A stretch of DNA of 64,000 nt from Sphingomonadales bacterium (GTDB lineage Bacteria > Pseudomonadota > Alphaproteobacteria > Sphingomonadales > Sphingomonadaceae). The notes below the pieces were generated by a model, which made no database searches, was not told where the DNA came from, and was given only the letters and a program-made list of their open reading frames with translations. Below are positions 1 through 64,000 of this stretch, in pieces. How positions within the stretch are numbered: position 1 is the stretch's first letter; each line of letters opens with the position of its first letter. The stretch is taken from positions 1 to 64,000 of the forward strand of contig JANYGX010000012.1 in the NCBI GenBank assembly GCA_025362295.1, read 5' to 3'. The position numbers and the translations under genes are program-made.

Positions 1-272
1 CCAAGCTTCCCCCACCATGCATATTCCCAATGCCCCTCGACGCATTCATTGGCGTCGCAGAGTTTGTAAGTCATATCGGGTTTGATAAAAAATACATAGC
101 CGCTTGGGTCTGTGTAAATCCCGGGTTCGCCGAGTTCATCCTTAAATTCTTGATGATACTTTGGAAACAAAATCAGAACTGCAAGAACAGCGGCACTTGA
201 AAGCACAACAGCAACGATAACGGCGAGTGCAATTTTTATGAAAGTGCGGATGCTTTTTGAAATGGTTGTCAT
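1..272 (-). CDS. Membrane-anchored hypothetical protein, C-terminus off the left edge
   Basis: An open frame starts at ATG 272-270 and runs off the window after 90 codons. The N-terminus is basic (MTTISKSIRTFIK) and is followed by a strongly hydrophobic stretch of about 23 residues (IALAVIVAVVLSSAAVLAVL...), a signal anchor or signal peptide. The exported part holds two cysteines close together (LCDANEC) and many aromatic residues (HWEYAWWGKL). It starts 10 bases after the stop of the gene at 283-1158, with a weak AAGG upstream, so the two are probably co-transcribed. I do not recognise the family. A small membrane-tethered product after a larger secreted-type gene could be an immunity or accessory protein, which is inference only. 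Confidence 0.6.
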   Translation of the reverse strand, partial: MTTISKSIRTFIKIALAVIVAVVLSSAAVLAVLILFPKYHQEFKDELGEPGIYTDPSGYVFFIKPDMTYKLCDANECVEGHWEYAWWGKL

Positions 273-282
273 AAGGGCCTTT

Positions 283-1158
283 TTAGTACTGTTTGGGTAC
301 CTGAAAATAGATGGTTTGTGTCACTGTGCCAAGTGGACCAGACCCTGGATCTGGGTCTTTTATTGTACCGATATAGCTATCTATTCCGGTGCGATGGAGG
401 ATATTGCCGAACCAAAAAGACTGCAGAGTGGTTTTATTCACGCCTCTATACGTCACTTTGCCACCACGCACAGTCACTGCCAAGGTCTCAGTAAAGCTGC
501 CAACCACATCTGCCAGCGTCACATGAGGCTCAAACGGCTTGATGGCCTCGGCCAGCCCTGCCGAACGGAATGTCTCGAAATAATGCGGATCGTGAAAATG
601 TTCTTGATAGTCTTTGCTGTTCGGATTTAATTATGAGTAATTGCCATCAGGGATTTTCCCGCCGTTGCGCTTCGCAATGGCACTCTGGACATGGGTGTTC
701 AGTTCGCGGCTATAATCTGAGTCTCTCATTTCATTGCTGCCTGCGCTGCCGATTAGGTAGTTTGTACTGCTCTTAGATTCAGGCATACCATCAACAAACC
801 GTGTTAGTTGGTCGTGGGCGGCGGATGTCACGCCGGGCAGTGCCAAGCGGGTTTTGATGGTCGTGTAGGCGAAGTTTTCTACCACCACTTGATTTTTACT
901 CGAATTGGTGCCGTGGGCGATATTGTTTGGCGAGGCCTTGGGTGGTCGACCACCACCAATCGGATTTTTTGGCACGTCGGGGCGCGCAGGCTTTGTGGTC
1001 GCGCTCCTTGCCCCACCGGGTCCCGAGGTGAATCGCCCATCATTCGGGTCATGATACGGGTTGCCCTGTTTTTCATCCAAAGGCACCGGCCAGAGACCGG
1101 TGCGAATCCAGATGCTGAAATCACTGTTGTTTTTGTATTGTAGGCTAGACGTCGACAT
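283..1158 (-). pseudogene. Hypothetical gene interrupted by one in-frame TAA
   Basis: ATG at 1158 follows a strong Shine-Dalgarno (AAGGAGG, bases 1169-1163). The frame runs 175 codons to a TAA at 633-631. Exactly the same frame then stays open for another 36 codons, joins the segment starting VTLADVVGSF, and ends at 283, giving about 291 residues in all. The N-terminal part has the linker HDPNDGRFTSGPGG, a pattern common in phage head-associated and related proteins; the rest is unfamiliar. The uninterrupted downstream frame suggests one gene with a nonsense mutation rather than two genes, although an independent GTG-started 79-residue product (bases 522-283) is possible. The product and function are unknown to me. 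A membrane protein follows 10 bases downstream. Confidence 0.55.
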
Positions 1159-1390
1159 AGTGCCTCCTTGAGAAAAATATGAAATAACCTATCTTGAAAT
1201 CACGCGAGTATGATCGCGCGCCATCTCTGAAGGTCGGACTGCCTGCATTTCCCGCAACAGCAGCCCCGCGCTCATGCAGGCGGATGGCTATGCGTGACCT
1301 TCAAATTCCGGACAGTTGATGGAAATGCTCATGTTACTAAAGCCCGGCTAAAAAAAGCCACTCAGTATCAGGAATTGCAATGGGCCAATT

Positions 1391-1550
1391 AGGTTAAAAT
1401 TCCTCCCCGCTTTAGGGGAGGGGGACCGCCGGTTGGCGATAGAGGGGGTCGCTGCAGGGGAGATTTGGGCTCATTTCTTTGGGGTTTCCCCACCACTATT
1501 TCGCCAGCAAGGGCCAAATGTTCCCTCCTCCGAAGTGGGAGGATTGCTGC
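1391..1550. repeat. GC-rich intergenic repeat with hairpins (gap 1159-1805)
   Basis: The 647-base gap 1159-1805 has no gene that I can support. Its core holds CCTCCCC (1402-1408) and GGGGAGG (1415-1421) as a hairpin, then CGCC-GGTT-GGCG (1427-1438), and near the far end TCCTCC/GGAGGA (1526-1531 and 1538-1543). The two outer hairpins face each other, so the element resembles a small inverted-repeat unit. Related CCTCCCC-rich text occurs in other gaps at about 25737-25775 and 39388-39431. This fits the dispersed palindromic repeats found between genes in many alphaproteobacteria. Exact ends are not defined. Confidence 0.45.
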
Positions 1551-1737
1551 AATCACTCGATTGCACTGAGGATTGCTTCCGAAACTAATTTTTCTATCTT
1601 GGCTTACTAGTACCAGATGAGCGTTGCGCTGTCAATAAAAAATGCCATTACGGCTAATTTAATTACAAAGCACGGAAATTTCAACTGAATTCCATCATGC
1701 ATTTAAGTCACGCCGCTAGAAGTTCTGGAAGTTCCGA

Positions 1738-2401
1738 TAAATTCCGGTGACACGGTGTTTAATCCCTTTTCTTAACATTCGTCTGACATCCCGTAACGCC
1801 ATTCCATGGCTTGCCTCGCTCGTTTTATTGTACCTGGTATGCCGCATTATGTCACCCAGCTGGGCAATCGGCGTGCGCTGACATTTTTTGAGGACGGCGA
1901 CTACGAACTCTATCAGGATTTGCTGGCGGAGTCGGCACAGAAGGCGCACTACGCCATCTGGTTTTACTGCCTGATGCCGAACCATGTGCATGTCATCATC
2001 GTGCCGGATGCGGAGGATGGCCTGCGGCGCACCTTTGATAAATTGCACCAGCGCTACACCAGTTACATCAACGTGCAGCAACGGCAGACCAGGCACCTGT
2101 GGCAGGGCGCTTTGGTTCGGTGGCGATGGACGAGGCGCATACGCTGGCAGCCTTTCGCTATGTGGCGCTCAATCCGGTGCTGCAGCGGACAGATGACTTC
2201 AGGACATTTCTGGCTGAAAAATTCGACGAAGCAGCGACCTACGCGCCATTACGCAAAGCGGAAACCATCGGCCACCCCATCGGCTCCGCCGCCTGACTTG
2301 CTAAGCTCGAATCCAAAACCGGCCGAACGCTCGCCAAAGCCAAACCGGGGCCGAAGCCAATGAAGAAAAAAGGGCTTAGGTAACGTGTCAGCGGAACCTA
2401 A
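1738..2401 (+). mobile_element. Degenerate REP-associated (Y1 HUH) transposase element
   Basis: The dead transposase gene (1806-2383) sits between TAAATTCCGGTGACACG (1738-1754) and CGTGTCAGCGGAACCTAA (2384-2401), which are imperfect inverted copies of one another. The left end continues into TTAATCCC, and the same end sequence recurs alone at 3641. Terminal sequences of the ATTCCGGTGACAC type are typical around Y1/RAYT genes. The element is a fossil: its only gene carries a frameshift and an in-frame stop. No target-site duplication is evident, as expected for single-strand HUH transposition. Confidence 0.6.
1806..2383 (+). pseudogene. REP-associated tyrosine transposase, frameshifted and nonsense-mutated
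   Basis: The N-terminal half reads as a Y1_Tnp/RAYT protein: MACLARFIVPGMPHYVTQLGN and the HUH motif in CLMPNHVHVII. After RHLWQG (near base 2106) the frame is lost. The expected continuation GRFGSVAMDEAHTLAAFRYV, then ALNPVLQRTDDF, is found one frame over, consistent with loss of one base in the glycine/arginine codons. That second frame meets TGA at 2294-2296 (GSAA*) but continues in frame with a typical C-terminal tail (LAKLESKTGRTLAKAKPGPK) to TAA at 2381-2383. Two independent lesions make an active transposase very unlikely. It would have nicked and joined single-stranded element ends through a tyrosine. Confidence 0.75.
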
Positions 2402-2405
2402 ACTG

Positions 2406-3470
2406 CTAACTTGGCGCGCGAAAACGAAAGCCTCGTGCTGAATGCCATAGATCGCTCAAAGAAGGGATGATCATAAGCGCGCCAAGCATCATGGGTATTG
2501 CTGGAATGAGTCCCCAGTATACGTTAGGTGCACGACCTAAGACCGTGAACCCAGCAGTGTAACCCAAAACGAGGAGCGCCAGCCGTTCACCCTGCTTGCC
2601 CGGCCAGCCAAGCGCGCCGGTGATGGACAGCGGCAACCAGATTGCTTCCAAGCCGATTTGATTGGGGCCGGAGCTCCAACCGTGGAACTGCATGGCAGCC
2701 AGCCACCCACCAAAACGGACCCAGCTCAGCGACGCTTTGCCCAAACCATGGGTGACCGCTAAAGTCGCTTCAGCGTGCCAGAACAGCAAGACTGCACTGA
2801 TAACAAAAGCGGCCAGCCAGCCAAACATCTCCTGATGTTGCTTTTCTCGCCAGGCGACAAAAGCCATCACCCATAAATAGGGCATGGCCAGTTCTCGCAC
2901 CACGGCTGCCATCATGCCGATAACCACGGCTGCGTGCCAACGTTCCTCAGTTCTGAGCACTAGCGACAGGCCGACGAGGAGTGCCGCCCAACATTCGTGA
3001 AAGGAATAGGCATTATCAGCGAAAAAAATATTGACCAACTCCAGCATGAAAAAAATCATTGCGAGCAGCCGCGTCAGCGGATTGGGAAATAGGTGTCGGA
3101 ACCGTCGTACCCAAGCGAAGAATGTGACAAGTAGCAGTATACGGAAAGCTAGAATGCGCGATGAAGGCGACGGCAATTGCGCCAGAAACAACGCCAATGC
3201 GGGCGGTCGAACGACCATGAAAGGTCGCGTTGGATAATCATGTTTGCGCTGCTCATCAACAGCGGCAACATGATAATTGTCACCCGCATGAACCCGGTCG
3301 ATGACGGCGAAATAGAGATGCATGTCGCCAAAAGTTGGAACCACTTTTGGCTTAGCCGGTTTCAGATTTTCGGCACGCCATATGCTGCCACCAGCCGCAA
3401 TAGCCAACAGCAGGGTCAACAGCATGAGCAGTGCTGCGGAGGGTTTTATATGGGCAAAGCGCGTTTGCAT
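2406..3470 (-). CDS. Polytopic membrane protein, possibly glycosyltransferase-like
   Basis: About 354 residues starting at MQTRFAHIKP. This ATG has GGAG six bases upstream; an earlier TTG at 3494 lacks such a site. The first hydrophobic segment (AALLMLLTLLLAIAAGGS) precedes an extracytoplasmic region containing GDMHLYFAVIDRVHAGDNY. Several further membrane helices follow, for example ILAFRILLLVTFFAWVRRF, LLAMIFFMLELVNIFF and AAVVIGMMAAVVRELAM. An acidic loop right after the first helix followed by many helices resembles polyprenol-phosphate-dependent (GT-C) transferases such as the GT87 group, but no decisive motif is visible. It ends 4 bases after the transposase remnant and stands alone on its strand. 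Confidence 0.6.
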   Translation of the reverse strand: MQTRFAHIKPSAALLMLLTLLLAIAAGGSIWRAENLKPAKPKVVPTFGDMHLYFAVIDRVHAGDNYHVAAVDEQRKHDYPTRPFMVVRPPALALFLAQLPSPSSRILAFRILLLVTFFAWVRRFRHLFPNPLTRLLAMIFFMLELVNIFFADNAYSFHECWAALLVGLSLVLRTEERWHAAVVIGMMAAVVRELAMPYLWVMAFVAWREKQHQEMFGWLAAFVISAVLLFWHAEATLAVTHGLGKASLSWVRFGGWLAAMQFHGWSSGPNQIGLEAIWLPLSITGALGWPGKQGERLALLVLGYTAGFTVLGRAPNVYWGLIPAIPMMLGALMIIPSLSDLWHSARGFRFRAPS

Positions 3471-3640
3471 CTTGTCTCCAAGTGTAAGGATCAAATTGCA
3501 ATAGCACGCGCTATGTTGTTAAAGTATTAACCGGTCGCAAACCTAGTTGGCACTCGCCCGCGATGCCCGCTTCCGTTCGTGCGGATCAAGCAACCGTTTG
3601 CGCAGCCGCACATTGTTTGGGTTCACTTGGCAGTGTCAAG

Positions 3641-3672
3641 ATTCCGGTGACACGTTACTTAATCCCTTTATT
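3641..3672 (+). repeat. Solo copy of the RAYT element end
   Basis: ATTCCGGTGACACG here is identical to 1741-1754, and similarity continues through TTAATCCCTTT with a few changes, over about 32 bases. No transposase gene lies beside it. It sits in the gap between the membrane protein and the GNAT gene, followed by GCTGGGATGACA, which resembles REP-type text. It looks like a REP-like copy mobilised by, or left behind by, the neighbouring element. Confidence 0.55.
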
Positions 3673-3752
3673 GACAAGGCTGGTTCGCTGGGATGACAGC
3701 TTCCACCAATGACCATGTGTCAACGCAAAGGGTTTTTGGCATGACACCTGTT

Positions 3753-4223
3753 TCAGCCAACATACACGTGCCAACACATTAGCATGCCATCCTCATCATC
3801 CATTCTGTTTCCAGTGTGCACAAAGCCGTTGCGTTTCAGCACACACTGCGACGGGATATTATCAATGGATGTTTCGGCTGTGAGGATGTTTATGCGCGTG
3901 TCAGCGCGTGCCCATGCAATAACATTGGCGACAGCGCGTCCGGCGCAGCCGCGCCCGCGCCGTGTTTCAGCAATACCGTAACCAATATCAACGGCAGCAT
4001 CGGCAGACGGTGCGGCTTTCACCGAGCACATGCCAACAACTTCGTTGTGTTCCACAATCAGCCACGCGGCAGGGGCAAAATGCGCCGACACCGACGCCGC
4101 CAGTTCGCGCAGCATCTGGAGAATTTCAGGCGACTCTATGCCGCCCGGCGCCATTTTGAAGCCGTTAGGTGCAGCACCTGCAACAAGGTCTAAAAAGTGC
4201 TTGTCCGTGGCAACGATTAGCAT
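3753..4223 (-). CDS. GNAT-family N-acetyltransferase
   Basis: 156 residues. The acetyl-CoA binding signature of the GNAT fold (motif A, [QR]xxGx[GA]) is visible as RRGRGCAGRAV near residue 90, preceded by the strand DIGYGIAE. A later motif B-like segment reads SQCVLKRNGFVHTG. ATG 4223 has GAGGA about nine bases upstream. Such enzymes transfer an acetyl group to an amine of a protein, antibiotic or metabolite; nothing here identifies the acceptor. It is a single gene, divergent from the quinone oxidoreductase at 4330. Confidence 0.8.
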   Translation of the reverse strand: MLIVATDKHFLDLVAGAAPNGFKMAPGGIESPEILQMLRELAASVSAHFAPAAWLIVEHNEVVGMCSVKAAPSADAAVDIGYGIAETRRGRGCAGRAVANVIAWARADTRINILTAETSIDNIPSQCVLKRNGFVHTGNRMDDEDGMLMCWHVYVG

Positions 4224-4329
4224 AAATCAGCGTCCTCTTTAACATCTGGCCACCGTTTATAAACCCTTGCGTTTTATTGGCTGGCGTGGTGTTTCCATGT
4301 TTTAGGAACCATAACGCGAAAGTCTTATA

Positions 4330-5307
4330 ATGAAAGCTATTGTCTGTGACGCCTTCGGGCCACCGCAAAACCTCGTCTACAGGGATATGCCATCACCGCT
4401 GGTGACGGCTGGCACGGTTAAAATCCGTGTGCGTGCAGCGGGTGTGAACTTCCCGGACACACTCATCATTCAGGGCAAATACCAGTTCAAGCCAGCGTTC
4501 CCGTTCTCGCCTGGGGGTGAGGTCGCTGGGGATGTGATGGAGGTTGGCGAGGGGGTGACGCATGTCAAGCCCGGCGACCGGGTGATCGGCATGACACTGA
4601 ATGGCGGCTTTGCTGAAGAGGTTGTGGTGCCTGGCACCGGCTGCTTTGCCATGGCGCCGACCATGCCGTTTGATGAGGCGGCGGGCTTCACCATGACCTA
4701 TGGCACCTCGCACCACGCGCTTCGCCAGCGCGCTGAACTGAAGCCAGGTGAGACCGTACTGGTGATGGGAGCAGCGGGCGGCGTTGGCCTCACCGCTGTC
4801 GAACTTGCCAAAGCCATGGGGGCCACGGTGATTGCAGCCGCCTCGACGGACGACAAGCTGGCCCTGGCGCAAAAATATGGGGCTGATCATCTGCTTAACT
4901 ACAGCAATGTGGATATCAAAGAGGGCATCAAACTGCTGACCAAGGGGCAGGGCGTTGATGTGGTCTACGATCCGGTTGGCGGTGATTATACCGAGCCAGC
5001 CTTCCGCTCGATAGGCTGGAAAGGCCGCTATCTTGTTGTGGGCTTTGCCGCTGGGCCTATCCCGCACTTGCCACTCAATTTGCCGCTGCTGAAAGGCGCT
5101 GCCATCGTTGGTGTGTTCTGGGGCGATTTTGTCCGGCGGGAGCCCGATCTTCACGCGGCCAACATGCGCGAGTTATTGAGTTGGTATGCCGAGGGCAAAC
5201 TGAAACCGCATGTAAGTCAGCAATATCCGCTCGAGAAGGCAGGCGAGGCGCTGAGCTGGGTGATGAACCGGCAAGCTCAGGGTAAGGTTGTGCTGACTGT
5301 GGCTTGA
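4330..5307 (+). CDS. NADPH:quinone oxidoreductase, zinc-independent MDR family
   Basis: 325 residues, the usual length. The N-terminal GroES-like domain contains VRAAGVNFPDTLIIQGKY and PGGEVAGDV. The Rossmann domain has the nucleotide-binding AAGGVGLTAVELAKAMGA near residue 150. The structural-zinc cysteines of zinc alcohol dehydrogenases are absent, which places it with the quinone oxidoreductase/crotonyl-CoA reductase branch of the medium-chain superfamily. It should reduce quinones or enoyl-type substrates with NADPH in the cytoplasm. It is monocistronic, with rpmE behind its own leader downstream. Confidence 0.85.
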   Translation: MKAIVCDAFGPPQNLVYRDMPSPLVTAGTVKIRVRAAGVNFPDTLIIQGKYQFKPAFPFSPGGEVAGDVMEVGEGVTHVKPGDRVIGMTLNGGFAEEVVVPGTGCFAMAPTMPFDEAAGFTMTYGTSHHALRQRAELKPGETVLVMGAAGGVGLTAVELAKAMGATVIAAASTDDKLALAQKYGADHLLNYSNVDIKEGIKLLTKGQGVDVVYDPVGGDYTEPAFRSIGWKGRYLVVGFAAGPIPHLPLNLPLLKGAAIVGVFWGDFVRREPDLHAANMRELLSWYAEGKLKPHVSQQYPLEKAGEALSWVMNRQAQGKVVLTVA

Positions 5308-5378
5308 TCAAGCCAATAAAAACCGTGCCAGCCGACTTGCCTTTTTCTGTTACTTCGGTTATTTCGCCCTTTAAGTAC

Positions 5379-5406
5379 GGGGCTGGTCGGAAACCAGCGC
5401 CTTTTT
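5379..5406 (+). terminator. Hairpin plus T-run just upstream of rpmE
   Basis: GGGGCTGGT (5379-5387) pairs with ACCAGCGCC (5393-5401), eight of nine positions, followed by TTTTT (5402-5406). It looks like an intrinsic terminator for the upstream gene. It abuts the rpmE ribosome-binding site (AGGACG, 5407-5412), so it could instead act as a leader attenuator for rpmE. Confidence 0.5.
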
Positions 5407-5419
5407 AGGACGTTGCACA

Positions 5420-5650
5420 ATGAAAAAAGACACCCACCCTGACTACCACATGATCAAGGTTCAAATGCTTGACGGAACCGTTTATGAAACGCGCTCTGTT
5501 TGGGGCAAAGAGGGCCAGACCATGACCCTGGACATCGATCCGACTGTGCATCCGGCATGGACTGGTGGCAACCAGCGGGTGCTCGACGCCGCCGGTCAGG
5601 TCTCGAAATTCAACAAAAAATTCGGTGGCCTCAAGCTCGCTGCCAAATAG
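5420..5650 (+). CDS. rpmE: 50S ribosomal protein L31
   Basis: 76 residues with the family pattern [19 protein letters not shown] and [16 protein letters not shown], ending [12 protein letters not shown]. It is a structural protein of the large subunit near the subunit bridge. No CxxC pairs are present, so this is the zinc-independent form usual in alphaproteobacteria. AGGACG lies seven bases before the ATG. A terminator-like hairpin immediately upstream may control it. Confidence 0.95.
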
Positions 5651-5701
5651 TTTAACCGTCTTAATCGTTTGGCCGAGAGGGCTAAACCCGCAGAGTTTAC
5701 T

Positions 5702-7321
5702 ATGTTAAAAACCGGTGCCGAGCATCTGGTTCACGCACTCATGGCAAATGGCACAACCCATGTGTTTTGCGTGCCGGGGGAAAGCTATCTGGCTGTGCTG
5801 GATGCACTGGTGGGTGCGTCAATCACTGTCATCACATGTCGCCATGAAGCCGCAGCGGCCAATATGGCAGCGGCTCACGGTAAACTCACTGGCCGGGCAG
5901 GCATATGCTTCGTCACGCGCGGCCCAGGGGCTACCCATGCAAGCATTGGCGTACACACAGCGTTTCAAGATTCGGTGCCTATGCTCCTGTTCATCGGTCA
6001 GGTGGCGCGCGCTGACCGTGACCGTGAGGCGTTCCAGGAAGTGAATTACCGCGCCATGTTTGCACCCTTGGCCAAGGATGCAACCGAGATTGATGACGCT
6101 GCTCGGGTGCCGGAATATATCAACCGAGCCTTTGCCACGGCCGAAAACGGCAGGCCGGGTCCGGTGGTCATCTCGCTGCCGGAAGACATGCTGACCGACG
6201 TGGTTGAGGCATGCGCCTTGCCGGCCAGCCCGCGTCTGCGCATGGCCCCTGCAGCAGCGGATATCGAACACCTCTCAGCTCTGCTCAAAGATGCAGCATC
6301 ACCCATGTTGGTGGTTGGCGGCACGGGTTGGACTGAACAGGCCGCCGTCGACATCACCGCGTTTGCTGTTGCCAACGGGCTCCCCATCGTCACAAGCTTT
6401 CGTGCCAAGGATATTATCGATAATCGCCACAGCCATTATGCGGGTGATATGGGTATTGGGCCGAACCCTAAGCTTGCTGCGCGCATCACAGCCGCCGATC
6501 TGTTGATTGTGGTTGGCGCGCGGCTGGGTGAAATGACGACGGGCAGTTACACTCTGTTGCCGTCGCCGGTGACCAAACAAAAGCTGGTGCATATTCATGT
6601 GAGTGCCGAGGAGCTTGGCCGGGTCTATTATCCAACGGTTGCGATGTGTGCGACCATGCCGGAAGCCGCTTTTGCCTTGTCTGGCGTCGCGGTTCGCGCT
6701 GCAGCGCTGCCAGTGGCGGAGCGCGCGGCCTATCTTGAGTGGATCAGGCCGACGCCGGATGGTCTTGGCCTCAACCTCTCGACGATTTTCAGTTATTTGG
6801 ATCAGGCTCTGCCGGAGGATGCCATTGTCTGCAATGGTGCTGGCAATTACGCCGTGTGGACGCACAGGTTTTGCCAGCATAAAAAACTCGGCACGCAGCT
6901 GGCGCCGACATCGGGGGCCATGGGGTATGGCGTGCCAGCCGCGATTGCTGCCAAAATCATGCAGCCGGAAAAAATGGTCGTGTCGGTCGCTGGTGATGGT
7001 TGCTTCATGATGTCGATGCCGGATCTGGCAACCGCTGTGCGTTACAAAGCCGCCGTTATATTCATCGTTGTCAACAACAGCCAGTATGGCACCATCCGGA
7101 TGCATCAGGAAAAACATTATCCCGGTCGGCAATCGGCCACAGCGCTCACCAATCCGGATTTTGTCGCACTCGCCAAGGCCTTTGGCATGAACAGCTGGAA
7201 GGTTGAGCGTGCCGAAGATTTTGCAGCCGTGTTTGCCATGGCGCAAACAGATGGTGGGCCGACGCTGATTGAGATCATCACCAATCCAGACGATATAGCC
7301 CCCGGCCGCACACTTTCATAA
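5702..7321 (+). CDS. ThDP-dependent enzyme of the acetolactate synthase/2-oxo acid decarboxylase family
   Basis: 539 residues from MLKTGAEHLVHALMANG; a TTG at 5669 would add 11 residues but has no family support. The three ThDP enzyme domains are present: the N-terminal Pyr domain with the catalytic glutamate region (HEAAAANMAAAHGKLTG), the central domain, and the C-terminal PP domain with GDGCFMMSMPDL and the paired NN (VVNNSQYGT) that bind Mg-ThDP. It is annotated generically in this family; acetolactate synthase activity is not assured because no ilvN-type regulatory subunit is adjacent. It is 12 bases upstream of an ALDH7-type dehydrogenase with its own AGGAG, so the pair probably decarboxylates a 2-oxo acid and oxidises the resulting aldehyde, which is inference. 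Confidence 0.8.
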   Translation: MLKTGAEHLVHALMANGTTHVFCVPGESYLAVLDALVGASITVITCRHEAAAANMAAAHGKLTGRAGICFVTRGPGATHASIGVHTAFQDSVPMLLFIGQVARADRDREAFQEVNYRAMFAPLAKDATEIDDAARVPEYINRAFATAENGRPGPVVISLPEDMLTDVVEACALPASPRLRMAPAAADIEHLSALLKDAASPMLVVGGTGWTEQAAVDITAFAVANGLPIVTSFRAKDIIDNRHSHYAGDMGIGPNPKLAARITAADLLIVVGARLGEMTTGSYTLLPSPVTKQKLVHIHVSAEELGRVYYPTVAMCATMPEAAFALSGVAVRAAALPVAERAAYLEWIRPTPDGLGLNLSTIFSYLDQALPEDAIVCNGAGNYAVWTHRFCQHKKLGTQLAPTSGAMGYGVPAAIAAKIMQPEKMVVSVAGDGCFMMSMPDLATAVRYKAAVIFIVVNNSQYGTIRMHQEKHYPGRQSATALTNPDFVALAKAFGMNSWKVERAEDFAAVFAMAQTDGGPTLIEIITNPDDIAPGRTLS

Positions 7322-7333
7322 CAGGAGTTTTCC

Positions 7334-8836
<1,503 letters not shown>

Positions 8837-8953
8837 TTTTAAACTGCAGCACAACCGGACGCAGCGCTGGCAATCAGTGTTTTGATGAATTTCACAATTT
8901 ATTAACACAATCAGAGCAGTATTATGATTTAACTGACGCGGAGACTTTAAATC

Positions 8954-9520
8954 ATGAATTTCAATGCATCTGATGTCGCCACATTGCGCTACGATTGCGA
9001 ATTGCCGCTTTCGGCCCATAGTCTGAGCGCCCTGCCAGCCCCCAAGCTTGACCGTGCCTATTTGCCGTTCGATGTAGAGGCGGCGTCTGTTGTGTTGCGC
9101 TTCGTTGATGGCAGCCGCATGATGATTCCCGCAGCGGATTTGCTGGATCCGAAAGCGCTTTTGCACTTCGCTGACCGCATCGCACCGCTCAGCGGTACGG
9201 GTTTTCAGGACAAGGTTGATGTTGCGGCTGAGCTGCCCCAAAATCATGCCACTAACGGCGTGGCGGAACCCCAACGCAGTCAGGCGGCGCGTTTTTTCGA
9301 TGTGGCAGAAACGGCATGCATCCATGTCGAACACAACGTGCCGGTCGAAGTGGTGGTTAATCCGCATGTGGTGTGTGCCGGCATTGCTGAAACAGTGGGC
9401 TGGTTTCAGCTCCCAGCTCAATCCTGTACAGGTCAGATCCTGCATAACGATAACCCGCCGCATGTTTTTGGCAACAGCTTCGGCGATTTGCCGCTCGTGC
9501 GCCGGTCAAGCGTTGCCTGA
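8954..9520 (+). CDS. Hypothetical protein, 188 residues
   Basis: ATG 8954 has GCGGAGA about ten bases upstream. There is no signal peptide, membrane segment or recognisable motif. The sequence is soluble-looking, with a strand-rich middle (ASVVLRFVDGSRMMIPAADLL) and a C-terminal half containing several His and Cys (CIHVEHNVPVEVVVNPHVVC). A long opposite-strand frame overlaps it but runs into the aldehyde dehydrogenase gene and has antisense-like composition, so the plus frame is preferred. An AT-rich gap of 117 bases separates it from the dehydrogenase. I do not recognise the family. Confidence 0.5.
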   Translation: MNFNASDVATLRYDCELPLSAHSLSALPAPKLDRAYLPFDVEAASVVLRFVDGSRMMIPAADLLDPKALLHFADRIAPLSGTGFQDKVDVAAELPQNHATNGVAEPQRSQAARFFDVAETACIHVEHNVPVEVVVNPHVVCAGIAETVGWFQLPAQSCTGQILHNDNPPHVFGNSFGDLPLVRRSSVA

Positions 9521-9759
9521 AGTAACAAACGACCCGTCTGCAATTACAGACACAACCTATTGCATTTATGCAACAGCGCTACAATCGTCATACGTGGCAA
9601 TATAATTTTACCGATAACGCGCTGCGGCTTGCTGCATAATGCCGCAATGCAGCAGAAAATGCGCAGGCTTTGCCGTTGACTCGCGCCAAACAGCCGCTCA
9701 CATTCGAAAAATAAGAATAATAGTACTAAGCAAAATAGTGTTGAATTAGGGACAGTGTT

Positions 9760-12405
9760 ATGAACAAAATTGAATTGTTGTGCGCAACGGCATTGATGGC
9801 TGGAACAACGTTACCGGGCTTTGCCCAAACAGCCACTCCGGCGGCACAGGTTGCTGCAAAAGATGTTGTGGCAGATGAAATCATCGTCACCGCCACCAAG
9901 CGCGCTAAAACGCTGCTGGACACCCCGATTTCGGTGTCAGTCACCAGCGCTGATATCATTCAGAAAGCCCAAATTCGCGACCTGCTCGATTTGCAGACCA
10001 TTGTGCCATCGCTTCGTGTCGAACAGCAGCAAAGCTCCTCTGCCACCAACTTTATTATTCGTGGCTTTGGTAACGGTGCCAATAACTACGGCATTGAGCC
10101 ATCTGTTGGTGTGTTTATTGACGGCGTTTACCGCTCGCGCTCTGCCGCCCAGATTGGCGATTTGCCAAACCTGCAACGGATTGAAGTGGCGCGCGGCCCA
10201 CAATCAGTCTTGTTTGGCAAAAACGCCTCCGCTGGCGTGATCAGCATCATCACCCAGGCACCGCAATTTAAACTCGGTGGCAATGCTGAACTTTCCTACG
10301 GTCGTTATAATGCTGTTGTTGGCAAGGCCTATGTCACGGGTCCATTGTCTGACAAAGTGGCTGTGAGCCTGTCTGGCACCTACAATCGCCGTGATGGCTA
10401 TGCTAAAGATCTTAATCTGGGCATTAAATTTAATGATCGCAATCGTTACAGCCTTGGTGCCCAAATGCTGTTCAAGCCGACGGATGATTTCAAGCTGAGG
10501 TTGATTGCAGATTATAATAACATCAACGAGAACTGTTGTATTGCCGCCAACATCACGCCGTCAAACCCTGCACTTGGCCAGTTTGCAACACCGGCATTAA
10601 TTGCCGCCGGTGGCGCCATCGATGCGGGTAAGCCATTTTCTTATAATGTCTACAACAACTTCGCTTCGGTCAATAAACTTAAAAATTATGGCGTGTCGCT
10701 TCAAGGCGATTACAACTTCGATAAAATTACCCTAACGTCAATCACCGCCTACCGTAAACTCGACAGCAAAACCAATCAGGATTCGGATTTTAGCAGCGCT
10801 GATCTGATCGGCGAGAACCGTGCGTTCTCAAATGTGAAGACGTTCACGCAGGAATTGCGATTAACCTCCAATCTCGATGGCCCGTTCAACTTTTTGCTGG
10901 GTGGCTTTTTCTTCAACGAAAAAATTAAGATCAATGATGATTTGTTGTTGGGTAAGGACTTCCGCAACTATGCCGGTGGGCTCATCAATCCAGCTCTAAT
11001 CGGGAAAGTGCCGGGGTCGGCTGTTGTCAGTGGGCTAGAGGCGCAACTGGCACCGTTCGGTGTTGTTCCGGGATCATTCTTTGCAGCAGGCCAGGGCCGG
11101 TTTGACAATTACGACTACAGCAACACAGCTATGTCCATATTCGGCGATATTGATTTTAAACCAACCGATAAGCTCACGCTCACAGTCGGGCTGAATTACA
11201 CCAACGATAAAAAAAGCGAAATTACTAACAACACCAGTACAGATGTTTTTTCAGCACTCGATCTGGTGCAGATCGGTGTGCCGATTGTAACAAAAGGCGC
11301 TGTCGCTTCGACTGTCGGCAAACTGCTTGGTCTGCCCGGCTCTGCCACAGATGCCCAGATTGGTGCATTCGCTGCCGCAAGTCCGGCAGGCTATGGTCAG
11401 GTGCTGGCTGGATCGCAAGCTTTTGCTCTCTCGCCAGTGGGCTTAGCTGCAAACCCGTTGCTTGGCCTTCGCCCGTTTCAGTTTCTGCCGCCATTCCTGA
11501 ATTTGCCGAACGCGGTTGAAAGTGGTCGCACCAAAGATAATAACCTGTCTTATACCTTGCGCGCTGCCTATGCGATTTCGCCGCACATCTCAAGCTATGT
11601 TACCTACGCTACAGGCTTCAAGGCGTCGTCTCTCAACCTGTCTACCGACTCAAGGCCGTCTCCTGCTGATTTCATACCCGGCTCCGCCGTTACCAATCCG
11701 GCATCGTCGGCCATTCGCATTGCTGGGCTTGCCTTGCCGAACCTCACCACCGGATCACGCTTTGCCCTACCTGAAAAAGCCAGAACCATTGAGTTCGGCC
11801 TTAAAGGCCAGTTCCCGGGCATTCGTTTTGATCTCGCCATATTCAAACAAACGCTCAAAAACTTTCAGGGCAATGTGTTTCTCGGCAGTGGTTTTGTCCT
11901 CACCAACGCGGGTCAGCAATCAAGCACCGGTTTTGAATTTGAAGGCACCGTTAATCCTGTTAAGGCCTTGAATTTAAACTTTGCCCTAACCTACCTCAAC
12001 CCAAAATACGATTCCTACGTCAATTCACCCAATGGCGATCTTACTGGTTTTAAAGTATCCGGCATTCCATCCTATAGCCTGTCGCTTGGCGGTAGCTATA
12101 CGCATGATATATCAGACTCCCTCAGCGTGACTTTGGCCACAGATTTCAATCTGGTGAGCAAAGCCAAAATTCTCGATAATCCTCAAAATACCCCACTTGG
12201 ATCGTACAGCCGCGAGCAGGAAGATTTGAATGCCAGTGTAACTTTTGCGCTGAACCATAAGATTGAGTTGTCCCTATGGGGTCGCAATGTTTTGAACAAT
12301 CAGTATCTGATCACAATCTTCCCATCAGTTGCCCAGGGTGGCAGTATTTCAGGCTACCCAAGCCAACCGGTGACATATGGCGCGACGGTGCGCTACAAAT
12401 TCTAA
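9760..12405 (+). CDS. TonB-dependent outer-membrane receptor
   Basis: 881 residues. A signal peptide (MNKIELLCATALMAGTTLPGFAQ) is followed by a TonB box-like DEIIVTATKRAKT at about residues 43-55. The plug domain contains the typical IRGFGNG..., PSVGVFIDGVYRSR and ARGPQSVLFGKNASAGVIS. The remainder is a 22-strand barrel ending in YGATVRYKF, the aromatic C-terminal signature of outer-membrane barrels. It imports a scarce ligand using the proton-motive force via TonB-ExbBD. No substrate-specific gene lies next to it, so the ligand is unknown. It is a single gene, convergent with miaA through a hairpin. Confidence 0.92.
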   Translation: MNKIELLCATALMAGTTLPGFAQTATPAAQVAAKDVVADEIIVTATKRAKTLLDTPISVSVTSADIIQKAQIRDLLDLQTIVPSLRVEQQQSSSATNFIIRGFGNGANNYGIEPSVGVFIDGVYRSRSAAQIGDLPNLQRIEVARGPQSVLFGKNASAGVISIITQAPQFKLGGNAELSYGRYNAVVGKAYVTGPLSDKVAVSLSGTYNRRDGYAKDLNLGIKFNDRNRYSLGAQMLFKPTDDFKLRLIADYNNINENCCIAANITPSNPALGQFATPALIAAGGAIDAGKPFSYNVYNNFASVNKLKNYGVSLQGDYNFDKITLTSITAYRKLDSKTNQDSDFSSADLIGENRAFSNVKTFTQELRLTSNLDGPFNFLLGGFFFNEKIKINDDLLLGKDFRNYAGGLINPALIGKVPGSAVVSGLEAQLAPFGVVPGSFFAAGQGRFDNYDYSNTAMSIFGDIDFKPTDKLTLTVGLNYTNDKKSEITNNTSTDVFSALDLVQIGVPIVTKGAVASTVGKLLGLPGSATDAQIGAFAAASPAGYGQVLAGSQAFALSPVGLAANPLLGLRPFQFLPPFLNLPNAVESGRTKDNNLSYTLRAAYAISPHISSYVTYATGFKASSLNLSTDSRPSPADFIPGSAVTNPASSAIRIAGLALPNLTTGSRFALPEKARTIEFGLKGQFPGIRFDLAIFKQTLKNFQGNVFLGSGFVLTNAGQQSSTGFEFEGTVNPVKALNLNFALTYLNPKYDSYVNSPNGDLTGFKVSGIPSYSLSLGGSYTHDISDSLSVTLATDFNLVSKAKILDNPQNTPLGSYSREQEDLNASVTFALNHKIELSLWGRNVLNNQYLITIFPSVAQGGSISGYPSQPVTYGATVRYKF

Positions 12406-12436
12406 ACGAGCCAAAAAACGCAGCATACATAAATAA

Positions 12437-12480
12437 ATCATCCAAAATAATGTAGAATATTCTCCATTTTTTTGGATGAT
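12437..12480. terminator. Hairpin between convergent genes, probably bidirectional terminator
   Basis: ATCATCCAAAA (12437-12447) and TTTTGGATGAT (12470-12480) are perfect 11-base inverted arms around a 22-base loop that itself holds the palindrome GAATATTC. A and T runs lie at the stem. It lies between the stop of the TonB receptor (12405) and the stop of miaA (12548), where a two-way terminator is expected. Confidence 0.6.
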
Positions 12481-12547
12481 GCTTTTCCTCTGCATGTAAC
12501 GCTTTGTTGCCAGTAGCATCAGATAAGATAACGTAATTTATCGATTA

Positions 12548-13432
12548 TCAATCCCGAACCGCAAGCGTTTCCCAGTCCGCGCACTGGTTTCTTAGCCAGG
12601 TGAATTGCCGCTTGGCGTAGTGGCGCGTGCTCAATCTGGCCGCCGCCATCGCTTCATTCAGAGTGCAGGTGCCAGCCAGATAGTCCATGAACGCGCGCAC
12701 GCCAAGCGCTTTCATCACCGGCAAGGTCGCGTCAAGCTGGCGCAGCATGAGCTTTGATACTTCCGTCAGTGCACCGTCCTCAACCATATGGCCAAGCCTG
12801 GCATCGCAGCGGCCATAGAGCCAGTCGCGCTCGGGCATCAGCCGGATGCGGCGGACATTCACATCGGTCGCAAGGCCACCGGCCGCACGGCCCTGAAAAC
12901 GCGATAGGGAATGGCCGGTGGCCTTGACCACTTCAAGTGCCCGAGAGAGGCGCTGGCGATCGTTCGGGTTCAGCCGCTCGGCCATCGTGGGGTCAGCCAT
13001 GCGCAAAGCTGCCGCAATATCGAGGGTGCTAAGCCCCCGCACCTCTGTGCGGATGGCCTCAGGAACAGTCGGGATATCCGATATGCCGTCGAGCAGGGCC
13101 CGGATGTACAGGCCGCTGCCGCCCACCAGCATAGGCAGCCTGCCGCGCGCCCATATGTCGTTAATCGCCGCCGTCGCCATGCCGCGCCACACAGCCACAG
13201 AACAGGCGATGCTGCCGTTCACACAGCCATAAAGGTGATGCGGCACCCTGGCCATATCCGCCGCACTGGGCCGAGCTGTCAACACTGCGAGATCGGCGTA
13301 GACCTGCATGGAATCAGCGTTAACAATTTCGCCGCTGTTCGTTTCGGCAACCGAAATTGCCAAAGCAGACTTGCCGCTGGCGGTCGGACCAGCGATAACA
13401 ATAATTGATTTTTGCGGAGAATCAGCAGTCAT
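12548..13432 (-). CDS. miaA: tRNA dimethylallyltransferase
   Basis: 294 residues from ATG 13432 (MTADSPQKSIIVIAGP); a TTG at 13471 would add 13 residues without support. The P-loop is GPTASGKSALA, and the family's substrate-binding elements (DSMQVYADL, VGGSGLYIRALLDG, KATGHSLSRFQ) are present. It adds a dimethylallyl group from DMAPP to A37 of tRNAs reading codons that start with U, including the tRNA-Phe in this window. Its start codon overlaps that of the divergent serB by two bases. The miaA/serB neighbourhood is common in alphaproteobacteria. Confidence 0.95.
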   Translation of the reverse strand: MTADSPQKSIIVIAGPTASGKSALAISVAETNSGEIVNADSMQVYADLAVLTARPSAADMARVPHHLYGCVNGSIACSVAVWRGMATAAINDIWARGRLPMLVGGSGLYIRALLDGISDIPTVPEAIRTEVRGLSTLDIAAALRMADPTMAERLNPNDRQRLSRALEVVKATGHSLSRFQGRAAGGLATDVNVRRIRLMPERDWLYGRCDARLGHMVEDGALTEVSKLMLRQLDATLPVMKALGVRAFMDYLAGTCTLNEAMAAARLSTRHYAKRQFTWLRNQCADWETLAVRD

Positions 13433-14327
13433 GATGATCGCTACCCTAGTCTCACCACAGCCCGTGCTCAACCATGTGCTGCTGGCGCGCGCCTTTGATG
13501 CCTTGAAGCACGACGGCGCAGAGATTGCCGATACGCTCGACCTTGAGCATCATCATGCTGTCGATATCGGTTTTTCCGGCCCGACTCTGGCATCAGCGCG
13601 GGCAGCGCTGCTGGAGGCGATGGCAGATGCACCAGTTGATGTGTTTGTGCAGGCAACCGGGCAACGCCGTAAAAAACTGCTGATTGCCGATATGGATTCA
13701 ACCATGATCACCATCGAGTGCATTGATGAACTGGCGGATTATGTCGGCAAGAAAAACCAGGTGGCTCACATCACCGAAGCCGCCATGCGCGGCGATCTTG
13801 ATTTTGTCGCAGCGCTCGATGCCCGTGTGGCGCTGCTGGCAGGCCTGCATGAAGATATTTTGCAACAGTGCTACGAAACCCGTGTGCGTTACACAGCCGG
13901 AGCCCGCCAACTGGTGCAAACCATGGCGGCACGAGGCTGTCACACGGTGCTGGTTTCAGGCGGCTTCAGCTTTTTCACGCGCCGCGTGGCCGCCCACCTC
14001 GGTTTTGCCGTTGAGCACGCCAATACCCTCGACGTAGAGAATGATTGCCTCACCGGCAAGGTAACGCGGCCGATTATCACCGCCGAAGTGAAGCGCCAGA
14101 CGCTGATTAACGAAGCGCACAGCCACCACATTGCCCTGCAGGATTGCCTGGCTGTGGGTGACGGTGCCAACGATATTCCGATGCTTGAAACGGCTGGGCT
14201 TGGTGTGGCGTTTCATGCCAAGCCCAAAACACTGGCCGCTGCCGATGCCGGTATAATGCACGGCGACCTGACGGCACTGCTGTATGCCCAAGGCTATGTA
14301 CAGTCAGACTGGGCTCAGTCAGACTAG
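13431..14327 (+). CDS. serB: Phosphoserine phosphatase
   Basis: 298 residues from ATG 13431, with GCGGAGA about ten bases upstream. A HAD-family phosphatase: nucleophile motif ADMDSTMIT near residue 85, motif II VLVSGGFS, and metal motif GDGANDIPM. An 80-residue N-terminal domain precedes it, as in SerB. It catalyses the last step of serine synthesis (phosphoserine to serine) in the cytoplasm. The last residues QSDWAQSD are encoded by a 15-base tandem repeat that also contains the stop codon. Divergent from miaA with shared start-codon bases. Confidence 0.93.
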   Translation: MMIATLVSPQPVLNHVLLARAFDALKHDGAEIADTLDLEHHHAVDIGFSGPTLASARAALLEAMADAPVDVFVQATGQRRKKLLIADMDSTMITIECIDELADYVGKKNQVAHITEAAMRGDLDFVAALDARVALLAGLHEDILQQCYETRVRYTAGARQLVQTMAARGCHTVLVSGGFSFFTRRVAAHLGFAVEHANTLDVENDCLTGKVTRPIITAEVKRQTLINEAHSHHIALQDCLAVGDGANDIPMLETAGLGVAFHAKPKTLAAADAGIMHGDLTALLYAQGYVQSDWAQSD

Positions 14328-14345
14328 GCACAGTCAGACTGAGCC
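14301..14345 (+). repeat. 15-base tandem repeat across the serB stop
   Basis: Three tandem units of CAGTCAGACT followed by a variable GGGCT, AGGCA or GAGCC (14301-14315, 14316-14330, 14331-14345). In the serB frame a unit encodes QSDWA; the change of TGG to TAG in the second unit supplies the stop. The 10-base core is identical in all three. Confidence 0.85.
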
Positions 14346-14423
14346 AAATAACCAGCCATAATGGCAGCTGTGTATGGTCATGTATGAATGGCCCGATTAC
14401 GCGCAATTGCCCTGGCGGACTGG

Positions 14424-14453
14424 TTGACCTTTGGGCTAAAATACGCATATAAG
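14424..14453 (+). promoter_or_regulatory. Sigma-70 type promoter for rpmB/tRNA-Phe
   Basis: TTGACC (14424-14429) and TATAAG (14448-14453; ATATAA one base earlier gives a 17-base spacer) lie about 70 bases before the rpmB ATG. No better promoter is visible in the gap after serB. The transcript would run through rpmB into the tRNA gene 11 bases beyond it. Confidence 0.5.
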
Positions 14454-14521
14454 CTTTTTTTCGAAACAGCCGAGCGTTTGTTTTGCTGATTCACTGCGAA
14501 TTTTTAAAGGATATCAAGACA

Positions 14522-14833
14522 ATGGCACGTGTGTGTGAACTGACCGGTAAGGGTCGCCAAGTGGGCAATAATGTATCCCACGCCAACAACAAGACCAAGC
14601 GCACGTTCTTGCCGAATTTGCAGAATATTACCTTCATGTCCGATGCGGTTGGCCAGTCTGTCACATTTCGGGTGTGCACCAACGGTGCACGTTCGGTTGA
14701 ACATGCCGGCGGCCTCGATCATTGGCTATTGAAAACCAAGGATGACAAGCTGAGCCTCAAGGCTCAGCGCCTGAAACGTCAGGTTGCCAAAAAAACAGTG
14801 GTTGCTGCCAAGCCAGCCTCTGCCGCCGTTTAA
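14522..14833 (+). CDS. rpmB: 50S ribosomal protein L28
   Basis: 103 residues from [20 protein letters not shown], with AAAGGA about ten bases upstream; an upstream in-frame start at 14483 is not supported. Family hallmarks are CELTGK, the [18 protein letters not shown] segment and GLDHWLL. The alanine/lysine-rich tail ([18 protein letters not shown]) is an extension often seen in alphaproteobacterial L28. It is a large-subunit structural protein. The tRNA-Phe gene begins 11 bases after its stop. Confidence 0.95.
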
Positions 14834-14844
14834 TCACCCTTTTT

Positions 14845-14920
14845 GCCCGGGTAGCTCAGTTGGTAGAGCAAGGGATTGAAAATCCCTGTGTCGGCGGTTC
14901 AATTCCGTCCCCGGGCACCA
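14845..14920 (+). tRNA. tRNA-Phe (GAA)
   Basis: A 76-base cloverleaf. The acceptor stem GCCCGGG (14845-14851) pairs with CCCGGGC (14910-14916), with discriminator A and an encoded CCA (14918-14920). The D arm contains GCTC-AGTTGGTA-GAGC, the anticodon arm AGGGA-TTGAAAA-TCCCT gives anticodon GAA, and the T arm is CGGCGGTTCAATTCCGTC-like. The A following the anticodon is the site modified by MiaA, encoded nearby. Confidence 0.97.
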
Positions 14921-15012
14921 TGGGGAAATGATCCACCCCCAGCTGGAATTATACCTTGCACAGGTCAGCGCGATGGTATCCGATCTGGGAATCAACCAGG
15001 CTTACGCTGCTG

Positions 15013-15567
15013 TCAGATCGGCCTCTGTTTGACCAATGGGGCCTTTTCCATCAGGCGCGGCATCAGATCGACAAAGTTGCAGGGGCGGTGGCGGCTGTCG
15101 AGCTGGTATTTCAAAATGCCGTCCCAGGCATCGGTGACCGCACCGGTTGAGCCGGGTAAGGCAAAAATATAGGTGCCGCGCGCGACACCGGCACAGGCGC
15201 GGGACTGTATGGTTGAGGTGCCGACGGTCTGGTAGGAGATGGTGCGGAATAGTTCGCCAAAACCCTCGATCTCCTTGTCCCAGATCGAGCGCATGGCCTC
15301 TGGTGTCACATCGCGGCCAGTGACGCCGGTGCCACCGGTCGAGATGATCACATCGATGGTTTTATCCATGATCCACAGCCTGACCCGCTGGCCGATATCG
15401 TGCGCCTCGTCGGGTACAAGGGTGCGGGTGGTGAGGTGATGGCCTGCAGCCCTTATAAGCTCAGCCAGCTTGTCGCCGGATGTGTCGGTTTCTGCCACCC
15501 GGGTGTCGGAAACGGTCAGCAGGGCAATATTAATAGGCCTAAAAACCAGGGTTTCATCAATGGGCAT
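15013..15567 (-). CDS. moaB: Molybdenum cofactor biosynthesis protein B (MoaB/MogA family)
   Basis: 184 residues from MPIDETLVFRPINIALLTVSD; another ATG nine bases upstream (15576) is equally possible. The MPT-binding motif STGGTGVTGRDVTPEA is near residue 85, and LPGSTGAV follows. Members adenylylate molybdopterin or otherwise support Moco synthesis in the cytoplasm; MoaB and MogA cannot be separated by eye. Its start overlaps the end of the uracil-DNA glycosylase gene by 11 bases, so they are translationally coupled. Confidence 0.9.
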   Translation of the reverse strand: MPIDETLVFRPINIALLTVSDTRVAETDTSGDKLAELIRAAGHHLTTRTLVPDEAHDIGQRVRLWIMDKTIDVIISTGGTGVTGRDVTPEAMRSIWDKEIEGFGELFRTISYQTVGTSTIQSRACAGVARGTYIFALPGSTGAVTDAWDGILKYQLDSRHRPCNFVDLMPRLMEKAPLVKQRPI

Positions 15568-16324
15568 GGCGGCCATCCAGTACAGTTTTAAAGTTCAGCA
15601 AGTCAGCCCAGCTCATGGCTTTATGAGCCGGCTGCCTGAGCAGATAAGCCGGATGAAACGTCGGAAGCAAGGGGTAGGATGTGCCATTAACACTGATATT
15701 CGCCCATTTGCCGCGCAGGCGGGTAATGCCCTCATCGGTGTTCAGCAAGGTTTTCGAGGGCACGTTGCCCAGCGCCAGAATGGCCTGCGGGTTTACCAGC
15801 TGGATGTGTTTTTGAACGAAGGGTAAGCATTGCAGAATTTCCTCAACTGTCGGCGTGCGGTTGCCCGGTGGCCGCCAAAATATCATGTTGGTGATGTAGA
15901 CGTTAGCGCGGTCCATAGCGGCGGCCGACAGCATGCGGTTAAGCAGATGGCCAGCCTCGCCAACAAAAGGCAGACCTTGCCGATCTTCATCCGCCCCCGG
16001 CGCTTCGCCAATTAGCATAACACGGCTTTCGGCAGGGCCATCGGCAAAAACCGTATTGGTTGCTGTTGTTTTGAGCGCACAACCCTCAAAAGCATCGATT
16101 GCGGCACGAAGTTCAGCAAGTGTGGTTATATGATCGAGACTCTGGGCAGGTGCGACTGGCTTGGCGGGCCGTGCGGACGCAGGTTTTACCGGATGCACTT
16201 CGGCGGCGACCTCGATTTCGGATGGTCTCAGCCAGCCTCTGGGGCTGGCTTGCACCACATCGCTGCACCCGGCTTCAACCAGCATTTGCAAACTTGCAAA
16301 ATCATTATTGGTATCAAAGTCCAT
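15557..16324 (-). CDS. Uracil-DNA glycosylase, family 4-like
   Basis: About 255 residues from MDFDTNNDFASLQ. AGGAGG directly abuts this ATG, so the start is uncertain and a start further up (to 16423) is open. The catalytic motif A is GEAPGADEDRQGLPFVG and motif B is FHPAYLLRQP. The protein removes uracil from DNA. Family 4 enzymes usually carry four iron-sulfur cysteines; here only GCALK and QCLPF remain, with W in the usual KCRPP position (FWRPPGNRTP). I believe this is a feature of the alphaproteobacterial branch. The N-terminal extension (about 80 residues, Pro/Ala-rich) is typical of SPO1-polymerase-like members. moaB follows with overlap. Confidence 0.88.
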   Translation of the reverse strand: MDFDTNNDFASLQMLVEAGCSDVVQASPRGWLRPSEIEVAAEVHPVKPASARPAKPVAPAQSLDHITTLAELRAAIDAFEGCALKTTATNTVFADGPAESRVMLIGEAPGADEDRQGLPFVGEAGHLLNRMLSAAAMDRANVYITNMIFWRPPGNRTPTVEEILQCLPFVQKHIQLVNPQAILALGNVPSKTLLNTDEGITRLRGKWANISVNGTSYPLLPTFHPAYLLRQPAHKAMSWADLLNFKTVLDGRHAH

Positions 16325-16416
16325 CCTCCTACTTTGTGACTCTATGCCCCTCTGGTCAACTGTGCAAAGCTGGCATATGTACGTTTTGAAGTGATTTTTT
16401 GGCGGAGAGTTGTCAC

Positions 16417-18072
16417 ATGACACGCGAATCCATGCCCTATGATGTGGTGATTGTTGGCGGCGGCCCGGCAGGTCTTGCAGCGGCCATACGGCTGAAACAG
16501 CGAGCGGCGGCTGAAAATCATGAGGTTTCTGTCTGTGTGCTCGAAAAAGGCTCGGAAATTGGAGCCCATATCCTGTCCGGAGCCGTGGTTGATCCCAAAG
16601 CGCTTGCCGAGCTCATTCCGGATTATATCGAACGCGGTGCCCCGATGGGCGTGCCGGTCTCTTCCAACCACCACTGGATATTGTCAGAAACCGGTAAAAC
16701 CGAATTTCCGCACTGGCTGATGCCGCCGTTCATTAACAACGCTGGCTGTCACACGCTGTCATTGGGCAATTTTACCCGCTGGCTCGGTACGCAAGCCGAG
16801 GCGCTTGGTGTAGAAATCTTTCCGGGCTTTGCAGCGGCTGAAATTCTTTATGATGAAACGGGTGCGGTTATGGGTGTCGCCACCGGTGACATGGGGGTGA
16901 GCAAAACCGGCGCTCACAAATCCGGCTACACACAGGGCATGGAACTCCACGCCAAATATACCCTGTTTGCCGAAGGCGCGCGCGGTTCACTCTCCAAACA
17001 ATTGATTAGCACATTTGATTTGCGCAAAGATTGCCAGCCGCAAACCTACGGCATTGGCATCAAGGAGCTGTGGGATGTCGATCCGGCCCAGCACAAGCCC
17101 GGCATGGTTATTCACTCCCAAGGCTGGCCACTCACGGATGCAGGCGGCGGTGGCTTCATTTACCATCAGGAGAATGGCCAGGTGGCAATCGGCTTTGTGG
17201 TCACACTCGATTATGCCAACCCGTATCTGTCGCCGTTTGATGAAATGCAGCGCTACAAGACTCATCCGGCCATTCGCACCATGCTGGAGGGCGGTCGGCG
17301 TGTCTCTTACGGTGCGCGGGTGATCAACGAGGGCGGTTTGCAGTCCGTGCCAAAGCTTAGCTTTCCTGGCGGGGCGCTGATTGGCTGTGCTGCTGGTTTT
17401 GTCAATGTGCCGCGCATCAAGGGCAGCCATAACGCCATGAAGACCGGTATGATGGCGGCTGAGGCCATTTTTGATGAATTGAAAGCCGGTGTGAATGGCC
17501 GCAGTGAAGCGCCAGCTTACGAAGCGGCCTACAAAGCATCCTGGGTGTACAGAGAACTGCATCAGGTGCGCAATGCCGGGCCAGCTGTGGCAAAATTCGG
17601 CCCGACTTTGGGCACGCTTTATGCGGGTATAGATCTGTGGCTGAACACTCTGGGTTTGGGTTTTCTGGTGCCGTGGACATTCAAACATCACCCAGACAAT
17701 GAGGGTATTAAGCGCAAAGATATGGCAAAGCCAATCGCGTACCCGAAACCTGACGGCAAACTCACCTTTGATAAACTCTCGTCGGTATTTCTCTCCAACA
17801 CCAACCACGAGGAAGATCAGCCGGTGCATCTGCGTCTGGCTGACCCAACTGTGCCTGTCCGCATCAACCTGCCCCTCTATGATGAGCCGGCGCAACGGTA
17901 TTGCCCGGCGGGTGTTTATGAAATTGTCGCCGAGCCGGAAAAAGAACCGCGATTGCAGATCAATGCGCAAAATTGCGTTCACTGCAAAACCTGTGATATA
18001 AAAGATCCAACTCAAAATATCACCTGGGTAACGCCGGAAGGTGGTGGCGGTCCGAATTATCCCAATATGTGA
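16417..18072 (+). CDS. Electron transfer flavoprotein-ubiquinone oxidoreductase
   Basis: 551 residues from MTRESMPYDVVIVGGGPAG, with GGCGGAGAG about eight bases before the ATG. FAD binding is shown by GGGPAGLAAA and LEKGSEIGAHILSGAV. The ubiquinone/ETF region contains NFTRWLG and the run GCAAGFVNVPRIKGSHNAM. The C-terminal domain carries the 4Fe-4S ligands (NCVHCKTCDIKDP with a further Cys upstream in RYCPAGVYE), ending GGGGPNYPNM. This inner-membrane-associated enzyme passes electrons from ETF (fatty and amino acid oxidation) to ubiquinone. Divergent from the glycosylase gene; the TPR gene follows closely. Confidence 0.95.
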   Translation: MTRESMPYDVVIVGGGPAGLAAAIRLKQRAAAENHEVSVCVLEKGSEIGAHILSGAVVDPKALAELIPDYIERGAPMGVPVSSNHHWILSETGKTEFPHWLMPPFINNAGCHTLSLGNFTRWLGTQAEALGVEIFPGFAAAEILYDETGAVMGVATGDMGVSKTGAHKSGYTQGMELHAKYTLFAEGARGSLSKQLISTFDLRKDCQPQTYGIGIKELWDVDPAQHKPGMVIHSQGWPLTDAGGGGFIYHQENGQVAIGFVVTLDYANPYLSPFDEMQRYKTHPAIRTMLEGGRRVSYGARVINEGGLQSVPKLSFPGGALIGCAAGFVNVPRIKGSHNAMKTGMMAAEAIFDELKAGVNGRSEAPAYEAAYKASWVYRELHQVRNAGPAVAKFGPTLGTLYAGIDLWLNTLGLGFLVPWTFKHHPDNEGIKRKDMAKPIAYPKPDGKLTFDKLSSVFLSNTNHEEDQPVHLRLADPTVPVRINLPLYDEPAQRYCPAGVYEIVAEPEKEPRLQINAQNCVHCKTCDIKDPTQNITWVTPEGGGGPNYPNM

Positions 18073-18089
18073 GGATGCTTGATATCGTG

Positions 18090-19769
18090 ATGAAAAAAAC
18101 AGTGTATACAGCGGCCCTCATGCTGTTGATGGCATCACCTGCCTATGCGGTGCGAACACCCATTCAGGCTTATGCCGCAGGCTCGCTCAGTTTGGCGGAC
18201 CGCAACTACGGGTCGGCAGGGCGTTATTTCAATGCCGCTTTGGCAGCGGCCCCCAATGATGTGGTTTTGCGTCGGCGGGCCTTTGAACTAACCCTTGCTG
18301 GTGGAGATATGGACCGTGCGCTTAATCTTGCGCAGGATATCAGCAAGCAGGATAAAACCATTTCCGCAGTCAATCTGGTGCTGATTGCCGATGCCATCAA
18401 ACGTGGTGATTATGCGCTTGCCGACAAACGCCTGGCGGCAACCACCGAAGTCGGGCTTGATGTGTTGATCCTGCCTATTCTGAAAGCCTGGGTCGCGGCC
18501 GGGCAAAAAAAATATGATATAGCCGAAGACCGGTTAGCCGTTCTTGACCGCACGCCCAACTTTCGCCAATTCCGGTTGGAGCACATTGGCTGGATTGAGC
18601 TTTATGCCGGTCGACTGGATAAATCGAGTGCTGCGTTTACAGCGCTGCTGGGCGATACACCAAACGGGCAGGTGCGGGCGCAACTGGGTGCCGCAACAGC
18701 GCTGCAAAAAATGGGCAACATGCCGGCTGCACAAAAAATACTGGGCTCTGACAGCACAGCGAGAGGCGCTGTAAACCTTATAGAGGCCAAGGCAAAACTT
18801 GCTGCTGGCGAGCAACTTGTATCACCCGTTCGTTCGGTGCAAGACGGTGTGGCGGAAGCCTTTGCCCTTGTGGCGGTTGAGTTGGCGCATGAGGAAATCA
18901 ATGCTCAGAGCGTGGCCTTTGCCAGATTGTCTGCCTGGATGTCACCGGACAATAGCACGGTTCAGTTGGCTTTGGCCGACATCCTTCTGGAGGCAGGTCA
19001 AAAAACAGCCGCTCTTGATGTGGTGGCTGCCATCAAGCCGAACACCGTACCCGCAGACCAGCGTATCCTGACAGAGGCCGGTATACTCGATGGTCTCGAC
19101 AAGCGGGACGATGCCATTGTGCTGGTGAACACACTGGTCAAGGCTGCACCAGGCAGAATTGGTGGCTGGTCAAGCCTTGGCGACCTTTACCGGCAGCAAG
19201 AGAAATTCGATCAGGCGATCGAAGCGTACAACAAGGCTATTGCGCTTGCAAAAGGCGATACAAATGTTGCGCATGTGTCAAATGATTGGGGGCTTTATTT
19301 CGTGCGTGGTATCTGCCTTGAGCGGTCCAAGCACTGGGATGCGGCAGAAGCTGACTTGAAAACAGCTTTAACTTTAAAGCCTGAAGAACCGTCTGTGCTG
19401 AATTATCTTGGCTATTCGTGGATCGAGCAGCGCCGCAATTTCGATCAGGCGATTGCCATGATCGAGAAGGCGGTCGATCTCAAACCGGACGATGGTTTTA
19501 TCAGGGATTCACTTGGCTGGGCGCATTACACCGTCGGTCGCTATGACAAGGCGGTGACCAACCTTGAACAGGCAATTGCCAATCAACCGGGTGATCCAAC
19601 CATCAACGAGCATCTTGGTGATGCCTATTGGCAAGCCGGGCGGCAGCTTGAGGCTCGCCATCGCTGGCAGGCCTCGCTTGATTCGGTGCCGGATGCCGAA
19701 CAGAAACTTCGTGTGCAGGACAAGGTGCGTTTTGGCATGAGTGAGCCCCTGCAACTTGCCAAACGCTGA
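18090..19769 (+). CDS. Secreted tetratricopeptide-repeat protein
   Basis: About 559 residues from MKKTVYTAALMLLMASPAYA, a clear signal peptide; earlier in-frame starts (18069, 18087) lack it at the N-terminus. TPR units are visible along the chain and strongest in the C-terminal third (AIEAYNKAIALAKGD, AEADLKTALTLKPEEPSVLN, AIAMIEKAVDLKPDDGFI and AVTNLEQAIANQPGDPTI). It is a periplasmic scaffold for protein contacts; partners are unknown. It lies 17 bases after ETF-QO and overlaps ispE by 29 bases, an arrangement seen in other alphaproteobacteria. Confidence 0.88.
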   Translation: MKKTVYTAALMLLMASPAYAVRTPIQAYAAGSLSLADRNYGSAGRYFNAALAAAPNDVVLRRRAFELTLAGGDMDRALNLAQDISKQDKTISAVNLVLIADAIKRGDYALADKRLAATTEVGLDVLILPILKAWVAAGQKKYDIAEDRLAVLDRTPNFRQFRLEHIGWIELYAGRLDKSSAAFTALLGDTPNGQVRAQLGAATALQKMGNMPAAQKILGSDSTARGAVNLIEAKAKLAAGEQLVSPVRSVQDGVAEAFALVAVELAHEEINAQSVAFARLSAWMSPDNSTVQLALADILLEAGQKTAALDVVAAIKPNTVPADQRILTEAGILDGLDKRDDAIVLVNTLVKAAPGRIGGWSSLGDLYRQQEKFDQAIEAYNKAIALAKGDTNVAHVSNDWGLYFVRGICLERSKHWDAAEADLKTALTLKPEEPSVLNYLGYSWIEQRRNFDQAIAMIEKAVDLKPDDGFIRDSLGWAHYTVGRYDKAVTNLEQAIANQPGDPTINEHLGDAYWQAGRQLEARHRWQASLDSVPDAEQKLRVQDKVRFGMSEPLQLAKR

Positions 19770-20637
19770 TTTCTTGTTGCTATCGTCGCTCTCTGAACTG
19801 GCCCCGATCAAGCTCAATCTTTTTTTGCATATCATTGGCAGACAAGACAATGGGTATCATGACTTAGAATCTTTATTTGTGTTTGCCGATACCGGCGACG
19901 GCATTGCTTGGCTGGGTGATGATACCGAACTTTGCCTAAGTGTGGATGGACCATTTGCAGCGCAAACCCCGACTGACAGCAGCAATCTTGTGCTGCGTGC
20001 GGCCAGATTGCTGAGGCCAGATGCAACCGGCCACCTGCTGCTGACAAAGAATATTCCAGTGGCCGCAGGGCTTGGTGGCGGCTCCGCAGATGCAGCGGCA
20101 ACGCTTCGGTTGCTCAATCGGATTTGGCAGGTCGGCTACACACACGATGCGCTTGCCGTGCTAGGGCAACAACTCGGCGCAGATGTGCCGGCCTGTGTTT
20201 CGAGCCTGCCATGTTATGTCAGTGGCATCGGTGATGTGCTTGCACCAACCGCACGTGTCGCCTGTGTGCCATGCGTGGTTATCAATCCGTTGCTGCCGCT
20301 TTCGACCCCGGAGGTGTTCAAGGCGCGTTCCGTAAGGCAAGCACCCTATACGCAGCCAATTGTGCCATGGCCGCCAGAAAGAACAATTTTATCTCAAACA
20401 AACAACAATTTACAAGTTGATGCTTGTGGCAAATTGGCCGTTATTGATATTATTCTTGATGATTTGGAGAAATGGCCCGAGTGCCAAATAGCGCGCATGT
20501 CTGGTTCGGGTGCATCGTGCTTTGCAATATTCGGTTCCGAAGCAACGGCGAATGCTGCCTGCAGCGCTATCAAACGGGAACATCCAGAGTGGTGGACCGT
20601 TTTAACACATATCGGAATACCAGATGTAACTATATAA
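19741..20637 (+). CDS. ispE: 4-diphosphocytidyl-2-C-methyl-D-erythritol kinase
   Basis: 298 residues if the GTG at 19741 is used. The family similarity begins at LSELAPIKLNLFLHIIGRQD, so TTG codons at 19774/19777 are possible and would remove the overlap with the TPR gene. The GHMP kinase ATP loop is VAAGLGGGSADAAATL. The C-terminal motif RMSGSGASCFAIFG is also present. It phosphorylates CDP-ME in the non-mevalonate isoprenoid pathway, which supplies the DMAPP used by MiaA. Confidence 0.93.
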   Translation: MSPCNLPNADFLLLSSLSELAPIKLNLFLHIIGRQDNGYHDLESLFVFADTGDGIAWLGDDTELCLSVDGPFAAQTPTDSSNLVLRAARLLRPDATGHLLLTKNIPVAAGLGGGSADAAATLRLLNRIWQVGYTHDALAVLGQQLGADVPACVSSLPCYVSGIGDVLAPTARVACVPCVVINPLLPLSTPEVFKARSVRQAPYTQPIVPWPPERTILSQTNNNLQVDACGKLAVIDIILDDLEKWPECQIARMSGSGASCFAIFGSEATANAACSAIKREHPEWWTVLTHIGIPDVTI

Positions 20638-20769
20638 CATTTAGTGTCATCGTTCAGCCTCAATTCATCTTTATGTAATTAGATAACATTGACGTTCAGG
20701 AAAAAAAGTTGCATTAGCCTAAACATTAACCAAACATTATCAATCTGTCTGTACGCAGACAGGCTGCAA

Positions 20770-21030
20770 ATGCAGGAAATACCATTGAAACAGTTTAATA
20801 TTAAAATTTCTGCTTTGGGGTTGGCTCTCATTACCACCTTGATGCTGCCAGTGGGCACAGCGGGTGTTACGGGCGGTTACGAAGTTGTGCCTGTCACGCA
20901 GACGGCGTTGGCAGCTTTGCCAATCACCTCAGGCAACGACATACGCATTATTAAAGCCACTGAATATACTGCCGAAGCGGCGGTAATTTCCGATATTTTT
21001 CCGCACACAGCCAAATTTTCCCAAAATTAA
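20770..21030 (+). CDS. Small putative exported protein, 86 residues
   Basis: From MQEIPLKQFNIKISALGLALITTLM, a signal-peptide-like N-terminus; the frame is open further upstream (20689) but without a signal. The mature part (about 55 residues, GYEVVPVTQTALAALPITSG...) shows no motif I know. It lies in the gap before the SLBB exporter gene in the same orientation, so it may belong to that unit. TTAACCAAACATTAT at 20726-20740 upstream is a near match to a CtrA-type site. Small size and weak ribosome-binding site keep confidence low. Confidence 0.4.
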   Translation: MQEIPLKQFNIKISALGLALITTLMLPVGTAGVTGGYEVVPVTQTALAALPITSGNDIRIIKATEYTAEAAVISDIFPHTAKFSQN

Positions 21031-21133
21031 TCTAAATTAAATTCTAAGTGTCCGTTGCTTGACCAGCAACAGCCATGCGCTTATGCGATACGCATGTTTG
21101 GTATGTGTTGCCAATTAAAGGATAAGTGAACAT

Positions 21134-24007
21134 ATGGCGATGATCTTTAGGCAAAAAAAATTACGAGCATTTTTTGCTGTTGCACTTATCACAAAGGGTT
21201 CTATCGCGCAGACACTCGACCCCTCCAGCATTTTGAAACAGGTGCAAAGCCAAAATGGCGGGCAGTCGATTTCAACATCATCCGCGATAGACCGGGCGCG
21301 CAACAACGCTCAGGATGCCAACACCACATCCGGGACATTATCGTCTGATTTGCGCGATCAGCTGGATGCGCAAAAACTGCGCTACGAACTTGATAGCCGA
21401 TATGAGCCAACGGCTGTCGAAACAGAAATGCGCCGCCGCACCGGTAACACGAAATTGCGCCAATTTGGCTACGGTTTGTTTGGCAACCGGCAAAACAGTA
21501 ATGAACCGTTAACCGGTGCTGTCAGTGAGTCCTATGTGCTCGGCATTGGTGATGAACTTGTTATCCTGTTTCAGGGGTCTACCACCCGCTCCATTACCAC
21601 ACGCGTTGACCGCGAAGGTCGGCTAGTTGTTGACCAATTGCGTCCGGTTGTAGCCGCTGGACGAACATTCGGGGCTGTGCGACGCGATCTGGAAGCCGCA
21701 ACAAAAGCCACATTGCTTGGCACAGATGTGTTTTTGTCACTCGGCTCCACACGGGCCATCACGGTTCTGGTTGGCGGGGCCGTCAACCGGCCCGGAACAT
21801 ATCCGCTCACCTCGCTGTCAGACGTAACAGCAGCCATTGCGCGCGCTGGCGGTATTCAGCTAAGCGGGTCGCTGCGCCGCGTGCGCGTGGTGGGCAATGG
21901 CCGCACGGCAACAGTCGATCTTTATGGTTTGATGGGAATTGGCGCGCCACCCTCTGTGCGACTGCGTGATGGCGACCGGATTATTGTGCCAACTTTGGGG
22001 CCGGTTGTGGCTCTCTCTGGCGGCATTGCACGCCCCGGCATCTACGAGTTGCCGCTTGGCCACCCTCTCACTATCGGACAGGCTGTAACCATGGCGGGCG
22101 GCCCGCTCAGACCCACTGGCAATGATATTGTGCTTGGCCGATTTGACCGAAACGGCAATGAAAAATTGTCAAGCACCCGGTCATTCGGCATGAGTGTTGC
22201 GCCTGGTGATGTGATTATTGTCAACCCGCGTGAAAAAGGCATTGCCGGCCGTGTGTCGCTCAGCGGCTTTGTCGATTCACCGGGCCTGCGCTCGCTTAAT
22301 GCCGCTCCCACAGTGCAAGCGCTACTCGGGGCACCGGAAAATCTGAAACCCGGCAGCTATCTGCCGTTGGCTGTTCTGATCAGGCTTGATCCGGTAACAC
22401 GCGCGCGCCAGTACCGTGCTGTTGATCTTGTTGCAGCGTTGACGCGCGGGCGGGATATTAGCCTGCGCGGGGAGGATGATCTTGTGCTGATATCCGAGCG
22501 CGATGTGCGTTTTATGCAAAGTGAGGATGTCCGGCGCATAGTGCTCGGCGAGGCCAACCCCAAACCGGAATGCAAAGCGCTTGGCGCACTTGAGATGTTG
22601 GTGCGCGACACGCAATCCGACAGGTTTGCCGCCGTCATTCGTGGCTCGTTCATTGTTGATAAGCAGGGGCGGGCGACATTGGCCACAGCCAGCGCCAGCC
22701 AAAACAGATTTGGTGTGCGCAACGCTGACAATCTCGCTGGACAAAACACACAACAGAATGATGTTAACCCGACAACAAAAGATGAATTGCTGAAAGCCCA
22801 GCAATTGCGATTGCAACAGCAGTCAACCGGACAGCAGGACCCTAATAATGCCAGTTACGCTGGCGGCTCATTCGACACCGGTGAGGCCGGACAGTTAAAC
22901 CGCAACAACTACAAGACCCGAGAAGAACTCGCTGATCTTGAGTTGCAGGGATTGAACAAATACGGTTGCCCCAAATTGTTTGAAGAGAAGCCTGATGTGC
23001 TGCCCTTTTTGCTGGAACATGCGGCTGTCATCAGCGGTGCGGTCAGAAAACCCGGCGCATATCCGGTTGCCTCTGACAGCAACCTCAGCACGCTGGTCTC
23101 GGTTGCCGAAGGCCTTGCCATTGATGCGGATCCAAACGGTGTCGAAATCGCGAGCACCAACGCTGCCACACAAAATTTCGCCCGCCAGACGATTGCGCTC
23201 GCCAAAACCCGCATGGTCGATGTCTTGATTGCACCTGGAGACGATGTACGGTTTCGCGGTCGCCAACCGGCGCAGGAACCCGGTGCCATATTGCTCTCCG
23301 GCGAATTTGTCCGGCCTGGTCTTTACAGCATAGCCAAGGGTGAAACCTTATCCCAGCTTGTCGCGCGGGCTGGCGGGGTGAGCACGCAGGCTTATCCGTA
23401 CGGGGCCATTTTCACCCGCCGCACCGTCAAGCTGGCCGAGCAGGAAGGTTTCAAACGCGCCTCGCGTGAACTCAATCAGGCGCTGCTGGCAGCATCATCG
23501 CGCAAGAGCGTGCCGTCTGACTCCATCCTTGCTGCCTCATCACTTGCTACCTCACTAGCGACAACCGAAGCGCCCGGCCGCGTAGTTGTCGAGGCTGATC
23601 CGCGTGTGCTGGCACGCCGTACGGATCTTGACACCGTTCTTGAAGCCGGTGACGCCATCTTCATGCCCAAGCGGCCCAATTTTGTATTGGCTATCGGCGA
23701 CGTGCTGAACCCCAATGCACTCCAGTTTATTGCTGGCAAACCCTTGAAAGATTATGTGGCGGAAGCCGGCGGCTTGCAGCCATCGGCTGACAAAAAACAT
23801 GTGTTTCTTGTCTACCCGAACGGTCAGGCGAGGCCATTGACAAGTGTTGATGCCATGCATTCCCGTTTGCAGGTGCCGCCCGGCAGTTCCGTGGTTGTGC
23901 CGAAGAATGTCGATCCGCTGGCCAAGCTTGATTTGATCCGCGATATCGGCACCATCCTTAGCCAGTTTGCCGTATCAGCGGCATCCATAGCCTTGCTGCT
24001 TAAATAA
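21134..24007 (+). CDS. Large multi-SLBB polysaccharide export protein
   Basis: 957 residues, more than twice a classical Wza. AAAGGATAAG precedes ATG 21134 and a signal peptide-like start (KKLRAFFAVALITKGSIAQ) follows. A Poly_export domain (YVLGIGDELVILFQG, residues ~132-220) is followed by at least six SLBB-like units with the G-x-V-x-x-P-G-x-Y pattern: VGGAVNRPGTYPL, SGGIARPGIYEL, SGFVDSPGLRSL, SGAVRKPGAYPV, SGEFVRPGLYSI and IGDVLNPNALQF. The C-terminus is a hydrophobic helix (FAVSAASIALLLK). It likely forms a periplasm-spanning channel for capsule or exopolysaccharide. No other exopolysaccharide genes are adjacent; it lies 47 bases before ruvA, where ruvC would be expected. Confidence 0.88.
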   Translation: MAMIFRQKKLRAFFAVALITKGSIAQTLDPSSILKQVQSQNGGQSISTSSAIDRARNNAQDANTTSGTLSSDLRDQLDAQKLRYELDSRYEPTAVETEMRRRTGNTKLRQFGYGLFGNRQNSNEPLTGAVSESYVLGIGDELVILFQGSTTRSITTRVDREGRLVVDQLRPVVAAGRTFGAVRRDLEAATKATLLGTDVFLSLGSTRAITVLVGGAVNRPGTYPLTSLSDVTAAIARAGGIQLSGSLRRVRVVGNGRTATVDLYGLMGIGAPPSVRLRDGDRIIVPTLGPVVALSGGIARPGIYELPLGHPLTIGQAVTMAGGPLRPTGNDIVLGRFDRNGNEKLSSTRSFGMSVAPGDVIIVNPREKGIAGRVSLSGFVDSPGLRSLNAAPTVQALLGAPENLKPGSYLPLAVLIRLDPVTRARQYRAVDLVAALTRGRDISLRGEDDLVLISERDVRFMQSEDVRRIVLGEANPKPECKALGALEMLVRDTQSDRFAAVIRGSFIVDKQGRATLATASASQNRFGVRNADNLAGQNTQQNDVNPTTKDELLKAQQLRLQQQSTGQQDPNNASYAGGSFDTGEAGQLNRNNYKTREELADLELQGLNKYGCPKLFEEKPDVLPFLLEHAAVISGAVRKPGAYPVASDSNLSTLVSVAEGLAIDADPNGVEIASTNAATQNFARQTIALAKTRMVDVLIAPGDDVRFRGRQPAQEPGAILLSGEFVRPGLYSIAKGETLSQLVARAGGVSTQAYPYGAIFTRRTVKLAEQEGFKRASRELNQALLAASSRKSVPSDSILAASSLATSLATTEAPGRVVVEADPRVLARRTDLDTVLEAGDAIFMPKRPNFVLAIGDVLNPNALQFIAGKPLKDYVAEAGGLQPSADKKHVFLVYPNGQARPLTSVDAMHSRLQVPPGSSVVVPKNVDPLAKLDLIRDIGTILSQFAVSAASIALLLK

Positions 24008-24054
24008 ACGCTGATTTTTGTTTCTCATTCGTTCCAGATTTGCTAGCGTCAAGT

Positions 24055-24660
24055 ATGTTTGCAAAACTCACAGGTCTGGTGGACGAAATTGAAGAGGATC
24101 ACCTGATCCTTGATGTGCACGGCGTTGGCTATAAAATTTTTGCGTCCGGCAAAACCCTTGGCGCATTGGTCATGGGTGAAACCATCGTTTTCAAAATTGA
24201 TACCCAGGTGGGCGAAGATCATTTCCGGTTGTTTGGATTTCGCCATGCCGATGAGCAGCGCTGGTTTCGGCTGCTGCAATCTGTGCAGGGTGTGGGCGCG
24301 CGCGTGGCACTGGCGATTTTGACAGTGTTGCCACCGGAAATATTGCTCTCGGCAATCGCCGCACAGGACAAAGCCGCTGTGGCACGGGCAAACGGTGTGG
24401 GGCCAAAACTGGCGTTGCGCATTATCACCGAGCTTAAGGATAAGGCGCACACGGTCAGCGCTGCTTTTGCCGTCGATACTGCAAAATCGGTTCAGGCCTC
24501 ATCGACTGGCCATGGCGGCGATGCCATGTCGGCCCTCACCAATCTTGGTTACAGTCTGCCGCAAGCGCATGAGGCTGTTGCCAAAGCCCAGATCAAATTG
24601 GGCGATAGTGTTGGTCTGGGTGACCTCATTCGCCAGGCGCTGAAAGAGGCGGCAGCATGA
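24055..24660 (+). CDS. ruvA: Holliday junction branch migration protein RuvA
   Basis: 201 residues from [20 protein letters not shown], the normal length; the frame upstream to 24040 is not needed. The N-terminal OB-fold is followed by helix-hairpin-helix segments ([35 protein letters not shown]) and the C-terminal RuvB-binding domain. It binds four-way junctions and loads RuvB. Its last codons overlap the ruvB start by four bases (ATGA). ruvC, normally just upstream in this class, is not in the window. Confidence 0.95.
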
Positions 24661-25691
24661 GCGACACCCGATTGGCAAGTGCTGTAAAATCTGAAGAAGA
24701 TTATCTGGAGGCTTCGCTGCGCCCGCAGTATCTCGCCGAGTTTATCGGCCAGCAAACCGCGCGTGATAATTTGCGGGTGTTTATCGACGCTGCCAAAGCG
24801 CGTGGTGATGCGCTGGATCATGTGTTGTTCTACGGCCCCCCCGGCCTTGGCAAAACGACACTGGCACAAATCATGGCGCGCGAGATGGGGGTCAATTTTC
24901 GCGCCACGTCCGGTCCTGTCATTGCCAAGGCGGGTGATCTTGCGGCACTGCTCACCAACCTCGAAGCGCGCGATGTTTTGTTCATCGATGAAATTCACCG
25001 GCTATCGCCAGCGATTGAGGAAATTCTCTACCCGGCCATGGAAGATCATCAGTTGGATCTGATTATCGGTGAAGGTCCGTCAGCGCGTTCGGTGCGCATT
25101 GATCTGCCGCCGTTTACACTGGTCGGGGCGACAACGCGCTCGGGGCTTATCACCACACCACTCAGAGATCGCTTTGGTATTCCAGTGCGCCTCAATTTTT
25201 ACACCACAGACGAACTAGAGCTGGTGGTCAAACGCGGTGCCAGGGTTATCGGTGCCGAGATGAGTGCCGATGGTGCCCGTGAAATTGCCGCACGTGCACG
25301 CGGCACGCCGCGCATCGCTGGCCGTTTGCTACGGCGCGTGCGCGATTTTGCCAGTGTGTCCGGTGTGGCCATGATCGACAAACACAATGCGGCAAGGTCG
25401 CTTGACCGGTTGGAAGTTGATATGCTTGGGCTCGATGCGATGGACAGGCGTTATTTATCGATTATCGGTGAACATTATGCTGGCGGCCCTGTTGGTGTGG
25501 AGACGCTGGCTGCTGCGCTATCAGAACCGCGCGATACAATTGAGGACGTCATTGAGCCTTATCTGATCCAGACCGGGTTGGTTGCCCGCACCGCACGAGG
25601 CCGCATGCTCACACAAAGTGCCTACGCCCATCTGGGCTTGCCGCAACCAGCCAACACGCAGGCTATATTGCCACTGCTGGACGCAGATTGA
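24657..25691 (+). CDS. ruvB: Holliday junction branch migration helicase RuvB
   Basis: 344 residues. AAA+ ATPase: Walker [14 protein letters not shown], Walker [13 protein letters not shown], sensor [19 protein letters not shown], and the winged-helix C-terminal domain. Hexameric rings drive branch migration on RuvA-bound junctions. It is translationally coupled to ruvA. The 247-base gap after it carries a fragment of CCTCCCC repeat text (about 25737) instead of the ybgC thioesterase gene that often precedes tolQ. Confidence 0.97.
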
Positions 25692-25938
25692 GAGCGATAT
25701 TATAATTTTGAATGATCTAAAAAATGATGTTTGAAAATCCTCCCCTTCGCGGAAGTGAGCGAGACAGTGCCATGCTCAAGCTTTACGCAAAATATTCGGG
25801 AAACCCGCATTGAGCTGACCATCTTAATTTTCAATATTTATGAAAATCGACAGATGGTACGCTGAAATTCTGCCAAACTTGCCGTTGGCAACATTTGCTG
25901 ACACAATGATTTTCGATGTTTGAATAAGGAGACATGCA

Positions 25939-26643
25939 TTGGAAACATCATCCCTGGCCCACAGTGCCATTCATATTTCACCGTGGAGCCTGTTTTCAGA
26001 AGCGGATATTGTTGTCAAGCTGGTGATTGTCGGTTTGCTGCTGGCCTCGTTCTGGTCGTGGGCGGTGATTTTTTCCAAGTTGATGCGCTATGGTCAGGTG
26101 CGCGCCAAGGCAACAGGTTTTGAGGAAAGTTTCTGGTCTGGCACATCGCTGGATACGTTGTTTGATGGGCCGCCGGGCAAGGCCAAGCATCCGTTCAGCG
26201 CCGTGTTTGCTGCTGCTATGACCGAGTGGCGGCGATCGGTGCAGCCCAATGGGCGTATCGACAAGGCGTCTGTCAAACAGCGATTGTCAACGGTGATGCG
26301 CGTGACATTCGAGCGTGAAATGGATGGTCTCGAGAGTCAGTTGAATTTTCTGGCAACCGTTGGGTCTGTCACACCGTTCATTGGCTTGTTTGGCACGGTG
26401 TGGGGCATCATCCGGTCGTTTGTCGGTATTGCGGCCAGCCAGAATGCAACGCTTGCTGTTGTTGCCCCCGGTATTGCAGAGGCCTTGTTTGCGACAGCAA
26501 TCGGATTGTTTGCGGCTATTCCAGCCGTGATCGGGTATAATAAATTGCAGGCGGATGTATCGCGTTTTGGCAACCGGCTCTCGACATTCTGCGATGAATT
26601 TTCGGCCATCTTGTCGCGGCAGCTTGATGAAAGGGTCACCTGA
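25939..26643 (+). CDS. tolQ: Tol-Pal system proton channel subunit TolQ
   Basis: 234 residues. The start is TTG 25939, placed seven bases after AAGGAGA; an ATG at 25934 is in another frame. The three helices of the MotA/TolQ/ExbB family are visible: IVVKLVIVGLLLASFWSWAV, the TVGSVTPFIGLFGTVWGII core and APGIAEALFATAIGLFAAIP. Five TolQ and two TolR subunits convert the inner-membrane proton gradient into force on TolA to constrict the outer membrane during division. tolR follows after two bases. Confidence 0.95.
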   Translation: METSSLAHSAIHISPWSLFSEADIVVKLVIVGLLLASFWSWAVIFSKLMRYGQVRAKATGFEESFWSGTSLDTLFDGPPGKAKHPFSAVFAAAMTEWRRSVQPNGRIDKASVKQRLSTVMRVTFEREMDGLESQLNFLATVGSVTPFIGLFGTVWGIIRSFVGIAASQNATLAVVAPGIAEALFATAIGLFAAIPAVIGYNKLQADVSRFGNRLSTFCDEFSAILSRQLDERVT

Positions 26644-26645
26644 TC

Positions 26646-27092
26646 ATGTCGATGCGCGGACAGCAAGGCTCCTTCAGCGCAGCGCGCGGTTGGCAACGCC
26701 GCAAGCCGATTGCTGATATCAACGTAACACCATTTATCGATGTTATGCTGGTATTGCTGATCATTTTTATGGTGACAGCCCCCTTGTTGGTCGCCGGCGT
26801 GCCGGTTGATCTGCCGAGTGCCAAAGCGAAATCTTTGCCGCAAGATAATACGCCTATTCAGCTGAGTGTTGATAAAGCCGGTGTCATCTATCTCGACAAG
26901 CTTGTGGTGTCGCGGCTGGAATTGCCACTCAAACTGGCGGCCATCAAACAGGCGCGCGATGCTGAAGCCCGGGTGTATGTGCGCGCAGATGCAGCGCTGC
27001 CGTACGGACACGTCATCGATATTGTCAGCGAGGCAACGCACGCCGGGTTCAAGAAAGTCGCACTTGTTACAACTGTAGCAGCCCAAAAATGA
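26646..27092 (+). CDS. tolR: Tol-Pal system protein TolR
   Basis: 148 residues. A single membrane helix contains the essential aspartate (NVTPFIDVMLVLLIIFMV, residues ~27-44) that carries protons with TolQ. The periplasmic ExbD/TolR domain follows (IQLSVDKAGVIYLDK, VYVRADAALPYGHVIDIV). It is packed two bases after tolQ and overlaps tolA by four bases, so stoichiometry is probably set by translational coupling. Confidence 0.95.
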   Translation: MSMRGQQGSFSAARGWQRRKPIADINVTPFIDVMLVLLIIFMVTAPLLVAGVPVDLPSAKAKSLPQDNTPIQLSVDKAGVIYLDKLVVSRLELPLKLAAIKQARDAEARVYVRADAALPYGHVIDIVSEATHAGFKKVALVTTVAAQK

Positions 27093-27898
27093 GTGCTGCC
27101 ATAACGGCACGCCGTGAGCACTGGCACTTGCCAGAGCCGCAACAGTTTGCCGGTGTTTTTTTCTCATTTCTTGCCCATGCGGCTTTGGTGTTTGGACTTA
27201 TTTGGTGGAACGCCAGCCAGCCGGTGAGGGATATGCAACGGGTTGAAGACATCGTGCCAGTCGATGTGACCACCATCGCTGACACACCGCAAATCAAGGA
27301 GGTCGCCAAACCCTCTATGCAGGCTGCCCCGCGTGAGACGGTGCTTGATAAAACGGAAGCGCCAAAGCCAGCCGCTGCCAAAACAAAACAGGCGGACGAC
27401 GGCATTGAAGACCCGAAAGCCGGCAGCACCAGCACAGGCAATGCGTCGCAGCTCAACACGCGTAAACTCGCCAGCCTGATTGACAAAAGCATCAAGGAGG
27501 CAGACCGCAAGCCAAAGAAATTTGATAAACTGGCCCAGCAACTGGAAAAAGATTTGCCGCAACAAGCGGTGCTCTCGCAATTTGAAATGGCCACTTTGCA
27601 GCAAGCACTGTTCAAGCAAATCAATGATAATTACAGCAAACCCTCCGGCATCGAAGGTGTGGACACCATGCGGGTGACCATTCGTCTGGTCTTGAGCCCG
27701 CTTGGCCGTGTGGTCGGGCAACCACAAGTGATCGAGAAGGTGGGCCTCACAGCAGATAATGCCGCCGCTTTCCGGGCTTTTAGTGAGGCCACTTTGCGGG
27801 CTATTTTTAAAACCCAACCCTATAAACTGCCCGCCGATAAATATGATGCCTGGAAAGAATCTGAAATTCGTTTCAAGTCCGATGAGTTGGGGCAGTAG
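27089..27898 (+). CDS. tolA: Tol-Pal system protein TolA
   Basis: 269 residues. A single N-terminal membrane anchor (FFSFLAHAALVFGLIWW, ~22-38) is followed by a charged Ala/Lys/Pro-rich periplasmic stalk (KTEAPKPAAAKTKQADDG) and a C-terminal TonB/TolA-like domain (TMRVTIRLVLSPLGRVVGQP...). It transmits the TolQR stroke to TolB-Pal at the outer membrane. The stalk is short compared with E. coli TolA (421 residues), as usual in alphaproteobacteria. A REP-like hairpin lies in the gap before tolB. Confidence 0.9.
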   Translation: MSAAITARREHWHLPEPQQFAGVFFSFLAHAALVFGLIWWNASQPVRDMQRVEDIVPVDVTTIADTPQIKEVAKPSMQAAPRETVLDKTEAPKPAAAKTKQADDGIEDPKAGSTSTGNASQLNTRKLASLIDKSIKEADRKPKKFDKLAQQLEKDLPQQAVLSQFEMATLQQALFKQINDNYSKPSGIEGVDTMRVTIRLVLSPLGRVVGQPQVIEKVGLTADNAAAFRAFSEATLRAIFKTQPYKLPADKYDAWKESEIRFKSDELGQ

Positions 27899-27923
27899 AG
27901 CAAATGCGTTTTAACATCATATT

Positions 27924-27949
27924 GTCACCCCAGCCTTCGCTGGTATGAC
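27924..27949. repeat. REP-like palindrome between tolA and tolB
   Basis: GTCACCCCAGC (27924-27934), loop CTTC, GCTGGTATGAC (27939-27949). The arms pair at nine of eleven positions. This is the familiar REP-type hairpin (GTCATxCCAGC...GCTGGxATGAC) of many proteobacterial genomes. In mid-operon it may stabilise or stop part of the tolQRA message. Confidence 0.65.
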
Positions 27950-28078
27950 GGCACAGGCTTTAAACTGTTTCTTTGATAAAAATATTTACCCACCCTATTC
28001 GTTAGCCAACAGGGGTAGCGTTCATCGTGGTGTAAGCTTAGATATGTGATGACGATCCACAACAAGGATATTCGATTG

Positions 28079-29422
28079 ATGAAAAAATTCTGGTTCACTC
28101 TCTTGGCATCGCTTTGGGTAGCAAATTCGGCCCATGCTGTGCTGAAGGTCGATATCACCGGTGGCTATTCGCAGCCGATGCCCATTGCCATCACAAATCT
28201 GCTCACCGATACAGCCCAGCCCAGCCCGCAGGGCACAACGGCGGAACTGGGTGTGAAAATATCGCAGGTGATTGCGGCTGATCTCGATCGATCAGGGCTG
28301 TTCAAGCCAATTGATCAGAAAGCTTTCACCACCCAACCGGGGCTACCGCAAGTTGAGCAGCCAGATTTCAACGCATGGCGCACACTGGCCGTGCAGGCGC
28401 TGGTGACCGGCAAGGTGAGCCTTGCTGCTGACGGAAATTTGCAGGTGGATTTTCGCTTGTGGGATGTGTTTGGCGAAAGCCAGTTGCACGGTCTCCGGTT
28501 GTCTGGCCTGACACCCAAAAACTGGCGGCGGCTGGCGCACAGAACGGCGGATGAAATCTACAAAAGACTAACCGGCGAGGAAGGTTATTTCGATACCCGC
28601 ATTGTCTATATTGCTGAATCAGGGCCAAAGAAACTGCTCGTCAAAAGTCTTGCCATCATGGACCAAGACGGGGCCAACCACCGCTATCTCACCAACGGGC
28701 AATCGCTGGTGCTGACACCGCGTTTCAGCCCGCGCGCGCAAGAGATAACGTATATGTCCTATTTTGCAGGCAAGCCACGCGTGTATCTGTATAATCTGAC
28801 AACTGGCAAGCACGAGGTGTTGGGTGATTTTAATAATATGACATTCGCGCCACGCTTTTCGCCAGACGGCAGAACGCTCGTCTTCAACCTAAGTCAAAAT
28901 GGCAATGCTGATATTTACACTATGGATTTATCTACAAAGTCCACAAAGCGACTGACCAATCATCCAGCGACAGATGATGGTGCGAGTTATTCCCCTGATG
29001 GCTCGCGCATCGTGTTTGAAAGTAATCGTGGTGGTTCACAGCAACTTTATGTAATGAATGCTGATGGCAGCAATGTACAGCGCATCTCCTTTGGTGCTGG
29101 TCGCTACGGCGAACCCGTGTGGTCGCCCCGTGGAGATTTGATTGCCTTTACCAAGATGGGGGATGCAAAATTCCGTATTGGTGTTATGCGCCCGGACGGA
29201 ACGGGTGAGCGCCTGCTGACCGATACATGGGATGATGAAGCCGCAACCTGGTCGCCAAACGGTCGGGTCATTATGTTCTGTCGGACCAATAAAACTGCAA
29301 GCGATGGCACCGGCGGCAAATCTGCTCTGTATTCGATTGATCTTACGGGTTTGAATGAACGACGTGTGCCTACACCCCGCGACGGTTCCCAACCAGCTTG
29401 GTCACCGCTTTTGTCACGATGA
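28079..29422 (+). CDS. tolB: Tol-Pal system beta-propeller protein TolB
   Basis: 447 residues from [20 protein letters not shown], a signal peptide, with AAGGA upstream; an earlier in-frame start at 28046 would bury it. The N-terminal TolB domain (VLKVDITGG...) is followed by propeller blades with repeated [24 protein letters not shown] and [10 protein letters not shown]. This periplasmic protein dissociates Pal from peptidoglycan on signal from TolA. The operon order is standard. Confidence 0.95.
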
Positions 29423-29513
29423 AGCGCTGTATTTTAAAGTTATTCATAGTCTGTTCAGTTGAAACATGATTCATATGCTGTTAATAAAGTTTAATATTGA
29501 AAAGGGTATCTCA

Positions 29514-30059
29514 ATGACAATTGCCAAAACATACACGCTGATCCTCTCTGCAACCATTCTGGCGCTGGCCGGGGCGTGTGCCAAAAAAGTGGCCCCGCCA
29601 CCACCCGCTGCCCCACCGTCACCGACGCACACCATGGCCCCGCCGCCACCATCATCGCCACCGATAGATACGCCGCAGCCAACGGCCAGCACAATCGCGC
29701 CGGGCAGCTTGCAGGATCTGATTGCTCAGGTTGGCAGCGATCGGGTTTTCTTTGGTTATGATACAGCTGATCTTGATGCCACAGCCCAGGACACCTTGAA
29801 GAAAGAAGCCAGCTGGCTGCAAAAAAACACCAGTGTCAAAATTTCCATCGAGGGTCACTGCGATGAACGCGGCACACGTGAGTATAATCTGGCGCTCGGC
29901 GACAGGCGTGCCGAAGCTGTTAAATCCTACCTTGCCAATTCAGGTGTGGCGAGAGCCCGTATAACAACCATTTCATATGGCAAGGAACGACCGGAAATTG
30001 TCGGATCAGACGACACATCCTATGCCAAGAACCGGCGCGGTGTAACGGTTATCCGCTAG
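29514..30059 (+). CDS. pal: Peptidoglycan-associated lipoprotein Pal
   Basis: 181 residues from MTIAKTYTLILSATILALAG, with AAAAGGG upstream. The lipobox is LAGAC, so the protein is anchored to the outer membrane. A Pro-rich linker (APPPPAAPPSP...) leads to the OmpA-like peptidoglycan-binding domain (FFGYDTADL, IEGHCDERGTREYNLALG, RRGVTVIR). It tethers the outer membrane to murein and binds TolB. The upstream gap has TTAATAAAGTTTAA, with spacing 6 rather than the CtrA spacing 7. Confidence 0.95.
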   Translation: MTIAKTYTLILSATILALAGACAKKVAPPPPAAPPSPTHTMAPPPPSSPPIDTPQPTASTIAPGSLQDLIAQVGSDRVFFGYDTADLDATAQDTLKKEASWLQKNTSVKISIEGHCDERGTREYNLALGDRRAEAVKSYLANSGVARARITTISYGKERPEIVGSDDTSYAKNRRGVTVIR

Positions 30060-30066
30060 GGCTTGC

Positions 30067-31038
30067 GTGTTGAGGAATGATGCTTTGAATGGTTTGAAAA
30101 CAGGTTTGACCCACATCACATGTGCTGTTCTTATGGCGTCATTGACTGTGGGTCCGCTGCTGGCACAGGATATCCAGGCTGTCGAACCAAGGCTTGGCAA
30201 GCTGGAATCTGAAATGCGCGCTGTGCAGCGCAAGGTGTTTCCCGGCGGCAGCCCGAAATATTTTCAGCCGGAAGTGCAAACCCCGTCTGCGGTTGATGCA
30301 CCGCCAGCAGTGCCAGCACTCGCAGGCGCTGGCGTTTCGGAGCTTCAGGTGCGCCTTCAGGATGTCGAGAAGCAGCTGGCTGAAATAACCGGCCGGCTGG
30401 AGCAAAATGAAAACCGCACCAAGCAGCTGGAAGACCAGCTTTCAAAATTCAAGGCTGACGTTGAGTCAAGACTGACATCAACAACCGCGCAGCCTGAGGC
30501 CGGTGCTGCTGCAACCACGACGCCGCAACCCGCTCCAGCGTTGCCGGTTATGCAAAAAAACGGTAAAATCATTGCCCCGATTGCCACAGCCAAACCGCCG
30601 GCAGTCAAAGCCACCGCTAGCAAAACGCCAGCGGTGTCTACACTGGGGACGGGTGATGCTGAAACGGCTTACCGCGCGGCGTATGCAACCTATGCTGCAA
30701 AAGATTATGATCAGTCTGAAGCTGCATTTAAAGATTTCATGAGTCGCTATCCGCAGCATCCGCTAGCCTCTAATGTGGAATTCTGGCTGGGGCGCACATA
30801 TATCAGCAAAAAACAATATGGTCAGTCGGCACGCTCTTTCCTGCAGGGCTATCAAAAATATCCCAAAGGTGAAAAAGCGCCTGACAGTCTGCTAGGCTTG
30901 GCCGAATCGTTACTGGCCCTGGATAAACCACAGGATGCCTGTTCTGCACTCAGTGAACTTTCCGTTGTCTATCCGGATGCCAGTGCATCGGTGAAAGCGC
31001 GCCAGACAAGTTTGCGCACAAAGGCAAAATGCAAGTGA
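30067..31038 (+). CDS. cpoB: Cell division coordinator CpoB (YbgF)
   Basis: 323 residues; GTG start 7 bases after pal. A signal peptide (ITCAVLMASLTVGPLLAQ) is followed by a coiled coil (LQDVEKQLAEITGRLEQNEN, ~97-135) for trimerisation, a Pro/Ala-rich linker, and C-terminal TPRs (AYRAAYATYAAKDYDQSEAA, FWLGRTYISKKQYGQSA). It links Tol-Pal action with septal peptidoglycan synthesis. Its TGA is immediately followed by the stop of the convergent deacetylase gene, with no base between. Confidence 0.92.
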   Translation: MLRNDALNGLKTGLTHITCAVLMASLTVGPLLAQDIQAVEPRLGKLESEMRAVQRKVFPGGSPKYFQPEVQTPSAVDAPPAVPALAGAGVSELQVRLQDVEKQLAEITGRLEQNENRTKQLEDQLSKFKADVESRLTSTTAQPEAGAAATTTPQPAPALPVMQKNGKIIAPIATAKPPAVKATASKTPAVSTLGTGDAETAYRAAYATYAAKDYDQSEAAFKDFMSRYPQHPLASNVEFWLGRTYISKKQYGQSARSFLQGYQKYPKGEKAPDSLLGLAESLLALDKPQDACSALSELSVVYPDASASVKARQTSLRTKAKCK

Positions 31039-32091
31039 TTATGCGCGCGGGTGGTTTTTCCACATTTCATAACAGTGCTGCGGCGTTGTAAAAACCCCGC
31101 CAAGCTCATCCCGAAACCAGCTTGTGTAGAGGTCTATCGTGCGCAGCAATGTATCGCGCGCGGCAATGGTTTTTGCATAGCTGGTATACCCGACAGCGAC
31201 TGACGGGCTGTGAAAGTTTAAAGTAAAAAGCCTGTCGCCTTGCTGCAACAAGGTTCGCGTCAGGGCTTGCAATTCAGAAAAACGATAGCCCTCCGGCGAT
31301 AACCGAACGCGTGCATTCAGGTTCAGTCTGGAAAATATGCCTTCCAGCCGTAATGTTCGGCCAAACTTTGAATTGGCCAGGTGATGAAGTTCTGGTCCAT
31401 AGCGCCTGCCAAAACCAACAAAGCCACCGGTGGTCGGCATTTCAATAAGCTGGTGGGTATCGTCTGTTGCATAGGCATGGGTTGGATAGCGGGAATAATC
31501 CGGGCCGCCATCCTCACTGCAATCAAACCCCGGCATGGAACTGGTGTCTACAGTCACGCCAAGCTCACGCAGCGCAACCAGCGACTGATGTGCGATGCCG
31601 TAGCGTCCCGCTTTGTAGGTTGCTGGTTTAACCCCGACATTGGTTTCAATAATATCACACAGACGGCGTATTTTTTCGCGCTCCAAGGCCACAGGCAGGT
31701 TGCCTGGATAGGAGTTGTGGGTATTGACATCTTCATCATGCGGCGGCGTCACCCACGGGTGCAGCTGTGCGCCAATCTCTGCGCGATCCGTGATGTAAAG
31801 ATCCCGAAAATACGCTGCACTTTTTGCTGTTGCTGCAACGGGATAATCCAGCAGGTAGGTCGGTATAATGTTTTGTGCATCGAATATATTCTGTACCCGA
31901 TAAAGTTCCTGCACATGCTCAACATCAACGGACGCGCGACTGAATGGTTTGGACCAATCAAACTCTTCTTCCGTATCAACGACTACAATCAGATGCGGCT
32001 GTGGCAAAGACAGCGCAAGGCTAAGAGCCTGACGCCCCTTGTATGGAAGACCGGCAATTTTAGTATCAGCGATCACGTGAATTCCAGGCAA
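31039..32091 (-). CDS. Polysaccharide deacetylase-family protein (WalW-like)
   Basis: Up to 350 residues. The first codon is TTG 32091 and the true start may lie up to 30 residues in, because similarity begins at LIVVVDTEEEFDWSKPF. This NodB-fold signature supplies the catalytic base and metal aspartates; GAQLHPWVTPP and FTLNFHSPSV carry further conserved His and substrate-site residues. There is no signal peptide, so a cytoplasmic role on sugar precursors is likely. Related proteins occur in exopolysaccharide loci. Its stop abuts cpoB. Confidence 0.75.
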   Translation of the reverse strand: MPGIHVIADTKIAGLPYKGRQALSLALSLPQPHLIVVVDTEEEFDWSKPFSRASVDVEHVQELYRVQNIFDAQNIIPTYLLDYPVAATAKSAAYFRDLYITDRAEIGAQLHPWVTPPHDEDVNTHNSYPGNLPVALEREKIRRLCDIIETNVGVKPATYKAGRYGIAHQSLVALRELGVTVDTSSMPGFDCSEDGGPDYSRYPTHAYATDDTHQLIEMPTTGGFVGFGRRYGPELHHLANSKFGRTLRLEGIFSRLNLNARVRLSPEGYRFSELQALTRTLLQQGDRLFTLNFHSPSVAVGYTSYAKTIAARDTLLRTIDLYTSWFRDELGGVFTTPQHCYEMWKNHPRA

Positions 32092-32139
32092 TATAAAAAC
32101 AAAACATGAGTATTGAATAAGTTTGTAACATAATCAGTT

Positions 32140-33789
32140 TTATTTTAGCATCTTATGCATAGCATGGCCAGTTTTCCAATCGGTTAAGATCATATCGCTG
32201 GCTTTTTCGGCAATCATGATCGTTGGGGCATTGGTGTTGCCTGAAATAAGCTTTGGCATCACCGAGGCATCGACCACGCGAAGGCTCTCGACACCACGCA
32301 CGCGCAAGCGCACATCAACCACGGAGCGATCGTCACTGCCCATACGGCATGTCCCGACTGGATGATAGATTGTTTCTGCCCACGCCTTGATGCCTTCAAT
32401 CAGCGTGTCCCGGCTTTGCATAGCTTGTGTTGGCCATGCTTGCTGCGCACCCAATTTGGTAAAAACCGATGCATTGCCAATTCGTTTGGTTATGTCTATG
32501 CCTGCCAGCACGGTTTCAATATCTTCACTTGCCGACAGATAGCTAGGGTCAATGGCTGGCGCATCCATCGCCTTGGCGCTTTTCAGCGTGATACTACCAC
32601 GGCTTTCGGGTCGCAGCTGGCACATGTGAATGGAATAGCCATGCTGTTTGGCTCTGGCTTTGTCTTCAATGCCATGCGGCAAACCAAAACCAGCGATAAA
32701 ATGCAGCTGAATATCCGGCGCCACAAGCTCTGGTCGCGTTTTCAAAAAGGCACCGACAACAGTGGGTGCATAGGTGCCTGCACCTGAACTGGTGAGTGCC
32801 CACTGTATGCCTGCTGTGATGTTGTGCGGAAACAGGCCGTAGCGATTGAGCGACACAGGTGCCGTGATGGTCCATTGCAGCAAATGATCAAGATGGTCCT
32901 GCAAGTTTTTGCCCACCTCATCAGCGCAGGTAACCACCGGAATATTATAGCTCTGCAAATGCGCCGCCGGGCCAATGCCGGACAGCATCAGCAGTTGCGG
33001 AGAGTTGACAGCGCCGCCACATAAAATAATCTCGCGCCTAGCATTGATGGTGTGATGTTTGCCCTTGCTGATATAGGCAATGCCGCTGGCACGTTGCTTG
33101 TCAAAAATTATTTTTTCAGCCTGGGCATGGGTTATGATACTAAGGTTTGGGCGATTTTTAACAGGTGTGAGATAGGCCTTTGCTGCCGACCAGCGGCTGC
33201 CATTTTTTGTTGTGGTATCAAAGACCCCAAGCCCTTCCATATGCGTGCCATTAAAATCGTCAGTGTTTAAAAACCCGGCTTCGGGTGCTGCGTCAAGAAA
33301 AGCTTCTACAAGCGGGTGTGAAAACAGTTTTTGCTCTGTGTGCAATGGACTGCCAAGGCCATGGTGATCATCATGCTTGCCTGCGGCACATCTGGCGCTG
33401 TCTTCAGATTTTTTGAAATACGGCAACACATCGTCCCAGCTCCAGCCTGTGCAGCCGAGCTGTGCCCAACGATCATAGTCCGATGCATGACCGCGAATAT
33501 AGACCATGCCATTGATGGACGATGAGCCCCCCAGCACGCGGCCGCGTGGCCAGAACAGCCGGCGGTTGCCAAGTTGTGTTTGCGGCTCTGTCCAGTAATC
33601 CCAGTTGGCCTTGCTTTTGCCGGGTGGCAATAAACCCACAATACCGGCTGGCATATGAATCAGCGGATGTGTGTCCTTACCGCCAGCTTCTAGCACAGCC
33701 ACACGAACTGTTGGGTCGGCACTCAGGCGATTGGCCAGAACACAACCGGCAGACCCGGCACCGACAATGACATAATCAAAAATTTCCAT
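32140..33789 (-). CDS. GMC-family FAD oxidoreductase (choline/alcohol dehydrogenase-like)
   Basis: 549 residues from MEIFDYVIVGAGSAGCVLANR; an upstream GTG/ATG at 33843 is not supported. FAD binding is via GAGSAG (~10-15), GMC signature 1 is RVLGGSSSINGMVYIRG, and the C-terminal active site is YHPVGTCRMGSD, whose His acts in hydride transfer. Members oxidise choline or primary alcohols to aldehydes. No betaine aldehyde dehydrogenase or betI is adjacent, so an alkanol or other alcohol is as likely as choline. It is a single gene. Confidence 0.88.
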   Translation of the reverse strand: MEIFDYVIVGAGSAGCVLANRLSADPTVRVAVLEAGGKDTHPLIHMPAGIVGLLPPGKSKANWDYWTEPQTQLGNRRLFWPRGRVLGGSSSINGMVYIRGHASDYDRWAQLGCTGWSWDDVLPYFKKSEDSARCAAGKHDDHHGLGSPLHTEQKLFSHPLVEAFLDAAPEAGFLNTDDFNGTHMEGLGVFDTTTKNGSRWSAAKAYLTPVKNRPNLSIITHAQAEKIIFDKQRASGIAYISKGKHHTINARREIILCGGAVNSPQLLMLSGIGPAAHLQSYNIPVVTCADEVGKNLQDHLDHLLQWTITAPVSLNRYGLFPHNITAGIQWALTSSGAGTYAPTVVGAFLKTRPELVAPDIQLHFIAGFGLPHGIEDKARAKQHGYSIHMCQLRPESRGSITLKSAKAMDAPAIDPSYLSASEDIETVLAGIDITKRIGNASVFTKLGAQQAWPTQAMQSRDTLIEGIKAWAETIYHPVGTCRMGSDDRSVVDVRLRVRGVESLRVVDASVMPKLISGNTNAPTIMIAEKASDMILTDWKTGHAMHKMLK

Positions 33790-33903
33790 GGTTTTGGTAT
33801 TCCACTTCATTTGGATGTGTGAATATTCACTAAGCTGTATCAAATAGAAATATATTGCCAGTTATAAAATGAATAATGGTAACATAACAATGCCATTCCG
33901 GAT

Positions 33904-34116
33904 ATGAGCCTGACCTTTCGCCATGCGACATTAGCAAGTGAGATATTCGCGCAGTTTCTCCCGAACAAGGCTGTTTGCTATTTATATGTCGGAAATGCAG
34001 ACACCGCCATGACGGCGGCGCTGCGAAACGGGGCTAAACAAATTATGGACGTGGACGATATGCCGTACGGAGACCGGCAAGGTAGTATCCCAGACCCCTG
34101 CGGCAATATATGGTAG
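33904..34116 (+). pseudogene. Remnant of a VOC/PhnB-like glyoxalase-fold gene
   Basis: The 70-residue frame contains YLYVGNADTAMTAALRNGAK and YGDRQGSIPDPCGNIW, the C-terminal half of a PhnB-type VOC protein. The expected N-terminal half is missing and the frame stops directly after the conserved GNIW, where family members continue with a WTIATH-like tail. The first ~20 residues do not match the fold. It is best read as a decayed fragment. The gap 33844-34274 holds nothing else that I can support. Confidence 0.6.
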
Positions 34117-34274
34117 ATTTCTCAGCGATTAATTGATGCACCCTACTTTTGAGGTAAAGATATTACGCAGCAGTCGCCGTGTTCAAACGGAGACACTCTT
34201 TATATTTTTCATTCCAATTGCTACGCGCAGTCGCTATTCTTGATAGAGATAGTAGTTATATATGGAGTGTATTG

Positions 34275-35756
34275 ATGTTACCGCGAATTTTGACTGCGGC
34301 TATTGGAGTTTTGCTTGCCATCAGTCTTGCCGCGTGCGGTAAAAACCAGACGGGCTCGAAAGCTGAAAAAAATGGTGTTATGGCGACGCAGCGGGCCTTT
34401 GAAAATCCGCCCAACGTTGTACTGATTATGGCAAGTTCTCTGGGTTATGGTGATGTGTCTATAAACGCGGGCGGCAGGTTGCCCACACCCAATATTGACC
34501 GCATTGCCAAAGACGGTGTGCTGTTTACAACCGGCTATGCAGTATCCTCGGCACGTGGGCCATCTCGCGCCGGGTTGCTCACGGGGCGCAATCCAAGCCG
34601 CAATGGCTTTGAGTATGATAACGGACCAGGCCGCCGCGATGAGGAGCAAAATCTGGGTTTGCCGACCGATGAGGTTTTGCTCTCCGATATCTTGCATGAG
34701 CGCAAATATCACACCGGTTTTATAGGGTCGTGGAATCTGGGTAACCTTAAACCATACACACCGGCCAATCGCGGTTATGATGAATTCTACGGCGTTACAG
34801 ATGGCGACGCTGGTTATTTTGAGTCGGGTCATGAAGATATGGCTTTTGCACAAACACAAAGTTTCCAGCAACCACCCGTCGCCACACGCTACACACAAAT
34901 TGTTAAAGGCGACGATACGCATCCGGTGAACATCAGCAACCGCTATCTGACAACAGATTTTGGTGATCAGGCGGTCGACTTCATAGACCGTAATGGTCAA
35001 GGGCGTTTTTTCCTGACCGTGGCTTTCAATGCGCCGCACCAGCCCTTGCAAGCGCCAAAGTCTCTGGTCGATAAAATGCTAGCTTTTGCCGAACCACGCC
35101 AAAAAATCTACGCGGCCATGATTGCCAGCCTTGATGAAAACGTCGGCAAGATACTGGGTGCCATCGACAATCGCGGCCTTGCACAAAATACGATTGTTAT
35201 ATTTGTGTCGGACACGGGTTGCGATGTAGAATCTGGCGCGTGCTCGTGTGATGGTTTGCGTGGTGGCGCGCCGACGCTTTACGATGGCGGGTTGCGTGTG
35301 CCGATGATGATTAAATGGCCTGATAAAATAAAATCGGGCACACGTTATACAAAGCCAGTCAGCCTCATGGATATAACACCAACCGTAATCGCAGCGACAG
35401 ATGCCGCGCGACCGGCCGGCAAAAAATTCGACGGTGTTGATTTATTGCCATATATAGCAGGTAAAAAAAAGGCTGGGCCACACGAAACCCTGGTGTGGTT
35501 GCGGCGCCCGGCGGCTGCCATACGCTACCGTGACTGGAAGTTGATCGTTAATCCTGAAACGGCGCAAACGCAATTGTTCGATCTCGCGGCTGACCCGGTT
35601 GAACGCAATGATCTCAGCACCAAGCGGTCTGACATGATCGGCGAAATGCGCGCACAGCTGGAAATTGACCGCTCTATCGCCACCGATCCGCGCTGGCTCA
35701 GCCGGGAAAAAGCCAAGCTTGAATTCTGCAATGAGACCATGAGCATTTACCGGTAA
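34275..35756 (+). CDS. Sulfatase-fold lipoprotein with a degenerate active site (pseudo-sulfatase)
   Basis: 493 residues from MLPRILTAAIGVLLAISLAAC, a lipoprotein signal with C21 as lipidation site. The whole chain follows the arylsulfatase fold, but aligning motifs by eye with canonical sulfatases shows key losses. The metal Asp-Asp is S54-S55 (IMASSLGYGD); the formylglycine Cys is R94 (ARGPSRAGLLTG, with R98 kept); the Lys and His of GKWHLG are S152 and N154 (GSWNLG); the Asn of SDNG is T314 (VSDTG, D313 kept); the Lys of GGKGT is A332. H255 (APHQPL) remains. The protein is full length and well formed, so it is probably a binding or regulatory pseudo-enzyme at the cell surface rather than a recent wreck. 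gltX follows 20 bases on. Confidence 0.85.
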   Translation: MLPRILTAAIGVLLAISLAACGKNQTGSKAEKNGVMATQRAFENPPNVVLIMASSLGYGDVSINAGGRLPTPNIDRIAKDGVLFTTGYAVSSARGPSRAGLLTGRNPSRNGFEYDNGPGRRDEEQNLGLPTDEVLLSDILHERKYHTGFIGSWNLGNLKPYTPANRGYDEFYGVTDGDAGYFESGHEDMAFAQTQSFQQPPVATRYTQIVKGDDTHPVNISNRYLTTDFGDQAVDFIDRNGQGRFFLTVAFNAPHQPLQAPKSLVDKMLAFAEPRQKIYAAMIASLDENVGKILGAIDNRGLAQNTIVIFVSDTGCDVESGACSCDGLRGGAPTLYDGGLRVPMMIKWPDKIKSGTRYTKPVSLMDITPTVIAATDAARPAGKKFDGVDLLPYIAGKKKAGPHETLVWLRRPAAAIRYRDWKLIVNPETAQTQLFDLAADPVERNDLSTKRSDMIGEMRAQLEIDRSIATDPRWLSREKAKLEFCNETMSIYR

Positions 35757-35776
35757 TCCTATGAAGGTGTTCGATC

Positions 35777-37096
35777 ATGACTGAAATTATTGTGCGCTTT
35801 GCGCCGTCACCCACTGGCTATTTGCATGTCGGCAATTTGCGCACAGCTATTGTCAATTGGTTGTATGTGCAGAAAACCAGCGGCAAATTTTATTTGCGAC
35901 TGGATGATACGGACGTTGCGCGTATTAAGCCTGAATATACCGCTGGTATCAAACGCGATCTGGCGTGGCTTGGCATCACCGTGGCGCACGAGGAAAAACA
36001 ATCGGCGCGGATCAAACGCTATGACGCAGCCCTTGATAATTTGCTCGCGCAAGGTCGGGTGTATCCCTGCTATGAAACATCGGAAGAGCTCGATATCAAG
36101 CGTAAGATTCAGCTGTCGCGTTCATTGCCGCCAGTTTATGACCGGTCTGCACTTAAATTGAACGAAGCTGATCGCACAGCATTCGAAACTCAAGGCATAA
36201 AACCGCATTACCGCTTTAGACTGGAAACCAAAACCCGCACAGTCTTTGATGATCTGGTGCAGGGTCATGTGTCGATGGATCCAGCGTCCTTGTCTGATCC
36301 TGTGGTCAAGCGCGCGGATGGATCGTATCTCTACATGTTGCCGTCTGTGGTTGATGATATCGACATGAAAATCAGCCATGTGGTGCGCGGTCAGGATCAT
36401 CTCACCAATTCCATCATTCAGGTGCAGATGTTTGAGGCTCTGGGTGCGAACCTGCCGCAATTTGCCCATCTCGCACTGCTCTCGACCCGCGAGCAGGAAC
36501 TCTCCAAGCGGCTGGGGTCAGCGGGTGTTGATCATTACAAAACGCTTGGTGTTTTGCCGTTGTCGCTGATGGCCTATCTTGGTCGGCTTGGCACGTCTGA
36601 TCCAATTGAAGTGGTCAGCGATATCCAACCACTCATCGACAGTTTTGAGTGGCGCAAGTTCAATAAGGCCAATGCGCTGTTTGATGAAGCGGAGCTCGTG
36701 CACATCAACACAAAAATACTGCATCACTTGCCATATGCAGCCATCAAGGCCGATGTGCCGGAGACAATCACAGAAGCGGACTGGCGCGTGATTGGCCCCA
36801 ATATTCACACGCTTGCTGATATGGCGGACTGGAAAGCGATCATCACCGGGCCGATGGTGCCGGTGATTGAAGACGCGGCTTATATTGCAACTGCAAGGCA
36901 GCTTGTTACGTCCCTGCCGTGGCAAGATGATATCTGGCAATGCTGGACCGCTGCACTCAAAACTGCAACCGGTCGCAAGGGCAAGGCGCTGTTCATGCCG
37001 CTGCGTTTGGCACTCACAGGGCTGCCGCACGGGCCAGACATGTCAGCGCTAGTGTTACTGATTGGCCGTGAGCAAACGCTGATGCGCCTCTCATGA
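35777..37096 (+). CDS. gltX: Glutamyl-tRNA synthetase, short second type
   Basis: 439 residues. Class I synthetase signatures: RFAPSPTGYLHVGNLRTA (HIGH region) and ELSKRLGS (KMSKS region). Alphaproteobacteria commonly have two GluRS genes; the shorter one, beginning MTEIIVRFAPSPTG and ending soon after the anticodon-binding domain, matches this copy. It charges tRNA-Glu and/or misacylates tRNA-Gln for later amidation. GAAGGTG lies about eight bases before the ATG. It overlaps trmJ by four bases. Confidence 0.93.
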   Translation: MTEIIVRFAPSPTGYLHVGNLRTAIVNWLYVQKTSGKFYLRLDDTDVARIKPEYTAGIKRDLAWLGITVAHEEKQSARIKRYDAALDNLLAQGRVYPCYETSEELDIKRKIQLSRSLPPVYDRSALKLNEADRTAFETQGIKPHYRFRLETKTRTVFDDLVQGHVSMDPASLSDPVVKRADGSYLYMLPSVVDDIDMKISHVVRGQDHLTNSIIQVQMFEALGANLPQFAHLALLSTREQELSKRLGSAGVDHYKTLGVLPLSLMAYLGRLGTSDPIEVVSDIQPLIDSFEWRKFNKANALFDEAELVHINTKILHHLPYAAIKADVPETITEADWRVIGPNIHTLADMADWKAIITGPMVPVIEDAAYIATARQLVTSLPWQDDIWQCWTAALKTATGRKGKALFMPLRLALTGLPHGPDMSALVLLIGREQTLMRLS

Positions 37097-37842
37097 CACA
37101 AAAAACGGCGCCGGTGGTGGTGCTGGTTGCCCCGCAACTCGGCGAGAACATCGGCATGGTGGCGCGCGCCATGCTGAACTTTGGCCTGACAGAGTTGCGA
37201 CTGGTCAGCCCGCGCAATGGCTGGCCCAATCCGGCGGCAGGGCCAGCCTCGGCCGGTGCCGATCAGGTGCTCAATGAAGCCACAGTGTATGATGATATTT
37301 CAACCAGCGTTGCCGATTGCAACCGGGTGTTCACCACAGCAATGACCGTGCGGCGGATGCTGAAGGACGTTATCACCCCGGCTGAGGCTGTGCGGCAGGC
37401 GCTTGCCTTGCCAGCAAGCACTGCGCGCACTGCGTGGGTTTTTGGCCCGGAACGCACCGGGCTTTATTCTGGCGAGGTTGCCATGGGCGATTCGGTGATT
37501 AGCATCCCGACCAATTCGGACTTCGGCTCGCTCAACCTTGCCATGGCCATGACCGTGATGGGCTATGAGTGGATGCGCCAGACCACCGATCAACCCGCCC
37601 GCTATCTTGCCGGCGATGAAACCGGGCCAGCGCTGCGGTACGATCTCGATGGTTTACTGGCGCATCTGGATACAGAACTCACGGTGCGGGAGTATTTCTT
37701 CCCGGAGCACCGTGCGGCCACCATGCGACAAAATGTCCGAAGCATTTTTCAGCGTTTGACCCTTACCGCCGCCGAAGTTCGCACCATGAGAGGGGTTGTG
37801 AAATCGCTTGCCAGCCCTGAACAGCGAATCAGCAAGGGGTGA
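37093..37842 (+). CDS. trmJ: tRNA (Cm32/Um32) methyltransferase, SpoU/TrmJ family
   Basis: 249 residues. The SPOUT trefoil-knot elements are PQLGENIGMVARAMLNFG at the N-terminus, FGPERTGLYSGEVAMGD and the SAM-binding loop ISIPTNSDFGSLNLAMA. TrmJ methylates the 2'-OH of residue 32 in the anticodon loop. The gene is coupled to gltX by an ATGA overlap. It ends 12 bases before the stop of the convergent radical SAM gene. Confidence 0.88.
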   Translation: MTQKTAPVVVLVAPQLGENIGMVARAMLNFGLTELRLVSPRNGWPNPAAGPASAGADQVLNEATVYDDISTSVADCNRVFTTAMTVRRMLKDVITPAEAVRQALALPASTARTAWVFGPERTGLYSGEVAMGDSVISIPTNSDFGSLNLAMAMTVMGYEWMRQTTDQPARYLAGDETGPALRYDLDGLLAHLDTELTVREYFFPEHRAATMRQNVRSIFQRLTLTAAEVRTMRGVVKSLASPEQRISKG

Positions 37843-37854
37843 TTCGCGGCTGAA

Positions 37855-38877
37855 TCAGACTTTCGCGAGGTTCATCACCGGGCAACCGAGGTCCTGGGTG
37901 TTCATTGAATCGAGGGCATGCAGCCAAGGGGCCAGTTTGCCATCCGCGAGTTGCAGCTGGCCGTTTTCGAGAATGCGGCCAATAGAATTGCGACTGTCAG
38001 CAAGGGCCACTGTGCACTTTGCAAGGGTGCCGTCCGCACGAATGAGGAAGGCATTGGCCTTCGAGGCATAGCACACGTAGGTCTTATCCGTTGATGGTTC
38101 CAGATAATCTGCAACATCCTCATAAATCCGGTGCGTGATATCAATATAGTCTTTCTTGTCACCCTCGAAAATCTTCACATTGGCATCGTTGGCACCGCCA
38201 TAATGGCCGATATTTTTAAGAAAAATATTAAAATGTTTTGGATTGAGGTTGGCTTTAATGCGCTCAATCAAGGCTTCAACTGAGGCTATGTTATCTGGGT
38301 GCAAATGCACGCGCACCAGCACCTTTGCATTGTGCAGCAATCCGGCATCCGCAAGGCGATTGAAAAGCACAAGATTTGCCCAGATTGTATCGAACGTGCC
38401 GGCCCCGTCAGCCCGCAAGCGCGTTGTGTTGTGGGCAGCGGCATCACCATCGAGCGAGATCTGGAAATGCCGGATACCAAAGCCAGTCATCTCCAGCAAA
38501 CGCGCTTCGTCAAGTGCATAGCCGTTTGTGGTTATGTTGCTGATAAAAGAGAATTTGAAGCTTGATGCCAGCTCTTGCGCATAGGTGCACAGCTGTTTCA
38601 TCACTGGATAAGCAAGCAATGGCTCGCCACCAAACCATGATATCTGCAAATGCTGTAAGTCAACAGCCCGGTTATCGAGCAGCCGCATGATCCCAGCTAT
38701 TATCGCTGGTTTCATGCGACCAATGGCGAAGTCTTCATAGCAGTATACGCACCGGAAATTGCACTTTTCCGTTGGAAAAATGGTAAGTTCCAGACGGTCT
38801 TGTGTGAGCGCACTGTCGAGTATGAGCTCACGTTCAAGCTCAGACTCGACGACGTGCTGTTTTAAAGCGGTGACCAT
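37855..38877 (-). CDS. Radical SAM protein with shortened SPASM-like C-terminus
   Basis: 340 residues. The SAM-cluster motif is CNFRCVYCYEDF (C39, C43, C46), followed by WFGGEPLL, the SPASM-family GGEP element that contacts SAM, and FQISLDGDAAAHN. The C-terminal region has C269-x13-G-x4-C288, the first half of a SPASM domain, but after GCPVMNL (C332) the protein ends, so the usual CxxC...C...C set is missing. SPASM proteins mostly modify peptides or proteins. It is 71 bases downstream of the small CHTCH peptide gene on the same strand, which makes that peptide the natural candidate substrate. I do not recognise a named subfamily. Confidence 0.85.
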   Translation of the reverse strand: MVTALKQHVVESELERELILDSALTQDRLELTIFPTEKCNFRCVYCYEDFAIGRMKPAIIAGIMRLLDNRAVDLQHLQISWFGGEPLLAYPVMKQLCTYAQELASSFKFSFISNITTNGYALDEARLLEMTGFGIRHFQISLDGDAAAHNTTRLRADGAGTFDTIWANLVLFNRLADAGLLHNAKVLVRVHLHPDNIASVEALIERIKANLNPKHFNIFLKNIGHYGGANDANVKIFEGDKKDYIDITHRIYEDVADYLEPSTDKTYVCYASKANAFLIRADGTLAKCTVALADSRNSIGRILENGQLQLADGKLAPWLHALDSMNTQDLGCPVMNLAKV

Positions 38878-38948
38878 AGGCTATGCTAATATTTTAAGAG
38901 TGTAACCAATGACTGAAAACAGCCAGTGGATACAGCAAATAAAATATA

Positions 38949-39200
38949 CTACGCGGTTGGCATATGGCAGGTGTGACAGTTTACGCCGCTGATTTTTTTC
39001 AAAGCGCGGGTTTTTTGGGCCACTTGTGAAATTTGGCCAGAGATGTCAGTCCCTTTGACGGCAGGGCGGCCATATTGATCCAGACTTATATGGCTTGTTA
39101 CCGCTTCAACTGCAGGCTGTGGACTGGCAATCGCGGCTCCCGAAGTCGCCAGAAGGGTGAGAGCGGCTGCAATAGCAGTAGTTTCCAAAGTTTTAGACAT
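38949..39200 (-). CDS. Small exported peptide ending in CHTCHM; candidate RiPP precursor or small cytochrome c
   Basis: 83 residues; AAGGAT precedes ATG 39200. A clear Sec signal peptide (MSKTLETTAIAAALTLLATS...) has a likely cut after A25 (A-I-A). The mature 58 residues (HISLDQYGRPAVKGTDI...) end in GVNCHTCHMPTA with C75, H76, C78, H79 and M80. Two readings: (1) a precursor modified by the radical SAM protein 71 bases downstream, perhaps metal-binding, like other signal-peptide-bearing modified peptides; (2) a c-type cytochrome fragment, because CHTCH is exactly CXXCH, though a haem site in the last ten residues of a 58-residue protein would be odd. The promoter carries a CtrA-type site. Confidence 0.7.
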   Translation of the reverse strand: MSKTLETTAIAAALTLLATSGAAIASPQPAVEAVTSHISLDQYGRPAVKGTDISGQISQVAQKTRALKKISGVNCHTCHMPTA

Positions 39201-39245
39201 TGTTCATCCTTTTTTTATTAATATAAACATTAGAAGACACATGAA

Positions 39246-39274
39246 TACTATGGTTAATGCTAGGTTAATGTCAA
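39246..39274 (-). promoter_or_regulatory. TTGACA promoter with TTAA-N7-TTAA (CtrA-type) box
   Basis: Reading the minus strand, TTGACA (39274-39269) is followed after 16-17 bases by CATAGT/ATAGTA (39252-39246). The spacer contains TTAA (39268-39265), seven bases, and TTAA (39257-39254), the exact CtrA consensus. It lies 46-74 bases before the small peptide ATG. A site inside the promoter could mean repression or direct cell-cycle control. About one such 11-mer-spaced match is expected by chance per 64 kb, so position rather than occurrence is the argument. Confidence 0.45.
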
Positions 39275-39387
39275 TGAATTTGGCTGATGTTTCCGCTATT
39301 TTAAGGTGAAATATTTGTGACGATCGATTGCAATTGGCATTTTGCGAGTTTCTACTTTGCAAAGGGTATTAGGCTTCTTGCCATTTT

Positions 39388-39431
39388 AACCCGACAATCC
39401 CCTCCACCACCCCTCTCTCTCCCTCAAGGGG
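39388..39431. repeat. CCTCCCC-type repeat fragment in the divergent gap 39201-39520
   Basis: Pyrimidine-rich text with CCCCTCCACCACCCCTCTC and CTCAAGGGGAG resembles the repeat at 1391-1550. Apart from this and the promoter at 39246-39274 the 320-base gap is AT-rich and I see no gene. It would hold the promoter of the permease gene on the plus strand, which I cannot locate with confidence. Confidence 0.35.
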
Positions 39432-39520
39432 AGAAGGTATTCAGTGCCACATTTAAGCCAATTCCTGAGATGTGCGCTCTTACGCTATTAGACGCAACTA
39501 CAAGTTAATATGTGTAAGCC

Positions 39521-42022
39521 ATGAAGTTCATCGTCGCCCACACGCTATTTCTCACCCAGCATAACATTCGTGCTGGCTGTCGCTATTTGGTGCTGCATCG
39601 CCGCACCACAGCGCTTAACCTTGCCGGTCTGGTCATCGGGCTAGTCGCAACCCTCATGATCCACCTCTATATCCAGTTCGAAACCAGTTATGATACCTGG
39701 CTGCCAGAGTCGGACAAGATTTTCAGGCTGGAAGGGCAGATGGCTTTTCCGGGTGAAAAAAAATATGAAACAAGCGCCTCAGCTTGGCAGATGTTACCAG
39801 CCATGCAACACCATTTTAGTCAAATTCGTGCCGGCACCCGTGTCTTTGTAGCCACAACATTGATACCATTGCATGGGGCACCACAAAATCAGGATATTGC
39901 CATTGTAGATAAAACGTTTGCCGATGTTTTCAGGCTGCCAATGATTGTCGGCGACTTGCATAACACACTGGGCAATCCGTCAGGCGTTGCCATCAGTCAA
40001 ACAATCGCTAGGCAATTGTTCGCGGATCATCCTGCCATCGGTCAGTCCATTACACTGACTGTTCTAGGTCAGACAAAACCCTATGTCGTTATGTCCGTGT
40101 TCAATAATCTTCCAATCAACAGCCATTTCTCAATGGCCATTATACTCCCTTTCAACCTAGACTTTTTCAAGGACTCCAATGACTATTTTACCAACTGGGA
40201 AGCCTTGCAGTTTTTCACCTATGTCAAATTGCATACAGCGCAAGATTCGTTATATATAGATCATAATCTGAATGGTTTATGGGATCAGGTTGCACACATC
40301 AAAGACGCCACAAAGTTTTCTGACAGTTTCCAATACGCATTGACCGCATTGCACAACATTCACCTTTATCCGAAACACGAAGTCGGCTTTTCAAGCCCAG
40401 CTGGTCATCACACGGTTGTCACAGCCTTTCAATTAATAACCTACGTGCTGGTTATCATGATTATCGTCAATTTCATCAATCTCACCACCACAGAAGCCAG
40501 CGGGCGCACTCGAGAGATGAGTATACGGCGAATTTTTGGCGGTCAAAAATATCAGATCCTTATTCAGTTACTGATGGAAACAGCCATTATGATGATCTTT
40601 GCGATCACAATAGCCCTGTTTATCATTGCCGGCATCACGGCTATACTCAATGCTTATCTCGACACGCATCTTGCTCTGTATGTCCGTGGTCCACACACGA
40701 TTTTACCTGTGGTGCTGGGGTTGTTTGTTGTGCTGGTTATTATAGGGGGTGTCTATCCGGCCATGACCACGGTTGGAAATGATATTGCCGGCTCACTCTG
40801 TGGGCGGCAGAATATAGGTAAAAAAAATATTGTGATCATCAGAAAAGCAATGGTGTGCTTGCAATTTATTTTGGCAACCGGCCTGATGATTTGTACGGGG
40901 ACTATCGCTTTGCAAACACTTTTTAGCGAAACGGACAAACCTGGTTTTGAAGTGAATGGTTTGTATACCATTGACCATTTTGATGAATCCGTTTCAGCGC
41001 AGCAGAAGAAAGAATTCATGTCAGGTTTGCAGACAATTCAAGCCGTGCAAGCGGCCACGTATTCTGATCTCAATATATTTTCGAAGGGGAACTATCAATT
41101 TAATGTTTACAAAAACGCTGTTGATAGCAAGGATGCAGTGTATTCTGAGTTCTACGCTGTAGACAACAACACGTTTCAGGTGTTTGGTATGCCTGTTCTG
41201 GCGGGACGAACTTTTTCTTCTGACAAACCTGAAGATGATGTTGCAGACGCGTCCTATGAATTTTTAAAGGACCGCAATACATCCGTGATCCTCAATATGA
41301 TGGCCGCAAAGACATATGGCTTCAAGTCAGCACAGGCAGCCATTGGTCAGCGTGTGTATCTGCAGTCGAATACGCCAAATGCAAAACATTTTCCGGCAAC
41401 CATTGTTGGTGTTGTCGCGGATGCTCGCTTTGGCAGTCTGCATAAATCTATAATGCCCGCTTACTACCTGCACCGCACGTCCGGCTTCACGGCCTTTACG
41501 CTACGCCTTACGCCAGAGCACCGCGCCCAATCCGTGGCGACCATCAAGGCGCTGTTTCAACGCATCGTTCCGGGCCGCGAATTTCAGGCCGCCTTTATCT
41601 CCGATGTGATGGCCGAGCAGACGGTGACGGACAAACTCAAATCACGCGCCTTCATTTTGTTTTCGTGCCTTGCGGTTATCATTGCGGCCATTGGCCTGTT
41701 TGGCCTTGCGGCCTACGTGGCAGAAAGCCGGCGGCAGGAAATCAGCGTGCGCCGGGTGTTTGGCGCAGGCCTCAATCATATCACAAGACTATTGATGCGG
41801 GAATTTCTGCAACCGATTATCTGGGCCAACGTGGTGGCATGGCCGGTCGCGTGGGTGGCCATGCATATCTGGCTAAGCGGTTTCAGCAAGCATATCGATA
41901 CGCCAATTTATATGTATTGTGCAGCCGGTCTTGGAGCCTTTGAGCTCGCCATACTCACGGTTGCATGGCATGTCCGCAAGATCAGACAAGCAGATATGGC
42001 GGACAGCCTGCGCTACGAGTAA
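39521..42022 (+). CDS. MacB/FtsX-type ABC transporter permease
   Basis: 833 residues. The first membrane helix (LNLAGLVIGLVATLMIHLYI, ~34-53) is followed by a large periplasmic domain. Two FtsX modules follow: FQLITYVLVIMIIVNFINLT with SGRTREMSIRRIFGGQ, and a second with FSCLAVIIAAIGLFGLAAYV and SRRQEISVRRVFGAG. MacB-type permeases do not translocate through the membrane helices but use mechanotransmission to expel peptides, toxins or lipoproteins from the periplasm. The cognate ATPase is probably the gene at 42719-43447, on the other strand. It diverges from the peptide/radical SAM pair and converges with the oxygenase with a 10-base overlap. Confidence 0.88.
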   Translation: MKFIVAHTLFLTQHNIRAGCRYLVLHRRTTALNLAGLVIGLVATLMIHLYIQFETSYDTWLPESDKIFRLEGQMAFPGEKKYETSASAWQMLPAMQHHFSQIRAGTRVFVATTLIPLHGAPQNQDIAIVDKTFADVFRLPMIVGDLHNTLGNPSGVAISQTIARQLFADHPAIGQSITLTVLGQTKPYVVMSVFNNLPINSHFSMAIILPFNLDFFKDSNDYFTNWEALQFFTYVKLHTAQDSLYIDHNLNGLWDQVAHIKDATKFSDSFQYALTALHNIHLYPKHEVGFSSPAGHHTVVTAFQLITYVLVIMIIVNFINLTTTEASGRTREMSIRRIFGGQKYQILIQLLMETAIMMIFAITIALFIIAGITAILNAYLDTHLALYVRGPHTILPVVLGLFVVLVIIGGVYPAMTTVGNDIAGSLCGRQNIGKKNIVIIRKAMVCLQFILATGLMICTGTIALQTLFSETDKPGFEVNGLYTIDHFDESVSAQQKKEFMSGLQTIQAVQAATYSDLNIFSKGNYQFNVYKNAVDSKDAVYSEFYAVDNNTFQVFGMPVLAGRTFSSDKPEDDVADASYEFLKDRNTSVILNMMAAKTYGFKSAQAAIGQRVYLQSNTPNAKHFPATIVGVVADARFGSLHKSIMPAYYLHRTSGFTAFTLRLTPEHRAQSVATIKALFQRIVPGREFQAAFISDVMAEQTVTDKLKSRAFILFSCLAVIIAAIGLFGLAAYVAESRRQEISVRRVFGAGLNHITRLLMREFLQPIIWANVVAWPVAWVAMHIWLSGFSKHIDTPIYMYCAAGLGAFELAILTVAWHVRKIRQADMADSLRYE

Positions 42023-42729
42023 GTGCGCAGCCAACCGGTGATCGAATGGCGCTTGGCCGGGCAATAGGGCGGCACAAAACTCACGGCGTGCGGCTGCGGC
42101 ACCGCAAACAGGTTGAGTGCGCCCAGTGTTGGCAGGCAAGCTTCAAGCACGGTACCGTCCGGCCCGATGAATTGCAGTTGGCCGCCCCAATCCGCTTGCC
42201 AGTTTCGGCTGAGGTTCAGCACATAGGCCGCCAGCCGGTGCTGGTCTGGTGCGTGGTCGGTGTGCTGTTTCAAAAAATGACCCGCGCCGTAACGGGTCGC
42301 CTGGACATCGGCAAACTCAATGCGAGGCGCGCCGGTGATGTGCCTTAAGGCACTCAAAGTCGTCGATTTGTTCATAAAATCAGCGATTTTTTGCCTGTTT
42401 TCTGCTGCTTTTGACTGTTTTTTTGTATGTATTGGTATTTTTATGCGTTCGAATAAATAGCAGAATTCCGCCATTGCTTGCGCATAAACTGTGAAAAACA
42501 AGGCATTATAGCCATTTTGTGATAAGCGGCGCAAAGCGGCCGCAGACACATCAAAACTGTCTTTTTTGTCGTTATAACTCAGCGCCCATGCAGTCTCATT
42601 TTCCAGCACACTGGCCATGACATCAGCTGATTTCGGCGTTATAAAATCAATGATTTGAATGCGTTGATGTATTTTATAGGCCTTGGCCAAAGCATCCAGA
42701 TCCAGTTTTGGATTCAACTCATATGGCAT
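42013..42729 (-). CDS. 2-oxoglutarate/Fe(II)-dependent oxygenase, prolyl hydroxylase-like
   Basis: 238 residues from MPYELNPKLDLDALAKAY; a longer frame to 42861 lies inside the ATPase gene. The double-stranded beta-helix iron motif is H156-x-D158 (FLKQHTDHA), the distal His is H214 (PHAVSFVPP), and R227 (KRHSITGW) would bind 2-oxoglutarate. RLAAYVLNLSRNWQADWGGQ matches Tpa1/Ofd1-type prolyl hydroxylases. It hydroxylates a proline or other side chain of a peptide or protein in the cytoplasm. It starts within the last bases of the ATPase gene, so they form an operon; whether the small peptide is its substrate is conjecture. Confidence 0.85.
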   Translation of the reverse strand: MPYELNPKLDLDALAKAYKIHQRIQIIDFITPKSADVMASVLENETAWALSYNDKKDSFDVSAAALRRLSQNGYNALFFTVYAQAMAEFCYLFERIKIPIHTKKQSKAAENRQKIADFMNKSTTLSALRHITGAPRIEFADVQATRYGAGHFLKQHTDHAPDQHRLAAYVLNLSRNWQADWGGQLQFIGPDGTVLEACLPTLGALNLFAVPQPHAVSFVPPYCPAKRHSITGWLRTYS

Positions 42730-43447
42730 ATTTAACCTGATGCATTGGCGGATTGAGGGAATCCGCGAAAATCCGCCCATCCAGCATATTGATAATCCGG
42801 TGCGTAAAATGAGCATGGGCTGTGGAATGGGTGGCCACCAATATGGTTGTCCCGGTTGCATTCAAGTCTTTAAATAATTGCATGATTTCCATGCCACAAC
42901 GCGAGTCAAGATTGCCGGTTGGCTCATCAGCAAGCAGCAGCATCGGTTTGCTGGCAATGGCGCGTGCAATCGCCACTCGCTGTTGCTGGCCGCCGGAAAG
43001 TTCGTGCGGGTATTGCCCACCAAGGTCGCTAATGCCCACTTGTTCCATCACATCCGCAATACGTTGCTTGCGATCACTGGCTCTCATAACCTGATACAAC
43101 AGGGCCACTTCAACATTTTCGTAAGCCGTCAAATCGTTAATAAGGTTGAAGTTTTGGAAAACATAGCCGATGTGGCGACGTCGCCATTCAGTGAGCGTGG
43201 TATCGGCGATCTCATCGGTACGCTGACCCAAAAATTCGTGTGATCCAGTGCTAGCACGCAGTGTCATACCGATAATGTTGAGGAGTGTTGACTTGCCACT
43301 GCCAGAAGGCCCCATCAGCGCGATAAATTCATGTGGCGCAATTTGCAAATTTACAGACTGAAGTACGGTTTTCTCGACCAGTCCGTGTTTGTAAATTTTT
43401 TCAACGTCCCGCATTTCAACAAGAAAATTGTCGTTTTTCATCACCAA
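42719..43447 (-). CDS. ABC transporter ATP-binding protein, MacB/LolD family
   Basis: 242 residues. Walker A GPSGSGKSTLLN, Q-loop VFQNFNLI, signature LSGGQQQRVAIARA, Walker B LLLADEPTGNLDS, switch His in THSTAHA. The GNLDS form and the ~220-residue size are typical of the MacB/LolD/FtsE group, which pairs with FtsX-like permeases such as that encoded at 39521-42022. The gene is first in a two-gene unit with the oxygenase and diverges from zwf across a 239-base AT-rich gap in which I see no clear feature. Confidence 0.92.
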   Translation of the reverse strand: MVMKNDNFLVEMRDVEKIYKHGLVEKTVLQSVNLQIAPHEFIALMGPSGSGKSTLLNIIGMTLRASTGSHEFLGQRTDEIADTTLTEWRRRHIGYVFQNFNLINDLTAYENVEVALLYQVMRASDRKQRIADVMEQVGISDLGGQYPHELSGGQQQRVAIARAIASKPMLLLADEPTGNLDSRCGMEIMQLFKDLNATGTTILVATHSTAHAHFTHRIINMLDGRIFADSLNPPMHQVKYAI

Positions 43448-43686
43448 AGCCTATGTATCACAACCCACATTATTATTATCCAGATTGGGAACAAACACTA
43501 TTTATACAACTGTAATACGTTATTTATTGTTAATTTTATCGTAATTTAAGCTGCATGTCTGAAGAATTGGTTATACAGTAAAAAATCGAGAATATGCGAT
43601 TATTTCAATTCATAGACATATAAAGACATATTGCATTGATATTTTTTTCGAATCTATAATTGTTTCGCCTACTAAATGGACTGTGA

Positions 43687-45171
43687 ATGACTGACAAAAA
43701 TATTTTGACTGAAAACAAAGCGCGAGCTGTTGTGATCATTGGCATTACCGGCGATCTTGCGCGCCGCATGCTAATCCCTAGCCTATATGCGCTGTATCGC
43801 GACAATCTTTTACCCAAAGACATTAAGCTTGTCGGGGCATCACGTTCAAATTTAACGACTGAAGCGTTTAGGGCGCTTGTTGCTGAATCGCTCATGCAAT
43901 TCGTGGCTGCAACCGATCGTGTGCCTGTCAAAATGGAGGGTTTCTGTCAAAGTTTCGAGTATGCTGCCGTTGATAGCGCCAAACCTGAAACGTTTGCAGT
44001 TTTGGCAGATATTCTTGGCAATGTGAAAAACAGCGAGGTGATTTATCATCTGTCAACCTCACCCAATCTTTATGGGTCCATATGTGCGGCATTGCAAAGT
44101 GCCGGCTTGGCTCACGACAAGGCCAGATTGCTCATAGAAAAACCAATTGGCCACGATCTTACCTCAAGTCGCGCCATCAATGCGGCAGCGGGTGCTGTAT
44201 TCGATGAAGAGCGCATTTTCCGCATTGATCATTATCTCGGCAAGGAATCCGTGCAGAATTTGCTGGCGCTGCGGTTTGGCAACATGCTGTTTGAGCCTCT
44301 GTGGAACGCCAGTCATATTGAACAGGTGCAAATAACCGTTGCTGAAACCGTCGGCGTTGAAGGTCGCTGGGGCTACTATGATGATGCCGGTGCGCTGCGG
44401 GACATGGTGCAGAACCATATGCTGCAACTCCTCAGCCTAATTGCCATGGAACCTCCAGCCGGGCTTGATTCGTCGTCGGTGCGTAACGAAAAAATCAAGG
44501 TTTTGCGGTCTTTGAGGCCCATCGGCTCAGATAATACAGCCATTGATAGTGTTCAGGGCCAATACAGTGCCGGTTCAATTGGTGGCACATCTGTTGTCAG
44601 CTATGCTGATGAAGAGGGCAGCAAAGCCAGCAATACGGAAACATTTGTGGCACTGCGCGCTCATATCGATAACTGGCGCTGGGCAGGCGTGCCATTCTAT
44701 TTGCGCACTGGCAAACGGCTGGCGGAACGTTCAACTGAAATTTTCATTCAGTTCCGTTCCGTGCCGCATTCCATTTTCAAGGCGGCGGGTGCTGGCCTCA
44801 GTCCCAACAAGATGATTATAAAAATGCAGCCGGAAGAAAGCATTCAGCTGTATCTGATGAGCAAGGTGCCGGGGCTTGATCGGGATGGCTTGAAGCTGAA
44901 AGCCGTGCCACTTAATCTCAGTTTCGATCATGTGTTTTCAAAGCAGCCGCGCCGCATTGCCTACGAACGGCTGTTTCTTGATGCCATTAATAACAATGGC
45001 ACTCTGTTTGTGCATCGGGATGAAATTGAGGCGGCCTGGCAGTGGATAGACGGCATTCACAACGGCTGGCAGCAAAGCGGCCAGCCACCGCACAAGTATG
45101 CCAGCGGCAGCTGGGGGCCAACCAGCGCGATTGCGCTCACAGAGCGTCATGGACACAGCTGGCATGAATGA
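43687..45171 (+). CDS. zwf: Glucose-6-phosphate 1-dehydrogenase
   Basis: 494 residues. The NADP fold is GITGDLARRMLIPSLYAL near the N-terminus and the active site is RIDHYLGKE, with EKPIGHDL upstream. It oxidises glucose-6-phosphate to 6-phosphogluconolactone and is the entry enzyme of the Entner-Doudoroff and pentose phosphate routes. It opens a three-gene unit zwf-pgl-edd; its last codons overlap the pgl start (ATGAATGA). Confidence 0.97.
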   Translation: MTDKNILTENKARAVVIIGITGDLARRMLIPSLYALYRDNLLPKDIKLVGASRSNLTTEAFRALVAESLMQFVAATDRVPVKMEGFCQSFEYAAVDSAKPETFAVLADILGNVKNSEVIYHLSTSPNLYGSICAALQSAGLAHDKARLLIEKPIGHDLTSSRAINAAAGAVFDEERIFRIDHYLGKESVQNLLALRFGNMLFEPLWNASHIEQVQITVAETVGVEGRWGYYDDAGALRDMVQNHMLQLLSLIAMEPPAGLDSSSVRNEKIKVLRSLRPIGSDNTAIDSVQGQYSAGSIGGTSVVSYADEEGSKASNTETFVALRAHIDNWRWAGVPFYLRTGKRLAERSTEIFIQFRSVPHSIFKAAGAGLSPNKMIIKMQPEESIQLYLMSKVPGLDRDGLKLKAVPLNLSFDHVFSKQPRRIAYERLFLDAINNNGTLFVHRDEIEAAWQWIDGIHNGWQQSGQPPHKYASGSWGPTSAIALTERHGHSWHE

Positions 45172-45871
45172 TCCGCTGCAATTCAACACCGCTGATGAGA
45201 TGGCACAAGGTGCTGCCGGACAACTGGCCATTATACTCAATGATGCTCTAGATACGCGCGGGCGTGCCATGCTTGTGCTCAGTGGTGGCAGTACACCAAA
45301 ACGCACCTACCAGTATCTTGCACAAAAAAAGCTCGATTGGTCGCGTGTGACAATTACTTTGGCTGATGATCGCTGGGTGAAGCAACCACATGCCGCCAGC
45401 AATGCAAAAATGCTTGCGGAAACACTTTTTGGGGGTGACGCAAAACATGCACAATTTATCGATTTGGTCACTGACGATAGCACGCCTGAGGCTGCCCTAC
45501 AGACAGTTGCGGGCCGACTGAACCCGTGGACGGATGCCTATGATGCTGTGGTGCTTGGCATGGGCCAGGATGGCCATACAGCATCGCTTTTTCCGCGTGG
45601 TTATGGTATGGACATTGCCATGGATATGAACAATCCACTGCCGGTTGCGGCTGTCACGCCAAACCCACTGCCACACGATGCACCATTTCCGCGCATGACA
45701 CTAACACTTGCCAGACTGCTTAAGTCACGGCATCATATGCTGCTAATTTCAGGCACAGAAAAGCATCGCGTTTTTGAAGATGCCATATTGCATGATGACC
45801 CTGCACGCTTGCCGATTGCAGCGTTTTTACACAACACTGCCCTCACATTTCAAACCTATTGGACGGCCTGA
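45164..45871 (+). CDS. pgl: 6-phosphogluconolactonase
   Basis: 235 residues from ATG 45164, overlapping zwf by eight bases; an ATG at 45149 is an alternative. SugarP isomerase-like fold: [22 protein letters not shown] and the active-site [13 protein letters not shown]. It hydrolyses 6-phosphogluconolactone made by Zwf. Its stop lies seven bases before the edd start. Confidence 0.95.
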
Positions 45872-45878
45872 CATCATC

Positions 45879-47684
45879 ATGCACACGAAACTCGTTGAAG
45901 TTACCAAGCGCATTACCGAACGCAGCACAATAACCCGCAGCGCCTATCTTGAACGCATTGCCGCGGCACGCGACGAAGGCCCGCAACGTGGTCATATGTC
46001 GTGTGGAAATCTGGCACATGGTTTTGCGGCAGCGCCTGCAGATGATAAAAGCATATTGCGTGCTGGCAAGCGTGCCAATATCGCAATTGTGTCTGCCTAT
46101 AATGACATGCTTTCGGCCCATCAGCCCTTTGAAACCTATCCAAAATTCATCAAGCAGGTGATCCGCCTCAAAGGTGCGACAGCCCAGTTTGCCGGCGGCG
46201 TACCAGCGATGTGTGACGGTGTGACACAAGGTGCCGAGGGCATGGAGCTTTCGCTGTTCAGTCGCGATGTGATCGCCATGAGCACAGCTATTGCGCTTTC
46301 CCACAACATGTTTGACGGGGCCCTGATGCTTGGTATTTGTGACAAGATCGTACCGGGTATGCTGATGGGGGCCTTGGCATTCGGACATTTGCCGGTGATT
46401 TTTGTGCCTGGCGGGCCGATGCCGTCTGGCCTTGCCAACAAAGAGAAAGCCCGCGTGCGTCAGGCCTATGCCGAAGGCAAGGCCAGCCGGGAGGATTTGC
46501 TCAATGCCGAAGCGGCATCCTATCACAGCCCCGGCACCTGCACCTTTTATGGCACAGCAAACTCCAACCAGATGCTGATGGAGGTGATGGGCCTTCACAT
46601 GCCAGGTGCAGCCTTTGTCAACCCCGGCACACCGCTCCGCGATGCGCTGACCAGAGCCGCCGCTGAGCAAGTCTGTGACAACACGGCACTGGATGATCAC
46701 TACCGGCCGGTTGGTCACGTGGTGGATGAAAAAGCTATCGTCAATGCCATTGCCGGGCTTGCTGCTACCGGTGGTTCAACCAACCACACCATTCATATTG
46801 TCGCTATTGCAAAAGCCGCAGGCATACAGGTGAACTGGAATGATTTTGATGATATTTCCCGCGTTGTGCCTCTGGTCACGCGGATCTATCCAAACGGTAC
46901 GGCAGATGTGAATCATTTTCATGCGGCGGGCGGCATGGGTTTTATTATTCGTGATTTGCTGGACCATGGTTTGCTGCATCCAGATATTAAAACCGTCAGC
47001 GGAAAAGACCTTTATCACCAGTCACAAGAGCCTGTGCTGTCGCCGGAGGCCAGATTAATCTGGCAGGATGCTCCTTCCGCCAGTCTTGATGTGAACATTG
47101 TGCGCAGTGCCAAAGACCCTTTTGACACTGAAGGCGGCATTCGTTTGCTCACGGGCAATCTTGGTCGTGCTGTTGTCAAAATTTCAGCCGTGGCGCACGA
47201 GCATCGCGCCATCACGGCACCGGCACTCATTTTCGAGAGTCAAGACGCACTGCTGTCCGCCTTCAAAAAAGGCGAGCTTGAGCGGGATTTTATCGCCGTC
47301 GTGCGCCACCAGGGGCCGCGTGCCAACGGGATGCCGGAACTGCACAAACTCACGCCCACACTGGGTGTGTTGCAGGATCGTGGTTTTAAAGTTGCCTTGC
47401 TCACGGATGGCCGAATGTCTGGCGCATCCGGCAAGGTGCTAGCGGCCATTCATGTAACGCCTGAAGCCTTGGCACACGGGCCGATTGCGCAACTGAATGA
47501 GGGTGACTTGATCACCATCGACGGTCATGAAGGTGTGTTTTCAGTGGCGGCAGATTTAAGTGCACGCGCCTTTGCCGATGTTGATCTGTCCGCCAATGCA
47601 GCAGGCATGGGCAGAGAACTGTTTGCAACCATGCGCGCAGCCGTCGGCCTTGCTGAGGCGGGCGCTACCTCCGTCTATCAGTGA
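45879..47684 (+). CDS. edd: Phosphogluconate dehydratase
   Basis: 601 residues from [16 protein letters not shown]; the frame upstream to 45774 lies inside pgl. IlvD/Edd family with Fe-S ligands in AMCDGVTQG and GICDKIVPG, plus [17 protein letters not shown] and the C-terminal [11 protein letters not shown]. It converts 6-phosphogluconate to KDPG, the committed Entner-Doudoroff step. The aldolase gene (eda) and glucokinase are not in the window. It converges with the DUF4170 gene with a seven-base overlap. Confidence 0.97.
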
Positions 47685-47932
47685 TGGTCGTGGCCGCTGT
47701 CCGGTTCGATCAGCCGGTGCATGTGAACAACAAAATACCGCATCTGGGCATCGTCAACGGTGCGCTGCGCAGCCCCGCGCCAAGCGCGTTCTGCAAGTGC
47801 ATAATTTGGATACATGCCAACAAAATCGAGCGCCTTTAAATCTTCAAATTCCACGCCTGTCGGATCCTTGACACGACCACCGAAGACAAAATGCAGCAAT
47901 TGTTTGTCAGATTGATCAGCGTTGGTGGTCAT
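47678..47932 (-). CDS. DUF4170 family protein
   Basis: 84 residues from [19 protein letters not shown]; a TTG at 47953 would overlap dgcA. Family features are [34 protein letters not shown] and [15 protein letters not shown]. It is a small soluble protein nearly confined to alphaproteobacteria, with unknown function; the compact alpha/beta pattern is visible but no catalytic residues are evident. It ends the long minus-strand run and follows dgcA by 11 bases. Confidence 0.85.
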
Positions 47933-47943
47933 GAAATGCTCGC

Positions 47944-48912
47944 TTAGCCCCAAAGAGCAGGGTTGTATGGATGTAAAAGACTATCCTCATACTGTAGCGC
48001 TGGCGAACGATCGCTGGCAAGCAAAAGTGGCCCATCAAGATCGACAAATTGAGCGTCACCCGCAAGAACAGCTGCCGGTGCCATAGCCAGCGAGCTGCCA
48101 ACCATGCAGCCAATCATAATGTGCATGTGTGCTGCTTTGGCTTTACGCACAGCGTGCAATGCTTCTGTGAGGCCGCCGGTTTTATCGAGTTTGATATTGA
48201 CGGCTTGATAGCGATCAGCCAGCGCTGCAATATCATCCGATGTATGGACAGATTCATCCGCGCATATGGGAATAGATGCCTTTAGTCCGCGCAAGGTATC
48301 GTCGTTGCCGACGGGCAGCGGTTGTTCGATCAAACTGACATTTTCCGCTTCCAGTTGCGGCAACAGCACATCAAGGTCTTGCGGTTGCCAGCCTTCATTG
48401 GCGTCAACAATCAGTTGGGCATCAGGCGCACCGTCGCGCACAGCTTTCAGCCTATCCATGTCATCGCGTTTACCAAGTTTTATTTTCAGAAGCGGGCGGC
48501 TGGCCGCTGCCTTTGCCGCTTTATGCATTGCACCAGGTGTATCAAGGCTTAGGGTATAGGCTGTGATGCACGGCTGCGGTGAAGACAACCCAGCCGTTTG
48601 CCATACAGCTTTGTGTGCGAGCTTTGCCTCATAATCCCACAGGGCACAATCTAGGGCATTGCGCGCGGCACCTGCCGGAAGTTGTGATTGTAGGGCTTCT
48701 CTCCCTGTTACCGAAAGGGATTGAATTTGTGCTAGGACTGAATGAGGTGTTTCACCATACCGTGCATAGGGTACGCATTCACCACGGCCAACAACGCCGT
48801 CCTGACTGACTTCAACGTATACCACGACGGCCTCAGTTTTAGCACCGCGCGCGATACGAAATGTGTGCAGCAACGGAAAGTGCTGGACGGCCGCTGTAAC
48901 TTTAAAACGCAC
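47944..48912 (-). CDS. dgcA: L-Ala-D/L-Glu epimerase, enolase superfamily
   Basis: 322 residues. Enolase-superfamily catalytic set: KIKLG (acid/base lysine), metal ligands in VDANEG, IEQPL and ADESVH, and the second lysine in INIKLDKTGG. N-terminal capping domain: FPLLHTFRIARGAKTEA. It epimerises L-Ala-D-Glu from recycled murein to L-Ala-L-Glu for use as nutrient. This fits functionally with amgK-murU upstream in the same run. mlaC ends 13 bases before it. Confidence 0.88.
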   Translation of the reverse strand: MRFKVTAAVQHFPLLHTFRIARGAKTEAVVVYVEVSQDGVVGRGECVPYARYGETPHSVLAQIQSLSVTGREALQSQLPAGAARNALDCALWDYEAKLAHKAVWQTAGLSSPQPCITAYTLSLDTPGAMHKAAKAAASRPLLKIKLGKRDDMDRLKAVRDGAPDAQLIVDANEGWQPQDLDVLLPQLEAENVSLIEQPLPVGNDDTLRGLKASIPICADESVHTSDDIAALADRYQAVNIKLDKTGGLTEALHAVRKAKAAHMHIMIGCMVGSSLAMAPAAVLAGDAQFVDLDGPLLLASDRSPALQYEDSLLHPYNPALWG

Positions 48913-48925
48913 GGCGAGATCAATA

Positions 48926-49588
48926 TTATTTCTTGGCTTTCAGTTTGACTTTGACTGCCACATCACTGCTGCCGGATTTAATATCAGAAATTAAACTGTT
49001 CATGCCTTTTTGTGCAATTTTTGTATCGAATTCATCGCGCTGCGTTGTTGCCATGCTGATGCCCTCAATTGACAGATCGATGATGCGCAAGCCCACATTT
49101 GGAATTTGCGTCACCCGCCAGTCGGCATGTACAGGCTGCGAAACGCTCTTGCCGCTTACCACTGTGTGCACGCTCACATCGCCACGGCTGCCAATTGATG
49201 AGGTGCCGGTGGTTTTGAGAACGGTATCACTGAAATCCGTGAGGCGCGACGCATAGATACGCACGACATATTCAGGAAACGCCGCATTGAATTCGGATAG
49301 CTGCTCGGGCGTTGCCGTGCGGCGATTGCGGCCAAGCACGGCACTCGCAATTTTATCAATGGCAAAACCCTGCCCAAGCAGTTCGCGGAAGTTTTTCTCG
49401 CGCACAGTCTGGGTCAGGTTCTTGTCACGCAAGACGGCAAATGCCTTGTCAGACAGGTCACGGATGAAGGTTTGCGCGGCCTTTGAATCAACAGCGGGTG
49501 CTGCTGTTGTCGTGTCTGCAAATGCCACAGGGCTTAAACCTGCTGCGCAGGCAAACGTTAACGCAATGACAGAAAGGGCTTTACGCAT
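48926..49588 (-). CDS. mlaC: MlaC/Ttg2D-family periplasmic phospholipid carrier
   Basis: 220 residues with a signal peptide (MRKALSVIALTFACAAGLSP...FA). The Tol_Tol_Ttg2 domain covers the rest: AAQTFIRDLSDKAFAVLRDK, FRELLGQGFAIDKIA and ADWRVTQIPNVGLRIIDL. MlaC shuttles phospholipids between the outer membrane and the MlaFEDB complex. The other mla genes are not present here, so it is a detached copy. The C-terminus is unusually lysine-rich (VAVKVKLKAKK). Confidence 0.85.
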   Translation of the reverse strand: MRKALSVIALTFACAAGLSPVAFADTTTAAPAVDSKAAQTFIRDLSDKAFAVLRDKNLTQTVREKNFRELLGQGFAIDKIASAVLGRNRRTATPEQLSEFNAAFPEYVVRIYASRLTDFSDTVLKTTGTSSIGSRGDVSVHTVVSGKSVSQPVHADWRVTQIPNVGLRIIDLSIEGISMATTQRDEFDTKIAQKGMNSLISDIKSGSSDVAVKVKLKAKK

Positions 49589-49627
49589 GGTGTATCCTTT
49601 TGATAAAAAAATTGATCAGATGCCGGA

Positions 49628-49951
49628 TTAGGCGATCGCGCCTTCAATCCAGCTTTTGAGTTGGGCTTTTGGCAAGGCACCGACTTTCGTTACGTGCGGC
49701 CGACCGTTCTTGAACAGGATCATGGTCGGGATCGAGCGAATGCCGAATTGGCCGGCAACTTCCGGGTGGGCATCCACATCAAGTTTGGCGATTGTAACCT
49801 TGCCACCAAATTCGGTGGACAATTCCTCAAGCACAGGTGCCACGGCCTTGCAGGGGCCGCACCATTCCGCCCAAAAATCGACGAGCACCGGGTGGTCAGC
49901 GCCAAGCACATCTGTCTGGAAATTTTCAGTTGTAATCGTTTTGGTTGCCAT
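49628..49951 (-). CDS. trxA: Thioredoxin
   Basis: 107 residues. The redox site is WAEWCGPCKAVAP, with the cis-proline in FGIRSIPTMILFKNG. It is a general cytoplasmic disulfide reductant for ribonucleotide reductase, methionine sulfoxide reductases and others. It follows addA by 72 bases; the addB-addA-trxA order is a recurring alphaproteobacterial arrangement. Confidence 0.96.
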   Translation of the reverse strand: MATKTITTENFQTDVLGADHPVLVDFWAEWCGPCKAVAPVLEELSTEFGGKVTIAKLDVDAHPEVAGQFGIRSIPTMILFKNGRPHVTKVGALPKAQLKSWIEGAIA

Positions 49952-50023
49952 GGTTAAACTCCTTAATGCCGTTATATGAGAATGTAATAAGACCTTATCA
50001 AATCGGCAAGTGGGCCATAAGCT

Positions 50024-53000
50024 TTACCTGTGATATTCCAGCAAGATATCCGTCGGCAAAACCATCAGTTTGGGCTGTGAAGTCCATAAAATAGCCGTTT
50101 GCACCTTCAGACCGGTGTAAATGCGCGATAGAGCGCTGTGGTAGGCTGCTAGCTGGTGTCGGTAGGCAATCGGCACATTGGCTATGCTGTCAGGCACTGT
50201 GAGATTGGTTTTATAATCAATGCACAAAACCATCGTATCGGTCACCACCAGACGGTCTATGCGTCCCGACAGCACCTGTCCATTGTCGAGCAAGGCAGAT
50301 ATCGATACTTCAACCAAAGCATTTTCGTTGAAAACCTCTGCAAAAGCCGGGTCTGACATCAGTGCTGTGGCGCTGGCTGCAATCGCCTCAGCGTCGGCAA
50401 AACCAGCCCGATCGGCAATCTGACGTGCGGCTGTCAGACGCTCGTGTGCTGGCAGCTGCGGCACGATTTCAAAAATTGTATGCAGCGTCTGGCCGCGAAG
50501 CCTCGCAGCGCTCTGCATCTGGCCGCCGGGTGAGTCCCACAGAAGCGTCTCAGTGCTGGTCAACATCGAGGGTTGCAAGGGTCGCGGTGGAAGATGTTCC
50601 GCGGGCGGCGGTGTGGTGGCCCAAAGCGGCATTGGCGCTTGCGCTGCCCTTGAAAGTTTATTGTCAGGTGTCTCAACTGTATCTGGAAACATCCCGTTAC
50701 TAACGCGCAAGGTGTCGCCCCAACGATTGTTGACTATGGTCTCAGCCTTCATTGTCTCAAAGCTGGCCTTGGCAATATCATACCAGGTGATCACTTCCTC
50801 TGGCTGCTTCTTTTTTGAATGCCAACCGGTGATGTAAAGTCGGTCAGCTGCCCGGGTGAGGGCGACATACCACAGCCGCCAGTATTCGGCTTGCTCTTTG
50901 GCATGGTCACGCTGTTTTTCATCCTCAAGCGGACCGGCAAGATTTTCCTTGCGGGCAAACCAAATAGGCAAGCGCTCGCCTTGACTTGCAGCCTGCACGG
51001 TCACCACCTTTTCCAGATCATTTAGCCATCCACAACAGTCTGCGATAATCACCACGGGGGCCTGCAACCCCTTGGCACCGTGCACTGTCATCAACCGCAC
51101 CTGATCAAGTGGTGCATCTGGATCGCGTTTGATTTGTTGTTCGCTGCTGTCGAGCCAATAGAGAAAGCCCTGCAACGACGGCACGTGGGCCTGCTCATAT
51201 TCAAGCGCTGCATCAAGCAGCATGGTGATCGGATCATCCGCTTCCATGCCGAGCCGTTGAAGCAGATTTGCCCGGCCGTGCATGGTTTCGAGAAGTGTCA
51301 TCAAAAACTCATAGGGGGGTGCCCGGTCCGCGGCATTCAGAAGATCAAGCGTCCACGCTGTTGCCTTTGCACTGTGCCTATCATCAGCGTTATTGGCAGA
51401 GTCCCGTAGCGCTGACCAGAGCGACTGGTCTTTTGTGCGTGGATGGGCAAGCTTGAACAGACTCTCCTCGTCCCATCCCAGAAACGGCGATCTCAGCAAA
51501 GTTGCTAGCATCAGATCATCGTGCGGCTGCAGGACAAAACGAATGCAGGCCAGCACATCCATCACCGCCAGCTGCTTGGTCAGCACCATGCGGTCAACGC
51601 CGGCCACAGGCACGCCGGCAGACTTCAGTTCACTCACCAGTGCAGCCATTAAATCGGAGCGACGACGCACCAGAACAAGAATATCGCCAGCGCGCACCCG
51701 CTGCCGCTTGCCGCGTATATCAATTGAAATCGGCTCATCACCCTCCGTCCACGCTTTGATTTGTGCGGCTATTTTTTTGGCGAGCGTCCGCTCTGCCGGT
51801 GGCCGCCATGGTGTCGGGTCATCGTTCAGCGCATCAACTTGATCTTCCTGATCAGCGTTTATTGATGGCCAAAGGATAACCTCGCCTGGCACAGCTTCAC
51901 GGTTAGCCTGATGTTTGGGTATATCTATCAGACTGCCAAGGTTTTCATTTGCTAAATGCTTGAGATTAGCATCAACAAATTTCAGCACGGCCCAGGTTGA
52001 ACGGAATGACAAGCTTAGCGATACGGCATCAAAAGCCAGCCCCGCCTGCCTTGTGCGCAGCGCATACGCATCCCCGCGTTGCCTGAAAATATCTGGCTCA
52101 GAACCCTGAAAGCCGAATATGGATTGCTTGTCATCGCCCACGGCAAAAAAAGTGCGAACCACTTCAGAGGATGACTGGCCGACATAAAACTCGGACGACA
52201 GTCCGTCGAGAATGCGCCATTGATCCTCATTGGTGTCCTGCGCTTCATCAACAAGAATATGCTGGATTTTGTTATCCAGTTTGTAGAGCACCCAGGCCGC
52301 CATTGGATTCTTGAGCAGCTTTGCTGTTTTATCAATAAGATCGGCAAAGCTGATCAGCCGGTTGTTTTGTTTGTATGTTGAAAGTGTGGTGCTAAGCCGA
52401 AAGGCAAGCCGGTTTGCAGCCGTCGCCACCGGCAGCCAGTTGAGAAGCGCGAGCGTTTTTTTTATATTTTGTAATTCAGAAGCAATTTTCAGAACAGTAT
52501 CATAAATGTTCGGATCATATTTAACAGCACTACTCTCCTCGATTTGGCTTTGTGCAAAGCAAATACCTTTCTGTGTCAAAAAAGCCGACTTAAAATCATC
52601 AAAATGTTTATAGGGTTCACCCGCTGCGATCCAACGATCAATTTTTGCGGCTGCTTCCTGTCGTCTTTTTCCAGTGCATTGCCGCCACACTTTAGCAACA
52701 TGCCGTACACGCTCCATGTCGAGCTGGCCATTGGTGCGCACGCTTTCAATATACTCTGTTGCACTGATTGAAAGCGGCAGGCCCAGCACATCGCGGAGGC
52801 GGGCTTCCATACTGTCAATCAAAAAGCCGTTGCCGTTTGCCACGGTGTCCAGCTTGCCAGCCAGTTTTGACAGTGTCTTGATAAGCCCTTCATCATCAAT
52901 CTGGCCAGCCAGCCTTTCAAGGTCCGTTTTGGCTGTGTTGTCCTTGCCTTCAATCACCTCGGTTAACAGTGCATTGATTGCGTCGCGTTGCAACACGCTG

Positions 53001-53473
53001 TCGCTGCGCTCGTCAAGTGTGGCAAATCCCGGCAGCAGACCCGCTTCCAGCGGAAACCGTGCCAGCAGGGATTGACAGAAGCTGTGAATGGTCTGAATTT
53101 TAAGGCCGCCATGCGCTTCTAGGGTCGTGGCAAACAAACTGCGTGCTCGTTTCAGCGTGTCATGGTCTGTTGCCGCTTTCAGCGTATCCAGTTGCGTTGC
53201 AAGAGCGGTATCTTCCAGCTGCACGAAGGATGCAAGCCTGTCATAAATACGTGTCGCCATTTCAGCAGCGGCGGCTTTGGTGAAAGTAAGGCATAAGATT
53301 GCCTCTGGTCGTGTGCCGTCGATGAGCAAGCGCAGCACCCGATTGGTCAGCACCTCAGTCTTGCCGGCACCGGCTGACGCCGTCACCCAAACCGAACTGT
53401 CGGGCCTGAGGGTGCGGACCTGCTCTGGTGTCATGATTTTACCGTCAGCCACTGTCACGGCCGAGCCATTCAT
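50024..53473 (-). CDS. addA: Double-strand break repair helicase-nuclease AddA
   Basis: 1149 residues if ATG 53473 is used, which overlaps addB by 29 bases; an ATG at 53434 (MTPEQVRTLRPD) also fits. UvrD-like helicase: Walker A TASAGAGKTEVLTNRV, motif II LVDEAQDTNEDQW, GDDKQSIFGFQG and VTVHGAKGLQAPVV-type motif V (LMTVHGAKGLQAPVVI). The C-terminal RecB-like nuclease shows MVLCIDYKTN (metal Asp and catalytic Lys). With AddB it resects double-strand ends for RecA loading. Confidence 0.95.
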   Translation of the reverse strand: MNGSAVTVADGKIMTPEQVRTLRPDSSVWVTASAGAGKTEVLTNRVLRLLIDGTRPEAILCLTFTKAAAAEMATRIYDRLASFVQLEDTALATQLDTLKAATDHDTLKRARSLFATTLEAHGGLKIQTIHSFCQSLLARFPLEAGLLPGFATLDERSDSVLQRDAINALLTEVIEGKDNTAKTDLERLAGQIDDEGLIKTLSKLAGKLDTVANGNGFLIDSMEARLRDVLGLPLSISATEYIESVRTNGQLDMERVRHVAKVWRQCTGKRRQEAAAKIDRWIAAGEPYKHFDDFKSAFLTQKGICFAQSQIEESSAVKYDPNIYDTVLKIASELQNIKKTLALLNWLPVATAANRLAFRLSTTLSTYKQNNRLISFADLIDKTAKLLKNPMAAWVLYKLDNKIQHILVDEAQDTNEDQWRILDGLSSEFYVGQSSSEVVRTFFAVGDDKQSIFGFQGSEPDIFRQRGDAYALRTRQAGLAFDAVSLSLSFRSTWAVLKFVDANLKHLANENLGSLIDIPKHQANREAVPGEVILWPSINADQEDQVDALNDDPTPWRPPAERTLAKKIAAQIKAWTEGDEPISIDIRGKRQRVRAGDILVLVRRRSDLMAALVSELKSAGVPVAGVDRMVLTKQLAVMDVLACIRFVLQPHDDLMLATLLRSPFLGWDEESLFKLAHPRTKDQSLWSALRDSANNADDRHSAKATAWTLDLLNAADRAPPYEFLMTLLETMHGRANLLQRLGMEADDPITMLLDAALEYEQAHVPSLQGFLYWLDSSEQQIKRDPDAPLDQVRLMTVHGAKGLQAPVVIIADCCGWLNDLEKVVTVQAASQGERLPIWFARKENLAGPLEDEKQRDHAKEQAEYWRLWYVALTRAADRLYITGWHSKKKQPEEVITWYDIAKASFETMKAETIVNNRWGDTLRVSNGMFPDTVETPDNKLSRAAQAPMPLWATTPPPAEHLPPRPLQPSMLTSTETLLWDSPGGQMQSAARLRGQTLHTIFEIVPQLPAHERLTAARQIADRAGFADAEAIAASATALMSDPAFAEVFNENALVEVSISALLDNGQVLSGRIDRLVVTDTMVLCIDYKTNLTVPDSIANVPIAYRHQLAAYHSALSRIYTGLKVQTAILWTSQPKLMVLPTDILLEYHR

Positions 53474-56354
53474 TCACACGCGCCAGATGATCATAATCAT
53501 GATTGGGTCCACGCTCTGGCCCGACTTCAAATTTGTAATATTTTTCCACCTTGGAAAACTCTTCAACCATAGACTTCAGTGTGTAGTAGGCTGTGCTGAT
53601 CAATTCTTCAGCGCTTGTTTTTGCAGCAAGGTTGGTAATCTTCGGTTTCTCATCACGCTTGGCTTTGGCTGGCCAGATGCTGAGCCGTTCAGCCTTGCCC
53701 TGAACGCTTTCAAAGCCGCTGTTGCTGGCCAGCAAGCCAAGTAAGGGCAACTGCAAGGCATAGCCAGCTTTGATCTCCTTTGCAGTTGGCGGATCACCAC
53801 TTTTATAATCGATAATATCGAGTTTGTTTTCATCGTTTTTGTCAATGCGGTCTGCGATTCCACGCATGGTGAAATCCATTGCCGGAAAAGCGTGCTGGCC
53901 AATCACCTCAACACCCACCACAGACCAGCCAACACGCGCCGCCTGAAGCGCCATGAACTGCTCTGCCAGTAATTCAAAACGCGGCCACCACAAAGCCGAC
54001 ACCTTCGGCATGTAAAAAAATTTATACAATGCCGTTCTGCCACAATCCAGCAAAGCCATATGGCTGCGTGCGGCCTCTGGCAGTTTCATAAAAGTTTCAA
54101 AGGCGGCATGAAGGGCAGTGCCGCGTTCCCGTGCATCGGGCTCGCCATCAATATCATCAAGCGGCCTCAGGCGCAGCATTCTTTTGGCGTAAAGCGCATA
54201 GGGGTTGCGCCGCCACAGCTCAATGTCGGTCACGTATAAATCTTTCGGTCGCGCTGCTAGCGGCGGGGTTGGCTTGGGTTCTTTGGCTGGATCCACCACA
54301 TCCGGCACATCTATACTGTTCGCAACATCCAGCAACTCATCATCAGTGCTGAGCTGCGCACCAAGCGATGCCGCCAGCCGCTGCCAAAAGCGCGATTTGA
54401 CCAGCGGTGCCGTACTGCTTTTTTTGGACCGTGTGAGCAGCACCGATGAAGCCCCGAGGCCTTGGGTAAAATCATGCGCGGACTGGCCAAGACGAAACTC
54501 TGATGTTGGCAGGCCAAGCTTACCGCGCATGATGTCGCTGAGAAACGGATCGACCTCGGGCGCTGGTGGCCAGCTGGCTTCATTTAACCCGCTAAGGATC
54601 ATCAGGTCCGCCCGCTGCAAACGCGCTTCCAGTGGCCCCCAGATGAACAGTCGGGGATGGGTGCCATAAATCGGTCTGATCACCTGCAGTGCCAGTATGT
54701 GTTGCAAGAATGCAGCATAATCAGCGGGCTCAACGGTGACCGGATTGTCTCTGGCACTGGCCAGCACGGCCACCAGTGCCGTGTTCATGGCACGGGCGAC
54801 CTCGCCTGCCCAAAGCAGGCAAGGGCCGTCGTTCTGTGATGCAAGCGCTTCAGCGGTTTTAACATGAAGATCAAGCCATGCGTCAAGCGGTCGTGGCGGG
54901 CCGGTCATCGCATCGCACCATGGTGCCAGGGCCGCGTTCAAATGGGCAAACCACGTATCCAGCGCAAGCCCGTTTGCCTCCATGGCTGTTTTGAGGCCAG
55001 CGAGGCCTGATGTCGGGCGTGGCCCGCGCAACACTTTTTTGTCAACGAGCCGGACCCCCTCAAGCCATGCGGCGCGTGTCATGCCACACATTGTAAACGG
55101 GTGTTTGGCCAACCCAAGCAAGGCTACGGGGGCAAGTTTTTGGGCACCGCAGTCTGCAATCAATTCAAAAAAGGCATAGAGTGATGTGCGCACCAGCGGC
55201 TGGCCAGCGCTGTCATCAACGGTGATGCCGTAGCGCTTGAGCTGGGCGGCAACGCGCCGCCCAAGCGCGCGATCAAATGTGACCAGTGCTGCGGTTTTAC
55301 CCGGCGTCTCCAGTTGTCTGCGCATGGCGAGTGCAATCACCCGCGCTTCTTCTTGCGGGGAATTAGTCTCAGCGGTTTTGACCGCTGCAAAAGCATCGTG
55401 CGCTGGTGTCGCCAGCCGCCAGCGCGCTGTGTCTATCGCAGGAAGCAATGCCGTTTGGATAGCGATTGTGCGTGCCTCTGGTGCTGATGCCGCCACGGCA
55501 GACGGCCATTCCAACACCGACTGGCGGTCCTCGCTTAGCACCGCCAGCAAATTCTTGAGGGCATATTGCGGATGGGTGGGTTTCATGTGGTCCCACGCTG
55601 CATCGTCCATTGTGCTGTCAAGGCCCGGTAAAATCACTGTGCCTTGCGGCAGCGCGGCTATCACCCGGACAAGTTCGGCAACGGCGGGCACGCTGCCAGT
55701 GGTGCCAGCTGCAATAATCCGTTCAGCAGGCGGATTGGCCTGCCAGCGTACAGCCAACGCACGCAGTTCAAGGATGCGTGCCACAACGGGGTCGATCTTG
55801 TTTTGTGTTTTTAAAATCTGCGGCCAGTGGGTGAGCACAATATCCAGAAAGCTGAGTGTGTGCTGCCAGTGCTGCGCCAGATCATCATCGACCAATCTGG
55901 CAACAGCCGTTCTGTCGACACCGGCATAATGCAGCTGATCGAGCAGCGCCAGCAAGGGCTGCGCTGCTGCCAGCGCCTCGCTCATGCGCACGGGTTGCTT
56001 GCGCGACCCTTCCAGCCACTTTTTGACCAATGGCACAATGGTGAGCATTCGCGCCTCCACTGTGGCGCTTGGTTGTGCGTAAAGGCCCAGCGCTGGGTCG
56101 AGGCCTGTTGCCAAAGTATCTTCACTGGCATCAACATCGCCGATCGGCTGCAGGCGCGGCATCAGCAAGGCCTTGCCATCACTCTGGCGCAAGAACGCAT
56201 CCGCCACAGTGCGCACAGCGCGCCGGTTTGGCAACAATATGCGTATTCTGGAAAGGGCTATCTGGTCGCCCTTAACGTCAGCAAGCAAACCACTGGCCAG
56301 TGCATCGGCAAACGGCACATGAGGCGGAATGTTGAAGACCGAGGCTCTAGCCAC
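53445..56354 (-). CDS. addB: Double-strand break repair protein AddB
   Basis: 969 residues, the alphaproteobacterial form. The N-terminus MARASVFNIPPHVPFADAL and ILLPNRRAVRTVADAFL form the inactivated helicase-like domain typical of this class. The C-terminal nuclease has DIIDYKSGDPPTAKEIKAG, with the catalytic D and K. AddB is the partner of AddA in the exonuclease/helicase complex. Its start overlaps the end of murU by eight bases. Confidence 0.93.
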   Translation of the reverse strand: MARASVFNIPPHVPFADALASGLLADVKGDQIALSRIRILLPNRRAVRTVADAFLRQSDGKALLMPRLQPIGDVDASEDTLATGLDPALGLYAQPSATVEARMLTIVPLVKKWLEGSRKQPVRMSEALAAAQPLLALLDQLHYAGVDRTAVARLVDDDLAQHWQHTLSFLDIVLTHWPQILKTQNKIDPVVARILELRALAVRWQANPPAERIIAAGTTGSVPAVAELVRVIAALPQGTVILPGLDSTMDDAAWDHMKPTHPQYALKNLLAVLSEDRQSVLEWPSAVAASAPEARTIAIQTALLPAIDTARWRLATPAHDAFAAVKTAETNSPQEEARVIALAMRRQLETPGKTAALVTFDRALGRRVAAQLKRYGITVDDSAGQPLVRTSLYAFFELIADCGAQKLAPVALLGLAKHPFTMCGMTRAAWLEGVRLVDKKVLRGPRPTSGLAGLKTAMEANGLALDTWFAHLNAALAPWCDAMTGPPRPLDAWLDLHVKTAEALASQNDGPCLLWAGEVARAMNTALVAVLASARDNPVTVEPADYAAFLQHILALQVIRPIYGTHPRLFIWGPLEARLQRADLMILSGLNEASWPPAPEVDPFLSDIMRGKLGLPTSEFRLGQSAHDFTQGLGASSVLLTRSKKSSTAPLVKSRFWQRLAASLGAQLSTDDELLDVANSIDVPDVVDPAKEPKPTPPLAARPKDLYVTDIELWRRNPYALYAKRMLRLRPLDDIDGEPDARERGTALHAAFETFMKLPEAARSHMALLDCGRTALYKFFYMPKVSALWWPRFELLAEQFMALQAARVGWSVVGVEVIGQHAFPAMDFTMRGIADRIDKNDENKLDIIDYKSGDPPTAKEIKAGYALQLPLLGLLASNSGFESVQGKAERLSIWPAKAKRDEKPKITNLAAKTSAEELISTAYYTLKSMVEEFSKVEKYYKFEVGPERGPNHDYDHLARVNEWLGRDSG

Positions 56355-57057
56355 GGGCTAAGGCTGCCTCCGCCAGTGCAACACCTTCAGGTGTACCCAC
56401 GTGATACCAGCCGTGGTGATGGACAGTTGCGAACAGGCGCTGTGCTTGCATAGCTCGCTCAAACACAACATGCATCGAGAAAGCACCTTCAGGCGTGTGA
56501 TCAAACACGTGACGCTTCAGAATTTGGGCACCGGTAAATACATAAGGGGCAGTTGCAAAGGTGCCGCGCCATTGGGGTTGTTGGTCAGGTGATAAAAAGA
56601 AATCGCCGACACCATCATAGCCAACGGCATGTGCGGTTGGCACAACCAGCAGCAGTGCGTCCATGGTTTCGGGGTGCCAGGCGTTTGTCAAAGCATCGAG
56701 CACAGCCATCTCAGGCCAAACATTATCAGCGTTCATGACGATAAATGCATCACCCTTGAGCAAAGGCAGCGCGTGTTTAACGCCGCCACCGGTTTCCAGC
56801 AATATGTCGCGCTCATCAGACATATCGATTTGGGGCAGGCCAGAACGCGTGTGGCAATGCGCCTGCATCTGGTCTGCCAAGTAATGCATATTCACGACAG
56901 CATGTGTCACACCGGAACGCGCGGCAACATCGAGGGCACGGTCAAGCAGCGTTCTGCCAGCGACTTCGATCAGTGGCTTGGGTGTTGCGTTGGTAAGCGG
57001 CCGCATGCGCTTGCCAAGGCCGGCCGCCAATATCATTACATCGGTGATGTCGCTCAT
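56347..57057 (-). CDS. murU: N-acetylmuramate 1-phosphate uridylyltransferase
   Basis: 236 residues. Nucleotidyltransferase signature AAGLGKRMRPLTNATPKPL, then ETGGGVKHALPLL and VMNADNVWPE (metal Asp). It makes UDP-MurNAc from MurNAc-1-phosphate in the muropeptide salvage route that bypasses de novo MurA. It is coupled to amgK by a four-base overlap; the amgK-murU pair is the diagnostic context. Confidence 0.9.
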   Translation of the reverse strand: MSDITDVMILAAGLGKRMRPLTNATPKPLIEVAGRTLLDRALDVAARSGVTHAVVNMHYLADQMQAHCHTRSGLPQIDMSDERDILLETGGGVKHALPLLKGDAFIVMNADNVWPEMAVLDALTNAWHPETMDALLLVVPTAHAVGYDGVGDFFLSPDQQPQWRGTFATAPYVFTGAQILKRHVFDHTPEGAFSMHVVFERAMQAQRLFATVHHHGWYHVGTPEGVALAEAALARG

Positions 57058-58103
57058 GCGCTGATCCGTTTTCTGTGTGTGTGCGGCACATGCTGCTGAA
57101 ACCAGCTCTGCACCGGGGCAAGTGCTGGGTGCATCAGGCTCCCCTCCAGCAGTTGCCAGAGCTTGGGCAAATACTCAAGATAGCGGGGTTTCCCGTCGCG
57201 TTTGCAGAGACGTGTGAAAATGCCAATGATCTTGGTGTTTCGCTGCGCCCCCAGAATGTGATAGCTTTGCAGGAATGCGGCATGAGATGTAATATTAAGG
57301 CGCGCTGGTGCTGTGGATATAAATTGATCCAGCATGGCCTTTTCAAGCTCAGGTGACACATCCCGGCGAATGTCCTGCAACAGCGACGCCACATCGTAAG
57401 CCGGGTGGCCGCAAAGGGCATCCTGAAAGTCAATCAGGCCAAACGGTGTTGATGCGCTTTTCAAAACCATGAGATTGTCCGCATGATAATCACGCAGCAC
57501 CATCACTGGCGCTTTTCGGGTTTCCTCCAGTATGGGTGACACACTCTCCAGCCAGGCTTTATCAAAATCATGCTCAGCCTTTTCACCCGGTGATATGCCT
57601 GCCGCCGGTAAAAACCACTCGGTCATCAATCGCGCTTCACGCAGCAGCACGTCAGCATCATAGTCTCCAAGCGGTACAGAACCACCACCACAAACAGATT
57701 GATACGGCATGTCTGCTGGCGGCACATGGCTTTGCAGTTGTGTGAGAACCTGCACGGCAAGGCTGTAAAGCACAGCATCCTGCTGTGGGTGCTGTGCCAG
57801 ATACGGCCCGAGCCGGTCGTCGCCAAAATCTTCGACCAGAACCAGCCCCAGATCAAGATTAGCTGTATAGATGTCAGGGGCATTGAGACCAACGCTATTG
57901 AGATAGCAATCCACCGCCAGAAACGGTTTGGTGTTTTCCTTATCCGGCGGTGCGTCCATCAGCACGGCGGTCCTGTCATCGCAGGCAACACGATAATAGC
58001 GCCGGAAAGAGGCATCAGCGGCCAGCAAATCAACACGACTTCTGGCCCAACCGGCCGCTGCCAGGAAATCATCAATATGCGGGTGCAGGCAAGCCGATGT
58101 CAT
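57054..58103 (-). CDS. amgK: Anomeric MurNAc/GlcNAc kinase
   Basis: 349 residues. Aminoglycoside-phosphotransferase fold: ASFRRYYRVA in the N-lobe, catalytic loop LRDYHADNLM and metal motif LIDFQDAL. AmgK phosphorylates the anomeric carbon of MurNAc, feeding MurU. Alphaproteobacterial genomes place it between tsaE and murU, as here, with four-base overlaps on both sides. It was long annotated only as a phosphotransferase; the pairing supports the specific call. Confidence 0.88.
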   Translation of the reverse strand: MTSACLHPHIDDFLAAAGWARSRVDLLAADASFRRYYRVACDDRTAVLMDAPPDKENTKPFLAVDCYLNSVGLNAPDIYTANLDLGLVLVEDFGDDRLGPYLAQHPQQDAVLYSLAVQVLTQLQSHVPPADMPYQSVCGGGSVPLGDYDADVLLREARLMTEWFLPAAGISPGEKAEHDFDKAWLESVSPILEETRKAPVMVLRDYHADNLMVLKSASTPFGLIDFQDALCGHPAYDVASLLQDIRRDVSPELEKAMLDQFISTAPARLNITSHAAFLQSYHILGAQRNTKIIGIFTRLCKRDGKPRYLEYLPKLWQLLEGSLMHPALAPVQSWFQQHVPHTHRKRISA

Positions 58104-58564
58104 CGTGCAACCTTATCCGTGATCAAAGCGTGAAACGCATCAGGGTAGCGCAACAAGCGTCGATCATCTGATATGATATCCAGTGAAAATTCAAAAGCTC
58201 CTTTTGGCAACAGGAAGCCCATGCGCTCCGGCCATTCAATCACACTCACACTTTCATCGTAAATATCATCCAGCCCCAATCCCAAAATATCCGCTTCATT
58301 GCTGAGCCGGTAGAGATCGATATGCCACACCGCCAGCCGCAGCGGCGGTGCCTCATAATATTGCATCAGCGTATAGCTCGGGCTTGGCACATCGCAGCCT
58401 TCCGGCAGACCAAGGCCATGCAAGAGGCCGCGCGTCAATGTGGTTTTTCCTGCTGCAAGGTTGCCGCTAAGGGCAATGATATCGCCCTGCCTAACAGCGC
58501 CTGCCAGCGCCCGACCATAATCAAGTGTTGCTTCGGTACTTTGCAAAATGTGCTCATGCATCAT
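58100..58564 (-). CDS. tsaE: tRNA t6A biosynthesis ATPase TsaE
   Basis: 154 residues. P-loop GNLAAGKTTLTRGLLHGLG, then DVPSPSYTLMQYY and HIDLYRLSNEAD, all family hallmarks, with EWPERMGFLLP near the C-terminus. TsaE works with TsaBCD to install threonylcarbamoyl on A37 of ANN-decoding tRNAs. It is coupled to divL upstream and amgK downstream by four-base overlaps. Confidence 0.95.
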   Translation of the reverse strand: MMHEHILQSTEATLDYGRALAGAVRQGDIIALSGNLAAGKTTLTRGLLHGLGLPEGCDVPSPSYTLMQYYEAPPLRLAVWHIDLYRLSNEADILGLGLDDIYDESVSVIEWPERMGFLLPKGAFEFSLDIISDDRRLLRYPDAFHALITDKVAR

Positions 58565-60924
58565 CGGTGTGACGGCTCGGCCACGGCGTCAAAATGGCGT
58601 GGTAATGTGATCTCGACTTCAGTGCCGATAGTTTCTTTGGATTGTAGCGTTACCGCGCCGCCATGCAGCTCAACAAAATGTTTGACCAGCGATAAACCAA
58701 GGCCAGCGCCAGCAATCGCATGGCTGTTGCTGCCGCGAGCAAAGCGATCAAACACGGTCTTCTGGTCACCCGCTGCAATGCCGACGCCTGTGTCTGCAAT
58801 CACAATCCGCACATCATGTGCCGTGCCGTGTGCTGAGATGGCGATGCGCCCTTCAGGCGGTGTGTAGCTTAGAGCATTATCAAGCAATTTTTCGATCATC
58901 TGAGATACGCGCCGTGTGTCGCCATCGATTGAGCCCACGCTGTCATCGCAATGAATGGTTATGCCAGTGTGCAGTTTCTGGGCGCGTGCTGCCACCCGGT
59001 TTACAGCGTGTTTGATTTGATCAGCCACATCAACGCTGCCACGATCTAGCACAGCGCTCTTTGCATCGTCATCCGCTGTGATAAGTGCCAGATCTAGTAA
59101 ATCTCCAATCAAACCATCAAGTTTTTGTGAAGATAAAACTATATCCCGTATATACTTGGATTGTTTGTCTGTCAGACTACCAAGATAGCCTTGTTCCAGC
59201 ATTTCCGAAAAACCCATGATACTGGTGAGGGGGGTGCGCAGTTCATAAGACATATTCTGAACGAATTGTGATTTGATCCGGTCAGCGGCTTGCAAGGCTG
59301 CATTGTTTTCTTGCAGCATGCGTTCTTTATTGCGGCTGTCAGTTATATCGACAAATGTCAGCAAGCCAGCGCCGTCCGGCAGCGGCACGCCGGCATAGCT
59401 GATCATGCGCTGATCCGTGGTTTGTAATTCACCGCTGATCTGCTCACGTTGCTGCACCATGGCCTGGATATTCTGGCGCAACATTTTTTTATCGTCTTCG
59501 ATCAGAAAAATACCCTGTGCCTTGTCAAGCAATTCATTCACGTGCGGCTCGGTGTTCAGCATATCTTCGTCAAGCACCAGCAAAGACGCGAGAGCCCTGT
59601 TAAACAGCCGCACACGACCGTCTGACTGAAACAGGGCAACGCCTTCATGCAAATTGTTGAGCGTCACCTGCTGCACGTTGATCAGCGTGTTGTAGGAGCG
59701 CTCAAGCACCAGCCGTGCCGTCACATCCTCAAACAGCAACTGGATGCCACCGAGCGGATGCGGCTGGGTCACCACCCGCAGTGTTGTCTCATCCGGCAGG
59801 TGCCACATGTCCTCTTTGGGGTTAAGCAGATTGGTGTAATGATCAAGCTCAGCCTGCTTCCAGCCGCGATAGTCTACTTTTTCAGGCAGGCGCCGGGTAT
59901 CACGCAACCGGTCAAGCACGTCGCTATGGAGTGGTCGTTCGGCAAACCACGCCGGGTCGAGGTGGAACAACCGACTAAACGCACCATTGTGAAACACCAG
60001 ATGCTTGTCGGGTCCGAAAATTGCCACTGGCGTTGATAGCATATCCAGCGTTTCATGCTGCGCTTGGGTGTAGCGTTCAAGCTCGCTTTTGAGATGACGC
60101 TGCTCTGTCACATCAACAGCAAAACCCGCATAGGCGGTATCAATCAACACATCGTGAATGAGCAGTGTCCGCAAATTACCATCGATAATGGCAGTTTCTT
60201 CGTGTGAGTGAACTTTGACACCATCGGCTGGCCGCACACCTAAGCCGCGTATCAGTTCGGTTGAACTGGCAATAACAGCATCGGCGGATGTGGCTTCAAC
60301 AGCCTGCACATAGGCACTGTTGACATGCGTCAGTCGGAAATCCTTATCGCGCCGCCATATCGGAAAAGGGGCAACTTCAATCAGAGCTGTTACGTCATCG
60401 AGAATATTGCGCAAGGCTGTTTGATCTGTGACCAGGGTTTCAGCAACACCATGGCTGTCACTGACATCAGTAAGCCACAGAATGATCTGATCATGATTGC
60501 CAGTAATGTCAATGTCCAAGCGCCGACCTTGAACGGAGACCGTTCGATCTTCAAAATGGACAGTATGTCTGAACGCTGCGCCAGAAACTCTGAGGACGGC
60601 AATATCATTGGCAAGGCCTGCGCGTTCATTGCTGTCTGTAACGAGCTCAAGGACACTCTCGAGAGTGCTAACCCGCATGTCCTTTCCCAGCCACTGATGC
60701 GTGGGCTCGGTTGTGTAGACATGGCCCTGCGCATCGATGACCAACCAACCGTAGGGCGTTGTGTTGACAAGCGCATGGAGGCGTGTGCCCCAGGCTTCTG
60801 TCACTTGCGCACGCGCACGCTGGCGTGCTGCGAAAATTATCGCCAGGACAGCCGCAGCCAGCCACCCTGCAGAGAGCAGTGTGGCGACCAGCAGCTTCAG
60901 CGAAATCGGGGCCACATGCATCAC
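58561..60924 (-). CDS. divL: DivL-like PAS pseudo-histidine kinase (Tyr at the phospho site)
   Basis: 787 residues (Caulobacter DivL is 769). One N-terminal membrane helix (LLVATLLSAGWLAAAVLAII) is followed by several PAS modules (~45-150, 180-275, 290-400, 415-530). The DHp helix reads QNMSYELRTPLTSIMGF with Y560 where kinases have His. The CA domain keeps the N box (N683), G1 (DTGVGIAAGD) and G2 (GAGLGLSLVKHF), so ATP binding looks intact. In Caulobacter, DivL with this tyrosine controls CckA and hence CtrA by sensing DivK. The start is GTG 60924 or ATG 60921, 43 bases after ahcY. Confidence 0.9.
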   Translation of the reverse strand: MMHVAPISLKLLVATLLSAGWLAAAVLAIIFAARQRARAQVTEAWGTRLHALVNTTPYGWLVIDAQGHVYTTEPTHQWLGKDMRVSTLESVLELVTDSNERAGLANDIAVLRVSGAAFRHTVHFEDRTVSVQGRRLDIDITGNHDQIILWLTDVSDSHGVAETLVTDQTALRNILDDVTALIEVAPFPIWRRDKDFRLTHVNSAYVQAVEATSADAVIASSTELIRGLGVRPADGVKVHSHEETAIIDGNLRTLLIHDVLIDTAYAGFAVDVTEQRHLKSELERYTQAQHETLDMLSTPVAIFGPDKHLVFHNGAFSRLFHLDPAWFAERPLHSDVLDRLRDTRRLPEKVDYRGWKQAELDHYTNLLNPKEDMWHLPDETTLRVVTQPHPLGGIQLLFEDVTARLVLERSYNTLINVQQVTLNNLHEGVALFQSDGRVRLFNRALASLLVLDEDMLNTEPHVNELLDKAQGIFLIEDDKKMLRQNIQAMVQQREQISGELQTTDQRMISYAGVPLPDGAGLLTFVDITDSRNKERMLQENNAALQAADRIKSQFVQNMSYELRTPLTSIMGFSEMLEQGYLGSLTDKQSKYIRDIVLSSQKLDGLIGDLLDLALITADDDAKSAVLDRGSVDVADQIKHAVNRVAARAQKLHTGITIHCDDSVGSIDGDTRRVSQMIEKLLDNALSYTPPEGRIAISAHGTAHDVRIVIADTGVGIAAGDQKTVFDRFARGSNSHAIAGAGLGLSLVKHFVELHGGAVTLQSKETIGTEVEITLPRHFDAVAEPSHR

Positions 60925-60967
60925 ACCTGAACCTTAGCCCTGTGTGATGCACCTCGGCAAGTGTACT

Positions 60968-62377
60968 TTAATAACGGTAGCTGTCCGGCTTGTACGGGCC
61001 GTGGTCTGCCACACCAATGTAGGCCGATTGTGCCGCTGTCAGTTTGGTCAGCGTCACGCCAAGCTTTTCCAGATGCAAGGCGGCAACTTTCTCATCGAGA
61101 TGTTTTGGCAAGGTGTAAACTTCGTTTTTGTAACGAGCGTTATGCTGCCACAGTTCGATCTGCGCCAGCACCTGATTGGTAAAACTTGCTGACATGACAA
61201 AGCTCGGGTGGCCGGTGGCGCAGCCCAGGTTCACTAAACGGCCCTCGGCTAGCAGCAAAATACGCTTGCCATCCGCAAACTCAACCTCGTCAACCTGCGG
61301 CTTTACATTGTGCCACTTGAAGTTCTTCAGGCCCGCAACCTGGATTTCGCTGTCGAAGTGGCCGATGTTGCAGACAATGGCGCGGTCTTTCATGTCCCGC
61401 ATGTGGTCAACGGTGATGACATCAAGGTTGCCGGTGGCGGTGACGAAAATATCGGCGCGCTTGGTGGCTTGTTCCATGGTGACAACTTCATAGCCTTCCA
61501 TCGCCGCTTGCAAGGCACAGATCGGATCAATCTCAGTCACCAGCACGCGCGCGCCACCTTGGCGCAGCGAGGCGGCTGAACCTTTGCCCACATCGCCGTA
61601 ACCGGCAACCACAGCGACCTTGCCGGCCAGCATCACGTCCGTTGCCCGGCGGATGGCATCAACCAGTGATTCGCGGCAGCCATAGAGATTGTCGAATTTT
61701 GACTTGGTAACGCTGTCATTGACGTTGATCGCCGGGAAAGGCAAGCGACCATCTTTTTGCATTTGATACAAGCGGTGAACACCAGTTGTCGTCTCCTCTG
61801 ACACCCCTTTGATGGCATCGCGGCATTTGGCAAAGAAGCCGGGCTTCTCGGCATTGACCTTTTTAATGAGGGCAAACAAAATCTCTTCTTCCTCATTGCC
61901 GGGCTTGGCAATTTTGCTCGGGTCAGTTTCGGCTTCAGCGCCGAGAATTATGAGCACCGTTGCATCGCCACCATCATCGAGAATGGTGTTTGGGGTGCCA
62001 ACCGAGCCATCAGTCATCTGCCATTCAAAAATCTTAAGGACGAAATCCCAATATTCAACCAATGTCTCGCCCTTGTGGGCAAAAACCGGTGTGCCGCCAG
62101 CGGCAATGGCCGCAGCGGCCTGATCCTGGGTTGAGAAAATATTGCAAGAGGCCCAGCGCACATCGGCCCCCAAAACCTTCAGGGTGTCAATAAGCACAGC
62201 GGTCTGGATGGTCATGTGCAGACAGCCAGCAACACGCGCACCTTTCAAGGGCTTGCTCTCGCCAAATTCCCGACGCAGCGCCATTAAGCCGGGCATTTCG
62301 GTCTCGGCAATGGCAATTTCCTTGCGGCCCCAGTCAGCGAGGGACATATCTTTGACGGCGTAATCGTGGCTGGCCAT
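60968..62377 (-). CDS. ahcY: S-adenosylhomocysteine hydrolase
   Basis: 469 residues. Conserved [29 protein letters not shown], the NAD-binding [20 protein letters not shown] and the C-terminal [12 protein letters not shown]. It cleaves SAH to adenosine and homocysteine, relieving inhibition of methyltransferases. It is the first gene of the long minus-strand run; the 251-base gap upstream shows no SAH riboswitch that I can recognise and no clear promoter. Confidence 0.97.
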
Positions 62378-62628
62378 GCGGCGCTCCTTTGGAATGAAAT
62401 CTTGCGCCTGCCATAGCGGCTATGCGTAGAATGAGCAAGCATAAAGAAATGTTTATATCTTTATTTGCTTTGAATTTTGAGTCAGGAATGCCCGAGAAGC
62501 CGCTTTTTGATCAGTGCCAGTATTTGGCGACATTGCTGATTGCCAAGGCTTGCCATCAAAAATCTCAATGTGCAGACTATTGACTTTGGTTATATTTTCC
62601 TATATGGTTATTGAATTGGAGAAGAATT

Positions 62629-63942
62629 ATGACTAAATTTTATTTATTTATCCTGCTTATGCTTAACTTTACAACACATTCTGCTCTGGCAGCGCCACTC
62701 GACGCAGCCATTGCCAAAGATTACCCGTCGCTGGTCGCCCTGTATAAAACCCTGCACCAGAATCCCGAACTGTCGTTTCATGAAACAGCCACTGCCAAGC
62801 GCATGGCGACGGAACTGCGCACGGCGGGCTATACGGTCACCGAACATATTGGTGGCAACGGCGTGGTCGGTGTTATGAAAAACGGTGACGGCCCGGTGCT
62901 GCTGATCCGCACAGACATGGATGCGCTGCCGGTTAAAGAGCAAACCGGTTTTGCCTATGCCAGCACTGTCACCACCCTGGATGACACGGGCACTCGTGTG
63001 CCGGTGATGCACGCCTGCGGCCACGACATCCACATGACGGTGTTTACCGGCACAGCGCGGCAACTTGCTGAAATGAAAAGCCAGTGGCACGGCACGCTGG
63101 TGATGATCGGTCAACCGGCAGAAGAGCGCATTGGCGGTGCCACAGCCATGCTTAAAGATGGTCTGTTCACGCGATTTCCAAAGCCGACACATCTGCTTGG
63201 CCTGCATGACAGCAGCGATCTGCCGGCTGGCACTTTGGGTTATACGGTTGGCTACACACTGGCCGCCGCCGACTCGATTGATATTGTCGTGCACGGCATT
63301 GGCAGCCACGGCTCGCGCCCGCAGCTCGGCAAAGACCCTGTGCTGCTTGCGGCCCAAATCATCACCGGCCTGCAAACCATCGTCAGCCGCTCGATCGATC
63401 CGCAGGATCCTGGTGTCATCACTGTGGGGGCCATTCACGGGGGCACCAAGCGCAACATCATTGGCACCAGCGTGACGCTCGAACTGACCGTGCGCAGCTA
63501 TACGGATAAAACCCGCAAGGCCCTCATCGATGGTATCAAACGCATCGCTGATGGCAATGCCATGGCCGCAGGACTGCCACCAGAACTCTACCCGACGATC
63601 ACTGTGGTCGATGCGTTTGCGCCGGCAACCTTTAACACCGCAAAGCAAACCGAGGCCGTCGCCACGATCTTCAAGCAACATTTTGGTGACACTCGCGTGC
63701 AAGCCATGCAAGCCATAATGGGCAGTGAAGATTTTTCCGAATATTGGCAGGCGGACAAAACTGCTGAAAGCACCTTTTTCTGGCTCGGCTCAGCCGAGCC
63801 AAACGCCTACGCTGCTGCAAAGGCAAAAGGTGTGAGCTTGCCCACCATGCACTCGCCATTCTTTGCACCCGACCCTGAACCAACAATCAAGACCGGGGTG
63901 GAGGCGATGACTATGGCAGCACTAGGGATATTGAAGAAATAA
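62629..63942 (+). CDS. Exported M20-family amidohydrolase/carboxypeptidase
   Basis: 437 residues from MTKFYLFILLMLNFTTHSALA, a signal peptide, with GGAGAAG upstream; an ATG-like start at 62611 is unnecessary. Metal and catalytic residues of the M20D group: RTDMDALPV, HACGHDIHMTVFTG, PAEERIGGA and GLHD, with the last ligand region near AIMGSEDFSEYW. The dimerisation domain lies between residues ~200 and 310. Members hydrolyse N-acyl amino acids or peptides such as hippurate. Export to the periplasm distinguishes it from cytoplasmic relatives. It is divergent from ahcY. Confidence 0.9.
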   Translation: MTKFYLFILLMLNFTTHSALAAPLDAAIAKDYPSLVALYKTLHQNPELSFHETATAKRMATELRTAGYTVTEHIGGNGVVGVMKNGDGPVLLIRTDMDALPVKEQTGFAYASTVTTLDDTGTRVPVMHACGHDIHMTVFTGTARQLAEMKSQWHGTLVMIGQPAEERIGGATAMLKDGLFTRFPKPTHLLGLHDSSDLPAGTLGYTVGYTLAAADSIDIVVHGIGSHGSRPQLGKDPVLLAAQIITGLQTIVSRSIDPQDPGVITVGAIHGGTKRNIIGTSVTLELTVRSYTDKTRKALIDGIKRIADGNAMAAGLPPELYPTITVVDAFAPATFNTAKQTEAVATIFKQHFGDTRVQAMQAIMGSEDFSEYWQADKTAESTFFWLGSAEPNAYAAAKAKGVSLPTMHSPFFAPDPEPTIKTGVEAMTMAALGILKK

Positions 63943-64000
63943 TCACGCTCGTTCCGGCATGACCACCGATTATATCGCGAGTCAGTTAAAACGACCTCTG

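Follow-up and report, generated by a model that had tools for sequence, protein, structure and literature searches.

Pseudoenzymes are known for many enzyme classes. PsS1_19B, an S1_19 sulfatase, and its aromatic shelf are described in PMC6923384. The SulfAtlas paper (PMC5066984) mentions nine sequences from Lentisphaerae and Planctomycetes that have lost one positively charged residue and are possibly inactive. PMC7018646 describes the periplasmic domain of PbgA as lacking the catalytic residues of its superfamily. This protein also goes by the names YejM and LapC, and YejM has been given a role in LPS control. YejM is reportedly also called a metalloenzyme.

Here, we analysed a stretch of 64,000 nucleotides (the window) from a Sphingomonadales bacterium and describe a gene whose product, judged from its sequence, is a pseudoenzyme without a formylglycine residue, with a single one left of the four metal ligands and likewise of the four catalytic Lys/His (Table 1). 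Compared to the possibly inactive SulfAtlas sequences, which lost one residue and come from other phyla, the window protein has lost seven of ten and belongs to a group with linked neighbours. It also differs from PbgA/YejM/LapC, an inner-membrane protein with a transmembrane domain, by its lipoprotein N-terminus, and scored 18.5 bits with the PbgA/YejM model (cut-off 825). Such proteins form a small group in one bacterial order, and no description of a pseudo-sulfatase family was found in the open-licence PMC literature. A PF00884 match is readily annotated as a sulfatase, and the group would be miscounted as sulfatase capacity in genome surveys. Our main reading, to which we assign a probability of roughly 0.55, is that of a retained non-catalytic lipoprotein with a complete S1-sulfatase fold and a probable S1_19-type origin that serves the same process as a locus of GMC oxidoreductase and EHN epoxide hydrolase genes.

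Table 1 Features of the pseudo-sulfatase gene and its surroundings. Positions refer to the window unless the G055 stretch is named; residues are given in the order window/G055/G060/G007.
Feature	Position	Strand	Residues	Basis or remark
GMC oxidoreductase, choline-dehydrogenase-like	32140..33843	-		PF00732, 6.3e-60; upstream of and divergent from the pseudo-sulfatase gene
Region between the divergent genes	33844..34274	.		may be longer, as the true GMC start is perhaps inside the ORF
Pseudo-sulfatase lipoprotein gene	34275..35756	+		493 aa; Pfam match, catalytic-residue alignment, AlphaFold2
Signal peptide and lipobox LAAC (Cys21), then Gly	34275..34337	+		by eye
Ser54-Ser55 replacing metal-binding Asp-Asp	34434..34439	+	54: S/S/G/S; 55: S/D/D/N	alignment
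Arg94 replacing formylglycine Cys/Ser	34554..34556	+	R/A/A/S	alignment
Arg98			R/R/R/R	kept in all four
Ser152-Trp-Asn154 replacing Lys-Trp-His	34728..34736	+	152: S/V/S/A; 154: N/G/S/G	alignment
His255			H/S/R/M	alignment of G007 uncertain
Asp313			D/N/D/F	
Thr314 replacing metal-binding Asn	35214..35216	+	T/R/R/A	alignment
Cys316, Cys323, Cys325	35220..35249	+		in window, G055, G060 and the G007 pieces
Ala332 replacing catalytic Lys	35268..35270	+	A/A/A/A	alignment
Cys485	35727..35729	+		in window, G055 and G060
RiPP-like cluster	37855-43447			
Radical SAM protein	37855-38877	-		nearest TIGR04334 and TIGR04463, both below cut-offs
ORF of 83 aa immediately upstream of the radical SAM gene	38952-39200	-		signal-like N-terminus (by eye), C-terminal NCHTCH (CxxCH)
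ABC permease	39521-42022	+		darobactin exporter models DarB/DarD, below cut-off
2OG-Fe(II) oxygenase	42013-42861	-		in the RiPP-like cluster
ATPase	42719-43447	-		darobactin exporter models DarB/DarD, below cut-off
G055 EHN epoxide hydrolase, adjoining GMC	5248-6372	-		G055 stretch
G055 GMC frame	6387-8177	-		G055 stretch

The reading frame starts with ATG, contains no internal stop and has a GC content by codon position (0.58/0.45/0.53) similar to that of the genes around it. A lipobox Cys followed by Gly was found in all four members of the group, and signal and lipobox together would imply an envelope lipoprotein. The sulfatase fold covers the full length of the protein, with PF00884 matching residues 46-376 (E=1.3e-49) and PF16347 (SGSH_C) residues 335-462 (5e-11). 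AlphaFold2, run with 32 sequences, gave a model with a pLDDT of 89.8 and a pTM of 0.89, whose top Foldseek match was PsS1_19B (6psm; E=1e-45, TM 0.80 by query), followed by other S1_19 enzymes; against viral models, distant giant-virus sulfatases ranked top. Similar to the structural search, the sequence search of the PDB found S1_19 carrageenan sulfatases as the nearest entries, with 6psm the best (E=2e-83). The whole fold and the motif order are common to the window protein, PsS1_19B (6prm/6psm), Ps i-CgsB (6bia) and ZgCgsA (9hh2), at 30-36% identity over about 440-450 aligned columns. However, unlike S1 sulfatases, the window protein lacks the Cys/Ser that becomes formylglycine, the metal-binding Asp-Asp and Asn, one His and both Lys, and the group probably derives from a catalytic relative of S1_19-type sulfatases.

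Catalytic residues were read from an alignment of 133 rows, the window protein included, which remained from 155 matching ORFs of the fetched loci once we had removed duplicates, copies contained in others and matches under 250 residues. The ten metal-binding, formylglycine and catalytic positions are those that matter in S1 sulfatases, mapped onto the window protein from alignments and counted leniently, with common substitutes allowed. A preliminary description had called the protein a full-length sulfatase homologue with about seven of ten catalytic residues gone, and the ten positions read exactly as it had listed them: S54, S55, R94, R98, S152, N154, H255, D313, T314 and A332, of which only R98, H255 and D313 are retained. 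The metal ligands D, D, D and N correspond to S54, S55, D313 and T314, and the catalytic K, H, H and K to S152, N154, H255 and A332, leaving one of four in each set. Instead of the formylglycine Cys/Ser there is Arg94 in the window protein and Ala in the G055 and G060 copies; G007 has Ser. The replacements were also seen in a pairwise alignment with PsS1_19B (6psm/6prm).

Overall, 126 of the 133 rows retain nine or ten catalytic residues, and three or fewer were found only in the window protein, G055 and G060. The four rows in between (4 to 8 residues) are either gapped at the missing positions (L052, L006 and L116) or have A and V at the first two (L111). Thirty further rows from later searches brought G055 and G060 a second time and otherwise only truncated rows and sulfatases that look catalytic. 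Among columns conserved in 85% or more of the 130 comparison rows (those without the window protein, G055 and G060), the window protein keeps 54 of 60 non-catalytic but only 3 of 10 catalytic ones (Fisher p=1.3e-4), so that its catalytic loss exceeds general divergence. The same comparison gave 51/60 versus 2/10 for G055 (p=8.8e-5) and 49/60 versus 3/10 for G060 (p=0.0019). Sulfate-ester hydrolysis by the window protein is not credible on these residues, and poor sulfate binding is to be expected, because the formylglycine residue, the majority of the metal ligands, one His and both Lys are gone; this would favour a role in binding a ligand or a partner.

Using at most three of ten catalytic residues together with Ala332 to delimit the group, we found it in four genomes: the window's own (G000), G055 and G060 carry intact copies, and G007 a copy in pieces. 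The three intact members come from three genera. G055 is the nearest relative (44% identity to the window protein), while G007 and G060 are 32-33% identical; under the lenient rule, G055 keeps 2/10 and G060 3/10 catalytic residues, and the G007 pieces 3/10 (Asn55, Ser94, Arg98), or one if counted strictly. Ser at the formylglycine site can be used by Ser-type sulfatases, and G007 has it with few other catalytic residues. Its gene (L034) is split over frames, which may be due to assembly errors, since the same stretch holds another split gene, acetolactate-synthase-like by eye. As to whether relatives share the replacements, a check the preliminary description had proposed, the losses are common to them but the residues mostly differ, and only the change from Lys to Ala at position 332 is identical in all four. 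This pattern is compatible with an early event that was followed by relaxed constraint, and also with losses that occurred in parallel.

A midpoint-rooted tree, built without the ten catalytic and the four Cys columns, grouped the window protein, G055 and G007 with an ultrafast bootstrap of 99 and an SH-aLRT of 97. G060 joined them with weaker values (81/38), and 82% of the 200 bootstrap trees recovered a single origin of the four; nine rows from the same family that look catalytic were placed beside them at 97/93. When only the catalytic columns were left out, the four formed one group (SH-aLRT 92). The end branches of the four are 0.71, 0.82, 1.71 and 2.06, against a tree median of 0.37, which fits a partly relaxed constraint.

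In the distribution searches, catalytic residues were read from fetched loci only, mostly the best match per genome. Of 98 genomes drawn as relatives, 47 had a match, and among the loci read the stripped kind occurred in G000, G055, G007 and G060. In the family, 24 of 397 genomes had a match at 1e-60 and the stripped loci read were those of G000 and G055 only, G007 falling below this threshold as its gene is split; in the order, 14 of 296 genomes matched at 1e-80, and the stripped loci read were those of G000 and G060. G060 is the single genome of its family in the set searched. In 385 sampled genomes of the class, 19 had a match at 1e-70 and the loci read were catalytic-looking or truncated, save the window; searches around G055 and G007 turned up no further stripped copy in the loci that were read. 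Viral contigs gave no match, and 723 matching plasmid records were all below 60% identity. A scan of genome contigs with the single window protein found no close relative usable for dN/dS; an alignment-based scan found 79 loci, including G055 and G060 again (L059, L102).

The stripped gene adjoins a GMC or an EHN gene in three of the four members. In G055, a GMC homologue occupies the same divergent place and is about 57-58% identical to the window GMC (57% over 549 aa); in G060, the gene divergent from the pseudo-sulfatase is an EHN gene, 60% identical to that of G055. Among loci L001-L184, of which 64 of 184 span at least 9 kb and several repeat one place, GMC matches occurred in the G000 and G055 loci only and EHN matches in the G055 and G060 loci only. 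Neither gene was found in the 17 kb G007 stretch, and no EHN match in the whole G007 and G000 genomes. In the family, 47 of 347 genomes have a GMC match at 1e-170. In 30 GMC loci fetched with 1.5 kb flanks (L195-L224), EHN was present in 23, and a sulfatase relative in two (G000 and G055), so that 28 of the 30 have the GMC locus without the stripped gene. The window GMC is nearer to GMCs of genomes without the stripped gene, with which it shares up to 62% identity, than to the G055 GMC, and the GMC and pseudo-sulfatase genes therefore need not have travelled together. In several of these loci (L196-L224), an MFS transporter lies before and lipB after, both named by eye. A tie of the pseudo-sulfatase to the downstream gltX gene (same strand, short gap) was rejected after no gltX match was found in the G055, G060 and G007 stretches.

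We also examined the host's capacity to mature sulfatases. The pseudo-sulfatase is the only PF00884 match in G000 (2.59 Mb, 37 contigs, listed as 100% complete). A sulfatase-maturing FGE or anSME was not found in these 37 contigs, where a missing gene is possible: the two PF03781 stretches belong to a single gene, identified as EgtB (TIGR03440, 537 bits versus a cut-off of 360), and the best score with the anSME model TIGR03942 was 42.8 bits against a cut-off of 349.45. The radical SAM protein encoded downstream (Table 1) resembles peptide maturases (42.8-43.5 bits versus the same anSME cut-off) and was rejected as a sulfatase maturase also because the window protein offers no Cys/Ser as a substrate for maturation.

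An alternative explanation is that the gene is decaying: catalysis would have been given up when the lifestyle changed, so recently that the frame has not yet broken. The stripped members' branches, longer than those of catalytic-looking relatives, would agree with this, as would the unlike replacements at most catalytic sites, the split G007 copy and the maturing enzyme not found in G000. For the window-G055 pair, NG86 gave a dN of 0.56 and a dS of 2.62, at which dS is saturated and dN/dS not decisive. However, divergence by codon position was 0.444/0.333/0.655, and position 3 thus diverged about twice as much as position 2, which speaks against neutral drift, under which both would be alike. 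When the window gene was evolved neutrally to 0.1665 at position 2, half the divergence of the pair, a mean of 6.7 stops arose and all 300 runs contained stops; at 0.10, 5/300 were stop-free. Both genes are stripped and only 44% identical, yet both are open, an argument that bears if the catalytic loss predates their split, in which case both lineages would have been under selection since. The codon-position divergence and the stop-free frames argue for purifying selection on the window/G055 gene, the retained non-catalytic columns also count against decay, and the G007 breaks may be the assembly errors mentioned above. We consider decay unlikely.

The preliminary description had also suggested that a surface pseudo-sulfatase could bind sulfated glycans or act as a regulator; we considered the binder as one that uses the old substrate pocket. 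Its picture of an intact pseudo-sulfatase lipoprotein whose fold is kept was borne out by the predicted structure, and relatives share the loss; binding by the old site was not supported, because the residues that hold metal and sulfate are those that are gone: D54, D55 and N314, which leaves one of the four metal ligands, and K152, K332 and H154, which leaves one His and neither Lys of the sulfate site. The carrageenan sulfatases as nearest solved structures, the lipoprotein signal and the retained H255 and R98 point towards glycan binding. However, G055 has Ser and G060 Arg at the H255 position, the shelf residues F103 and Y455 of PsS1_19B correspond to R120 and about A480, neither of them aromatic (hand count on the pairwise alignment, beyond which Y458 lies), the genome holds no other PF00884 match, and no sulfated-polysaccharide genes were recognised near the window gene (by eye, and by Pfam on six neighbours). 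This binder is improbable in our view, and we give equally little credence to a re-use of the fold for other catalysis with new residues, for example around Cys316, Cys323, Cys325 and Cys485. Cys485 is present in all three intact pseudo-sulfatases and in none of the 130 comparison rows (45 of which are gapped there), Cys325 in 3/3 versus 1/130, and Cys316 lies three residues past the retained metal ligand D313. Against this, Cys316 and Cys323 co-occur in 13/130 comparison rows, Cys325 also occurs in catalytic-looking sulfatases (L061 and, outside those rows, L182), ordinary disulfides may explain the cysteines, and at the lost positions we saw no common replacement that could serve as a new acid, base or nucleophile.

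We therefore return to the retained non-catalytic lipoprotein. The computed evidence consists of the missing catalytic residues, a fold prediction, a clade of three members, the retention of non-catalytic columns, uninterrupted reading frames and the adjacency to GMC or EHN; from it we infer that the protein serves the process to which the GMC/EHN locus belongs, in a non-catalytic capacity. The likeliest role would be the capture or hand-over of the locus substrate, or assembly with an envelope partner, and the ligand is probably not a sulfate ester. Contact with the GMC and EHN enzymes would be less likely than a shared substrate or process, because both enzymes look cytoplasmic by eye (the GMC protein has no signal peptide, by eye) and the pseudo-sulfatase is a lipoprotein. 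A more specific version, which we hold only tentatively, is that a sulfatase fold became a non-catalytic lipoprotein part of a GMC-oxidoreductase/epoxide-hydrolase oxidative pathway in Sphingomonadales-type bacteria, giving a family of pseudo-sulfatases with its own conserved cysteines and its own ligand, and was kept to bind and not to hydrolyse. If the role is confirmed, the group would offer a tractable example of how an enzyme fold is retained for binding once its chemistry is gone, and GMC/EHN would be the clue to the pathway.

Separately from the pseudo-sulfatase, the window contains the RiPP-like cluster listed in Table 1. Its 83-aa ORF had no NCBIfam match at E 1 and is a candidate precursor peptide or small haem protein.
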